Assembly: GCA_025526915.1 (NCBI GenBank)
Contig: JAHLKH010000121.1
Location: 1-64,000 of the forward strand
Direction of reading: 5' to 3'
Source: Entophlyctis helioformis
Lineage: Eukaryota > Chytridiomycota > Chytridiomycetes > Chytridiales > Chytriomycetaceae
DNA length: 64,000 nucleotides
Below, piece after piece: positions 1 to 64,000 of the stretch. How positions within the stretch are numbered: position 1 is the stretch's first letter; each line of letters opens with the position of its first letter. Under the pieces are notes generated by a model. It was not told the origin of the DNA and made no database searches. It saw only the letters and a program-made list of their open reading frames with translations. The position numbers were made by a program, and so were the translations under genes.

Positions 1-1222
1 CCGACGATCGAGGACTCGTACCGGAAGCAGTCGGTCATTGATGGCGAGGTGGCTCTGCTGGACGTGCTGGATACGGCCGGCCAAGAAGAGTACAGCGCCA
101 TGCGTGGTGAGTGTCTGTCTCTGTTGCCGCTTTGTTGCTGTGATTGCTGCTGCCTGCTTGGCATCAACGCCGCCGTGCCCGCAAGGTCGGCTTGTCTGGC
201 TGCAGACGCAGACGTAGACGCAGATGCACCAACAGACGGGCAGGCAGACAGACAGATGCAGACGGGCAGGCAGACGCAGGCAGACTGGCAGACAGACGCA
301 GACACGACCCACAGCCGCTGCGCAGCGTGCTGCTCGCTGTGCACCCGCCACTGCGCCCCAACGCCCCCAGCGCCCCAGCGCCCTGCAGGCGGGCAAGACG
401 TCCGCTCGGCCTCCTGCTGCCTGCGCCAACCGTCCAAATCGCTCCAGCAGCCGGATCGGCCCGAACGCCACTCGCCGACGCCTCCTGCCGTCCCTGCTGC
501 CCTCCTGCCTGTCCTCAGCCTCGTCTGCCTGCCGCGCTGCCTGCCCTCAGCCTGCCGCCCACCCCCGCCCGATCCCGCGCCAGATCCCGTGCCATCTCGC
601 GCTGGACCCCATGGGCTCACGCGCCATCGCACAGCCCCCCTGGGTGGCCGGCCTGCCTGCCTGCACGACCGCCTGCTGACGCCCGACTCTCCTGCCTTGC
701 CCTGTCTTGCCCTGCCTCGCCTCGCCCTCTTCACATGCTCGGCCGTCCATCATCGGCAATCGCTGGGATCTGCAGAGCAGTACATGCGCACCGGCGAGGG
801 TTTCCTCTGCGTCTACTCGGTCACTTCCCGCGCAAGCTTTGAGGAGGTCGAGCCCTTCTACCGCCAGATCCTCCGCGTCAAGGACGCCGACTACTACCCC
901 GTCATCATCGTCGCCAACAAGGCCGACTTGGTGCGCGAGCGTGTCATCACCAGTGCCGAGGGCCAGGCTCTTGCTGCCCGTCTCGGCGTCTACTACATCG
1001 AGACGTCGGCCAAGGAACGGTTCAACGTCGACGAGTCGTTCCACGCCCTTGTCCGTGAGGTGAGCACTGCCCGAGCAAGCCTCCCCCTTGTGGCTTGGGT
1101 GCATGGCATCGCTGACCCGTGCACGTCTGTCTCGACAGATCCGCTACTACAACAAGTCGCAGATCCACGACTCCAAGGCCTCTGCAACGCCCAAGAAGAA
1201 GAACAAGTGCATGATCCTGTAG
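1..1222 (+). CDS. ras: Ras small GTPase, C-terminal part (5' end outside window)
   Basis: A membrane-attached signalling GTPase. The visible exons are 1-106, 776-1059 and 1139-1222, joined through introns 107-775 (GTGAGT...TGCAG) and 1060-1138. The first exon enters in the effector/switch region ([10 protein letters not shown]) and contains the switch II motif [15 protein letters not shown]. Exon 2 carries the NKADL base-recognition motif and ETSAKE. The last exon ends in a lysine-rich stretch and the CAAX box CMIL. A final leucine usually favours geranylgeranylation, and the neighbouring KKKNK would help membrane binding. The first intron is unusually long (669 nt) and carries CAGACAGA-type repeats. 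The N-terminal P-loop lies upstream of the window. Family assignment is secure; which Ras/Rap paralog it is cannot be decided from this part. Confidence 0.93.
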
Positions 1223-1677
1223 ATGCGCCGCCCTGCCACCCGTCGGCCCGTCTATCCAACCAACCCCTCGTCGCGGCCCTGTCTGCCGCGACCCTTTTGT
1301 TCTTTGCCCTCGTCCTCGTCCTCGCCCTTCTTCATCTCGCGCGTCCATGCCATGCACAGTCCAGTCCGATCCCGGCAGCGAGCGAGAGGAAGCAGGAGCC
1401 AGCCAGCCAGCCAGCCAGCCAGCCACCCACCTACCACCATCCTCCATCCCCCATCCCCCATCCCCCATCCTCCAGCATCATCCATTTAATGAACGTCGCT
1501 CTCTCTGACAGGCTGCCTGACCTGGCCGATCGCCCGCCGTCTTGCCGCACGTCTGCAAGCGCCCGTGTTCGCCACCGACCGTCGCTCAAGATCTTGGCTG
1601 CGACACTCCGACCAGCCCAGCGCCTGCTTCTGCCTTGCACCAGTCGTCTGTCCACCACAGAGTCGAGTGCGTGGGCC
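1223..1677. other. Intergenic spacer between ras and RAI1
   Basis: No gene is seen in these 455 bases. The spacer holds short simple repeats (AGCC tetranucleotides near 1402-1425 and CCATCCCC units near 1440-1470) and must contain the ras 3' end and the RAI1 promoter. I see no convincing TATA box. Confidence 0.5.
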
Positions 1678-3451
1678 ATGAAGCGGCGCCACAGCGACAG
1701 TACCCACAACGACACGGCTGCCGGCGGGGCCCTCGGCTCCAACAACGCAGCAGGGCCGCCAACAAAGCATCACCAGTCTGGAGTGCCCAGCCAAGTCCAG
1801 CACAACCAGGCGGATGCAGTGGTGCTTGCCAGACTTGCGCTGCCAGATCTACAGGGCTCATTCCAGCGCACGACATACGGTCAGCCCAAGGAGATTGGCT
1901 GCTTCAGCTACGGCCCAGACCGGGTTGCTCAGATGCAGTCTCGCAGCGAGCTGGTGCGATCCTTTGCGAGCACTCCTCTGTCCACTGGCTGTCCACTGGC
2001 TGCCTTCCAGCTGTCCACTGACCGGCAGCGCTGCAGAAGTACTTTTACCCTCCCGTTGTGGGCTGCTCGCTGTCCGATGGCTATCCCGACAGGTACATTG
2101 TGCGGCCCGATGTGCCCGAGCATCTGGATGCGCTGCTCGAGTGTCTGGCCGACTCCAACGCGCGACGGGTGTCGGCCAATGCACAACCGTACCGGCCGGC
2201 TGTTTGCACATGTCCGTTTGTTCGTATGGCTTGGTTTGTATGTGTGCATCGGTGTCATGCGCAGGCTCACACTTGCATGCATGCGCCGTCCAGGGCGAGG
2301 CATCATGACCAAGATCATGTGCACACCGTACTCGGACCGCGATGCCTGGGAGCTCGGTGCAACATTCTACAAGGTGTGCACCACCACCACCCCTCTTTTC
2401 CATTCGCGTATTGCTCTGCGCCGACTCCCTAACCGCCAGGCTGCGTCCTGCAGGGCACACTCTTCCTTGAAGAACACGATCTCAAGGGTAAAGACAAGTT
2501 TGGGTCGGACGACCGGTCCAAGCTCATGACGTACTGGGGATACAAGTTTGAGAACCTGTGCACAGTGTCTGCACCGCCGACGTCCATTTCTCTTGGCGAC
2601 CCGTGTCTGGAGCAGCGCAAACTGGACCCTGTCAATACCAATATACAGTTTTGCTCAGTGTTTCGGACGGCACTCGGCAAGCACGATCTCGTCCTTGGCG
2701 CCGAGGTGGATTGTCTCACAAGTACGGCCGCGCTGGTTGGTGGATAACAATGGGTCATGGACAGCTTACACGGCGCGTGCTTGTCGGCAGGAGAAGTCCG
2801 GCAAGGCGAGCCACCACAAAACGCGTATGCGGAGCTCAAGACAAACCGCGTCATTCAAGACGACCGCCAGCAAACCAGTTTTGAAAAGTGTGCTCTGCCA
2901 GCCATCTCAACCCATGCCGCTCATTGGATGCTTTTGACGGCCCGACATCTGCTCATACGATGCCCCTGTCCAGGTTCAAGCTTATGAAAGTGTGGGCTCA
3001 GAGCTACCTTGCTGGCATCCCCAAGGTCATTTTCGGATTCCGCACCGACCATGGTGAGATATCCCATCTGCAGCATTTCGAGACAGCAGAGTTTCCGCGA
3101 CTGGTGCGTGGCAAGCCAGGCATGTGGGACCCCAATCGGTGTCTTTCCTTTGCAGACCAGGTGCTGTCGTTTATTCGCAGCCATGCAACAGTGGATGATC
3201 GTGAAACGGTGTACACTGTGCGATACGTGCCGCCGTCGTCTTCCCAAAGTGGTCGGTCGGGCGGCCGTGGCGGCCGTGGTGGTCGTGGTGGTTGGAGCAA
3301 TGGTGGAGACAGAAACGCGAATGGCGATCCGACTGCCAGCCAAGGAGGTGTCATTGAGATTCTGGCTCCAACACCTGGTCGGTCACAGGCATTCATTCCG
3401 TCAACGTGGACGCCTCCGCCTTTGGCACCGCAGCCACCGCCATCCACATGA
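1678..3451 (+). CDS. RAI1: RAI1/DXO-family decapping nuclease
   Basis: Predicted nuclear enzyme that removes incomplete or aberrant 5' caps and, in yeasts, partners the exonuclease RAT1. The phase-consistent model has six exons: 1678-1953, 2037-2241, 2294-2373, 2454-2721, 2791-2887 and 2974-3451, giving 467 residues. Family motifs appear in order: [21 protein letters not shown], the metal-binding GAEVDC and ELKTNR, then GFRTDHG and the WDPN...SFADQ region. The exon 2 donor (GTGTGC at 2242) is weak. It was chosen because it restores the conserved Trp before RGIMTK; an alternative GTATGG donor lies slightly upstream. The C terminus carries an RGG-like glycine/arginine tail (around residues 410-425), typical of RNA binding. 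The stop lies only 32 bp from the stop of the convergent minus-strand frame. Confidence 0.9.
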
Positions 3452-3483
3452 ACTGGACTATAAAACCATGGGCAGAGAACCCT

Positions 3484-4947
3484 TCATTTGCGTTTCTTGT
3501 AGTTCCATCTCTTCCTGCCGCCGTAGCGACGCCCTCCGCGTCCTCGTCCGCTGGTGCTAGTGCTGCTGCTGCGACTCCCACCGCGACCGCGGCCGCGACC
3601 ACCTACACTCCCGCTCCCGCCACCGTCACAACCATCGCCATCGTCAATATCGTCGCCGTCTATTCCGCTACTCCTGCGTCCGCGCTTGCCTTTGGGTCTC
3701 TTGGTCGGACTGAACTGGTTATAGTAGTTTGCAAGCAGCCCGTCCGCCTGCCCGCTCTTCTGCAGCTCGTTCAGGTTGATGAACCCTCCCATCGGTCGAG
3801 CAGGAGGTTGCCCTGCATCCACACCGATCCCCTCGACCGCATCGCCATAGCCGCGGACATCATGGCCATCTGTAACATCGTGGTCGCTGATGCCTGCATA
3901 GCCGTCAAACCCGTCGTCCAGGTCGTGTATGATGGGCTGACCGTTTGTGCGCTCGACACGGAGCGGGGTGCGCCTTGACACGCGTTGGTTGGCCACATCG
4001 TCCCTGCCCATGTCGTGGGCTGTGTAACGGGCAGGCATGGATCGGCGTCGGACAACGCGTGCAAACACGTCGTCGACATGATCATCGTTGTCATCCACAA
4101 TGTCATCGACTGGATGCCGACGCTGAAGAACGAGTTGAGCTGCGAACGCACTGACGCTCTTTTGCGGTGGGGCCGACGCTGGTGTTGAGGATACGTGCAC
4201 GCCGCTGCGTTCCTGCGATGGCGTGGACGAGCTGGATGTTGCGGTCCGTCGTAGCAGTTGCTGGAACCCGCTTGACGGTCGGACTGAGGGGGAAGATGAG
4301 GGTGCAGATATCCTTTGCCGTCCAAGGATGGATCCGGCTGTCGCCTTTGTCGCCATCTCTCGAGGCGCTGAACATGTCTTGGCAGCCAGAGCTGTGAGAA
4401 TTGCAGATGATGCTGCAGCCATGGCTACTGTCGGTGCAGTTCTTTGTGCGGGTAAAGGCAGAGGATTACTTTCTGCATGCGAGTCGTGGGTTGTCGGTAG
4501 AGCGGCTGGGGCATTCCATGTCGACCGCTCAAACTCGCCCAAGTCAATGACTGACGACTGCGAAATGGAAATGATCTGTGGGCTCGTGGGGTCAGGGCGA
4601 GGCGGCTGCTGCTTCCGAGTTCGCGTCTGTTCGCCCAGAAACTGGACCTGGTCATCACTGTCGCTGGTGCTATGGCCAAACAGGGCAGATAACTCGCGCT
4701 GTGCAGTTTGCCGCGACTCGTCGGCGTGCTGATGCTTGTCCTTGGCACCAAACGGATCGTCGCTATCCTCAAACATGGCCGCAACGGCCCTGTGTGCGTC
4801 GTCCATAGTCATCGGCGTTCCTGAATGTGCGTTCGAATCTTTGCGGCGTGCGACCGATTGTGTGGACTGCCGAACACGATGCGAGCTAAGCTGAGGCCGA
4901 CGCGATCCAATGCCTGTCCGTTCTGGAGTTTGCATGTTATCGTCCAT
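3484..4947 (-). CDS. Unrecognised acidic/RGG protein with SUMO-binding-like motif
   Basis: An uninterrupted 487-codon reading frame that I cannot assign. It begins MDDNMQTPERT and has an acidic segment near residues 60-75. Around residue 130 it has SVIDLGE, which fits a SUMO-interacting motif (short hydrophobic core followed by acid). Its C terminus is rich in glycine and arginine and ends RKRWNYKKRK. A conserved-looking segment near residue 400 reads GGFINLNELQKSGQADGLL. The frame lies about 110 bp downstream of the next minus-strand frame (5058-6464), so the two may be exons of one gene. I could not find a phase-compatible splice pair that I trust. If joined, the product would combine ubiquitin- and SUMO-binding motifs, as seen in DNA-damage factors; that is inference. 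Confidence 0.5.
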   Translation of the reverse strand: MDDNMQTPERTGIGSRRPQLSSHRVRQSTQSVARRKDSNAHSGTPMTMDDAHRAVAAMFEDSDDPFGAKDKHQHADESRQTAQRELSALFGHSTSDSDDQVQFLGEQTRTRKQQPPRPDPTSPQIISISQSSVIDLGEFERSTWNAPAALPTTHDSHAESNPLPLPAQRTAPTVAMAAASSAILTALAAKTCSAPREMATKATAGSILGRQRISAPSSSPSVRPSSGFQQLLRRTATSSSSTPSQERSGVHVSSTPASAPPQKSVSAFAAQLVLQRRHPVDDIVDDNDDHVDDVFARVVRRRSMPARYTAHDMGRDDVANQRVSRRTPLRVERTNGQPIIHDLDDGFDGYAGISDHDVTDGHDVRGYGDAVEGIGVDAGQPPARPMGGFINLNELQKSGQADGLLANYYNQFSPTKRPKGKRGRRSSGIDGDDIDDGDGCDGGGSGSVGGRGRGRGGSRSSSTSTSGRGRGGRRYGGRKRWNYKKRK

Positions 4948-5057
4948 TGTTTCAGCACATGACTTGCATGGTTATCAAAGCCATCGACCACTAATGCTAC
5001 ATCACATACCAGTACGCCAGCTGGCTGGCTTGGACAGTGATGCTGCTGCTGCTGATG

Positions 5058-6464
5058 TCAGATCTCTGCCATCTCCGGACAAGGCTGCAGTCCTTCAGCG
5101 TCCTTCTTGAGCATTTGCGATAGTTTACTGCCGCCCAGCGGCCTCGATAGAAACAGGCTGGACGACAGCCGCGACTCTCTGGGCTGTACCTGTGTAAACT
5201 GTGTGTCTGGATCAAAGAGCGGCACATCCTCCTCTGAGTCAATCCTGGACTGATCTAGTCTGTCTGCATCTCTGGGGTATCCAGCACTCAAAGTACGTCC
5301 TCGCCGCACGGTACTGATCAGCGGCGTTGCTGCTTCGGCTGCCGATCGTGAAATGATGCTCCTGGTAGGCGATGCTTCGGCAGGCGGCCGTGCTGAGCCA
5401 TTCTGCGTGGGCTGGGTCGGCTCAAAGTCGATCAGCAGATTGATGTCGGTTGCTAGACTCTTGCTCGCGGTCGGTGCTGGCCAGCGACTGTTGCTGTTGC
5501 AGCCATTCTCATCTTGACTGTCGCTGTCGTCTTCTGGCACGATCCGACGCTGCCTTAGCTGTTGTGCGTCGGTGTGCTGTTGGTTGATGCGGCTTGTCTG
5601 GCGCAGGATCTTGCTTGCCGATGGGCAGTCCAAGTCGGGATTGACAACCTCGGAAGGCAGAGCAGGCGACCGTCTCTTGCCATTGCTGTTTCCAGGTCTC
5701 GGGGTTGCGACTGAAACACGCTTTGGAGTTGCAGATCTTACTGACGCTCCTCCAGCCGAACCAGCCGCACCAGCCGATTGCTTTGAAGCCCCAGTTACAG
5801 CCTTTGCGGAAGGACTCGACACAGACGGTGATCCAGCTGTCTTGCGTGCAGGCTTTGCGATCGGCCTCGCGAATGCTGGCCCAGGCGCAAAGTCGTCGTC
5901 GTCATCGGCCAATGGAACTGTCCATCCGCCAAGCATTACGATAAGTCCACAGGCAAGCCACGGCGTGCATCCCGTTCCAGCAACGCACCCATGGCACTGA
6001 TCGTGCTGGCTTTGATGGACGACTGAGACGTGGTGCGATGCCCAGACGCCACTCCATGTTCGGACAGCCTCCGGTCGGACGCTTTGGACGACGATGCTGC
6101 CGCCGGTGATGCGGCTGGCCGTGCACGGTCGAGCAGCAGTTCGCTGGGGATCTCTTCCCAGGCACCGTCACCCTGTGCACGAGAGTGCTGCGCTTCGACC
6201 AAGCTCATCTGGATAGCCTGCTCCAGCTCGTGGTCCGAAAAGTCGACCGAGCCGGGCACATACAGCGGCTCGACCGGCCGCCGACTTGGACGGGTTGCTG
6301 TTGCGTGGTGCGTCCTGTCAGTCGAAGAGACAGACAGACAGACAGGCAAGCAGACGAGCTGCAAAGCGCAGGGTGCCTTGCAGCAACCCACCAAACACAT
6401 CGGTGATTCTGGTCTGGCGCAGTGCGCCCTGTGAGCACGACTGCGACAGGCTGTTGCGCTGCAT
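5058..6464 (-). CDS. Protein with PIP-box-like and ubiquitin-interacting motifs, function unknown
   Basis: Proposed exons are 6464-6392, 6297-5962 and 5917-5058. The first exon encodes a short N terminus with QTRITDVFG, which resembles a degenerate PCNA-interacting (PIP) box. The second carries DHELEQAIQMSLVEAQ, a good match to the ubiquitin-interacting motif (acidic patch, Ala-x-x-x-Ser core). The third is low-complexity and Ser/Pro-rich with DSDSQDEN. Intron 1 (GTGGGT...AACAG) contains CAGACA repeats. The second proposed intron is only 44 nt, so a separate gene starting at ATG 5936 is possible. The start at 6464 lies 62 bp from the start of the divergent gene at 6527. The combination suggests a replication or repair adaptor, but no enzymatic domain is visible. 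Confidence 0.45.
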
Positions 6465-6526
6465 GCTGGCTGTCTGCTGTCTTGCCAGTGTCTTGAAGGT
6501 CGGCGGCCTTGACGCGGAATCTGGAG

Positions 6527-8437
6527 ATGCACAAAGCGTCGCCAAGTGGGCCGCCAGCCTCGTCAGCACAGCGGCCTGCTGGCCAGACGCACCAGGCAGC
6601 AGCACGCACGCCGGCACTGTCTGCAGCATCGTCGCAAGGCTCGGCAGCAAGCACGCCCTCTGCTCGCACCATTGCTGCTGCCATGGCGCTCGCCCAGCCC
6701 GTCGGCATGGAGGTGCTGCCACTGTCGGCTGGCGGCACGCTCGGCAACGAACCACCAGCAGATGCACCAGCAGATGCACCACCGGATGCACCAACAGATG
6801 CCATCCAAGCCCAGATCCTGCAGCGAGACCACGAGTATGGAGCCGCACAGATCCGCAAGTCCATTGCCACTTCGCAGTTTGACAAGGTGCGCAAGATGCA
6901 CAGACTCAAGAACACAAGCCACTCGCCGCTGGCCGGCTCAAGTGCGCCAGCATTCACACCGACAACTCCGTCTGTTTGGTTCGCAAAGATCCCCAGAACT
7001 CCTGCTGCTCAGCCAGCCGCCAAGCCAGCCGCTGCTCCTGCTGCACGCTCATCGCCAGCCAGATCAACGCCAAAGCCAGCCAAGCCACCGATTGATCGTC
7101 AAGAGCAGCAGCAGCAGGGGAAGGAGCAGAGGAGCAGTAATGCAACCAGCGCCAACGTCACAAAGGAGCCGTATTGCCAGGCGTATCTGCGCTACAAAGC
7201 CAAGGCCGCATTGCTCGAGGCAGAATTGCACAATCTTCAAGAAACCTCCAGTCGCAACCGAGAGTACGATCAGAGCCAGATCCAGACGATGCAAGAGATT
7301 ATCGACTCTAAGCAGCTGCGCATCCAGGCCCTCGAGACGCTTGGGCCTGGACAGGCGACTGCATCTTGGACCGTGAGTCGGCCGAACATGTCGAGCGCGC
7401 CAAATGCGCCAAAAGACTCTGGAGCATCCCTGGCGAGCATGCTGGCAGTCATCGAGCAGCAATCCAGCGAGATTGCCAGCCTAAAGGCACAGCTGGCACA
7501 GCAGCAGCAGTCGTTATCATCCAAGCAGCCCAAGCGACACTCAACGGCAGTGCAAACAGATGCGTCGACGGCTGGACACCACCAGTCAACGTCGAGCACG
7601 CGCCGCAAGTTGGACCGTCTGCTGCTGCTGTTGACCGAGCTGACGGACATGCTGCAGACGTCGCTTGAAGGAATCGTCCCTTTTCAAGGCCAGCGCCATG
7701 TATCTGATGGACTGCCAGACAGCGAGGCCGACCGCATATCGTACATCACATCATCTTTTGCAAGGCTCCGAGATGCGGCTGACACTCTGACGTCGCACTG
7801 TCAGCAGCTGGCGACTGAGCGCAAGCGACTTCAGCGCGACTACGAGGCAGCAGCCATAGCAGCCGAAGAGATGCGATCGCAGGTGCGCGCAAGCCAGGCG
7901 CTCCTCAAGCAGCACGAGTTTGCGCTGCAGGAGATCGTGGCGGACATTGAGCGCAAACAGCAAGCAGCTGAGCATGTGACGGTGTGGCTACGGAATCGCG
8001 AGGGGCAGGTCGAGGCGGAGTTGGCGCGACTGGACAGACTCGTGAGTGCTGCTCAAGCCGAGGCAGCAGCGTGTGGCGTGCCGGGTGCCATCAAGGCCGA
8101 ACCAGTAGCCGTCCAGCAGCCTGTTTCTGTGGATGGGTCATGCCAATCAGCTGGATCTGGATCTGGATCGCTCTATGCTTCTGGCTCGACAGCGAGCCGC
8201 GCTCAAAGCCAGCATCTAGATGAGCAGCGCCAGCAACACGATCAGCAGCAACACGATCAGCAACATCTATACGAGCAGCGCCAGCAACCGTCAGATTTGC
8301 TTTCAAGTCGATGGGACCAACTACTGCACACGATTGACCACCAGCGCAGCCAAAGAGAAGCCGTGCGGCAATCAGTGTCGAGCAACCTGCGCAGTCTGGA
8401 CAGGCTGCAAGAGCGACTGCGTGGAATGAAGGCATGA
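6527..8437 (+). CDS. Coiled-coil protein, function unknown
   Basis: A single uninterrupted frame of 636 codons from the first in-frame ATG at 6527 (MHKASPSG). A second candidate start at 6683 (MALAQPVG) would leave more room for the divergent promoter. The N-terminal third is Ala/Pro/Ser-rich with a repeated DAPADAPPDAPTDA stretch. From about residue 200 onward long heptad-like segments predominate (for example LRYKAKAALLEAELHNLQE and CQQLATERKRLQRDYEAAA), followed by a Gln/His-rich linker and a final helix ending LRSLDRLQERLRGMKA. It looks like a cytoskeletal or centrosomal scaffold, but I recognise no family. Confidence 0.6.
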   Translation: MHKASPSGPPASSAQRPAGQTHQAAARTPALSAASSQGSAASTPSARTIAAAMALAQPVGMEVLPLSAGGTLGNEPPADAPADAPPDAPTDAIQAQILQRDHEYGAAQIRKSIATSQFDKVRKMHRLKNTSHSPLAGSSAPAFTPTTPSVWFAKIPRTPAAQPAAKPAAAPAARSSPARSTPKPAKPPIDRQEQQQQGKEQRSSNATSANVTKEPYCQAYLRYKAKAALLEAELHNLQETSSRNREYDQSQIQTMQEIIDSKQLRIQALETLGPGQATASWTVSRPNMSSAPNAPKDSGASLASMLAVIEQQSSEIASLKAQLAQQQQSLSSKQPKRHSTAVQTDASTAGHHQSTSSTRRKLDRLLLLLTELTDMLQTSLEGIVPFQGQRHVSDGLPDSEADRISYITSSFARLRDAADTLTSHCQQLATERKRLQRDYEAAAIAAEEMRSQVRASQALLKQHEFALQEIVADIERKQQAAEHVTVWLRNREGQVEAELARLDRLVSAAQAEAAACGVPGAIKAEPVAVQQPVSVDGSCQSAGSGSGSLYASGSTASRAQSQHLDEQRQQHDQQQHDQQHLYEQRQQPSDLLSSRWDQLLHTIDHQRSQREAVRQSVSSNLRSLDRLQERLRGMKA

Positions 8438-8599
8438 TGCGAACCGTTTTTGCGGCTCTTTGACAGATGTAAGCCATTGATGCCAAGCGAGCCGCTCGCG
8501 CAGCCGTGCACGGTCCATCAGCCCTCGCTAATCTTGGTGTTGTGTCGTCTCCCTGTTGCTTTTCCAACACGAGCAGTCCTGCCCATCACATCACTTGCC

Positions 8600-10661
8600 C
8601 TACTTTACAATCATGCTGGTTGAGCGCGTTGGCAATGCCCTTGCAAAGTGCGTTTTATTCCGTCTTGCGCAACTGCTGCTGGCCACGAGTGGAGCGCGCC
8701 GATGCAGACGAAGCCGCAGGGGCGGGTGCAGCGCCAGCATTGAGCAGCGGTGGTTGAGTTCAAGGATATCGTTCTCGACCTTCATCTGGAACTCGCGAAA
8801 GATGTTCGTAAAGTCGAGGATGCTCGGAGTCTTCTTCTGCGACGTCCAGAACTTTTCAAAGCCGTCAAAGAGGAAGCCTGCCGTTCCATGTGCCAGCCGG
8901 TTAGTCAACACGATCACACGATCGTTGACAAAGCCCCAAAAGACACGACAGACGTACAGTACACTTCGTGGTAGTTGTCTTCCGAGACGCCGTACTTGTA
9001 AAATGTGTACTGCAGGAACCGGGTCCGAACAAGCCGCAATGCATACGCTGTGATGTTGATTCCAACAATGGCAAACGAGAACCACGACGACGGATGGTGC
9101 GATGCCGCCAGGATACGCGCAGAAATGTCTGGGTAGTACTTGCACAGGTAGTGCAGATCGTCCAGAGCAAGAAGACCCATGGCGCGGAAATCAGTCGACG
9201 GATCCTTGCCCTGGAAACCAATCTTTTGCCACTGCGACGTGTAACGGTCCACAAGCTGCTCCTGCGGCATCAGAAACTCCCACACCTGGCAGTGGAGCGA
9301 TTGCTGGTCAGCGACATTGGATCCATAAAACACATGCATTCCGCGAGCCACTCATGAATGGAACTGACTTCGTATAGCTTCTTTTCGTTTGGAGGAAAGG
9401 TCGAGTCGTATTTTGTGGCAGCGCGGGCATTCAGAGTGTGCATGAGCTGGTAGCTTGCATACACCTTGTCGACGCAAGCGCGAAGAACAACGGCATGCGG
9501 ACTGTTCAGAGCCATGGCGTTACAGTGAGTGTTGGCTGGTCCATGAATAGGCCAATGACGGCAAACACACCTGGCGATGCTGCCGTTATCTGGAAACTGC
9601 TTTGCCTCGAGCAGCAGCTGGAACGGCTCTTCCATGTCTGCGTATCTGGACTCGAGCTGCCGTCTGATGAGCTGTGGGTTCAACGCGTGAGTCAGACGCC
9701 ACAAAGAGCGGTTGCTGGCGTGACTGTGCACCAGAGACGTACCAGTAGCTTGGACGAGTACATGATGCAAAGATCTGAATGCATGCGATGTGTGGGAGAT
9801 AAGAGCAGCTCGCGGGTTAGCTTGGACTGGCGCATCCATTGACCCGCAAGCGAGCTCCAGCTTGATTGCCATGCAACAGCAGGCATGGCGGGTTCTGGCA
9901 GCAAGTGCGCAAAGGACGTACCGACACGGTGCACGAGCTCGGGCGACAGACTAATGTGCTTGGTGTTGGCAGCGGCCACCTCGATCGCCGACGGGTTCAT
10001 GAGGCGAGCGGTGGGCGGGTGAGTCGGTGGCGGCGGCACAGCCGAATGCGACTTGCGTCTGCTCAAACCGGGCTCGAATCCATCGGATCCGAATGCAGCT
10101 CCGTCGGCTGCCGGTGGTGACACTGGCCCACCCGTCGAGGGGTCGACCACGACGGGCGATCCCACCGCACCGGGGCCGGCTCCCGACGACGGCATGTAGA
10201 CCAGCGGGCCGGTTGATATGGCTGCTGCTGCCAGCGCGGGCATGTCGAGACGAGACGTGAGCGACTGCTGCACGACCACCGAGTCGCAGATGCGGAAGAG
10301 CTCGGTTGTGCCGGTCAGGTAGCGGAGAATGCGCTTGAAGAGCTTGTAGGTGAGCAGCAGGGCCCTCGACGAGTATATCTGGCCAATAACTGTTGCAAGT
10401 GCAGCGGCCGCCAGTCAGCCACCGTTTGGCCGAGTGCGACAGCGCATCCATCCATCCGTGGATGCCGCACGACAAGCGACGCAGACAGGACGCACCAAGC
10501 GCAGTGAACCAGTCGGTCTGGTCGGCGAGCCAGACGCCGCCGCTGAAGCGGGCCATGAGCGTGGCAGCGAGGGCAGGAAGGAGCGCAGCGGCAGCAACAG
10601 CCGCAGCAACGATGGACGAGACGACGGAAAGCACTTGGCCGACTGCTTGGCCCACCGGCAT
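8600..10661 (-). CDS. ELMO-domain protein
   Basis: ELMO-domain (ELMOD) proteins act as GTPase-activating factors for Arf-family GTPases or as parts of Rac activators. Seven exons fit in phase: 10661-10496, 10389-9926, 9826-9743, 9671-9571, 9501-9369, 9285-8958 and 8877-8600, giving 517 residues. The hydrophobic N terminus (Ala/Val/Leu-rich, residues 8-35) may be a membrane segment. The next exon has ILRYLTGTTELFRIC. The ELMO core is WQKIGFQGKDPSTDFRAMG, continuing to NYHEVYC and FLFDGFEKFW. An apparent frame change near 8957 is a real intron (GTACGT donor, CTAAC branch point, GCAG acceptor). The start was taken at 10661 because no in-frame ATG exists further upstream in this exon; an additional 5' exon cannot be excluded. 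Confidence 0.85.
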
Positions 10662-10929
10662 CTGTGTGCGATTGAGGAAGCCGCCAAGCGGCACATCCGC
10701 GCACGTTTGAGAGTCGGCCGCTGATTGGCTGGCTGTTGTGCCTGAGAGTGCGCCGTTGATTGGTCCGTCAGACAGTCACGTGTTGCTGGCGTGACTGCGT
10801 GGTTTGGCGCTGGTTTTGTCAACGTCAATGTGTGCCACGAAGCAGACACCGAGCTGTAGGTGGCATGCAAGCAGATGTGCATCGCCCACGGGTCGTCCAT
10901 GCACGCTGCTGACTCGAGACTCTTGGGTC
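10662..10929. promoter_or_regulatory. Divergent intergenic region, ELMO gene / ATP23 paralog
   Basis: 268 bases separate the two divergently oriented start codons, so the stretch should hold both promoters. Sequences such as GATTGGC (CCAAT-box-like, on either strand near 10722-10760) are present. No firm TATA element is seen. Confidence 0.35.
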
Positions 10930-11651
10930 ATGCTCGATACGCCGGCCGAAGGGAGCCGTCTCAACATTCATATGGACGAGCAAGTGCTGGACTCGCTGGT
11001 CGGTCCACGGACCAGCAACAGCAACGAGAGCAGCAACGGCCCGGCATCCCACAATGCCACTGGCGGCTCAAGCCTGCGGATACGCAGGCTGCTACAGGGT
11101 CTGGCCGACAGCGGCTGTCCGTTCCAGCGCGGCCATTTCCAGCTGACAGCCGAATGCCCGCCTGGCGTCGCTGGCGGCTTTGATCCAGAGCGAGGCGTGA
11201 GCAGGCCGCGTCTGTCGTCTGCTGCCTGGTATCGAGAGGGCGATCGCATGCTGACTCTGCAGGACCCGGCATGCACACCCAGATTGTTCTGTGCACAGGG
11301 ACGCTTGTGTCCAGAGCGCACATGGAAGACACGATCGCGCACGAGCTGGTGCATGCGTACGATCAGTGCACAACTCGCTTTGATCCCATGAACTGCAGGC
11401 ACCTGGCATGCACAGAGATCCGTGCTGCGAGTCTGAGCGGCGACTGCAGGCTGGCGACCGAATGGATGCGCGGCAACTTTGGGTTCAAAGGCGCCTTTGA
11501 GGTGGGGTCGGCTCTCATGCGCGAGCTGGCGTGCCCTGTGCAAATGCGCGCATCATGGAGCAGGATTAGGTCGACGGCCCAGGAACTGACCCGAGATGTC
11601 TGGCTGGCCGTGCCACAACACAGCAATGCGTGCGGAGGAGAGCCACGCTAG
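10930..11651 (+). CDS. Divergent ATP23-like metalloprotease paralog
   Basis: ATP23 is a mitochondrial intermembrane-space zinc metalloprotease that processes ATP synthase subunit 6 in yeast. Two exons (10930-11196 and 11283-11651) give 211 residues. They include GGFDPERG/IVLCTGT and the zinc-binding HELVH motif within MEDTIAHELVHAYDQC, then ASLSGDCRLATEWMRGN. Compared with the neighbouring paralog it has lost the Cys-x-x-Cys pair before GGF (AECPPGV instead of KCVPCDP). It also lacks the conserved aromatic-acidic C terminus (DTAPFDE), ending in a different tail. The HExxH site is intact. This looks like a locally duplicated, fast-evolving copy. Whether it is active is unknown. Confidence 0.8.
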
Positions 11652-11855
11652 CAGTGTCCATGCAGCCACACTGCGCGGCCAATGCAGCACAGATGGTGGA
11701 TTCCGTGTATGGCAGCTGTCTCGCTGACACGCAGCCCTTTACGGCCTCTGATCTCTCTGATCTCTAGCCCCTCAAGTACCACTCCATCAAGATCCAGCCG
11801 TTCGCCAGGTACCGAACCCAACAGTAAAATAGCAGTATCTCGTCACCATGCTCTT

Positions 11856-12703
11856 TTAGAAAATCTCGTCAAATGGCGCCGTGTCGTTGAAGCAGCTGTC
11901 CCACACCGCACGCACCGCATCCTCGGCCACACCATCCGCCTGGCATGTGGGCACCTGCTTGACGCCCAGCACAGCGCGTCGTCGCACGCACTCTTGAAAG
12001 TGCTTAAAGAATCCCAGGTTGCCGCGCATCAGCTCGCGCGAAAAGCGGCAGTCTCCCGACAAGGCGGCCGCGCGGATCTCGGAGCATGCAAAGTGCTCAG
12101 GCTTGTCCCACTTGACGCGCGCCGTGCAGTGGTCGAATGCGTGGATGAGCTCGTGCGCCATGGTGTCCTCCATGTGGGACTTGGACGTGAGCTGGTTCTC
12201 GCACAGGACGATGCCGTGCGTCGGTGCGAAGCCGCCCGCGCGTGTTGGGTCGCACGGCACGCACTTGAAGTGGTCGGGCTGCAGCGTGCAGCCTGCCTTG
12301 TCGAGCTCCTTGAGCATAAACTGCACGATCGGGCCTGTCCGTGGGGTCGGAGGCATGATTAGCAAGCGAATGCGCTGCGCATTGGGTGTGCGCGGCCGCA
12401 AGCGACCCCAGTCGGCCGGCGACTGCAGGACTCACTGCTCTGCAGAATCTTTGTGCGCCATTTGAGTGCTCGCTTGTGCTCGGCCGTCTCGTTGTCTGCA
12501 GCTGTTGCAGCTGTTGCAGCTGTGGCTGGCTCCAGCAAGGCGGGCGGTGCATACGCAGCCTGTGCATGTGGTGCTGCTGGCTGCGTCTGTGTCTGCGTCT
12601 GTGCCTGCGCCTGTGTCTGTGTCTGTGGTGCTGTTGGCTGCGACTGCGACAGGCCAAAGAGGCCGCCCAACGACGCCGCCCACGACGACGATCTCTCGGC
12701 CAT
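11856..12703 (-). CDS. ATP23: ATP23 mitochondrial inner membrane protease / assembly factor
   Basis: Canonical ATP23: a metalloprotease and chaperone for F1Fo ATP synthase assembly. Exons 12703-12436 and 12334-11856 fit through a GTGAGT...ACAG intron and give 248 residues. The N-terminal exon is Gln/Thr/Ala-rich (QTQTQAQAQ repeats). Exon 2 has HFKCVPCDP, GGFAPTHGIVLCENQL, the catalytic HELIHAFDHC, AAALSGDCRFSRELMRGN and the terminal NDTAPFDEIF. An upstream in-frame ATG at 12802 would add 33 residues. It is tail-to-tail with the divergent paralog at 10930-11651; the 204-bp spacer between their stops shows nothing else. Confidence 0.9.
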
Positions 12704-12978
12704 TCGACGTTTGCGCAAATCACGGAATATGGGATCTGAGGGGTGGGCAATAGGGCGAGGGAATGCCGGCAGTTGCCGGCAAAATGCCCGACATCCAAAC
12801 AATTACCAAGAATCATTGAATTAAATTGGACCCGAGAGGCGTCGAATGGATGCCCGCATATCACACGATTGAAGGTTCGAGTCAGCAACCAGCATGGACG
12901 ACAGACAGGCGAGGCACATCCAACGAAGTGCTCACCTTCGTAAAGTGACCCTATTGGTCGATCGGGAGGTGCCCCGAT
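12704..12978. other. Spacer downstream of the two-nuclease locus
   Basis: These 275 bases lie between the ATP23 start and the stop of the nuclease locus. No open gene is seen. The octamer TGCCGGCA, itself palindromic, occurs twice at 12764-12771 and 12774-12781. If the C-terminal part of the neighbouring locus is a Fanzor/TnpB protein, this is where its guide RNA would be expected, since these RNAs usually overlap or follow the 3' end of the gene. Nothing here proves such an RNA. Confidence 0.3.
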
Positions 12979-13602
12979 TCATATTGTGCTGGAAGTCACA
13001 GCACGTGGAGTTGCATGTGCCTTGCTGGCTCGTGACCCGCGGACAGACCGTGTCCGTGGTGGAGGCGGCAGGACGATGGGCGGATCGGGTGGTCTTGGAG
13101 GCCGCTGGTTGACAGGCAGCTCAGGTACTGGAAGCTGCTGGACGACAGGCTGACTGGCCTTTGTGTGCGTCAAGTAGAGCGGCCGCTCTCCATCGAGCAA
13201 ATGCCCCAGTGCGACCATTCCGATGTTGGTGGCTCCAAGCACGTCTCGGTGGTAGACGGTCTTGCAGTCTGTGCACTCGTAGCGTCGCAGGTTGGTGCGG
13301 TTCTTGTATGGGATCCGCTGCTTGCATGCGGACACATCTGGCTGGTCAGGTTCTCGTTGCAGCGGTAGATCTGTGTGTGTGTGTTCATGATCGTGTGGTC
13401 AGTTGGTACACAGACGGATGGATGGATGGATAGATGGATGGCATGGCATCAGACGCACATAGGCATATCCAGACGACCGCAGATGCCTGATGAGAAACTT
13501 CTCAAACACTGCATGCCGGCCACCTTGGCCTGTAAAGTCAATGCCCAATGCCCAGACAACTGGGATGTTGTCCTCTGCCGGCTTTGTTTGGTCGAAGGGC
13601 AG

Positions 13603-13951
13603 GCCTTGAGACGCAGGAGATGCGCGCTTGCCAGTGGTCGATCCTGCCAGCTTCATGATGCCTTCAAGAGCATGTCCGCGAAAGACATGCTGTTGCTGCG
13701 CATGGAAAAACGCTCGGCCTTGACCTTCTGTGGAATGCCATGCCATGCCATGCCATCCAGTGCAATCAGCAGGCGATCAAGCAGCATGGCGATCATGCAA
13801 TGCATCCAGAAGCAGAGAAAACATACCTTTGCATTCAGGAATGTCGAGCAGTACGCCAAGCAGCGAAGATCCCAAAAGGCTCTCTCGCCTGCTGAGACGC
13901 TGGATCGGCATGCTTTGCCATCTTGAAGGCAATCGCCTCATGGATGTCGGC
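13603..13951 (-). repeat. Shared 350-bp module, copy in the two-nuclease locus
   Basis: This stretch and 56988-57338 are highly similar DNA, including the intron and its flanking exon sequence. The homology ends abruptly at GCCTTGAGACGCAGGAG on one side and at the ATCCATGAGG / GTCCACGAGG position on the other. Relative to the other copy this one lacks single bases near 13897 and 13670, which break its reading frame. Confidence 0.85.
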
Positions 13952-15299
13952 TGCCTTGGCATATCGGCCATTGAACCTGGCACAAGAGACAGGCGCTGTG
14001 AGTTGATCTGGTCAAGAGTGCACAGAGTCATTGCATACATACCATCGCAGAAGTTCGCGCTCAGCTTGAAACATGCCAGAGGAGAGCACATAGTTGGCCT
14101 CGAGCGTGTATGTGCCGGTATTGACGTTGAGCAGCATGCTGGACGCGCCAAACAGGTACCGCTGGCCCCAGTCTAGACTGACAACGCGAACAGTCTGGTA
14201 GCCCTTTTCGGCGAGCAGCTTGTTGGCATCAGCAACATCAGGTAGTCGCTGGGATGCATTGAAGTTGCGCTTGGCCTGTCATGCCATGGCATGAGTGAGG
14301 GATGTGCAATGCATGTGCACCAATGCGCGAGGTTAGCATGCAAGTGACATACAAGGTTTGGCACTTTTGGCTTGGCAGCTGTGGATGGCATGTCAGTTGG
14401 TGTGGACAGCAAGTACGCGTCTGGATTGGCACAGCAACTCACATTCGCCGTTGAGGTAATCAGGCACACAATCAGCCTCATTGGCAAGACTGGGAAGCTC
14501 GCATGAAGACGCCGTGTCGGGACCTGCGAAGCAAGGCGGCGGTTAGAATTGATGTGTGCACCAAAGCATCCAAGCACGGCACATACTGCAAGGCGACTCT
14601 GGACGGTCTGTGCGATAATCGCGAACCAACTGGCCGACGCTGTATCCGTTCGAGATGACACTACTCATCCGTGTCCGTTTGGTTGGTCTCGCTGGGGGTA
14701 GAGCATCAACCGCAGCCTGGATGAAGTCCTTGCGCTCCTTGCCACGCAGACGCTGCTTCTTGGCCTCTTGCGTCGCCTTGGCTCTAGCCGCTTTCTTGGC
14801 CTTGGTGTTGGCTGCGTCCATTTCCGCTTCGGCTTCTGCCGGCGTTTGATACCGGCCTTTCTTGGGGCGGAGGCCGGGAAGCAGGACGTCCATGACGCAA
14901 TTCTCGCGACTCGAGCTGAATGCCTTCTTGATCTCGCTGTCGGTTGACTTGAGTGTCAACTTTTTCGAGCCAGGCTCTTTGAGAAAGGTGGATTGTTAGT
15001 ATCAAATCATAAAAAGATGGCAAAAACAGGCAGTGCAACTTACTGATCGCAGCAAGTAGCTCCTTTCGCAGTGCTTGCAAAGCAGGATCCTGCCCCTTGC
15101 TGTCGCGCTCCTTCTTTGTCCCCATCACAGACCAAAAGAGTGTCCTCTCTGTGATGAGAACGAAAGGGTCGCAGCTTGCCGGCTGCGGGCAAAGCTTGAT
15201 GCTCTGTCTCCCAGCGAGATTGCGCAGCGCATGGAACTTGCCGGGATGCGACAGCGACTCACTGAGCACAATCGCAGCGAGCTCGTCTAGCTCTGGAGG

Positions 15300-16650
15300 T
15301 AGCACGACAACGGCCTTGCCCTCTGTGGCTGAGGAAGAGCTGGATGCTGCGGCCTTCTTGCTGCGTGGCTTCTTTGGTGCGTCCTTGCCCTCCGTGGCTG
15401 GCGATGGGCTCGGCGCCGCGCTCTCGGTGGTGGCAGCCTTCCCGACACATGGCTTCTTGGCATCCTTGGCAGCGGCGGCCTTAGCAACGCGTGGCTTCTT
15501 GGCGGCTTTGGCAGCAGCACCATTGGCAGCCGTGGCGTCCTTGGCAGTGGTGTCCTTGCCGACGCGTACCTTCTTGGCTACGCCGCCCTTGTCGGTGATT
15601 GAAGTGCTGGACGCGGTCCGCTTGTGGGTTGGCACGGCGTCCTCAGTGGCAGCCTTCCCAACGCGTGGCTTCTTGGTGGCTATGGCAGCAGCAAGCCTGG
15701 CGTCCCTGGTGGCTTTGGCAGCTGCATCCCTGACGGCTTTGGCAGCTGCACGCTCGGCGTCCCTGGCGGCTTTGGCAGCTGCACGCTCGGCGTCCTTGGC
15801 AGCTTTGGCAGCTGCGCGCTTGGCGTCCCTGACGGCTTTGGCAGCTGCGCGCCGGCGTCCCTGGCGGCGTTGGCAGCTACACGCTTGGGATCCTTGGCGT
15901 CTGCGGCGTCCTTGGCAGCTTTGGCAGCAGCGCGCTTGGCGGCGTTGGCAGCAGCACGCTTGGCGGTCTCAGCGTCCCTGGCTTTCTTGATCAGGTACGT
16001 AGTCCACGCCGTCGCTTGCTTGGGAGTTGAACCGCGCACAAGCTTGAGGCACGCTGCAAACACCAGGTCGGACTGGCTTCCAATGTAGTGCTGCGCCAGC
16101 ATGGCACACACACTCTTGGCGAGGTTGCTGAAGATATCATTCGCAGCTTCCGCGCAGAGGCTGCCGTCAAGCCTGTCTGGTAGAGCCGGCTCCTGCGCGA
16201 CGGCTGGCGGCATTTTGGGCTGTGGTGTGCCTTTCTTGATCGCATTGGCGTGCACCATGCCTCGCGTCCATGACCGGTGCATCATCAGCTGCATGGCCGT
16301 GACGAGCCACGCGTTGATCGTGCTCATATTGAGACCCGGCTGGGCCATCTGCTTGCCACTGAAAATGTACGACAGGTGGCGCAGCATACAGGCCATGGAC
16401 GTCTCGCCGCCAGAAGCGCTGCTGATGATTTCCGTGAGCAGCTGGTTCGCTGTTGGCACCGCCGGTGCTGCTCCTGGCTGCTCAGACTCGTCGGCGTCCT
16501 CGGCGTCCTCAGACTCGTCGGCGTCGTCCTCAGACTCGTCGGCGTCCTCAGACTCGTCGCGTCCTCAGACTCGTCGGCGTCCTCGATGTCCTCAATGTCC
16601 TCATACTCGTCGGCGTCCTCGCTGTCCTTTGACTTCTTGACCCTCTCGTG
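15300..16650 (-). repeat. Charged repeat hinge inside the two-nuclease locus
   Basis: Within the 2.1-kb exon 17139-15044, 16480-16640 is built of repeated DADESED-type units (DNA unit about 18 nt, GACGCCGACGAGTCTGAG). Then 15330-16000 encodes histone-H1-like Lys/Ala repeats of the AAKAARDAERAA type. Each block contains one missing base relative to its own repeat unit (near 16559 and 15852), and each shifts the frame. The blocks separate the FEN-like and TnpB-like parts and could be a flexible, DNA-associating linker. Confidence 0.7.
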
Positions 16651-19600
16651 CAGACATATCTCGAGTCTCGTGCCCGTGGCGAGTGGCACCGGATCGCCAA
16701 AGCGAGGATCGCTGCTCTCTGGGTTGTACAAACTTGAGCCATACATGATCCGCGCGTTGATGCCCTTTCTGAGCGTAAATCGGCCGGACAGGAAATCCTC
16801 CCTTGACACGCCGCCGGGGCGGTTGGTGCCGTCTGAGTTGCTGGGATCGTCGAGGGCTCTGATATCATCGTTGCTCAAGAAGCAGAACCCGGTCTGCTTT
16901 TCTTGGAACCACTGGTAAACGTGGTATTTTGGCGGGAGGGGCGCGTCTTGAACGATCTCGAGGAGCTCTTCAAGGACGGCACCAATGACGATAAGGCCGG
17001 CCTGCCGAGTACCGACGGTGAACGAGTACACACAGGTAAACTTGTCCTCGACGATCAGATCCCGCGTCCATGTCTCTGGCGTCTTCCTGCCATGAAGGCC
17101 ATGGAATCTGACGCGCAATGGATCACTCGAGGTAAGGTCCTGCACACCACGCCAAGCTGCCAGTCAGTACATGCATCGCCATGCATGCAGGCAGAATGGC
17201 GATCCTAAATCGTACCTCGTATAGCACTCTCATGCCACAACGATCAGCCGCGTCCACAGCGGGTCGATTGGTCGCGTCCACAGCGGGTAGATTGGTTGCG
17301 CCTCCTTTTGATTGCCGCACCTTGTCGCCGATGGCCGCAAGGAGTGTTATGAATCGCGCGGTAACGATCTGGCTCATCTTTCTGAGCTTCAGCTGTAGTG
17401 CCCGTCGTGAGCGAATGACGACTCTACCAAAACACGCATGTCAGCAAGTGCTCTCACGGCACATCGCACAGCATACATCACTTACACTCGCGTTGTGCCA
17501 GAAGGAAACCTGCGGTGCTGCAGGCCTGACCTTTGCCTGTTGGTCTTCGCGGCCTTCTTTGCCTCAGTATCTACAGCTTCCGTTTCGCTCTTCTTTTTGA
17601 GCTTGGCGAGCATGGCTGGCGTGAGAGGGCGTGGTGCCTGCAGAGGTTGGATGGCAACATGAGCAATGCATTCCGAGTGCACAAAATACATATGCAAGCA
17701 TCAATGGTACATCAGAACTAACCGTCGTCTGGGTGTCTGCAGCTCGATTGAGAGAAAAGACAACCCGCTGTGCTTGTCCAGGCCAACAGTTGGTAGATGA
17801 CCATTTACGCTTGGGCGGCGTTGGCGGTTGAAGCCCCTGTCAATTGGAAAAATGAGCGACTGCACCAAGTCATCACATGCACACACGGCCAGTGTAGACA
17901 GAGACGCACCGATGCCTGCTCGATGATTGACTTTAGCAGAGCAATAGCCTCGGCTTGCTGCTCGACAAGTGTCACTGGTTGGCCCTTCGTTTGAGCTTTC
18001 AGGTCTTTCAGCTGTTTTATGGCCCTGTCGCGGATTTCGGCAAAGGTCTTTGAGGAAACGCGGCGGGTGTTGATCTTGCCTTGATACTTGGGTTTCTGCT
18101 TGTTTTTCTGCGTTTCTGGTACTAAAGTAGCACATTCGACAAAGGCAGCACTGTGAGTGGATGGTGTCAAGTCATTCTGATGCAAGCAGCACGTACTTGG
18201 AGTTGATGAATGCTCAAAGGGTACGCATGGAGGATACACGATCTTGTTCAGCTGGTTCTGCATCACCAAAGCGACAGTCTGTTCGATGGACAGTGGATTG
18301 GGTTAGACACTTCAAGGCAAGAAATGCACATGAGTCCAAGTCATGCAGAAACTTACGGTTGCATGCTGAATGGCCCAAGCTGGTTTGTTGAGCAACGTGC
18401 GCGCTTCCCGTACAGGAGGCTTCTTGCAGGCAAGCGCTACAAGTCGCGCGCTTGCCGCCCGGCTGATCCTCGCCAGAATGTCGCGGCCCGCGACTCCGCC
18501 ATGATTGCCAGAGAGACGGCCCGCCGCGTGCTTGACGATGCAGTCAAATGCGATCGGGCAGCCGTTGACCTGCTCAAACGCGGTGTCCATTTGCTCGCTG
18601 CTGACAATGGTCTCGAGGTGCCGGTTGATGTCGCTCTGCGTCAGATGCACGACGTTGGAGTCTGGGTGTCGTTCTTGCCAGTTGGAGTGGGTCAGGAGGC
18701 AGCCGTCATGTCGCTGGCAACTGCATCACGATCCAAAAGTTGCATCAAGGACAGGAGAACAGAGTCAGCAATGCGAGAACCTGCAGAGATCGCATGCATG
18801 AGTACCTTGGTTGAGCTGCGGCGGTCTTGACGGCAGCCTTGCCGCTGTCATTCCATGTGGTGATAGATGGTCAGTACAGTGCTCTGCATGCAAATGCATC
18901 AACAGTGCCGCGTGCTTGACCGATCGCGCAATGACTTGCCTCTGCCCTTGCGCATCGCGAGATTGACCGCTGCTTCTGCTTGGGGCTTTGAACGCCGCAG
19001 CGGAAGCTCCTGACTCGTCGAGGTAAACGAAAACGTCAAAGGCGTTGAGAAATGCCTTGGCGAGGTCCTCGCCTCCGATTGGCAACAAGTCCTTGACGTA
19101 CGCGTCCCTGAGGCCCGTCAGGAAGTCGTCGGAAAACTTGCGGTTGCGGAGGCGATCACGGAAGCCGGCCAGATCCGTGTTTTCCCTTGCTTATCACGCC
19201 ATCAACGTACTCGTTAATGAACTTGGCACCAAAACCAATGCCTGCAAGATGATGTGAGTGGCAACGCATGTTAGTCGGCATCGCAGCATGGATGACAATA
19301 CAGAGCATGAAGCCAGGAATCGCACGCACCACGCCCGTAGCAATCGAAAAAGTCATTCTTGGCGAATGCAGCTAGAGTTCGGCAAGAGCCATCGAACTCG
19401 TACACTCCCATGGCTGACGCAGTGGACGGGATACCTGCATGGTTATAAGACCGGATCTCGCTGTCACGTCCCTTGCGCATGCTCATCGTGATGACAGGGC
19501 AGCGGCCGTCGCAGTGCATCACCAAGTCCGAGTCGTTGGCGATAACCACCATTGGTGTGTCGCTGTTGCAAGATGAAGACTGTTAGCCGTCAATCAAAAC

Positions 19601-20319
19601 ATACAGTTGCGATGGCGGTCAATACCTTGGATTTCTTGCATACTCGGCTGCGCACCGGGCGATGCAAACGTCCGCCTCGTGGTCACACCAATGAGCCGTA
19701 TGCTGTGGCTTGGTCTCGAGGATCTCCGCGATCGCCTCGTAAATACGCTGCTTGTCGTCGTGCGTGAGCGTGAACGAACGTCGCAGCGCCTGTCTGTCTT
19801 TCCTGGATCATTGATGGTTAGTTAGAATCGCCTCGATGTGGCATGAAGAAGTGGACGCACCTGGTCAAGTGTTTCGATCTCTTGCACTTGCCGCGTTTGC
19901 GAATGCACCGCAGAACAGTGGCCACCCCATTCAGGACCTTAACGGCACGGTTCCTGTGCTCGATCTTAAGCCCAGAGTCGCCGTGCTGACCGTCAACATG
20001 AAAGACGTATGTGTGCTTGTCGCCGAACTTGCCAATGAACGACTCGAGTACTGGCTCGAGGACTGACTTTCGTTCGGCCATGGATGGTTGTAGATCAGGC
20101 CTTCCTTGCCCGATAAAGTACGCAAAGAAGACGCTCATCACATCGACGTGGACGATGCCGCAAGTGCTGGGTGTGGCCGTGTTGGTGTCGCTCGGATCTC
20201 GTGGCGGTTGTGCATTGTCCAACACAAATGTCAACGCCGAGGACCAAGGCACGTCCTTGTGTACGACGACGGCCTTTGCCTTCCTGGAATGTGCAGACTG
20301 GCCGATGATGCCCATGTTG

Positions 20320-20384
20320 TGTGTGCGTGTGTGCGCAGTTGCTGATCGTGCGTGTGTGTGTGTGGTGTGTGTGTGTGTGTGTGT

Positions 20385-20472
<88 letters not shown>
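20320..20472. repeat. (GT)n microsatellite
   Basis: An impure GT repeat of about 150 bp with occasional GGT interruptions. It lies immediately upstream of the proposed start codon (20315) of the two-nuclease locus and so sits where that gene's promoter or 5' leader should be. Related CGTGTG/GCAGTTGCTGATCGTGC units continue to about 20550. Confidence 0.9.
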
Positions 20473-20474
<2 letters not shown>

Positions 20475-21811
20475 AGTTGCTGATCGTGCGTGCGCGGCTG
20501 CTGATTGTGCGCGTGTGTGTGCGAGTGCGTGTGCGGTTGCTGATCGTGCAGAACTCCTCGGCGCTGAAAGCTCAATCAGACAGTTGCAGAGTGTCCGGAA
20601 AGTTCGAAAACGCTTCTCCATTCCTTGCAGCGAGCAGCCCGATGGAACAATGGACAAAGGGCTCCACGCCTCGTCCTCCATGAGCATGGCCGTGGATGGC
20701 AAGCTGGGCTCGGCACAAGGCATTTGTTCCCTTTGGCCGAGCACAATGATTGGACGCCACTGGTCGCCAAATTTAATATCATTTCATTGTTCTTGGCCAG
20801 TCACTCTGAGCAGCGAACAGATGGCATTGATGCGGATCGTCTCTGCTTTGAGGCTGGCTTACAGCCCATCTTGAAGGGTATGGCTTGATGGCCACTGGGC
20901 AGCATACCAAGGGCCATCCTGCTTGTGGCAGTCTCGACTGGTGACAGCCGGCATTCTTCTGCAGAGACAACCGCGTCACAGCAGACCTTGACGTCTTGGT
21001 TGATGCTGGAGTGCGATGGCGCGCACAATGGCGCACGCGTCGGTAGAAGCGCCACCCCTCTTGAAACAGGCAGTGATCTAAGGGTTGGTGGCACCCAGAG
21101 CGCCACGCCCATTGTCAAGTTGAAGTGGCTTCTGAGATCATCAACCCAGATCGCCTCGATTCCACGATGCTCATAGGTTGAATCTGCAACCAAAGGCTTG
21201 CTTGATGCTCAACGGCGGTTGGATGCTGGCATGGCAGCCACAGCACTGGTTGCCCATCCAGCCTTGTTCATAGGGTCCATGCCGCAGTTGGAATCACCAA
21301 GTGCACATGGAATTGCTAGATCTCATCCGTGTGAATACCTCCAACCTGATGCCCAGCCCTCCTTTGTGCTCTGAGCAGTACTGAGATGCGCCATATCACT
21401 ATCTGGCTCCTTGGAACAGAGATTGCCAACCAACACCATGACAATCCTCCAATCTTTGACCGAGTAGTCATCCCAGATCTCACAAATGTGTCGCACTTTC
21501 TTGTGATGATGGTGCAAGGCGAGTTTCTCCTTGGGCACAGTGTCTTCATTGCCGACTTTGGATGCTGTTGACTTCAGTCGCCAGCAGGTCTGGGACGACT
21601 TGTTCTTTGCAGCCTGCAGTCGATCAGCCCTTTGTTGTTGACCGAGACTGTGCATGCTGCTCGTCATTGCATTCGCGGGCATGCTGACAAGCCAGGTGGG
21701 CGTGGCTGTTGGCTGTGGATGACGGGGTGCGACGGCATCGTGCCTTGAATGCAAGACTTGCTGATTATCTGCGCTGCTGGCTGTTGCAAAGACACTCGTC
21801 GCTGTGACCTT
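20473..21811. other. Unassigned accessory stretch, about 1.3 kb
   Basis: No gene can be supported. On the minus strand, fragments around 21320-21560 (for example WDDYSVKDWRIVMVLVGN) and 20800-21190 look like decayed coding exons rather than random sequence, but I recognise no family. I could not link them in phase. Position next to a dispersed repeat and a nuclease locus suggests mobile-element debris. Confidence 0.35.
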
Positions 21812-22574
21812 GCTGTGTACACCAAGGCAGCCAGGACAGAGGTTGACATGAGTGGGCAGAATTGCTGCAGGCATTCTGTGTGTATCGCCTCGACAGTTCT
21901 CAAAGTCAGACCAAGCCAAGCGCGAGGCCTTACAGCAGCTCGACGATACGCGGCAGCTCAACGATGCGCCGAGTGATCCATCCATGTCCTTGTTGGTGAG
22001 CTCGTCTGCCTCTTGTGCAATGGCTGTCAACAGTTGCGACTCTGTTGACACTGTGTGCCTTGACAATCTCGACGACGACAAGGACCTTGCGGACGAGCAT
22101 GGACAGCCAGCCGTTGCTGTAGCTGCCACGCCAACAGCCAGCCGCCAAAGAGCGTCAAGCAAGCGGAAGAGAGCAGCAGCAGCTGTGCCAGTGCGTCTGT
22201 GTCGGCTGTGACGTCGGTCGTTCGGACATTGCAGCAGGCAGCCCCAGCAGCACACACAAGTGCGCCGCCTGGACGCAGAAGGCCAACAGCTGCAACAGGA
22301 ATGGCACGACAGTCTTCGTGACACTACCAACACGCAACCAACTGCTGCCCCTGGGACAGGCTCAGCAGCCCACAAGCCAGCGTCAAAGCGACCACGACTT
22401 GAGAAGGCATCGCTGCAGGCTGCTCAGAGTGACTGGGAATTCGGACAAGAATATGAAATTGGATTCAAAAAGTTGAAATTGGATGCCAAATTGAACAAAA
22501 TTCGAGGCAAACCAGCCGGCCAATCAGGTGCCGGCGCAAGGTTTTCTATGGGAACGAAATCAATTACCCCCCCC
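21812..22574 (+). repeat. Dispersed repeat, copy I
   Basis: About 760 bp shared, in inverted orientation, with 58425-59214. It starts at GCTGTGTACACCAAGG and ends in a C tract (TTACCCCCCCC) that stops two bases before the start codon of the TEX261/SVP26 gene. Both copies share coding-like sequence, including AVYTKAARTEVDM, SCDSVDTVCLD and NKIRGKPAGQSGAG. The homology therefore includes protein-coding exons or their relics. I cannot assign the element class. Confidence 0.75.
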
Positions 22575-22576
22575 TC

Positions 22577-23769
22577 ATGGGATCTCAGATTGCGTTCACG
22601 CTGCTGACCTGGACCGGCCTGGTGCTGGGCCTTGTGTTTGTGACGCTCTGTCTGGGTGAGCAGCCGCCCTGAGCATGCACGTCTTGGCCCGCACAGCCTG
22701 CATCCAGCACGGTGCTCTGCTGCTCTGCTGCGCTGCGCTATCCTCTGGCAAGCGGCCGGCCAGCCCGTGCCAGCCCGCCGCCCGCCGTGCAAGCATCGGC
22801 ATCTGTGTTGTTGCTGCCAACACGTCAACCCGCATCAGCCCCATCTGAACCTCGCTGCATGCGCCTTGGCTCACACTGCTGCCCTGCCCTGCCCTGCCCT
22901 GTCCAGCCTGCGGCCTCTACTTTATGGCAGAATTCGTCGAAGAGCACACGGTCCTCACAAAGCGGATAATCAAGTACACCACCTATGTACGGCCCCCTTG
23001 CACTTCTCGCTGTCTGCAGCCCTCTGTCTGACACTTGCCGATAGACCATTGGCGCGGTTCACGTCCTGATGGCCTTTGAAGGATTCCCGCTTGCTCGCGT
23101 CGGCTTCTCCGGTGCCTGTCTCGCCATCTACTCGCTCATGCTGCCCAGCTTCCCCTCGATCCAAGTCACCAGTCCCAGCTTTATCGTCAGTTGCAGTGCG
23201 TACATCGACATCCCTCCCTTCTGCACTCTCTTGCAACGAGCCTAGCATTCTAACCACAAGGCTGGCATCTGGCATCTGGCGTCTGGCGTCTGGCACTTTT
23301 CCAGTCTTGGTCATTTCCAACCACTTTGCATGGTTCTTTTACTTTACCACCAGGCGGCACACGTTCAACGAGATTGCAAGCTTCTTTGGCCTGCTCGTGT
23401 GGCTTGTGCCGTTTCTGTATTTTGTATCGTTGAGTGCAAACGACTACACGCTGCCCTTTGGTGAGGATTCGGGCACGCGCGCACGTCATCTGGCTGTCGC
23501 ACCACACTTTGAGCCACGACTCACACAGCCTTGTTTGGTCGGCAGATACAAAACAACGAGGAAGCCCGCTGGCGGGCCCGCCAGGCATGGGCTCGCGCTC
23601 AGCGTCAGGCAGCAGCCTCGCACCCGATGTGGGCGAGCGGTACGCGTCGTCGTCCATGGCGTCGGCGGTCTACAAGAAACGCGGCGGCGGCAACATCATC
23701 AAGTCCATTGCCCAGTTTCTGTCGTCCAAGAAAGAGGCACTCATTCCAACGTCGTCCAAGTTTGTCTGA
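22577..23769 (+). CDS. SVP26: TEX261/SVP26 (Erv26) family ER-Golgi cargo adaptor
   Basis: An integral membrane protein of early secretory vesicles that sorts glycosyltransferases and phosphatases into COPII carriers. Five exons fit in phase: 22577-22655, 22907-22986, 23045-23195, 23305-23460 and 23546-23769, giving 229 residues. Exon 1 is a transmembrane segment. Later exons carry LYFMAEFVEEHTVLTKR, HVLMAFEGFP, NHFAWFFYF and the hallmark WLVPFLYFVSLSANDYTLP. The C-terminal tail is cytosolic-like (Ser/Lys-rich). The 5' leader is almost absent because a dispersed repeat ends at 22574, so this gene's promoter may lie within the repeat. Confidence 0.9.
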
Positions 23770-23922
23770 GCCTGCTTCCCCACCCCTTCTCGTCAACATG
23801 CCACGGCTTGCACGGATGGGATCTGAATGGACAACATGTCGGATATACGCAGCCTTTTTCATTGGATTATGATAGTGAACGCAACCGTGCATAAAATAAG
23901 AGAGGGTGATGGAGAGACGAGC

Positions 23923-26900
23923 TCAGATAGACAGGGGTGGTGGCAGCATGGCCGGCGTCATCTCTTCGTCAAGCGACTGCATGACCGTGGTGAACGCGGC
24001 AGCGGCATACTCCTCGTGGTTCGTGGGCACAAGAATCGGCGACACAATGAACATGGAGGCTGCGTCAGACTCGCGCCGTCCGAGGATTCCGTGTCCATGG
24101 TGGGAGGCATACGGCTGCAGGAAATGCGCGTGGCTGTTGCTGTTGTTGCTGTTACCACTACCATTCGCGCCAGCGCTGCTCTGGCCGATCCCGTGACTGT
24201 GGAACGAGCCGTGGCGGTTGCGAAGTGGCGTGCCGCGCGTCGGCGTGTGTGACAGGTACGCAGGAGAGCCGTGCATGGATCCAGGCGTGGCAGACAGCGG
24301 GCTCAAAAACGCGTCGCTATTCGTGTTATGGATGCTTCCTCCACTGAACATGGCGTGTGAGCTCTGGCGGCGGTCAAACAGCGTGGCATTGAGCAGCGGC
24401 GACTTGAAGCCAGGGGACAGCTTGCTGGCAAGATTGGCCTCTTGCCGTTGGCGCTTCTTGCGCGTCAGGCGTTGTGCACGCCAGAACGCGCCAATCGGAA
24501 TGCGCTTCCACCGGGCATGGTCAAAGTCGACGCCAGACGGGCCGTGCTCAATAATCATGTCCATGTCAGAGCAAGACGTCGGGTCTTCATCCACACCGCT
24601 CTCGAGCTGGTCAGAGTCGACAAGATCGTCCAGCCGCATCGTCTCGGCATGATGCGGCTCTTGGGCTGTCGCTTCGGGCGTGTCGGCGTCCTCAAACGCG
24701 CTGCTCTCCCTCTCGGTCGCATCGGCGGCCGGGATCGTGGATGGCGTCTCTGGCATGGACGGCGATGGCGAAAGACCCGAAGAGACTGACGCTGCAGCAG
24801 TGGCAGCAGACGCCTTGTCCCCGGCAGTGTATCCAGACTTGCTAGCACCCGGGCCAGACCCTGATGCAGACGATACAGCCGCACTACCGTTACTACCAGC
24901 AGCAGCAGCAGCAGCCGCCGCCGCAGAAGCGCCGGCCGTGATTTGAGCAAGAGCCGCCATGATCGAGTTGGTGTTTACGGCCGAAGATGAACCAGCACTA
25001 GCTGTCGCCTTTTGCGCCTCGACAATGGCCATCGCCTGCGTCTGGATGAGAGCCACGAGATCGTCCATGCTCTTGCCCCCAAGCGCAGGAGCGGCAGACA
25101 CGACTGAGCCTGATGCGCCAGATCCAGATCCAGATCCAGATCCAGATGCGGATGCAGTCGAAGAAGCCATGGCATTCAAAGGCTCCGACTTGACCTTGGC
25201 GTCTGTGCCGCGACCAAGTGACGACGATGACGATGAAGACGACGCAGCTGTAGCGGCAGCGGCGGCAGCAGCGGCGGCTTGAACAGCAGCATTGATCTTG
25301 GCCTGGATGGCGTCTGCCTCGCGTTTGCGAACCTCGGTCAAGGCACGCATGGTGGCTGGGTTCGACACGAGGGCGGCAGCGGCGGCGGCAAGTGTTGCAG
25401 GGTTGATGTTGACACTGGTGTTCTTGAGCAACGTCGAGATCAGAGCTGCAGTGACTGCAGACGGCTGGCCAAACCCGGCCGTTGGGAGCGGACGCGCCAG
25501 AGACTTGGCGTCTGCACCAGATCCGGCTGTAGAAGATGATGCAGCCCCAGCGCCAACTGGCTTCTTGGCCGTGGCTGCCGCGACGGCTGCTGCCGCTGCT
25601 GCTGCCATGGCGTTGATCGTGCTCTGCTGGAACGAGGACATGGTGGACGACTTGAGCGCGGCGAGTGCAAGCCAGGGATTGGCTACAGCGGATTGAGCGG
25701 GCGAAGGCGTTGCTGGGAACGAGGCCTTAGAACCACGCTTGCCGCCATTGCCGATGTTGTTCAATGGAGTCATGAACTTGGCGAGGCCCGCAGCAGCCGC
25801 GGCGGCGGCAGCAGCAATGCTTGCACTGGGAGTCGTAGCAGCACCAATGCTGTTGTTTGCTGTCGGTGTGGATGGGGGCAGCGTGGATACCACAGACGCG
25901 CGACGCTTGCCCTTGTTGCCACCGCGGCCCTGTCCCGCGCCGCTGCCAGACCCCGCGGCATTGGCATTCGGCACTTGCAGCTTGATGCTCTTGGTGGTGG
26001 TGTGGATCTCGCCATTGGGCCCAACAAACGTCTTCTTGATGTCAAACGCGATCTGCTGGGGCTGCGACGGTGGAGCCGGAACTGGAAGCGGCTCCGACTC
26101 GGCTGGCTGGCTCACCATTGACGAAAAGGCCAATGGCCGCCCATTTGCCACGGCGCTTGCCTGAGCCATGGGAAGCGACGTCTTGGTCAGACCGGACAGG
26201 TTGAGCAGCGCTGCCAAATGGGTGTTGGCCGCGTCAAAGATGGCGCCAGGCTCCTGCTTCAGGTCGATTGGCGCGTCCGATGCAGTCGCTACGACGGCCG
26301 CAGATGCATCGTCGCCAGCCTCGTCGTCGTCCTGACTGTCGCCGCTGTTTTCGCTCTCGTCGCTGCTGGTGTCTCCATCCGTGTCCATTTTGGCCGACTT
26401 GGACACCATATCAGACGCCTTGGGGGTCGCGTCCATATCAGTGTCCATACCAGACTCGGCGGTGGTGGTCGATGCCGCGCCAAAGGCACTGGAGAAACTG
26501 GAACTTCTGCGACGCTTGGCAGGCCTGTCCATGTCATTCGCATGGTTCTTGCCCTCATCCTCCTCGTCGCTTTGCTCGTCTCCAGCATCATCGCCCTCAT
26601 CGTTGACAGCGGCAGTCGCAGAGTCACCCTCCTGTTTGCCGTCAGAGAGTGCAGCGGCAAGCTCAAAGTCGTCAAACTCTTCAAACGACGTGGCTTGGGC
26701 TAGCGTGGGTGTCGGCACCGTGCTCCGCATTTCGGGCGAGAACAGGTTGTCAAAGCCGTCGGCCTCTTCGTCATCATCGTCGGAGGAGCTCCAGCCAGCC
26801 AACAGTCGCTCTTGAACGAGCTCCATGATGATCTCCTCTTCGGCCTTGTAAACGTCGCTCGCATTGTCTTCGTCATCGGGCTCCTCGTACACCTCGAGAT

Positions 26901-29056
26901 CGTCCGAAGAGTAGTCGTGGCGATCGGCAGACGAGTCTGGATCGTCGTCTTCGTCGCCAACTCCATCGGCAATGCTCACTTCGTCGTTGCTGTCATCAAA
27001 GTCGTCCTCCATTGCGGCCAGAAGCAAGAGGTCATTGTCGTCATCGTCCGAATCGTCGTGGTCGCCGTCGTCGCGTGCAAGGATCAGGACATTGTCTCCG
27101 CCATCGCTATCTTCGCTCTGCATCAACAGCGCTTTGCCGAGCGAATCTTCGTCCGAAGCAGAGAGACCGCCAAACACCTCCATGTAGTCGTCCTCATCGT
27201 CCTCGTCATAGACGAAGCTGATGTGAAAGTCGTTGTCGTCGTTGGCCGTCCGTCTTGGGGTCGTGTGAGAGGCGGCCGCGGACATGTCGGACTCGTCGAA
27301 AAAGGCAGTCGCGTTGACCGTGGACGATGCAGATGCAGAGGCAGTTGGCGGTGCGCTGAATGAGACAGAGGTGGCGTGGGAGGCTTTGGAAGAGCCTTGT
27401 GGAGCCGCGGTGCCCGTAGAACTGCTGCTGGACGTCACCGACATGTTGCTGCTGCTGTTGCTGCGCGGGAATGGCGACGCGTCATGACTGCGTGCCAGTT
27501 TCTCGACTCTGCCCTTTTTGAGCTTTGTCGAGGCAGCTGCGGCTGCGGGTGATGGCGTTGCTGCTGTGGCATCGGATGCAACAGAGGATGCGGCTGCCAT
27601 TGACGCGGAGGCGTTTGACTGGGGAGAGAAAAAGTCAATGGCGGGCTCTTCGTCGTTGACATGCGACTCTGAGAGGGGCGGGTGTGCACCAGCCGATCCA
27701 GCAGATGAGCGCTTTGGCGGCTTGCCTGCCTTGGCCGACTTTGCTGTTGATGCCTTGGACGACTTGGGCGGCTTTGCTGACTTTGTCGACGCTGCTTTGG
27801 ATGAGCTGCGCGCCGATGGCGGCATGTACACGTCGTCATCGTCGTCCATGATGGCGGGGATGAATGGCGGAGAAGACGGAGCTGCCGGCTCGTGAATGGG
27901 AGATGCGGCCCGTTCGTGCTTGGAGGACAGGTTGGACGTGTAGGCATGGATAGACTTTCCAGCAGTCTTTCCGGCGGTTTGCGGCCTAAAAGACGCCAGT
28001 GCGTTGGGCTCATTGGGCGAGGTTGCAGACAGAGGCTCGGAGGCAGCAGCGGAAGCAGCGAATGCCTCGATGGACTTGAGCGACTTTCCACTGAAGACGG
28101 GGCGAGACTTGGAGGCGACGCTGGATCTGGCCGACGCCACTTGCTGAGCCGAGGAGGGAATGGGACGCGTCGCCGCTGGGGTTGCTGCTGTGGTTGCGGT
28201 TGTCGTTGTAGTTGCCGAAGCAGCAGGAGCAGAGTTGCAAGTGCAGTCGCCATCGCACACGGGGCAGATGTCGTCATCGCCAAGGTCCAAGTCTGGCGCG
28301 GCAACCGAGACAACAATGGGCGACGAGATGACGGGTGCCTTTTTCTTTGCATTGCGCTTGGCCTGTGCACCGGTGCCAGCTCCAGACGAGCGACGGGGAG
28401 CAGCCGGCTTCTTGACGGGCTTGCAGGCGGTGCACAGGAAGCGCTGCTGGGCGAGGTCTTTGGCGGAGATGCATGCGCCATGGAAGCGGGCTGCAGCGAC
28501 GACGGGGCGTGGGCGACACGGCAACATCAAGAGCGCATGTAAGGTGAGTATCAGGCAGGTGCGATCCGAGCCGGTGCATGCCTGGGCAGAGCAGTTGGGA
28601 CGGATGCCTACCAAGACAGGTGTAGCAGGTGACCATTGGATCCTGCGGCTGGACGGCGCGCGAGCAGCCGCCGCAGATGGGCATGCCGGACGCATCTTCT
28701 TTGTTCTGTCGCTGTGCAGGCTGCTGCTGCTGTTGTTGCGACTGCTGCTGCTGTTTTGCAGAGGGACGACGTGGCTTGTGATCCGAGCCAGCGGGCTGTG
28801 CGTGGGCAGACGAGCCGTCCGAGGCGAGGGCAGCCAGAGCCGCGGCAGCAGCCTTGGGAACCGTCTTTGAGCCCGTCGCAGACGACGGCTGCTTGATCAT
28901 TGACGAGGCGGGCGTCGTCGTCGTTGTGGTTGAGGTGGTTGCGGTGGACGTCGTCGTCGTCGTCGTTGTCGTGGGGACAGGTGGATGGGTGGTGGGGTGT
29001 GCAGAAGGGCCGGAAGACTCCAGCTGATCAACTCGTTTTTTGGCTTGCGACGGCAT
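23923..29056 (-). CDS. Large acidic PHD-finger protein, putative chromatin/transcription cofactor
   Basis: Two exons (29056-28612 and 28490-23923) give 1,670 residues. A PHD-type zinc finger is split by the intron: PICGGC, then VTCYTCLARFHGACIS, then FLCTAC, with Cys4-His-Cys3 spacing. A short cysteine cluster ICPVCDGDCTC follows. The middle is strongly acidic (many DDD/EED runs, roughly residues 600-850), and Ala/Ser/Gly-rich low complexity comes next. Near the C terminus is a basic box RWKRIPIGAFWRAQR, likely a conserved docking or nuclear element. The architecture suggests a nuclear coactivator; a resemblance to fungal IFH1-type factors is only an impression. No in-frame ATG was found upstream of 29056. 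Confidence 0.75.
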
Positions 29057-29632
29057 GGATTTGCAGTTCGAATCTGCAGCAGGAGCGGCCGAGGGCGAAG
29101 CATTGTGCGCCAATGGCGGACGGTGCCGTTGAGGGCGATGGCGTCGACGGGGCCGTTGGGGGCGGTGGCAGGTGGCAGGTGGCAGGCATCAGTCAGTGGC
29201 CGTGCTCTCTGCCCGTAGGCCCTCTGCCGTCCTCTGCCCGCCAGCCCGTCCATGCAGCCATCCAACGCAGGCAGCATGCACAGGGCCATCCAACGCAGCG
29301 CAGCCCAGCACAGGGCAGGGCCGCAGGCAAATTCAAGCTTCCTTCAGCGCAAGCGAGAAAAAAGAAGGCGGCAAACGGCCGGCAAGGGTTGCTCTGGCGC
29401 TTCCCTCCTGCGCTTCCCGCTGGCGCTTCCCTCCTGCTCGGCAGGCTGGCTGGACCACTGGCTGGACCACTCGCTCGCACGCACCTTGATTTCATCAACA
29501 ACGTCGAGGTTGAAGCCTGTGTGTGTGTCTCGGTGGTGTGAGCTGCGCGCGGGCCGCTCGTTCTGATGTTGAGTTTGGCGGCAAGAGCGAGTGAGTCGTC
29601 CAACTGGTGATAATGCCGGGTTTATTGCGGGT
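29057..29632. other. Intergenic region between two large minus-strand genes
   Basis: No gene is seen. The stretch should contain the promoter and leader of the PHD protein and the 3' end of the next gene. It holds only short GC-rich repeats (GGCAGGTGGCAGGTGGCAGG near 29165, and CCATCCAACGCAG units). Confidence 0.45.
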
Positions 29633-32600
29633 CTACGACCCAAAGCGCAGCAGCGACGACAGCAGCCCGCCAGATCCAGACGGCGTCGGCACAGGCGCTG
29701 GCCCCGGCACCGCCTGGTCGTCGCCCGAGTGGCCCGACGACGACGCTGTGCGCACGCTGTTGACCGTGGCCACGCTCTGGCGCTTCATCCCGCCTGCTGC
29801 GCCTGCTGCTGCTGCTGCCACCGCGCCTCCGGCCTGCGTCCCAAAGCCGCCCATCCCAATGCCGTATGCATCGTACTCGTCGGCCCCAGACCCAAACAGC
29901 GATCCAACTGCCGGCGCAAACCGCGGCCCCGCCCGCCCCCACTGTGCAGCTCCTCGCTCGTCGTCGTCGCCAGCGCGCGTCATGCGCTTGTGGCGCGGAT
30001 AGCTGCCGCGCTCGTCCAGCTTGAAGGGCAATGCTGTGGCAGACGACGATCCCGCCGCTGGTGCTGCCCCCATGCCTGCGTTTGCTCCGCCTGCGCGCGA
30101 TGCTCCTCCACCTGGCAGCCCCATTGGCCCGCCCTCGGCTGCGGGCTGCTGTCGCTGTGCAAGCGTCTGCCCTGCTCTTGCAGATCTGGCTGTCCATGTG
30201 CCGCTTGCTTGGCTGGATGCAGAGTGATGCTGCCAGTACGCGTCTGCTCCGCCATCCTCGTCAGAGTCGTCCTCGTCTCGATACGCCATGCGGCCGATGC
30301 GGCGTCCATTCGACACCATCATCTGCTGACCTTGCTGCTCTTGCTGCTGCTCCTGCTGCTGCTCATAACTATGGATCGCATGGTCATGCAGGGGCTGCTG
30401 CTGCTGCTGCTGCTGCTGCTGAGCCTTGAACGCCTCGCTTCCATGCACACCAAGCCCAAGCGACAGCGGCGCCACATCGGCAAACTGGATCTGCTCCTGC
30501 CAAGACGGGACTCTCGCTTGATCTGCAATGGCCGCCGATGCGGCCGTCAGAGACGACGACCTGGAAGCCAGCTTCGACCCATGCTGCTGCTCGGGAAGCG
30601 ATGCCGACCGCTGCCGCGGAGCAGGCACTGCATACTCAGCTGCGCCAGACGCGGCTGCTGGCAGCTGCGTGGATGGCAGCATCGTCTGGTTGTTGGCGGG
30701 CGGACGCTGGCTCGATGGATGATGCACCTCATCGGCTGATGCAATGCGGAGTCGTCGCTGCATGCTCCGGTACTGCACCTGCTGGTGTGAATGCGGATGC
30801 ATTGGCTGCCGAGTGCTGGACTGGTCACGCGAAGTGGCCGAGCCATTCGAGCCCTGCCGCTGATGCAGTGACCGATCCCGTCCTCCTGCATCACCCCCCG
30901 AGACGGACGGCGCATACATGACGGCCGAGTGCAGCGAGAGGCGATGCGAAGGCACCTCGGACAGCATACTGGCACGATCATGCTGCCCAACTGTGCTGTG
31001 GCTGCTGTTGCTGCCCGCACTGTTCACGCGGCTTCTTGGGTCAGCGTGTCTGGCACCCTCTGCCGCGCTGTTTGCCAATGCTGCTGCCTCTTGCATGCCA
31101 TGCAACGACGCATCGCGAATAAACGGCTCGGACTGAGACTGCATGGCGACGCTGCGGATGGTGTTGCCATCCATCTGGTCATCCACACTCGACATGCGTA
31201 GATGGAGGGACTCGCTGCCGCCGTCCGAGCTTGCCTCGTACAGTGTGCTTGCCGCCATGTTGGTTGCATTGGAAGGCAGCCGCGCGTACGACTGGTCTGC
31301 CATGCGTCCCATGCGCGTCATGCGGTCCAAGGCACGCTCGAGCTCGTCAAAGGGAGAGTCCGAGGCTGCCGAAGACTCGCGAGAATGCACACCCGTGCGT
31401 CCAGGAGGCCCACCGCCAGGCCGTGCAGTCAGCGGATTCTCGTACCTTGGAGGAGACAGGAAAGCCAAGGACTGGCCATGTGTAGATCGAGGCGGCGAAA
31501 CAAGGCTGCCAGCACGGAGACTGCTGCCCAATGCCAAGGGGACATGCTGCGCTTGGCCGCGCTCTGCTGCCGCTGCGGCTGCAGCCATGGTCGCTGGAGC
31601 GTTGGCAGCTGCTGCACCAACGCGAGTTGGCAAAGCCGAGGGCGATGCTGGTGAAGACTGTGGCGGCGAGATCAACGCGCCTTGGCCTGCACTGGGCTGA
31701 GCTGGACCTGAATGTGCTGCCGGGGCATCGTTGGCCGGCAATGCCTGCTCGCGCGTAGCCGAGGACGAGCCGATGCCAAGATCCTCCTCTTCATCAATGC
31801 TGCTCAGGTGCAACGGGGTTCGTCGGGGAGCCCGCACAAACGCTTGGTCGTCTGTCTTGTCCAAACGACTCATACGGTCCAACAAGCGATCCAGCTCGTC
31901 AAAATCGTCAGACTGGCGGCCTTTTGCAGACGATCCTTGCATGCCATTTGCAGACAATCTTGCACCAACGGCCCCTCTCGAGCTGCGCGGGGATGGCGAG
32001 CCCGAGCCCGAGCCCGAGCCCGACGCCGAACTTCCGCGAACCAGGCTGCGACGCGTCGCCGACGAGACGGCCTTTACAAAGCGTCCAAGACGGAAGCGGG
32101 GCGTGTTGGCTGGCGATGCCGACGCCGATCCTTGCCCGACACCAGCAGCGGGCAGAGAATCATTCGCCGGTGGTGCAAGGCCAAGGCCCATCCGGAAGTT
32201 GGCAGAGAGCTGCCGCTGCCGAGACGCCAAAGGCTGCGCGCTCTCAGAGTCGGCTGCAGCAGTCGGAAACACCTTGAGCGGATCGTCGTCATCAAGTCTG
32301 CGCTCGAGAGGAGGCCGACTCGACAGAACAATGGGCTCGTCGCTGCGCTGTGAGGAATGCGTAGCGAGGCCGCTTCCAAGGCTAGGCGATCCACCGCTGG
32401 AATTGCCTTCCTTTTGGTCGGTCAAGCCTCCAGCAGCATCGTCGAGCTTGGGTTTGAGCGTGGCGCGCTGCTCAACAAGACGCGGAGCATCCATCCTGCC
32501 GACCAGCTGCGAGTAGTTCATCATCAACTCGCTCAAGCCACCAGGACGCATGGACGACATGGTCATGCTGCGCTCGAGACCAGCCTGCGCAGTCCGCCGC

Positions 32601-34903
32601 GGCACAACCTGGACAAGGGGACGGAGTTGCAGATTGTCGTCGTCACTGTCATCCTTATCCGACGAGTGGCCATGTTCGATGCCATCCTGCCTGGAATGCA
32701 CGTGCGCGGCTCCGTGATCGCCCAGACGACCCGCATCGAGCGCATCCTCTTGGTGCGAGCTGCCTGGAATGCTGCCATCGTCGCGTACAATGGTCAGCCG
32801 CGAGGGGCCAGCAGCGTGAGCGTACTCGATCGTGCCGCCTTCAGACGAGCTTGCAGTCGGCACCCAGGGTCGGCCAGACGCAATCAGAAACGATGGCCGC
32901 GTTGACAGCGCCAGGGACGGCGTGTCCAGATACCATTGCTGCTGTGACGGCTGCTCATCTGCGACGTGGCTCAGGTCAGCGAGGTGGAATGACGGGAGCG
33001 TGCCCTCGATGGTTGCGAGAGAGCCGAAGCTTGCGCGGCCGACACGACGCGGAGCCGTGTGGAGCCCATAAGCGAATAACTCGTCTGCCGTCATGGAGCT
33101 CAGCCAGGAGCATTCGATGCGATGCAACGAGAGCAAGAGGCCGTCAATGTTATCGCGCAGATGGGCCAGGACGGCCAGCTGCTCCTGGCTGGCGTCGTCG
33201 GGATTGCGAGACACGAGCGCGTCGGCCAAAGAGATGGATGCTGACGCCGTGGCTCCCAGATGCCGCGCGACAGCAATGGCGCTCCGAACCGTGCTGCTCG
33301 TGCTGCGCGATGCCTGCCAGTCGCCGGCAGTATTCATCCGAACGACAACAGACGAAGAATGAGGCGGGGGTGAAGCGGGCGAGACTGGCGTCGAGGTGGT
33401 TGCTTCGGCAAAGCCCATGCTGGGCAATGACGTCATGGTAACGATGCTCTTTGGCCGAGGCGCCTTTGCCTTTGCGTGCGTGGATGGTGGGGGGCGCATG
33501 CCGCCAGCATTGGCTGTTGCCGCAGCAAAGGCATAAAAGGCTGACAAGGGACGGGAGTGCGAGGATGCAGCGGTGCTGAGCCGATAGCGCTGGGTCTGGA
33601 TCGGCAGGCGCGAGCGTCGACGAGCATACTGAGAAGGCGTGTTTGACCACCGACGAGACGGCTGCTTCTGGGCTTCGTCACGGCTGTCGTCCAAGTCTTC
33701 GTACTGGTCATCGCTGTCTGAGCCCCCGTCGACGCCCCCGTCGACGCCAACGTTGTCCGGCGCGTGGGCCGCGGAGCTTGTCGCGGAGGCAGTGCCGTCG
33801 CTGTCGGAGACACGAGCCGTTGGACGGACAGCGCGGAGCTTGGCGGAGTTGGCGTCGGACAACGGTCGAGCCGTCACAGGCGTGGGGTGAAAGTGCGGGT
33901 CGTCCTTTGTGCAATGTGGGAGGGCAGGCAGGGCAAAGAGGTTCAGACGACGGCCGAGGTCTGGCATGGACAGCCATCAAGGATAAGCGGCAGGGCGTAC
34001 CTGGAGCGTGCTGGCAGTGCTGTGGGCAGCAGGTGCAGCAGCAGGCAGGGGCATAAACGCAGGCTTGGCAGGCATGTTCTCGAGAAAGAGCAGGGCGTCG
34101 CTGGCAAACAGATCGAGGGCGTTCTTGGACGCATCCGTTGCTGTCGTTTGTGCAGCGGCAGCGACCAGCGAAGGCGGAGCAGACATTGCAGGCTGCTGGA
34201 CAGAGTCTTGGGCAGATCCTTGGACAGAACCTTGGGCAGATGGCGCCAGGGCCAGCCCATCGGCCGGATCGATCGACGCCTGCCTCGAGCGAGCGTCTCT
34301 GGCGGCCCACGAGCCAAACGGAATGACTTGGCTGGAGCCGCCGCCGACGAGAGCGGCATTCGTTAGGCTGGCGGATGGACGGGCTGGATCCCTGGCTGGA
34401 TCTCTGGCTGGATCATCGTCGGCAAGTGCATTCGCCTTGCCTAGAGCGTCTGCAGGAGAGGATAGCGCGGCCTGAGTGGTGGTGGCACCGCCCGCCTGCT
34501 GCACCGACTCGCTGCTGTTGGTGCGCGACCGCTGGTGGTGCGCACGGATGAGCGACAGGCGCTTGCGGCCGTTGGTGGGCGGAGCCGACAATGGCACAGC
34601 CGCTGGGGGAGCCGATGCTGCTGGCGGCTCTGGCACTGGAGCGACTGGTGCGACTGGTGCAGTTGCTGCCGCAACTGATGCGTCCACTGCCGGGCCGCCC
34701 GCGTCTGGATCTGCGGCACAGGCTGCGGCCGGGGCAATGGGAGCTGGTGCGGCTGGCGGGGTGGCCACGGCAGCTTGCAAGGCAGGCGGCGGCTCCTGCT
34801 TGGCGGTGGTGGTGGTACTGGTAGTGGTACTACTGGTGTTACTGCTGGTGGTGCTGCGCAGACGCATGCGCTGCAGCTGAAACGGATGGACAGGGTCCGA
34901 CAT
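29633..34903 (-). CDS. Very large low-complexity protein with duplicated internal motif, function unknown
   Basis: Proposed exons 34903-34001 and 33904-29633 join in phase and give about 1,724 residues. A separate gene starting at ATG 33967 is the alternative. It is Ser/Ala/Gln-rich with polyQ tracts near residue 1600. Two segments repeat the pattern FDELDRLLDRMSRL...DQAFVR...LHLSSIDEEE and FDELERALDRMTRM...DQSYAR...LHLRMSSVDDQ, about 270 residues apart. This suggests a duplicated regulatory module, perhaps a kinase or 14-3-3 type docking site within disordered sequence. The protein ends GGLLSSLLRFGS. I recognise no catalytic domain; such proteins in fungi are often cortical or signalling scaffolds, which here is speculation. 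Confidence 0.65.
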
Positions 34904-35636
34904 GGTCGCAGTGGTCGCGGCTGTTGGCAAGAGAGCGAACCGTACCAGCCGCCGCGAGATGAACGGCCAGTGCCACCACTCCACCGTTTGGCCTAAACTC
35001 CGCCATTGGCACGCAATCGGCGTGCAGGACTGCAGACTGGACGACGGAATGGACCGACGGAACAGACCGACGGAATGGCATGCGACGTGTGGCGTACGAC
35101 AAGAGGCATGTGACAGGCATGTGGGCATGTGGGCATGTGGGCATGCGCATGCGCAACCAGACGCACGCCCACGCCCACGCCCACGCACACGGACAAACAC
35201 GCACCAACAGACCCACGCACGCACAAACAGTCAAGGCGTTTGTGTGCCTGAACAAACATACGTCCGCGTCAGTCACTGCGGCGAATGCAAAATTGAGGCC
35301 TGGGCGAGTGCCCCGCAGGACGGGCTTGGGGGGCGCAAGCAAAATTCGCTCGGCGTGGCGGCTGCGCGGCCGGTGGTTGCGGGTGGTTGCGGGTGCTCGG
35401 CGGCCCGCGCGTACTTAAAGAGGGGCGGGCAGCCCACCTGACCTTGTCTCCACTGACATTTAGACTCGGTATGCTCGTCTGTCTGGTTGTCTCGTCTGTC
35501 AGAGTGCCGTGCGTGTGCTTGCCGTGCGTGTGCTTGCCATTGTTCGCCTGGCCAGCCAGTCCGTGCATCGCATTGCATCGCACCGGGCCGCGGTGCACCG
35601 TCGTGGCACCGCACTGCGCTGCGCTGTGCTGCACAC

Positions 35637-35667
<31 letters not shown>

Positions 35668-35857
35668 TTTTCGCACTTGTTTGCGGGCCGACTGATCAGC
35701 CTCCTGCCCTGATCTGTGCCTGTCGCATTTTGCTCGTGTTGCCCTCGTCTGCTGCTTCTGCCTGCTGCGTGCTCGCCTGTCGCCGCCCGTATCTTCTTTG
35801 CCCGCACCGTCGCTCCTACCGCTCCTACCGCTGCTGCCGCCGCCGCCGCCGCCGCCC
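34904..35857. promoter_or_regulatory. Divergent promoter region, large scaffold gene / acyl-CoA synthetase
   Basis: 954 bases without a supported gene between two divergent starts. It contains GGCATGTG and CCCACGC tandem units near 35110-35200, a GGGCGG-type GC box near 35423, and a (CA)n run at about 35633-35662. A CTTAAAG element at 35414-35420 could serve as a degenerate TATA box for the plus-strand gene. Confidence 0.4.
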
Positions 35858-38800
35858 ATGTCTTCGTCGCCCGTGTCCCCGTGGGACGTCACCGTCTGGC
35901 TCGTCACCGCCGTGCTGCTGCCGGCGTTCCTGCTCAAGACCCTGCTTGGCCGCACCGTTTCCATCGAAGACGCCAACGCTTCCTCCCGAACCCACACCAC
36001 CGACCCCTCAGCCGCCAACATGAAAAAGTCCGTTCCCGTCAGCACGCCCGGTGCGCCTGCGCCCGCGCCCGGTGCCTCGAGCGCCTCGCTGGCCACCGCC
36101 GTCCCGCAGCCCGACAGCGAGGGCCGCTACCACGGCGTGCCCCGCCGCTCGGTGCTCGAGCCCACCAGCGACTACCTGCAGCCGCATCCCAACGTGCGCA
36201 CGCTCTACGACATCCTCAAGCACGGCGCCGAGACCTTCAAGCCGTCGCACAAGCTGTTTGGCACCCGCGAGCTGCTGCGCATGGTCGAGGAGGAGAAGAT
36301 GGTCACCAAGGTCGTCGGCGGCGTCGAGACCACCGAGAAGAAGGTCTGGAAGTACTTTGAGCTGTCCGGCTACTCGTGGATCACCTACAAGGACGCCTTT
36401 GCCACCGCTGCCCAGATCGGCGCCGGTCTCCGCAAGCTCGGCCTGGGCGTGCAGGACAAGGTGACGCTCTTTGCGTCGACCAGGTGAGCACGCCTTGCCA
36501 TGCCTTGCCCCGCTGTGAGTTGGCCTATGGCGGCATTCGCTGGCCTGTGGCGGCACCCTCCCCTGGCACTCTCGCTGGCAGCCATCCTCCGCCTGCCATC
36601 CCACGCCATCCCTCGCGCAGCAATGCGGCCATGGATGTGGCCGTGGATGCCGCCGTGGATGCCGTCGTGGATCCATGCCATGCCACCATGGACGCCACCG
36701 TGGATGCCATGCCGCCATGCATTCATGGCATGCATGCCAATGTGCGGTGCGGTGCGTGAGTGTCGCTGGTCGGCGGGCCTCGTCCGTCTGCCACTGCGTC
36801 ACACGAGCTGCTGCATCCACAGGCCTGCTCAGTCGCTGCCCAGAACGAATGCCCGCTCGCCTGACCGGCTGGCTAACGATATCTCCGTGCCGTCCCGCCG
36901 CCGCCGCCGCCGCCACATTCTTCTCGTGCCCGCCGCCGCCGCCGCCTTGCCCGCGTTTTCCATATCCGCGCGCGTCCATCTCTCGCCACCGTCGCCTGAC
37001 AATGCTGCTGCTGCTGCTGCTCCAGCCGCGACTGGATGCTGGTCGCCCAGGGCTGCTACTCGCAGAACATGCTCATCACAACCGCATACGACACGCTCGG
37101 CGAGGAGGGTCTCTCGTACTCGCTCAACGAGGGCGAGGTCACCACTCTCTTCACCCAGGCCGATCTCCTGCCCATGGTCAAGAAGATTGGCGGCTTGGTT
37201 CCCACGCTCAAGAACATCATCTACAACGGCAAGGCCTCGGAGGAGGCCGTCAATGCCGTCAAGGCTGCCCACCCCCACCTCAACCTCATCACCCTCGAGG
37301 ACCTCCGCACGCTGGGCGCCAAGAACCCCGTCGCCCCCGTCCCCCCGTCGCCCGAGGATCTCTGCTGCATCATGTACACCTCGGGCTCGACTGGCACGCC
37401 CAAGGGTGTCATGCTCAAGCACAGAAACATTGTCGCTGCTGGTACGTGCATCGTCGCTCACCTTTTCGGCCTCTGCCACTGCCTCTGCCATTGCCTCTGT
37501 CACTGCCTCCGTGATCGCCAGTCTGCTGGGACGCGCTGCACTCGTGACAGACGCGATCGTGAATGGCGGCGGCCTCCCCGTGCGCAATCTTGGACCATGC
37601 ACTCACCCCGTCTGTGTCTGCCTCTTTGACAGTTGCAAGTGCCGAGCGTATCTACGGCAAGGTCTTTGACGGCAACGACTACTACCTCGCCTACCTGCCT
37701 CTTGCCCACGTGCTCGAGTTCACGGTCGAGAACTTTGCCATGTTCCACGGCTTCTCCATTGGTTACGGCAGCCCCCGCACTCTCTCCGACTCGTCTGTCC
37801 GCAACTGCAAGGGTGACATCCGCGAGCTGTCCCCCACCCTGCTTTGCGGTGTTCCCGCCGTCTGGGAGACGATCCGCAAGGGCGTCATGTCCAAGGTCAA
37901 CGAGCTCAAGCCCTCCAAGCGCGCCGTCTTTGACTTTGCCTTCAACCTCAAGTGGTCGCTCATCAACATGGGCCTGTCGGGCAAGTTCATTGACAACCTC
38001 GTCTTCAAGGCTGTGCAGCAGCAGACCGGCGGCCGCATCAAGATGGCCCTCTCTGGCGGTGCCCCCATGCCCGCCGAGACCCAAAAGTTCATGACCGTCT
38101 GTGTCTGCACGATCGTCCAGGGCTACGGCATGACCGAGACCTGCGGCACCCTCGCCATTCAGACCCCCGAAGACGTGGGCGCCACCGGTGTTGTCGGCGC
38201 TCCCTTCCCCTGCGGCCCCATCAAGCTCGTGTCTGTTCCCGACACCGCCTACACCCCCTACCCCACCGAGCCTGGCGTCAACCCCCGCGGTGAGATCTGG
38301 GCTACCGGCGGCGCGATCATGGCGGGCTACTTCAAGCAGCCCCAGGCCACTGCCGAGGCGCTCACTGCTGACGGCTGGCTCATGACCGGTGACATTGGCG
38401 AGTGGCTCCCCGACGGATCTCTTGCCATCATTGACCGCAAGAAGAACCTGGTCAAGCTCTCCAACGGCGAGTACATTGCCATTGAGAAGCTCGAGGCCCA
38501 GTACAAGACGTCGCCCCTTGTCACCAACATTTGCGTCTACGCCGACCCCCTCGAGGCCTACGCTGTTGGTCTGATTCTCCCCGTCGAGAAGGAGATCCGT
38601 GCCATTGCTGTCGAGCTTGGTCTCGCCAAGGCCGATGGCCCAGAGGTGGACTATGCGGAGCTTTGCGCCAATCCCGAGGTCAACGCTCGCGTCTATGCCG
38701 GCATCAAGGCAAACGGTGTGGCTTCGGGCTTCAAGGGTGCCGAGATCCTTGGTGCCATCACTCTGATTGCCGACGAGTGGACTCCCCAAAACGACATGCT

Positions 38801-38885
38801 CACCGCCGCACAGAAGCTCAAGCGTGCCGACATCAACAAGCGCTACATGCCTCAGATCAAGACCATGTACGGCAAGAAGGCGTAA
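35858..38885 (+). CDS. ACSL: Long-chain acyl-CoA synthetase
   Basis: Activates long-chain fatty acids to acyl-CoA using ATP, feeding lipid synthesis and beta-oxidation. Three exons (35858-36483, 37026-37441, 37633-38885) join in phase to 764 residues. An N-terminal transmembrane anchor ([17 protein letters not shown]) is followed by a Ser/Pro/Ala linker. The AMP-binding signature is [13 protein letters not shown]. Then come [22 protein letters not shown], and the hinge and fatty-acyl motifs [15 protein letters not shown] and [14 protein letters not shown]. Length fits the family. Intron 1 is long (542 nt) with CATGGATG-type repeats. An in-frame ATG at 35798 would add 20 proline-rich residues and is less likely. 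Confidence 0.95.
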
Positions 38886-39059
38886 GGCCCTCTGTCTGTT
38901 GCACACTTGATCCCCCGCATCCCAGCATCTTCTCTCTCCGGGCGAGCCTTCTTAATCCCGATTACCCACCGTCTTTCCATCTCACATCCCTGTCCTAAAC
39001 AATCAATCGCATCAACACTTGCACTTTGTCGACCTTGCACAATCATCTCAAAGCCAGCC

Positions 39060-40614
39060 ATGAAGATCCTCTTCAAAGACTGCAGCACTGTCCTGCGGCT
39101 CTTGAACAAGTCGTTCAACCTGTGTGCCTACGGCATCGGGCCTGCGCTCATCGTGGTCGCCTTCTCGCTCATTGGCTGCGCTGCCTACGTCTACTTCACA
39201 GTGACCCTGCCAGCCTGGTTCCCGTCGCTCTCGTCGCAAGACCTCGATGCCGGCCTGAAAGAGCCAGCCACAAGGACGCTGCTGCGGATGCTCAACGTCG
39301 CCTTTGCAGTCTACCTGCTCGTGTGCATCGCCTTTCACTATGCTGCCGCAGTCTTGACAGACCCTGGCCGCACGCACGCTGGTCTGATTGAGCAGCTGCT
39401 GGGCGACGAGGTGGGGGCATGCTCAACGGCAGCGCTGGATCAGGCTGTGCTCGCTGACCGAGCGTGAGCGAACAGGAAGAGCAATCGCAGCCGTCGCCGT
39501 CTGCCGAGTCGTTTGACGTTGGAGGGATGCAGGCGAGATGCCAAGCAAGATGCGCCAGTGCACAAAGTGTTCGTCCATCCTCGTGGAATGCACAGCCAAG
39601 TCGCCTGGACAGACTAACAGCCTGCTGTTTACAGGTCTACTGCCCAAGCCGCCTCGCGCTCATCACTGCAGTGTCTGCAAGAGGTAACGCAAGTGGCCTG
39701 CCGTTTTCCAGCGCGAGGATGCACTGACGGCTGAATGGCATGTCTGCGCAGATGTGTGATGAAGATGGACCACCACTGCCCTGTAAGAAACTGCCATTGC
39801 CATTTGCCTTGCCGTCACTTGCTTGCTTATTGACGATCGTCCGTACATAGTGGATCCACAACTGTGTTGGCTTGCATAATCACCGCTACTTTTACCTCTT
39901 TCTCGTCTATCTGACCGTGGCAGCGACATACTTTGTCTTGCTGTCTGCGCCGAATGCATGGCGCGTTTTCATGCTTCAGGTTAGGCTGCTTTCACCATGT
40001 GCAGTGGCTGGACATGGTCTGGACATGATATGGACATGGAGATGTGACGGCCATCCTCTTTCGACTATGGATTGCTCCTGGATCTGATATGCATTGTCCG
40101 ACAGACATCGAGTGTTCCTCCCGAGCTGGAAGCGTGGTTCATCTTTGCGTTTCTCATTGCTGCAGCCGTTGCCCCTCTGATCGGATCCATGGCCGTCTGG
40201 CATACATGGCTGATTGCCAGTGGACAAAACACAATCGAGTACTACGGCAGTTTAAATGCACGGCTCTCGTCCAGCATGAACGGCGAAGCAAGTTGATTGT
40301 GCTTGTCATGTGGCGTGTCCGATGCATACCAGACTAACATGCCACCTGCTGCTCCTGTAAACAGTCGTACTTTAACGACTACGATCTGGGAACTGTGCGC
40401 AACTTTCAAGACTTTTTCAATCTAACGCCACAATAGTAAGAAGCCTGCTGGCTGGACACGTTTGTATGTCGATGCTGGCATGTCCAGCCACTGACCACGA
40501 TCGTGCCACACGCTCAGTCCCTGGTGGACCATTCTCATACCAAGACCGCGCCACGCTCGGAGCAATGGCGTGCACTACACAACGATCCGTGACATCAAGT
40601 CTTTTGTGCAATGA
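39060..40614 (+). CDS. DHHC-type protein S-palmitoyltransferase
   Basis: Integral membrane enzyme that attaches palmitate to cysteines of client proteins in Golgi/ER membranes. Eight short exons fit: 39060-39410, a 19-nt exon 39550-39568, 39635-39683, 39752-39782, 39851-39979, 40105-40287, 40365-40435 and 40518-40614 (309 residues). The cysteine-rich domain is assembled across exons: CTKC, PKPPRAHHCSVCKRC, MKMDHHCPWIHNCVG and the helix HNHRYFYLFLVYL. Two N-terminal and two C-terminal transmembrane segments are seen, and TIEYYG follows the last one as in the family. The intron after 40287 has a GC donor (GCAAGT). The micro-exon was inferred because it supplies the first Cys-x-x-Cys. The stop is 10 bp from the stop of MRM1. 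Confidence 0.88.
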
Positions 40615-40624
40615 ATCCCCCACT

Positions 40625-42343
40625 TCATGTATTGATAAGGAGCTCGTGGAGCAGGATCCCCGCCGCGACGCTCACGTTGAGAGAATCGAGGCGGCTGCGT
40701 CCATCGTCTCGCCTCTCCACGCCTTGCCTGATGAGCACGTGGGCATGACATTGGCGAGACACGGACTGGCGCATGCCTCGCCCCTCGTTACCCAACACAA
40801 GAATGGTTGGTGCATTGCCAATGCGCAGTATGTGCGGCCGACTGCTGGATGGGCTGCCACGGTCTTGTTGCAAAGTGTCTGATGTTGGCGACGCCAAGGC
40901 TGACGAGTCAGACTCCTCGCTTAGTGTGTCTGGAAGGTACTTGACCAGATCCAAATGCACGCAGTCGCGCTGCCGCGCGTTGATGTCTGTTCCGAGGATC
41001 TGCCATCCATTCAAGGCGGACTCCTGCACATGGCAACAGAGCATGTTAGCAGGCAATGGACAGATGGCATACGCCCACTATTGGAGCCATGTGCAGACAC
41101 TCTGCAGCGCGAACCTGAAGAAACTTGGTCACATTGGCTGCCGAGTACAAGTCCATGGCCTCCATGGCTCCAGCACTGGCTTTGGAGGACACTGGACTGA
41201 ACGGGGCAGACTCGCGCTCAGTGACAACGACGCCGTCTATACCAAAAAAGTACGCCGATCGCAGAATGGCACCTAGATTTTGCGGATCCACAATCTGATC
41301 CAACACTGTCGCACGGAGCATCGAGTGTCAAACCACTCATCCACTCATCCATCCATCCATCCATCCATCCATCCATCCATCCATCCATCCATCCATCCAT
41401 CCATCCATCCATCCATCCATCCATCCATCCATCCATCCATCCATCCATCCATCCATCCATCAGCGAGCATTCTCCCATCCATGACTGCACACTTACTGAG
41501 CCAGACAGGGTATCTGCGAGACCCCAAAACACGCATCCTCTTGTGGTTGCCTGACGTGGTGCCAATCTCATACCTGCGGCCAAGCGTCTCTGTCGCGTGC
41601 TCGGCTTCGTCAACCTGGCCGTCAACACCGTCCAGATCGCAGTTGCCGAGATGCGTCAGGCCAAGCACTCTCGGGGGTAGCGTGGCCAGCACCATGCCTT
41701 GGTGTGGTCTGCCGCCCGAGAGTCTGTCCAGTTGGCTTGTCGGTGCTTCTTTGACGGGAACTTCGCGTCCGTTGGCCAGTGACACGGCCAGATCCATCAG
41801 CCCTCTGTCAAGCAGGCAGCGATGGCCATCATGGCCGGCCGACCCAGCAGCCGAATCCAAGTCCTGCAGTCAGCCCGCTGAGCACCGGTATCAACACCAT
41901 GTGCGCCAGACGATCAGGCACTGCCGTTGGTCAACGAACCTGTTTTCATGCTCGATGGACGAAAGGTTGACACCAGCAGCTATCCTGCCTGACAAGACAG
42001 CCTCTCCATCTCCGCGCATGCGCAGACGGCCAAAGCGCTCGTCTTCCTTGATGTACAGCCGCACAAACCGCCGCCGTCCGTGCTCGAGAGCCGGAACCAC
42101 CACGTTTGCGCCATACAGAAACTCGACGTTGGAGGACGGCTTGGAAGGCGACGACGATGACGGCGACGACGATGTCTGGCTTGCTGGTCTGGACATGGGC
42201 CGCCTCTGCAGATGGATGCTTGTGCAGATGGCATGCTTGGCGTTGAGCGCACGGCCGATGGCTGATGCAGGTGTTGACTGCCACGCAGACTGCCAGCCAG
42301 ACTGCCAGCCAGACTGCCGACCAAACCGCAAGCAGCTTGGCAT
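40625..42343 (-). CDS. MRM1: MRM1-like mitochondrial rRNA 2'-O-methyltransferase (SpoU family)
   Basis: Methylates the 2'-OH of a guanosine in mitochondrial large-subunit rRNA. Exons 42343-41940, 41804-41497, 41305-41115 and 41023-40625 give 433 residues in phase. The N terminus is basic/amphipathic (mitochondrial targeting expected). [18 protein letters not shown] is the substrate-binding L30e-like start, and [15 protein letters not shown] is the family's HQG element. SpoU motifs 1-3 are [31 protein letters not shown] and [14 protein letters not shown], which form the knotted AdoMet site. Intron 2 contains the (CCAT)n microsatellite. An insertion with DSLNVSV-proximal low complexity ([12 protein letters not shown]) is present before motif 2. 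Confidence 0.93.
41338..41460. repeat. (CCAT)n microsatellite in an MRM1 intron
   Basis: An almost perfect CCAT tetranucleotide array of about 30 units lies inside the intron between MRM1 exons 41804-41497 and 41305-41115. It is the longest pure tandem repeat in the window and a likely length-polymorphic site. Confidence 0.97.
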
Positions 42344-42378
42344 GACAAAGAGATCTCAACGAATCGCCGGAAACCGGT

Positions 42379-45300
42379 ATGCCAGCGACACTCGGCTTTC
42401 TGGTTGCATCCAGCCCGTGTGCAAGCGCACAAGCAAGTGGTGGCAACAAGAGCGACAACAGCAGCGGCAGCGACAACAACAACGGCGGCAGCAACAGCAG
42501 CAGCAATGCGATAATCGAGGCAATGCACACCCTGGCCGAATGCGGGCTCATTGTGGCACAACCCATGACGGCAGCAGCACCAGATACGTGGCGCATTGGC
42601 ATCGTCGATGACCCGCCAAGCTCACGCACTTCCATGGCACTCAAGGTGCCTGGACAGAGAATGTCGACAGAACGGATCCTGGATGCTTGGTCGGTGCTTC
42701 TGCCAGCCATGTACAGCTCCTTTCCCTCGCAGTCACGCTCTAGCTGCACTAGCGGACGCGTTGGAAGCGACGACATTGGCATGGACGACGTTGGCATGGA
42801 CGATGCCCCGCGACGTATTGTGCGCTTCATGGATCCAGGCATGCATCTTGCACGCCTTTACCAGACCCTGGACTCGCCGAATCCATCCCATTTTAAGGCA
42901 GCCAGAGACGATCACAGCACCACATGCAGCGTTCTGGATCCGCAAGAGGTGCTGGCAGCTGCTCAGTCCGAGTCGCCCATGGACGGGATGAAAACGGCCC
43001 TGTTCAAGTACCAGCGCCGATCGCTGTGGAAGCTCTTGCAGAGAGAGCTATTGCCGCAAAGGACTGCGTCGCCTTGGATGCTTCCACTCGATACTCGCGG
43101 CCCCTTAGCAACGTGGCTGGATCTGCGGACTGGATATGTGCATCGATGGCAGCCGCCTCACATTCAGCCAGGCGGCACATATGCAGACACTGCAGGCGGC
43201 ATCATTTGCGAAGAGATGGGCACCGGAAAGACCATTCTCTGTCTGGCTCTTATTGTCGCCACACGCCAGTATCAGAGCCAGCCACCACCTGGACGTCAAG
43301 TGTATCCATGCGCCACACGCGACATGCCGCTGAAGGAACGCGCTGCCTTGGTGCTAGCCACACATGGCGTGTCCATCCGCAACCTCGGCCTCGCGTTCCC
43401 CGATTGCGTGAAATACACGACGCCCTGGTACATGCTGCACCCACCATCGCCAAATTCGCAGCGGCAGCATCCACTGAGCAGCCCAACAACGACCGTCGCT
43501 GCATCTGATCCCACGTCAGGTTCGAATGGACCCAACCAGCCCATTGCTGTGTTACTGTCGTCGGCCACTCTGGTGGTTGTCCCAGACACACTGGTCGACC
43601 AGTGGAGAAGCGAAATCAACAAGGTACACTGACACTCGTGCGGTCTCTTCTCGGCATCCATTTCAAAGGCAGCCCGCTGACATGAGTGTAGCATGTCGGT
43701 GACAATGTGCTCGAGTACATTGTCGTGCCCAACAGCGGCACTGCCATACCCGACGCACATCAGCTCGCCAAGCTGGATCTGGTCATCATCTCGCACTCGC
43801 GCTTTGGCTTGGAGCATAAGCGAGGCAAAGTAATGTGGCAGTTTGGCGTGCAACGCAAATGCGTCTGCCCGTACCAAGGAAACACGAGAACAGTAGTGTG
43901 TGCTTGTCCGCGCTCCAAAACACTGCGCGTATCGCCTTTGCTCCAGGTCCGATGGCTGCGACTCATTGTCGACGAAGGGCACACCTTGGCCAAAGCAGGC
44001 GTGGCAGAAACCACGCTGCAGATCGACATGGCACATCAACTCGAGTGTGACCATCGGTGGATATGCACTGGCAAGTCTGTTGCAATCATGGACACACATA
44101 CATGCCCATGCAGTCCAGGCACAGCACAAGGATCTAACGCCTGGGTCGATGGACGACAGGAACGCCGATGCAAAACAGCGTCAATCACTTTTCGGCGACG
44201 GTGGAGCGAAACGATGTGGATAAGCTGGGTGCGATTCTGACCGAGTATCTGGGCATTGAGCCGTTTTCCTCGAACCGAGGTCAGTTCTTGTCGTTCTTGT
44301 TTCAGGATGGCGCATTTACAGATGGTTCATCCAGGTCTTCTCAAGCATATCCTGCAATCCTGTCCTGTCGCGCTTCGCTACGAGGTTCTTGGCAACATCA
44401 TGGGGCGGATCATGGTTCGGAATCGCCACGAGGATGTCGTGTGTGATGTTCAGTGTAAGCCTGCAGCAGCGCGGTTCGAGCATTCTCGACTCGATCTGAC
44501 AGCCAACTGGCCATCAATGCAGTGCCTCCGCTGACAGTCGCGACAGTTGTTCTCGACTTTAACGAGCTACAAAAGCTGGCATATAATGCGCTGCTTGGGC
44601 TGATTGGCCTCAACGCCGTGCTCTCGGAACGAGAAGACCAAGACTACTTTTTCCACAAGAGCAATGTCAAGCCACTTCGCCAGGCAGTGAGCAACGTTCT
44701 CGCATCCTGCCAATGGTTCGGTGGTACCGAGTTCATGGCAACGATCCAAGAGGCAAACAGCAACCTCGAGAAAGCCTTGGCAAAGCAACCCGACGCCAAG
44801 TACTCGCCGGCCGACATGAAGCTTCTTGTGCAGATACGCGAGACATTTGAGCAGCTCCTGTCGCATCCGCAGTGGCATGGATTGGCGCAGCTGAGTGAAG
44901 CGCCATTTCTGGCCACTGGCTTTAGGCCTCACGGGATCCCGTGGCAGACCGACGCATTCCATCTGGATGTGGGTGCACACAAAGGATTGCAGCCCGTCTC
45001 ATGGAGCACGATCCAAATGTTTCGAGCACGCTATGCGTCACAGTGCCACAGCGCAAGCCCTGAGCAGGCGGTCTCAGATGCAGAACGGGCAGCCGCGGAC
45101 GTTGGACGCAATGCCGGATCGTTGCCACTGTCTGCAATCGATCAGGCAGAGACGCGTCCAAGCGACCACATTGCAGGTGGATCCATACTCTCGAGCCAAA
45201 ACAGCCACGGCCAGTCGCACGAAGAAGGCAACAGCTCAGGTGGGATTTGTGCGGACTCGCAGCAAGCCGCAGAAACAAGGCAGGATGTGCTGTTTTCGAC

Positions 45301-46526
45301 CACAGCCATGGAAGCGTCGCATATCGTTGGCGCACTGAGCGCCAAGTGGGCGTATCTTCTCGAGCAGGTAATCATGCCAATCGATTGCACTCATCGCAAG
45401 CCACACTCATGCCCATGTTTGAATGCGTACAACCTGAACGGACCCACAGATGACCAAGACCAAGAGGCTGGGCGAAAAGATGCTGGTGTATGTGCAAACC
45501 CACAACGATATAGACTACCTGCACAAACTGTGCCAGGTGGCTGGCATCCGGTGTTTACTCTTCCACTCTCTGATGAAGATCAAGGAGCGATCCAAGAACA
45601 TCACCACGTTCAACACGGCCAGCAACATCCATGCGATGATCATGGACGCCAAAATTTCGGCATGGGGCATCGATCTGTCATCTGCTGTACGTGATTGTGA
45701 TGCTGCGCACATGCACGGGTTTCTCGCCCATCTCTGCTCAAGCGCAAGCTGGTGGACCATGTTCTGATGCTGCTGTTCAACATCATCGGCTGAACAGTCG
45801 CGCGTCTATTTCGTCTCGCCTATATGGCAGTCTGACATGGAGCGACAGGCCATCAAACGCGCACACCGCATTGGATGCACTCGGCCCGTGTTTGTCGAGT
45901 CTCTTGTCATTCGCGGCACAGTCGAAGAGGACATGCTCGCAAGCAAAGCACCAGCAAGCAAGTCCAAAAATGCCATTTGTTGTACTTGTCATATGCTTGC
46001 TGTATGCATGCCACTAGGCCGATCTGACAAAGAATGCACATGGACACCGTCCCATCCACGTGGCTTGGTCTGGCTTGGCCTGATGTCGCGCCATGCAGCT
46101 GCCGAAGGAGGCATCCCTAACCGTTCGCGTGCGCCAGATGCCGAAGACGCCAAGATCCAGCGGCTTCTCAAAGACGTCCGACTCATCCCTCTTGCTTCAA
46201 GCCACACACAGGAGCAGCAGACATGGTCCAGCCAGCCAACGTTATCCGTCCCGTTGCCGCTGGTGCTGACTGGCCACGATGCCGACGTGTACAGCGACAC
46301 AATCCAGCCTCTGACGAATCGGCGCGTGTCCAAGGACAAGACACGGCCGCCAAAGCTGACACCAGATCGCTCCATACAAGCCGTGCAGCGGACATTGGAT
46401 GATGGCGTGCATGCACAAACAGCACATGGCAAGCGAGGATACCAAGACAGTGCAGATGATGGCGGTATGGACAGCATTCGGGTAGGCAATGACAAACGGC
46501 CAAGGCGTGTCCAATTTACAGAGTAA
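42379..46526 (+). CDS. SNF2-family helicase-like ATPase
   Basis: DNA-dependent ATPase of the SNF2 superfamily, probably acting in repair or chromatin remodelling. Seven exons fit in phase: 42379-43623, 43692-44070, 44160-44279, 44335-44454, 44523-45367, 45450-45686 and 45798-46526 (1,224 residues). Motifs in order are [10 protein letters not shown], Walker [10 protein letters not shown], motif Ia [12 protein letters not shown], motif [31 protein letters not shown], and the C-terminal lobe [27 protein letters not shown] and motif [16 protein letters not shown]. Motif I departs from the usual DEMGLGKT. No RING finger was found. The intron after 44070 uses a canonical GC donor (GCAAGT). The start is only 35 bp from the divergent MRM1 start, so ATG 42522 is an alternative. 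Confidence 0.9.
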
Positions 46527-46535
46527 AGTGGCATT

Positions 46536-48911
46536 TTAATGATCGAGTCGGCGGCGCACGGCACGGCGGCTCTGCCGCTCGCCTTCCCCCTCTCCCTCCT
46601 CGATCTTGACAACGACGAAACCAGAGTTGGGTTCCTGTCGTCGCTTCTTTGGTTTTCTTGACGCGGAAGCCGTTTCAGAGACTGGCGGCGGAGGTGGCGA
46701 TGGTGACTCTTCGCGTGCTTGGACAGGCTCATCGTCCGATATCGGCACGCCCATGTCTGGTGCGCCATGACTGCCTTTACCGACAAACATGGCCACAGAG
46801 ACTTTGTGCTTTTTCAGCAAGAGCTTCTGTGCCTTTGCCAGGCCAAACGGAAAGCCGAGCGACCAGTTGAACGCAGAGTGGCTATCGTGCGTGTTGAGAT
46901 CCAGCGCGCGATACGCGACAATGTACTGGTAGAGACGATGGCCTGGAAGCAGCCCATCGACCAGCCATTATGGCGCATGTAAGCACGAGCCATCCACAAC
47001 ACAAGACGCGGTCGCAGATCCAGCACTTGCTTTGAAACTCTGTCAGCGCAATGCGACCCGTGGGCACATGGTCCACACCAAAGTGCACCGATGGCCACCA
47101 GTAGCGACGGTCGGCCCACTGTGCGGTTGTTGATCTGCTCGTTGCAGATGGCAGGCAATCAGGACACAATTTAGCAGGTGGCCTAGTCTGTTTGCATTAG
47201 AGTGATGAGAACAACGTACGGGGTGATGTCAAGGTGCTCGACCAGCTCTTTCCACAGCCAAGTGTCGCCCGTTGCGTAATCGAGTCGATCAGCAATGACT
47301 CGCACAACGTCATCTCGCGCTAAAGATGTATGGGCTGACTGTTAGACATTGTTTGTTTACCAGTCGGGCACAGCCTTGTGCACCAGTGCAGGACCTGCTC
47401 GAATCTGCAGGCGGATACATACCCCCAATTGAGCTGTAATGTTTGATGAGCGGTACGAGTGCAGATTGCTCCTCAGCGAGAGGGTCTAGCGAAAGCAGCT
47501 TCTCTGCAAGAGGCACCCATTCCTGGACGGTCTGTTGCGCCTCATCCTGCAGATCATCGGCATCGACATTGTCCTTGTCATCAACATCACGATTGCGCTG
47601 GGTTCTGGAACGCGTCTCGCGGTCGTCGCTATTGTTGGCATCCGTCTCACGAGGATAGTCTCGGAGGTGTCTGAGTCGTCTCTGATAGGCGATTGGATTG
47701 CCTGGATACAGACGTTCATAGTCCAGCAAGATGGCGCGCGTCTCGTCAAGATTGCCAGCAGACACGTGTATCTGTCAAGGATCAGGATCAGGATGGAGCG
47801 GTCAAGTTAGCCGGGCATTTCAATGAGAGCAAAACAATTACAAGTGAGCATTGCCATGCCAACCTACATCGGCCAAGAGGTGAACGAAAATGTCTTGCGA
47901 GGCGTTGATTGCAAGGGACTGTTCCAAGTGCTGCTGAGCAAGGCGGAAGTAACGCGAGTTTTCTGGCGTCGTCTGTTCCTGTTTCCACATCAGGAAGCAG
48001 AGCAGCCCGGCGAATCCAACGAGAAGTGAGTGCTCGTTGAATGGATGCAGAGACACAAGACTGGCGAAGACGGTCAAGGCGAATGCAAGTAAGTGGTGAC
48101 GCGGTTGTGATTGCCGATGCAGAAGCAGATGCGGTGCGGTGCGGTGCCAACCTCTCGATGCGCTCATAGGCCGTCCTGATTGTCCCTAGGCGGATGCCGA
48201 ACAGCGATGCCTCGACCAGCAAGGTGATGTTCTGGACAGAATACCAGGATCAGCATCGAGCGAGGAGTGCATTCGCAAGCCGTTGCAGCCCAGATCCAAG
48301 GACGCTTGATCTACGCGGACCAAAGGGGGGCATACCTGCTTTGTTCCCTGCGTGCTTGCCATGCGCAGCATGAACCGCGAGAGAGACTGCAGCGCAGTCT
48401 TGACAGCCTCTGCGGCTATGGCAGCCGCTTGCGAGGCGGACGAATGGCTGCTGAAGGTGTAGTTCAAGGCAGCCGACGAGCCGGAGGGATGCGCCGGCAT
48501 CGGCGCAGACCGAGCCAGTTCGTTGGCAAGCGACTGCGCATGCGACACTGCTTGGACACACATCACATGCGTGCCAAGCTTCCAAGCGGTCTCGAGGACC
48601 GACGGGGGTGCTCGGTAGGCAACGTATCGATATGGTCTGTAGAAGGTCCAGTTTGCAATCAGCAGCGAGGCCATTCGGATGATATCGCTGTGCGCCTGAG
48701 CCGGCGACGCCAAGTTTCCACGAGTGGCCGATGAGGTGCCTGCGGTGCTGCCAGTGTCTGCTCCAGTGTCTGTATCTGTGCCAGCGCTTGCGCTTGCGCC
48801 AAGCAACGGCAGCGACAGCAGCTCACTGCGCAGCGAGTACAGCAGCGACTCGTGCAGCTGATGCAGAACCGAGCTGCTGCTGTAGCGCTTTGGCGCGACC
48901 GACTGGAACAT
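46536..48911 (-). CDS. TAF1A/RRN11-like RNA polymerase I initiation factor (tentative)
   Basis: Seven exons fit in phase: 48911-48336, 48231-48152, 48060-47868, 47771-47423, 47319-47220, 47134-47031 and 46942-46536 (602 residues). The protein has TPR-like helices, for example RLAQQHLEQSLAINASQD and DETRAILLDYERLYPGNP. Then come DDVVRVIADRLDYATGDTW and RRYWWPSVHFG, a pattern I associate with the C-terminal part of TAF1A/RRN11, the core factor subunit that recruits RNA polymerase I. The C terminus is basic (RKPKKRRQ, then RRAVRRRLDH), consistent with a nuclear protein. The intron after 47031 has a GC donor (GCAAGT). Family assignment rests on motif memory only and could be wrong; the gene model itself is well supported by phase. 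Confidence 0.5.
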
Positions 48912-48982
48912 GGCGTTGCGGGCAAGTCGCGGTTGGAGGGCTGGGGCAAGAGTAATGTATTGTAGGTGGATGCACTGCGTGC

Positions 48983-49939
48983 TTATAGTGCTGGCTTTGA
49001 AGCCGCGGCAGGCTCCATGGTAACCGTGGCAGACGAGCGCGATGGCTCAAAGGACTCGCTCAAGTCTTCGTCGTGCACCTGAACCTGTGACTGCTGCTCT
49101 TCGTAGTCCTTCTTGAGCCGGCTGTATCTGCAGCAGCAAAAGTCAATGACGAGATCCACGAAGAGGAGCACGCCGGACACATATGCAAGCACCAGGGTGA
49201 TGATCGCCTGGCGGCCGATGGATGTGCTCAGCGGCTCGTTGGTTGTCGTTGTGCTGCCTGATGACCGAGACGCAGCGCAAGGCGACGACGACGGATGGTC
49301 GCCACAAAAGTTGAGCGCCTCGAGAAAGGCAAAGAACAGCAGCACGACCTTGACGATGGTCGAGACGACGGTGATGACCGAGACGCTGCGGCGCAGCATC
49401 TCCTCCTTGAAGCCGTACGGATACAGAATGAGCAGCATGGCACGAGTGCCGCCCACAATGACAAACAGCGTGAACAGGGTCTTGTTCAGTGGCGTTGGGT
49501 TCCTGAGATACGGCATGCCCTTCACAATGCAGAAGCCTCGATCGGCGACATGGGCTGTGCCGTGCGACAGTGCACAGGAGGTGGGCGGTTGGCGGTTGGC
49601 GGTTGGCGGTTGGCGGTTGGCGGGTGCAGGTGGGCAGTGCAGTTCAAGTGCCGTCCGAGTGCCGTCCGAGTGCCGTCCGAGTGCATCACAGCCTGGTCAG
49701 TCCAACGGCGGCCTGTGCACCAGCACAAGTGCCAGCAGTAGCACCACCAGTAGCAGGAGCAGCCAGGCTGAGCGGCACATACCGAGCACCAAGAGGAGAA
49801 TCAGCGCCTTGCCCGTGCCCGAGAACTCTGCCAGGCTCCACAAGAGGGCCAGGAAGAGGACGGTGGATGTGAAGCGGGCGATGTTGAATACGAGCAGCAC
49901 GACATCAGCGACGTAGGAGAACCTCCCTCTGCCAGGCAT
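48983..49939 (-). CDS. Four-transmembrane membrane protein, function unknown
   Basis: Two exons (49939-49783 and 49554-48983) join in phase to 242 residues. Four or five hydrophobic helices are visible: VADVVLLVFNIARF, TVLFLALLWSLAEF, TLFTLFVIVGGTRAMLLILY, VSVITVVSTIVKVVLLFFAF and IITLVLAYVSGVLLFVDLVIDF. The C-terminal tail is charged and coiled-coil-like (RLKKDYEEQQSQVQVHDEDL). No family is recognised. The 228-nt intron contains five GGCGGTTGGC units and three GAGTGCCGTCC units. Confidence 0.65.
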
Positions 49940-50961
49940 GGCGAATTTTGGGAAAGCCTCGTCGAGGCCAGATGCGGCTGGCTGCATGGGACGGCCACGT
50001 TGGCGCCGTTTCTCAGCAGGCGATCCGCAGCAACGGGCCCATCCATCCAGACGGACAGCGGATGCATCTGCACTAGGTGCACAAGGCGCCCGCCAAGGCG
50101 TGTGCCAACGCCCGCCAACGCCCGCCAACGCCCGCCAACGCCCGCCAATGCAAAGGAGAAGACCAGACGCAAACCATGTGACCTGGGTGGCTACACCACG
50201 GGGCACCACTGCCAGATGCTCGAGTCACCGAGGCAGCGGCGGAGGTCCTCTCCGGTCGCTCGCGTGACCTTGTCGTGGCACGACCGCGACACGGCCGTGG
50301 CACACGGACAGTCAGTCCGCTGATGGCCAGCGATGGAGGCTGACGCCGTGTGATGCACGCACAGATCACGCATGGATCACGCATGGATCACGGGCGCCGG
50401 TCAGGCGTGCACGCCCGGCGGACATTCTCAGCGGCTCGGGCTGCGCTCCTTGGCCACCATTGACCCGTCGACGCCCGGTGACGCCGGCGGGCACTTGACA
50501 GCCCCCATGGACAAACCATTCCTGCCCAAAAAGCGACGACTGCCTGCTGCAAGACCTGCTGCAAGACCGCCACCAAGACCACCTGCAAGCCCATCTGTAA
50601 GACCATCTGTAAGTCCACCTGCACGACCACCTGCACGGCCAGACTGCCAAGCGCCTCCCCACGCGTGCAACTTCTCTTGCTCATTTTAGCCTGAACAGGT
50701 CGCCGGCTCGGACCCAGACGCAGACGCAGACACAGGCTCTGACCCACAACCAGCGAGCACAAGGTGAGCACCACCGGCTGGCACAGGCTGGCACCGGCTG
50801 GCGCACCGGCTGGCGTACCAGCAGGCGAGCATCCCATGCGTGTCTGTCTGCGGCTGTCTGACACTCGCCCGCCGCCACCACCACCCCGCAAGCAGCCACC
50901 ACCACCACACCACCACCAGCACCACCAGCACCACCAGCACCACCACCGTCCACCACCACCC
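49940..50961. promoter_or_regulatory. Divergent promoter region, membrane protein / GATA factor
   Basis: 1,022 bases with no supported gene. It holds CGCCCGCCAA tandem units near 50095-50150, a CACCAGCACCACCAGCACCAC tract before the GATA start, and GATCACGCATGGATCACGCATG repeats near 50365-50395. The last region also has TAAGACCATC direct repeats near 50600. Upstream open reading in the GATA frame (from ATG 50764) exists but is low-complexity and probably leader. Confidence 0.4.
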
Positions 50962-53887
50962 ATGCCGTCGATCCTGCTCAAGGTGCAGCCGTCGGCCTCG
51001 GGCGCTGCGGCAGGCGCCAACGACTTTGCGCCGTTCGCCGACATCGACAACGGCGACGACCTGGCCAGCTCGTGGCGGGTCTGCACCAAGGTCAAGGGCG
51101 TGCTCGAGAACGGCTCCCGCCTCGAGAACCTGTCGTGGCGGCTCTGGCACCTGCACCAGTCCATGGTCGCCACCAAGAAAATGGCCAAGTGCGACTTCCG
51201 CAGGCTCTCGTGCGAGACCTCGATGCGGCTCTCGCGCGACGACGCAAAGGTCGCAAAGACCGCCGCCGTGCGCCCCTCTCGCTTCGCCCCGCCGGCTGCT
51301 CCACCAGCTGCTGCTGCTGCCTCGGCGGCCCCGGCTGTCCTGGCTGTCCCCTTGGCGGCCCCCGTTGCCCCACCCGCTCTGCCGCGCAAGCCCTCTGCCC
51401 CTGTCGCCGCCTCGCAGCAACAACACGCCGGACACACCGCGTCGGTCCTGCTGGCGCCACTGCCTTCGGCTCACTCGTCAACCACCTACAGCAGCCAGCA
51501 CTTGGTGCTCGACTCGCCAGTGACGCAGTATGCGGCCCAGGCCTACACGCCGCGCACGTCCCTCGCCGCCGCCCCGCTTCTGCCTGCCGAGCCTGCGATC
51601 GACCTCCTCGAAGATCGCCGCCCCATGCTCCTGTCTCGCGGCGCTCGGCAGCTACAGCAGCACCAGAGCCACCACCACATGCTGCTCCACCAGCAGCAGC
51701 CACCATATCCCAACCCGCCCAAAGCCTCGTGCCTCCTCTTGGACCCGTCTGCACAGGTGCATGACCGCATTTTCGATCTACCCGTCGACCGCAATGTGCA
51801 GATGGTGCACACGCACCAGGGCCAGTCGGCAGCCTCTGCTCTGGCTGTCCATGCCGAGCCCTCGTCGTCTGCTCCCGCCTCGATGGACATGCAGCACTAT
51901 CAGTACAACCAGCAGCAGCAGAAGCAGCAGCAACAGCATCAACAACAGCAGCACCACCTGCATGCTCTTAGCACAACGTCTCGGCCTATGGACCCGCCTC
52001 TGTCTCGCCGCGTGTCATCTGGAAGCAGCATCCGGCCCTTGTCGCTGACTCATCAACAGCACTCTCAGGCTCCATCCTCGGCAACTCGTTTGGAGCTCTC
52101 AACAGCAACGGTCACCATTCCGTCATTCGAAATGCTCTTTGGCAACCAAAGCAGCGCGTCTGTTCTCAACATGGCTGGTGCTGCAACCGGCAGCTACTGC
52201 AATGGAATCGGCCAGGATGGCGTGCAGTCGTTCTTCGACAGCCTTGACGCGTTCCAGCAGCCGAGCTCGCTGCCGCCGTCGTCGTCGCCGTCCACCCAGT
52301 CGGACCAATTGTCAATTGAGTCGTTCGGCAGCAATCTGCATTGCTCTCAGCCGCAACAGCAGCAGCAGCAGCAGCAACAACCACAACAGCAACCACCACC
52401 ACCACAACAACAACAGCAGCAGCAGCAGCAGCAGCATCTTGGCGTCGCTCCCCGTCCGCCGCACATCCAGACCAACCAGTCGTCCATGTTCCCCATGATT
52501 TCATCAACAGACAGCCTTGGCCTCGGTTCGGTCTGGCTCCAGCCGTCGTCTGACCTTCTGTCGGCCTCTGTCCGCCCCCAGCTGGCTAGCTTGTCCACAG
52601 GCATGAACGGCGATGTCCCTTCGTTCAAGAAAGAGCCGCACTTCATGTCGCCCACCTCGGCTAATTCTACAGGCAGCTCCGCAAGTGGCTCGCTCCGCAT
52701 GCTCTCTTTCCCTACCGGCCCCGCGGCCGATCTGTCGTTCTCGTCGCGTGCATTTGGCTCTTCCGGCCTGCTGGACTGCAACAGCTTTACCACTGGCCCC
52801 TCTGAGGCAGCTCGCTCGCAGGCGTTCGAGTTTCCCGATGCATCCTACATGGCATTGCAGCACCCAAGCAGCACATTTAGCGCATCGTGCACTGCCGGGG
52901 CTTCTTCCACACACGCAGACGCGACGTCGTTGAGTAGCAACGTGCGTTTGTCCTGTTTTATCCCATCCATTTGCATTTTATCATTAGCCTGTGACATTTC
53001 TCTTTGGCTGATGCTGCCTTTAATCTACCGTGCCCATCGCTTCCGCACAGGCTCGATCCAGCCACTCGGCAGAAAAGCAAGCAACAGCTGCTCTCGATAC
53101 ACCGGCAGTGCATTCTGCAATCGACTTTGATGGTGCGCGGCAAGCCGCCAGCCACCACGAGCAGTCTCTAGACCTGCTTGCTGGCGTGCTTTCGAAACCG
53201 GTCCAGCGCTCTACCTCTGAAAAGCTCATCTGCCGCAACTGTGAGGTCACGTCGACCCCGCTTTGGCGCCGATCGACCGAAGACGAGCTGCTATGCAATG
53301 CCTGCGGGCTGTATTACAAGCTGCACAATGTTCACCGCCCCAAGACGCTCCGTGCTGGAGGCGCCAAGAAGGATGGCGAAGAGCCTGTCATTGAGTGCTT
53401 CAACTGCAGCACAACAACAACGCCGCTTTGGCGTCGTGACGATTCCAACAACACGCTGTGCAATGCATGCGGTCTTTAGTACGTGCCGGTGCTGGATTTG
53501 CGTGGCCTGTTTGCCGTCGACTTTGATTGCGATTCTGACAGTTGATTGCTGCTTTATGTGCACATCGTCGACATCAGTTACAAGCTCCACCGCACCAAGC
53601 GTCCGCTGGTGTTCAAGTCTGAGCCTTTCAAGAAGCGCAGTCGTGACGAAAAACCACAGCAGTCCAAGTCGTCAAAGGCCAAGCGAGAGACTCTGCCCAT
53701 GACGGTGGCAAGCACGGGTGCGGCCACTGCTGCTCGTGCCTCCACCTTTTCCGCCCAGCCGCAGCCACCCATGATGCAGCATGTGCACCCTTTGGAGATC
53801 GTGTCGAGCAGCAGCGAAAAAGTCGAGTACGACTTGTTTGATGACGATCTCGCCGACATGGTCCTTGGCGACAACACGTCGCTGTGA
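50962..53887 (+). CDS. areA: AreA/GAF1-type GATA transcription factor with two zinc fingers
   Basis: Nuclear regulator of nitrogen-metabolism genes. Exons 50962-52941, 53051-53478 and 53578-53887 give 905 residues. Near residues 36-62 is the fungal N-terminal module [24 protein letters not shown]. Long Gln/His/Ser-rich activation-type regions follow. Two Cys-x2-Cys-x17-Cys-x2-Cys GATA fingers lie near residues 720 and 776: [14 protein letters not shown]...LCNACGL and [14 protein letters not shown]...LCNACGL. The second is split by an intron exactly within GLYYKLH. Basic residues after finger 2 ([16 protein letters not shown]) complete the DNA-binding surface. The C terminus is acidic, ending [22 protein letters not shown] was chosen as start because it fits the family N terminus. 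Confidence 0.92.
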
Positions 53888-54071
53888 TAGACATGGCCAT
53901 TCCCGTGGCCGCCTGCGCTGGGGTCATTTGCTCCGTCCTGTGACGCATGAGTTGGCCAAGGACTCTTTGACCTTTCTTTTTCTCTTCTTGCCTTTCCCTG
54001 TTGACCCAGACTTCCATTATCTTTTGATGTCCAATGAATTCAATGCCATGTGTGGTCCATTCATTCTGGCC

Positions 54072-54366
54072 CTATGTCTGCAACGGCTTGAGACCGAGAC
54101 TGGCGCGGAGGCGGTTGGTTTCTTCGACCGACAGCGACTCGCTTGAGCCCGCACCTGAAAGAGAAGCATTGGTCGCAGGGGCGCGATCGCGGCCACCGCT
54201 GTTTCCGCCAGATCCGCTCGATTCGCCAGCTCCAGTACTCTTCTTGAAAAGCGAGTCGACCTTGCGGCGGGACCAATCAGGCTTGCGCCTCGACGTCTCT
54301 TCGCCTTGGCCATTGGCGCGATTATCCACGCTCGACTTGCGGTGCGAATCTCTCTCGAGACCCCTA

Positions 54367-54402
<36 letters not shown>

Positions 54403-55860
54403 CTGCGGCGTTGATCGAGGTCTGTCTCGCGGCGACTCATCCGCCTGTCTGTATCGCGGTCCCGGCCATGGCTACGCTCATAATCCCCATCACGGCCACG
54501 GCGACGATCGTGGCTCCTGTCGCGAGCTTGACCGCGACGCATATCGCCTCTGTCAGCCCGATCGTCCCTGTCGCTGCTGCGTCTCGGACTGCGTCGCCTT
54601 GCTCGGATTTCACGGCGGTGCAGCTCGTCTGAGTCGCGATCTCTGCTGCGTTGGCGATCCCTGCTGCGAGATCGGCTTCGGCTATGGCTTCGGCTACGAT
54701 GGCGCTTGCGAGATGAGTCGTCGTCGCGGCTCCAATCCTCGCGGGAATCTCTTGGGCGGCGATGATCCATGGCTCGACCGTCGCCCAGATCATTGCTTTG
54801 GCCTGGACTCTGCTGGCCAGAACTCGCAACATTGGCACGAATGCCGGCCCCATTTCCGTGCCCACGGTCTGCCTCAACCTGGCCGTCCTCTGCATCGCTC
54901 ATTGCATCAAGCTCGTCTTCGAGCGGACTCACGCGTGGCTCAATGTCGCCCTGGTCCTCAAGAATGTAGCGCTTGGTGAGGCGCGGCAGTATGGTGTCGC
55001 AAGACCGATCTGCAGTCAGCAGTTCATCCACAAACTCGTCCATGTACGTGATCTGGAATGTGCCGGCTGTCAGGCAGAGCAGGTTCACCCGGACCATTTT
55101 GAGAGTGTCAGTTACATGATCGTGCAATGCAGGATGAACACCAACAACGCCACAAGCCTTCCTCGCAAACGGCCAATGCGCTGGACTGCAGTCCTCCTAT
55201 CACGGTAAACTCACCAGTGGTACGCCGCCGCAGCTTGCGTCGATCTTGAAGCAGAGGCTCCAGCCGTCTGTAGACATCGACACTCTCTGCCGTCAGACGA
55301 ACAAAGAAAGCAGCCAGTGCTGTCAGGTACTTGAAATCCTCGTCAGCGAGGAACAGATCGATAATCTCTTCCTGTGGCTGCAGCTGCAGCAGTTTGAGGG
55401 CCAGGCAGATGAACTCGGTTGGGCGCTGGTTGCTGAATTGTCCGCCTATGTACTGCAGCTGCACGGCGCGGTCGACGAGCGTTTCCGAGGACACGGCAAA
55501 CAGCCGCTCCTTCCAGTACGCAGACTCGTAGATGCGCTCTCGCAGGATCTTTTCAATGAGGAACTGCGGATTCATGCCATGAATGACCTTGCGCTCGCTG
55601 CGGCTCTCCTGTTCATGGTCCTTGTCGAGCTGCTCATTGCCATCACTGTCGTGGTGGTCGCTGTCGTGATGGTCGCTGTCGTGGTGGTCGCTGTCGTCCA
55701 CGTCATCGCCGTTGGCATGGCCAACACCGGCACTATGCGTGCGCGAGGTCAGACCGTCCCTCTCCGTTGTGCTGCCGCTGCTGCTGCTGCTCTTGCCTTG
55801 GCGGTTCCTGGCATCTGCATCGCCTGCCTGCCCTGGCGGGCCGCCAACATCGTCCGGCAT
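54072..55860 (-). CDS. PRP38: PRP38 pre-mRNA splicing factor
   Basis: U4/U6.U5 tri-snRNP component needed for spliceosome activation. Exons 55860-55215 and 55066-54072 (intron GTGAGT...ACAG) give 546 residues. The PRP38 domain begins HGMNPQFLIEKILRERIYES (residue about 95) and continues with TEFICLALKLLQLQPQ, YLTALAAFFVRLT and TYMDEFVDELLT. It is followed by an acidic stretch and a long RS/RD/RE-rich domain (residues about 320-500), which is found in PRP38A orthologs of animals and many fungi but not budding yeast. An unusual N-terminal extension of about 90 residues carries DSDHHDSDHHDSDHHDSD. The conserved methionine before NPQFL could be the true start. Confidence 0.94.
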
Positions 55861-56143
55861 CTGAGTGAATAGACGGAAACCACGTTTGGTGATTCAAAAA
55901 CGGTTTGGCCAGATATGCCGCAACGCACTTGAGCTGCTCGTCAACCATCCCGCTCACAGCTGCTGCAGTGCATGGCGAGCATTCCAGCAGCGTCTCTCTT
56001 GTGCCAGTGCATCATCCACAGCCGACTGATTGACCAAAGCGAGGCAGCCAGCCCACCAGTCCGATCACTTGCTTCGACCGACGATGCTCGAGCCGTTGTT
56101 TGCCAGTTGCCCGTGCTTCCAGCTTCGCCTTCCAAGATCCACA

Positions 56144-56733
56144 ATGTCGTCTGCAACTCGAGCCGAGGTCCTGTCAACGTACCGCGGGATTCTGCGTGAG
56201 GTGACCAAGCAGGTGAGCAAGAGCAGGCAGGCAGGCAGGCCTTGTGTGTGTGTGTGTGTGGTGCACAGGCGCAAACAGACTGACAGCGTCTCTTGCCCCA
56301 GTATGTGCGGTTCAACGGCAACCTCTTCTGGCGCCAGCAGGTCATGGCGACGTACCGCATGCGTGCGTCCAAGGACGTCGAGCCCAAGGTGCTGCGTGGG
56401 TTTGTCACGGACGGCGAGAACCTGCTGTCCTACCTGCGCAGCGGCCGCGAGCACAAGGCATGTCTGTCTGTCTGTCTGTCTGTCTGTTTGGCTGGCTGCT
56501 GACCGCTTGCGCAGGAGATGATGGAGCGATACTGGCCAACGTCTGGGCTGACGACATCAGAGAAGCTCACCAAGACGGCCAACAAGGTCGGCTTCGCCAT
56601 GCCCAAGCGGCTTGGCAACATTCTTGGTCTGGGCGATGCCGACGCAGCAGCCGAAGTCAGAGAAGCACGGGAGGCATCAGAAGCAGCAGGACCAGATGCA
56701 GCAGGACCTGCCCCGACCTCCAGATCAGGATAG
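56144..56733 (+). CDS. FMC1: FMC1-like LYR-type mitochondrial ATP synthase assembly factor
   Basis: Small mitochondrial matrix LYR-family protein that helps ATP12-dependent F1 assembly. Exons 56144-56212, 56302-56457 and 56515-56733 give 147 residues. The LYR-like motif is STYRGILREV at the N terminus. The family's C-terminal signature appears as LTKTANKVGFAMPK. The Ala/Asp-rich tail is lineage-specific. The second intron uses a GC donor (AAG|GCATGT) followed by TGTC repeats. The stop lies 34 bp from the stop of the minus-strand RTC4-like fragment. Confidence 0.8.
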
Positions 56734-56767
56734 ACCACCGCAATGAACCGGATTGTGAATGCAGGTA

Positions 56768-57399
56768 CTATTGTTCAACATCGCTCGGGTCCGAGTCGTC
56801 GGCAGCAAGATCGCCATGCACACAGGCTCCAAACGATGCGCTCGCGTCCATCGTCTGCCGTGCCGCCTCGGCATCGTGCGCATTGGTCATGTCCAGACCC
56901 TTGTCCTGCGCAATCAGCCGCATCGCTGCCTCGGGCACGAGCACGTTCTGGATGTAGTCGGTGACCGACAGCGGAGACGTGGCAGCGGCCTTGAGACGCA
57001 GGAGATGCGCGCTTCCAGTGGTCGATCCTGCCAGCTTCATGATGCCCTCCAGAGCCTTTCCGCGATCTGACATGCGCTTGCAGCGCATGGCAAACCGCTT
57101 GGCCTTGACCTTCTGTGGAATGCCATGCCATGCCATGCCATCCAGTGCAATCAGCAGGCGATCAAGCAGTATGGCGGTCATGCAATGGGCATCCAGAACC
57201 AGAGAAAACGTACCCGTGCATTCAGGAATGGCGTGCAGTACGCATGGCAGCGCAGATCCCAAAAGGCTCTCTCGCCTGCTGTGGCGTTTGGATCGGCATG
57301 CTTTGCGGTCTTGAATGCAATGGCCTCGTGGACGTCGGTCGGACACTTACCCGCCAATAGCGAACCTTGACGATCCAACGAGTTGAGCAAAGCAACCAC
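56768..57399 (-). pseudogene. RTC4-like domain fragment fused to a module shared with the two-nuclease locus
   Basis: Exons 57399-57214 and 57112-56768 (intron GTACGT...CCACAG) form an open chain of 176 codons with a stop but no in-frame ATG at its 5' end; an upstream exon is missing or lost. The C-terminal 60 residues (YIQNVLVPEAAMRLIAQDKG, then RQTMDASASFGACVHGD) resemble the RTC4-like domain. The upstream part (HEAIAFKTAKHADP...RAFWDLRCHAYCTPFLNAR, then IMKLAGSTTG) matches exons 13976-13827 and 13727-13459 of the two-nuclease locus, including the intron between them. Either nuclease exons were captured by an RTC4-like gene, or an RTC4-related segment was captured by the nuclease. Function unknown. 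Confidence 0.6.
56988..57338 (-). repeat. Shared 350-bp module, copy in the RTC4-like fragment
   Basis: Partner of 13603-13951. Here the two exons are open and joined in phase, so this copy keeps the frame that the nuclease-locus copy has lost. It served as an internal reference for locating two of the frameshifts. Confidence 0.85.
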
Positions 57400-57401
57400 A
57401 C

Positions 57402-58385
57402 ATGGGCATTGTTGCAGACGCAGAGTTCAGGCAGCGAGTCGCACTTGTCCGAGAACATCTCCGCAGCAATCCCAACGCACCTCTGCCGCAGATGTCCTGC
57501 ACGCTGCGTCTCTTTGCGGCTTGGCCAGAGCTTCGTCGTGCTCCGAATATCGGACACTCGACCGAGGCTCTTCAAGCCATTCAGCAAGCACGCAAGCGCC
57601 GAGCAGCACAGCAGGTCTTGCGCCAACAACCAGCTTCACAACAGCGACAGCAGCCCCTGGTCACAAGCATCGCAGCGCCAGGACCCGGCTCATTACCAAC
57701 AGCACAAGATCTGCCAGTGCCAGCAGAAACGGCAGCATTGCCGCAAACCGGCCGCCTATTTCAGGATGCCACAAAGCAACCCATGCATGGCACCACTCTT
57801 GCTGCTGCCTCGCACAACGACCCTGACGACCCTGACGACGATGGTGACGACAGCGCCGATCGCAGCATCGTTGACGATGGTTCTGACGGACTCATTGACG
57901 GAGATGTTGGCGTGGAGTGTGGCGAGTCTCCTTCGATCGTCTCTGACAACGGACATTCACTGCCGCAAGTGCATGGCATCGATACATTGTTGGTAAGTCC
58001 GATACACAGACAGACATTCCCATGTGCACTGCGTTGATCTCTGTATGAGCCAACCAAGGATGCGCTTCAAGTACTGACGCGCCAGCCACTGCACCAGCCA
58101 CAAGAGCAATGCGAGCGAACGTTTGCCTGCGATCAAGAGTCTGGCGATCATCCAGAGCAGCAGCCAGGACCGGCCCAGTCGACCAAGCCAGATCAGCCCG
58201 AAAAGCACAAAGCAGCGGTGCAAGAACCGTTGGGAGATCGGTTTGGCAGCATCGCGGCTCTTGGTCTGGGGATGGATGACTTGTCTGATCTGGACTGGGA
58301 GCTTGGGGCGATCGCACGATTTGTGGAAGATGACGTCTCTCTGGTTGTTGGCTCGTCCACCAGGCATCCGTCCTTACAGCCATAA
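57402..58385 (+). CDS. Hypothetical acidic protein
   Basis: Two exons (57402-57992 and 58050-58385) joined by a GTAAGT intron give 308 residues. The acceptor (ATGAG) is not strong. The protein starts MGIVADAEFRQRVALVREHL, has Gln/Ala-rich and Asp-rich segments (HNDPDDPDDDGDD) and ends with LDWELGAIARFVEDD and a short Ser tail. No family is recognised. It runs into the poly-G end of dispersed repeat copy II and starts inside accessory sequence, so it may be part of a mobile region. Confidence 0.45.
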
Positions 58386-58424
58386 ACCACACGGCCAGGC
58401 AGATTGAACAGCGCAGCGCGGGTG

Positions 58425-59214
58425 AGGGGGGGGGGGGGGGGGGGGGGGGGGTAATTGATTTCGTTCTCATAGAGCACCCTGTGCCGGCACCTGATTGGCC
58501 GGCTGGTTTGCCTCGAATTTTGTTCAATTTGGCATCCAATTTCCAATCTTTTTGAATCCAAATTCATATTCTTGTCCGGATTCCCCAGTCACTCTGAGCA
58601 GCCTGCAGGCGATGCCTTCTCAAGTCGTGCCCGCTTTGGCGCTTGCTTGTGGACTGCTGAGCCCGTCCAAGGGGCAGCAGTTGTCTGCGTGTTGGTAGTG
58701 TCACGAAGAACTGTCCTGCCATTGCCTGTTGCGGCTGTTGGCCTTCTGCATCCAGTCGGCGCACTTGTGCGTGCTGCTGGGGCTGCCTGCTGCAATGTCT
58801 GAACAGTCCAACGTCACAGCCAACACAGACGCACTGGCACCAGCTGCTGCTGGTGTCTTCCGCTTGCTTGGTGCTCTTTGGCGGCTGGCTGTTGGCGTGG
58901 CAGCCACAGCAACGGTTGGCTGTCCATGCTCGCCTGCAAGGTCCTTGTCGTCGTCGAGATAGTCAAGGCACACAGTGTCAACAGAGTCGCAACTGTTGAC
59001 AGCCATCACACAAGAGGCAGACGGGCTCACCAACAAGGTCATGGATGGATCACTCGGCGGATCGTCGAGCTGCCGCGTATCGTCGAGCTGCTGTAAGGCA
59101 TCACGCTTGGATTGGTCTGACATTGAGAACTGTCGAGGCGATACACAGAGAATGCCTGCAGCAATTCTGCTCACACATGTCAACCTCTGTCCTGGCTGCC
59201 TTGGTGTAGACAGC
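58425..59214 (-). repeat. Dispersed repeat, copy II (inverted)
   Basis: Inverted partner of 21812-22574, about 36 kb away. It begins with a run of about 28 G residues followed by TAATTGATTTCG, the complement of the C-tract end of copy I. The pair stays similar across its length with small indels. The much longer homopolymer here suggests tract expansion or an element terminus with a variable tail. Confidence 0.75.
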
Positions 59215-59350
59215 ATACTCTTTCTGGACGGGATCGCTGATGGATCCCCATACAAAGATGTTGTACGATCTGTCGTAGGATGGTATGTGCTGTTTGTGCA
59301 GTCAGTCTGCTGTGCGATCAGTGCATACACATCCTATGAGAATATCCTAC

Positions 59351-59811
59351 CGGCATTTGAATGATGGCTCAACAAGGAATCCGCGCTGCTTGACGTCCAT
59401 CGACCTGATCTTGAAGATGAGTTGCATCTGTCGTGCGGCTGACATGAACTCTTCCAGGTCTGACTTGTCATTTCGGCCCTTTCCAGTCCGTCGTAAACTG
59501 TCTCGCCACGCGTTAAACAGCTGTGTTGCATGCAATGGTTAGTGCTGATCGTCAAGGAGAGTGTGTTGTCTGCATGCTTGTAGGCTTACTTGCTCAACGG
59601 GATAGGACGTAAGCGCGCGACCATACAGGTGCATAAAGGTCGCTCCTTCTGGGACTGCAAACTCTGCTTTTGGATCAAGTGTCGCAAGCATGCCCAGATT
59701 CTGGTTGTTGGCTGCTGCAAAGACACTCGTCTCGGCAAACTGCCGTGTGAGGTTTAGAAGTCAGTGAGCGATTACACTGCTTAGTGTGCGTTGTGGGTGA
59801 TCAGACTTACT
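59351..59811 (-). pseudogene. Exon chain of an unrecognised gene, probably mobile-element related
   Basis: Three consecutive coding-like exons with good splice sites are seen. One ends at 59811 (…LLEHYAKYRDHHK, donor GTAAGT). The next is 59739-59590 (FAETSVFAAANNQNLGM…, 150 nt, donor GTAAGC). The third is 59520-59351 (LFNAWRDSLRRTGKG…, donor GTAGGA). They read toward dispersed repeat copy II, whose coding-like sequence (AVYTKAARTEVDM, then SCDSVDTVCLD) may be the 3' exons of the same gene. Upstream minus-strand frames at 59870-60640 are open but not linked. I recognise no domain. Confidence 0.4.
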
Positions 59812-60639
59812 TTGTGATGATCGCGGTACTTTGCATAGTGCTCAAGGAGTTGGAGGACGCTGCTGTGAGGAGGCGGAAGGACTGCGGTTGGATGCACAAG
59901 ATATTCATTGTCAGACCAGTAGCAGAGACAGGCAGGGGAGATGGAGGGTACCTGCGGTTGGATGCACAAGACGACAGCTGGGGCAAGTCTGGTGCATCGA
60001 CCGCTAGCAAAAAGGCGCGTTCCAATAATGCCCATGCAGCCATTGGCACGCGGCATCAGTGCACAATGAGAGACACATTGCAGCTCATTACAGCTGCTCT
60101 TGAACGAGGGATCAGATGCAATGCCATGCATCATGATGTCAGGATTGCTGGGATCTACGAGGCACGGGAGCATGACGAGAAGCTTGTCAATGTCTTTGAG
60201 AAGCACCACCTATACTTCATGGCCGCCAAGTTTCACCTTGATGGCAAAAGCAGGGACGTTGTTGTTAAGTCATCTTGGAACGAAACTTGTCAGAACCAAG
60301 GGGAGGCGAGACACTTGGATGCATATGACGCCTTTACGCGGGCCGTCTGTGAGCTTGACGAGTGGCAACAGCAAGTATATTTGGTTCTTCTTGTCCACCA
60401 GTGTCATGCTTTCAAATGAACCATTGTTGCAGTGGAAGCACAAGCCGCAGTCCAGAAGCCTCTCTCGTTGGGTCGATGACCTGTGGGTCTGCTTGACTGG
60501 GAGCTGGCTCTGTGGCGGCTGCTGCGTCCATGTCGTCCTGCTGGTGCACGGCGGCATGTGGTGGCTGTTGCTCGTCCATTCCAACTCTGTTGTCAGAGCG
60601 CCACTGCCACTGGTGGTGGGATCGCTGTGATTGGTCAAG

Positions 60640-61396
60640 CCCAGATCTGGTCATGGCACTTGCCCAAATGTGTGCCATCAATAGCGAGCACAACACGGGC
60701 GACAACACAGCGGCAGCTGACAGGCGGATGGTTCCGATGGGCACAAGAGTGCCATGCACATGGGCTGCCACATGACCAGTGCCTCGCAAGCCTTCACAAG
60801 CCTGCCGCACCATCAACCACTCGGGCTTACCAAGTCGACACACAACCATCCATTGCAGCACGCCCCTTCACTGCGAGGCGGCATCCGTCAAGTCTTGCAG
60901 CCTTCGAGTGGTGCGTACATGCCGCTCATTGCCCAGTGGAGCCAGTCGACTGCCAACCACGGCAGCTGCCGCACTGTTGGAGCAGTGGTGAGCTGACTCT
61001 TGACCGTGCCTTGCTCCACCTCCTGCCCACCAACCAACCGACCGCCCCATCCCGTCCAGCCCACGACGCTGTCCAACCCCCTCTTGCTCTCGCAGCCACA
61101 CGCAGTCGCTCGGCCCGCAGACGGCAGGTTGGTGTGCTCCTGTCCATCCATCTACAGACCCAACTGCGTACTCTGACTGGCACTGACGCTCACACTTGCT
61201 GCCTTTGCTCTGTCCTCTCTCGCTCTTGCCGCCTCACTGTCCATGTCTGGCTGGCCCAGTTCTCAACGCACGCCGCCCCTCACCCGCCAATGCCTCCTTG
61301 CCCGCCAACGCCCCCTTGCCCACCAACTCGTCCAGCAAGCACGTGCTTGCACACTGACACCACCGCCACTGCCACCGCCACCGCCACTCGCGCAGC
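60640..61396. other. Spacer upstream of the second nuclease paralog
   Basis: No gene is supported. The last 400 bases are rich in CCACC, CCAAC and CTTGCC pyrimidine repeats and probably contain the promoter and leader of the gene starting at 61397. Confidence 0.4.
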
Positions 61397-64000
61397 ATGG
61401 GCATTCCAAGAGTGATCCCAAAAGTCATCAAGGGGCAGGGTGGCAAGGCACTACCTTTCGGGACGACGCTGTCTGCTGGACTGGATCTGGTGCTTGAAGA
61501 CACCACGCAACACAGCATCAGCAGCATTTACAACAGCGCGACCACTCGACCCCATCTTCTGCCACCACCATTGATGCTGCGCCTGCTTCAAAGGAAACCA
61601 CCACCACTGTAACGGATGCTCGGTCGCGGTCACGTGATCCACGTGATCCACGTGACCCACGTGACCGGACAGACATTGTTGGGCCGCACCGGCCGCTCTG
61701 GTTTCCCCCGTTCTTGCAGTCGTCTGCCCGCCGTTCCCCTGTGTGCATACTCACTGCCCCGAGACCAGCCGGCAAGTCCGCCTGGAGGCCCAGTGCTACA
61801 GCAAGAACCCAACTTTTTTTTCGGTCGGGGCAGCATTGGTGAGCCTGGCTGGACATCCTCGCCGCCTCTGCTGCCTCGGCTGGAACCAGGGCCTGCTGGC
61901 GGTCGGCAGTCTTGCCACCCAGGCCCTGCGGAGTTGCGCCTCGAGTCTCGCACACTGGACGTCTTTGTCTCAACGCTCCTGTGCTCTCGCGGCATCCGCT
62001 TGTCGACACTTGCCGCTGTGCACCAGCGCACTTTTTTTTCATGCGTCTTGGTCAGCAGCTGGCAGTGGGCAGTGTCGTCATCCACCACCGGCTCTGGCAT
62101 CCTATGCCTCTTTACAGCCGCCTCACACTCACCTTCCGTCGCATGGTTCGATATCTGCCGGCATCAGCTCGCTCGCCAGCATCAGCTCCACCTGCTTGTC
62201 GCCGCATCTGCTTCTGGACATTGTCTCCAGGCATGCTCTGTGCCTCCTGTGAGAGGAGTTGGGGCGGGATCCACAGCCGATCACCACTTACACCCTCAAC
62301 TGCACCGCTGCAACTTTCGTCAGCCGCCACAACCACGCCGATCAGTCCTGACCACATCTGGATCAGCACGTCAGTATCGGCATTTGCTTCAGCACGGCAC
62401 AGCCTGCATCTGCCACAGCTGCATTGACCGCCATATCAACCACCACTGGATCGGCTTGTGCCTCGCTGCTTCTGCAGCACGATGTTCTCGTCGACGGGCG
62501 CGTTCATCACCTCGGCCTTGGCAGCATCAGCCGCCTCAGCCACCCAGCTGCCATTGGTCTCGGCATCAGCATCCATCGGCCGCAGCCTGCAGACACCGGC
62601 CCCAGCACGTTGCACATCTGTAGCTCAGCATCAGCTCCTGGACCGGGTATCCAGGCCATGCTCGGTGCCTCTTGCGAGAGGAGTCTGGGGTGGGATCCCT
62701 TTTGGATCGCCACTTGAACCCACACTGCGTCCCTGACCAGCCATCAGCCGCCACCCTACACCGTACGGCTCTGACCACATTCGGATCAGCTTACACCAAC
62801 ACGGCCACGCACGTCAGCTCGGTCACCACCGGCACGATCTTGCAGCTGCTGTTGCCTTTCCATCCTGATCGCCGCACCATCCGGCTTGTCCACCTGTTCA
62901 TGTGTCTGTTGACCATGTTCACCCTCTCGGCCCTGATCTGTCCACCTCTCCACCTTTCCCTCTTCCATCCAATCCACCTCTCCATCTCTCCCCCCTCCAT
63001 CCAATCCATCTCTCCATCTCTTCCCCTTCCATCCACTCCATCTCTCTCTCTCCTTGTTGCTCTGTGCGCACGGTTCCCCGTCCTGTGTCCTTCGCGTCCA
63101 TTGTTGCCCACACCTCTGCTTCTTGTGTGTGCAACGCCCATGCATCCTCTTAGTCGCTGTTCATCCACTCTTCTTTCTTATGAGTGGCTGTCTACACTGG
63201 GGGGAGTGTAACGGATGCTTGGTCGCGGTCACGTGATCCACGTGATCCACGTGACCCACGTGACCGGACAGACATTGTTGGGCCGCACCGGCCGCTCTGG
63301 TTTCCCCCGTTCTTGCAGTCGTCTGCCCGCCGTTCCCCTGCATGCATACTCACTGCCCCGAGACCAGCCGGCAAGTCCGCCTGGAGGCCCAGTGCTACAC
63401 AGCGCTTATACCAGCACCCCCGATACAACCACCGCCACCACAACCGCCACAACCGCACATGATCGCATCTGGCATTATCTACGTTGACGTCTTGAGCGTC
63501 TTTTATGGACAACTCCGTAAACTGGCTGCCTCCCACTTGCCATCATCTGTCAGTGGGTGGTTGGCAATTCTTGCACCTGTCCTTGACAGCTTCCTCAAGT
63601 CGGTCGGCAACGGCCGGATCGTCGTCTTCCATGTTGATGGCAGGCTTGCCGAGACTGGAATCAAGCAGCAGGCGCATGCCAGCCGCACCTTGGACGTCTT
63701 GCGTGCAGCAGCAACAGCTCAACAGTTGTGTGCCAAACGCAAACACCGTCACCGATGTGGGACATTAGAAAAGTAAGGTCACTTGTTTGTGCAGCATCAA
63801 GATGATTCTAACTAACAGTCATTGTTGCAGGAAAGAGGAGCAGGCGCTGATGCGCTGCTTCACTCTCACGCAAGGCAACAAGAAGCATATCAAGGAAGCG
63901 ATTGAGGCGTTTCTCGACCCGCTGTCATACCATGCTGTATGCTGGTGCGAACACAAAGCCGATGTTTGCATCGCACGCGCGGCCGCCCTCCATGTGCGTA
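61397..64000 (+). CDS. Second FEN1/XPG-like nuclease paralog (5' part; exon 1 split by an LTR element; 3' end outside window)
   Basis: Starts MGIPRVIPKVIKGQGG, comparable to MGIIGQ of the minus-strand paralog. Exon 1 runs 61397-61607, is interrupted by the LTR element at 61608-63399, and resumes at 63400-63772. The frame on the two sides is the same once the element is ignored. Exon 2 starts at 63831. Nuclease motifs are GIIYVDVLSVF, VVFHVDGRL and CWCEHKADVCIARAA. Intron 1 is at the same position and phase (phase 2) as in the paralog, with a CTAAC branch point. Whether the 3' part also encodes a TnpB-like domain cannot be seen because the window ends. With the element in place the frame meets a stop at TGTAA of the LTR, so this copy is probably inactive. 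Confidence 0.75.
61608..61800 (+). repeat. 5' LTR
   Basis: It differs from the 3' LTR at about three positions of 193, suggesting recent insertion. Four CACGTG E-box hexamers spaced 9 bp apart occur within 61632-61664; they would be strong bHLH-factor sites. Confidence 0.8.
63207..63399 (+). repeat. 3' LTR
   Basis: Same length and ends as the 5' copy and preceded by the polypurine-like tract. It also carries the CACGTG array and now lies directly upstream of the distal part of the nuclease exon. Confidence 0.8.

Follow-up and report, generated by a model that had tools for sequence, protein, structure and literature searches.

Does a minus-strand gene in the genome of the chytrid Entophlyctis helioformis encode one protein that joins a FEN1/XPG-like nuclease to a TnpB/Fanzor-like RuvC nuclease, as an earlier note had claimed, and what would such a protein do for the DNA that carries it? 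We analysed a window of 64,000 nucleotides and, by sequence comparison, delimited the element at both ends, located its duplications and established a fused gene model, how far it is conserved and the catalytic residues of both halves. On balance, with confidence somewhat above even, we propose that the locus is a DNA transposon of the terminal-inverted-repeat kind, flanked by 9-bp duplications, in which no transposase is recognised, and that its one recognised gene would combine an EXO1/FEN1-like 5'-nuclease with a divergent TnpB/Fanzor-type nuclease in a protein that would cut and resect.

Extent and copies of the mobile element

The mobile unit, whose sense is that of the minus strand of the window, exceeds the gene span given by the earlier note (Table 1), and its inverted ends are short (GAGGGG...). 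The 9-bp target-site duplication expected of MULE (MuDr) elements was exact in 4 of the 10 element copies examined (0 of 81 in cross-pairs), absent or partial in 5 and unreadable in 1. The genome holds 151 matches to the middle part of the element and more than 200 to each end part; insertion sites vary among the copies, and modules recombine between element families. The 5' module is 93-97% identical in 11 other copies.

Table 1. Features of the element and of its gene in the window
Feature	Position	Strand	Remarks
Whole mobile element	12738..22576	-	9,839 bp; near-identical copies diverge at about 22571-22578 and 12734-12738
Target-site duplication AGATCCCAT, element 5' end	22577..22585	-	exact match to 12729-12737
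Target-site duplication AGATCCCAT, element 3' end	12729..12737	-	exact match to 22577..22585
5' terminal inverted repeat GAGGGGGGGG	22567..22576	-	
3' terminal inverted repeat CCCACCCCTC	12738..12747	-	9/10 complementary to GAGGGGGGGG
5' module, 1.4 kb	21177..22576	-	non-coding per substitution and indel pattern
Fused gene, frame-disrupted in window copy	12979..20315	-	MGI... start at 20315, stop at 12979
Exons 1-4, FEN/EXO1-like part	18994..20315	-	mapped from L009
Exons 1-4, individually	20315-19861, 19802-19626, 19562-19330, 19241-18994	-	mapped from L009
Linking exons, FEN-like part to large middle exon	17216..18844	-	
Large middle exon	15044..17139	-	presumed start of Fanzor-like lobe; putative WED barrel and REC
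Exon with TDG-type motif	14587..14976	-	SNGYS in window copy, TDG in other families
RuvC-I exon	14039..14275	-	catalytic Asp of DWG at 14171-14173
Last exon	12979..13370	-	alternative Glu (13353-13355), zinc ribbon, RuvC-III HRD
Conserved 3' tail, candidate guide-RNA scaffold	12738..12978	-	

The genome contains 59 exact matches to the 22-bp 3' terminus of the element, 12 of which, judged to be without a listed C-part match nearby, were fetched. Five are pieces of further FEN-Fanzor elements (L070, L073, L074, L076, L077), and seven share just 22-42 bp of the end (L069, L071, L072, L075, L078, L079, L080; L075 and L079 are near-duplicates). No transposase was noticed when the listed open reading frames of six of these seven loci were inspected by eye. 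As for a preference for insertion directly upstream of genes, 25 of 28 3'-side and 14 of 18 5'-side flanks passed, a result that is uninformative because 0.72 of the control stretches also passed.

Gene structure and constraint

The earlier note described a minus-strand gene of nineteen exons starting from an MGI... N terminus. The multi-exon structure stands: FEN-type acidic motifs lie in its opening exons, and its closing exons carry DWGQR, NENLTSQMCP, the split zinc ribbon and HRDVLGATNI; the count differs, since the near-identical copy L009 has 20 exons after by-eye correction of exon 2 and of the end in a program model of 21. The GT-AG signals are not independent evidence, because the exon program permits GT-AG introns only. 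Conservation does count as such evidence: 13 of 13 diverged loci, all chosen for having hits to all three parts, match exons 1 and 3 as well as the middle and zinc exons.

As one open product, the window copy fails, carrying seven frame-changing exonic indels relative to L009. At least one of the seven, in the RuvC-I exon, is a defect of L009 and not of the window copy; the one-base insertion of the window copy near 19186 is missing from nine other aligned sequences from eight places (L007 and L014 are one and the same copy). Copy L017 yields an open 17-exon model of 1,846 amino acids, in which the FEN-type acidic residues occupy one end, while RuvC, the shifted glutamate and the zinc ribbon lie at the other; the predicted size of the fused protein is about 1,850-2,000 amino acids. 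Both ends of the gene are under purifying selection (dN/dS below 1), and the FEN part ranks among the most constrained parts, with dN/dS of 0.09-0.46 in 12 of 14 pairs and of 0.21-0.30 in six pairs of a further comparison. Chance or artefact is ruled out by the many collinear copies, this selection and the open copy L017.

Transposase searches

The fused gene is the sole gene recognised in the element, and three transposase families were searched for in the genome, none of which could be linked to it. The MULE profile PF10551 gave 0 matches, with the controls matched in 3 of 14, and no Merlin transposase was found; KDZ relics gave four matches at three places. The target-site duplication of KDZ (Zisupton) transposons is 8 bp (PMC12730594), against 9 bp in the element.

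Fanzor1 genes have been described in the fungal MuDr-type elements ROr-4, PBl-3 and MCi-4, which have 9-bp duplications and encode no transposase (Bao and Jurka 2013, PMC3627910). As far as the available text of that paper goes, these resemble the present element in being fungal DNA transposons with inverted ends and a TnpB-type gene, but no FEN-like part is mentioned for them, whereas the present protein is much larger, fused and of the DWG type, and the present genome yielded no MULE transposase. Such elements, together with the KDZ relics and the lack of MULE and Merlin matches in the genome, are in keeping with a cargo role, in which a genuine fused protein is carried along while a transposase that is unrecognised or lost mobilises the element in trans, and the FEN half serves neither mobility nor retention. 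We consider this possible, at perhaps one chance among several, but the strong constraint on the FEN part argues against it.

One gene or two

The claim that one gene joins the two nuclease-like halves withstands the checks proposed in the earlier note and is supported by the undisrupted L017, which holds both in one model. The exon chain over the supposed junction keeps its phase, and nearly its length, in four copies of three families. All six comparisons of the linking exons show 151-154 codons free of stops, and the other family-B copies (4 of 4) each retain all 16 splice pairs of these exons. Four families have similar linker proteins: all 10 comparisons showed similarity, one being marginal and another between near-identical copies. 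All this weighs against two adjacent genes, FEN-like and Fanzor-like, that share an element and never form one protein. Such an arrangement would agree with the recombination of modules between families and with the near neutrality of the linking exons within family B (dN/dS 0.50-1.18), and we regard it as rather improbable. We infer that a fused protein is made from a single transcript.

The N-terminal part

The acidic catalytic set (D; DG; EAD; DSD; D before GxGI) is complete and in order in five of six aligned sequences; the exception is the automatic model of L028, where EAD and the initial G of GxGI are missing. The anticipated XPG profile match stayed under the Pfam cut-off, XPG_I_2 scoring 12.6-12.7 against 24.2 bits, with such sub-cut-off matches in four of six members. 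In hhalign, the N part lies in register with the host family member L096, and register with L095 (host XPG) alone was not obtained; the hhalign probability is 3.4%. In a structure model of low confidence (pLDDT 48.7), the fold matches are led by EXO1, FEN1, T5 5'-exonuclease and XRN1 (best Foldseek E 1.4), and 5'-nucleases occupy rows 1-26 of 50.

A different fold with similar acidic motifs, not a FEN-type nuclease, would account for the missing above-cut-off profile, for a PDB profile search that returned no nuclease, and for an XPG_I search of the genome whose four matches, in three places, include none at the listed element places. We consider it unlikely, given the acidic motifs in order in six sequences, the register with L096 and the leading rows of the fold list. 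The N part appears FEN/EXO1-like, a view drawn from catalytic motif order and register together with the weak model and not from an above-cut-off profile. It shares with host EXO1/FEN1/XPG nucleases the acidic motif set and its order, with EXO1 heading the fold list, but differs in scoring below cut-off, in being transposon-borne and in its fusion to a TnpB-type part.

Academ transposons are a DNA transposon group carrying an XPG-type nuclease, although our literature searches gave no confirmation of this; they have shorter duplications and their own transposase and, to our knowledge, no TnpB-type part. No FEN-Fanzor fusion was found in the literature searched.

The C-terminal part

The expected match to a TnpB profile was obtained: Pfam TNB (PF07282) scored 42.6 bits against a cut-off of 26.3 with the spliced C part of L009, and 23.6 bits with an incomplete piece. 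TnpB profiles were matched in 4 of 4 members, below the cut-offs of those profiles. The Fanzor fingerprint comprises DPG at RuvC-I and an alternative Glu, E-x6-CxxC-x(12-18)-CxxC-x(4-8)-D (PMC10711439, available text). All four families in the comparison (A, B, D, E) have DWG in place of DPG, and strict-sense Fanzor membership is rejected for this reason. The alternative Glu, placed six residues ahead of the zinc motif, is found in L017, L023 and L028 and in all four A7 sequences; it is missing from the automatic model of L026 and present in the hand-spliced one. The TDG motif of the Fanzor1 WED domain occurs in three of the four families (B, D, E; SNG in A) and also in P0001, P0003 and P0004, and L017 and A7 contain the Fanzor/TnpB motif D-x(125,275)-[TS][TS]xx-C4 zinc-x(5,50)-RD given in the available text of Bao and Jurka (PMC3627910).

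In protein searches, the C part had relatives in this species only. The full-length model gave no hit (seeded with words of its first 500 residues, against candidates 0.55-1.75 times as long), nor did the RuvC part; PDB sequence searches gave no relevant hit, and the structure model of the middle exon (pLDDT 42.3) had no meaningful match.

TnpB proteins that pair an alternative glutamate with a D-hydrophobic-G motif (Yoon 2023, PMC10711439) resemble the present protein in DWG and in the position of that glutamate, six residues ahead of the zinc motif; in the available text those are prokaryotic, whereas the present one is fungal, with many introns, a TDG motif and a fused N part. SpuFz1, the Fanzor1 of the chytrid Spizellomyces punctatus with demonstrated activity (Saito 2023, PMC10432273), shares a chytrid host, RuvC and zinc-finger regions and, both of them putative in the present case, WED/REC lobes and a guide RNA from the 3' end; the available text mentions no FEN-like part, whereas the present protein has DWG and is known from sequence alone.

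Proposed mechanism and significance

The conserved 3' tail contains a variable hairpin; its covariation is weak (1 of 54 pairs), and an Rfam search gave one match, at chance level. We counted the TnpB/Fanzor guide-RNA layout, as described in the available text of PMC10711439, in favour of a guide RNA. In the cut-and-resect mechanism that we prefer, RNA from the conserved 3' end, extending into the flank, would act as the guide and direct the RuvC half to the site on a copy where the element is absent. Its 5'-nuclease partner would resect or trim the 5' ends at the cut, and this processing would bias repair, such that the other allele serves as template for restoring the element (retention or homing).

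One could go further and make the fused protein the mobility enzyme itself, a staggered RuvC cut and the 5'-nuclease yielding insertion and the 9-bp duplication. A single protein would then cover RNA site choice, guided cutting, end resection and the duplication steps, self-sufficient and with no DDE transposase. Its being the only recognised gene, with no linkable transposase, fits this view, but the transposase search covered three families only, insertion sites differ between copies, and elements of DDE transposases typically have inverted ends flanked by duplications. We find this very unlikely, both as an origin of the insertions and as a self-sufficient system.

The fused gene model shows selection at both ends and a nearly neutral linker. 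Its fungal DWG with an alternative glutamate is a case outside the DPG fingerprint that now defines Fanzors. If both activities are real, a TnpB/Fanzor-type cutter and an EXO1/FEN-type end processor are naturally joined in one protein that several diverged families retain under selection. The role of cut-and-resect repair in transposon retention would then become testable, and nature would have supplied an editor whose design favours homology-directed repair.

Structure of the fused gene

The earlier note had read positions 12979 to 20315 as one gene joining a FEN-like N part to a TnpB/Fanzor-like C part. This reading is borne out by the open copy L017 (contig C50, family B), whose model of 17 exons and 1,846 aa holds both motif sets, i.e. 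the FEN set together with TDG (as TDGYT), DWG, the alternative glutamate and the zinc ribbon. It is also borne out by the chain of exons leading up to the large middle exon, which has the same phases in L017, L023, L026 and L028, copies from families B, D and E, at nearly equal lengths of 209-224, 114 and then 155 nt (203 in L026); the automatic model of family A divides this chain differently. The four other family-B copies (4/4) retain every one of the 16 splice-site pairs of L017, and two family-C copies retain 14 of the 16; these two have a few stops in the FEN and other parts. Across families A, B, D and E, the linker protein outscores every one of 500 shuffles in 10/10 comparisons, one of which pairs near-identical copies; L023 vs L009 passes narrowly, with 49 vs a shuffle maximum of 47. 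On these sequence grounds, the FEN-Fanzor-type fusion is very likely real.

The window copy itself is disrupted by seven frame-changing exon indels relative to the near-identical copy L009; L009 is itself at fault in at least one of these. The L009 model has 21 exons by program and 20 after by-eye correction, with the stop at window position 12979; the program admits GT-AG introns only, false introns may bridge faults, and in several copies its model overruns into host genes or drops exons. A long CA repeat lies just 5' of the fused gene's start codon.

The spliced C part, with the zinc exon in frame, passes the cut-off of the Pfam Cas12f1-like TNB profile (42.6 vs 26.3 bits); TnpB profiles match in 4/4 members, all under the profile cut-offs. 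The C half carries the Bao-Jurka motif and follows the alternative-glutamate rule, as given in PMC3627910 and PMC10711439, respectively. TDG is found in three of the four families. At the Fanzor DPG position the C half has DWG; Fanzors are near exclusively DPG according to PMC10711439. The most fitting label for the C half is a divergent TnpB/Fanzor-type protein. The middle-exon model, of low confidence (pLDDT 42.3), comprises a beta-rich stretch followed by helices, and from the domain order in PMC10711439 we infer that it may be a WED barrel with REC.

Selection on the gene parts

The FEN part shows dN/dS of 0.09-0.46 (12 of 14 pairs computable), the RuvC-zinc part 0.46-0.58 (7 pairs) and the remainder 0.29-0.64 (14 pairs). 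With finer parts, L017 vs six copies gives 0.21-0.30 for FEN, 0.43-0.83 for RuvC-zinc and 0.50-1.18 for the linking exons; the presumed WED, REC and TDG parts range over 0.11-0.38 within family B. The linking-exon values fit a floppy linker within one protein. They are also compatible with two genes lying side by side in the element, a reading we consider improbable in view of the recurring exon phases and the linker similarity.

Ends and mobility of the element

The termini are GAGGGGGGGG... at one end and ...CCCACCCCTC at the other. In near-identical copies, the match to the window spans ~22571-22578 down to 12734-12738 and ends there. In diverged copies, the 3' match limit lies at 12786 (L023-L026, L028, L051), 12775 (L017) or 12761 (L018), indicating 3' ends that are either different or truncated. 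An exact 9-bp duplication is present in four of the ten copies with both ends compared (window, AGATCCCAT; contigs C144, C177 and C22). The first 6 bases agree in C15, and C82 has the same string, but displaced; C98, C103 and C18 have flanks without a matching duplication, and the 5' flank of C333 is unreadable. Of 81 cross-pairs, 0 match. At further loci (L069, L071, L072, L075/L079, L078, L080), the last 22-42 bp of the element alone adjoin unrelated DNA, as if they were remnants of truncation or excision.

The first 1.4 kb of the element contain 231 variable sites and are non-coding, since codon periodicity is absent and one-base indels are numerous. They are 93-97% identical in 11 other copies, some with an N part only 53-60% identical. 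No second gene was recognised in the element.

The last 237-268 nt of 19 copies have 86% mean column identity. Folding predicts 54 pairs, with both-sided changes in one. The CTT...AAG segment occurs in 11 variants, of which 10 form a hairpin; eight exceed 95% of shuffles in stability and three do not. We regard this tail as a candidate guide-RNA scaffold, and nothing more.

Transposase searches of the genome with Pfam covered the MULE, Merlin and KDZ families. The first two gave no match, and KDZ gave relics at three places, two with stops. Described KDZ relatives make 8-bp duplications (PMC12730594); fungal Fanzor1 elements that lack a transposase and have 9-bp duplications are already known (PMC3627910).

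Positions of additional features (window coordinates unless a contig is named; C121 is the contig of the window)
Feature	Position	Strand
Second FEN-Fanzor-type element	58444-64000, on along C121 to ~70485	plus
Second element, 5' end match	58444-59215	
Second element, N-part match	63427-63987	
Fragment of element RuvC region	56983-57341	minus
CA repeat	~20345-20465	
First ATP23-type copy	10795-11391	plus
Second ATP23-type copy	~11856-12703	minus
KDZ-type relic	C334:6404-7253	
KDZ-type relic	C271:9823-10062	
KDZ-type relic	C396:222-449	

Distribution and exchange of modules

Entophlyctis helioformis is a chytrid of the Chytridiales. Its genome (29.57 Mb, 482 contigs, the window being C121:1-64000) gives 214 N, 151 middle and 330 C matches in an exon-by-exon search (E <= 0.001), which are matches, not elements, with about 150 per part among the matches listed. 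All eight proteins matching the C-part alignment in a protein search belong to this species. The second element has more N, middle and 3'-end matches beyond the window, and the RuvC-region fragment is 89-94% identical to several copies. Judged by eye on translations, two frames resemble copies of a single ATP23-type metallopeptidase gene; the window element lies 34 nt upstream of the ATG of the second.

No FEN-Fanzor fusion appears among the titles and abstract openings listed for the Fanzor and species literature. Any activity or role of the fused protein is putative. Divergence differs strongly between parts of L023/L024 and of L026/L028, and L027 joins a front from family E to a family-A end. 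The FEN, middle and C modules thus appear, from these sequences, to have recombined between families in L023, L024, L026, L027 and L028.
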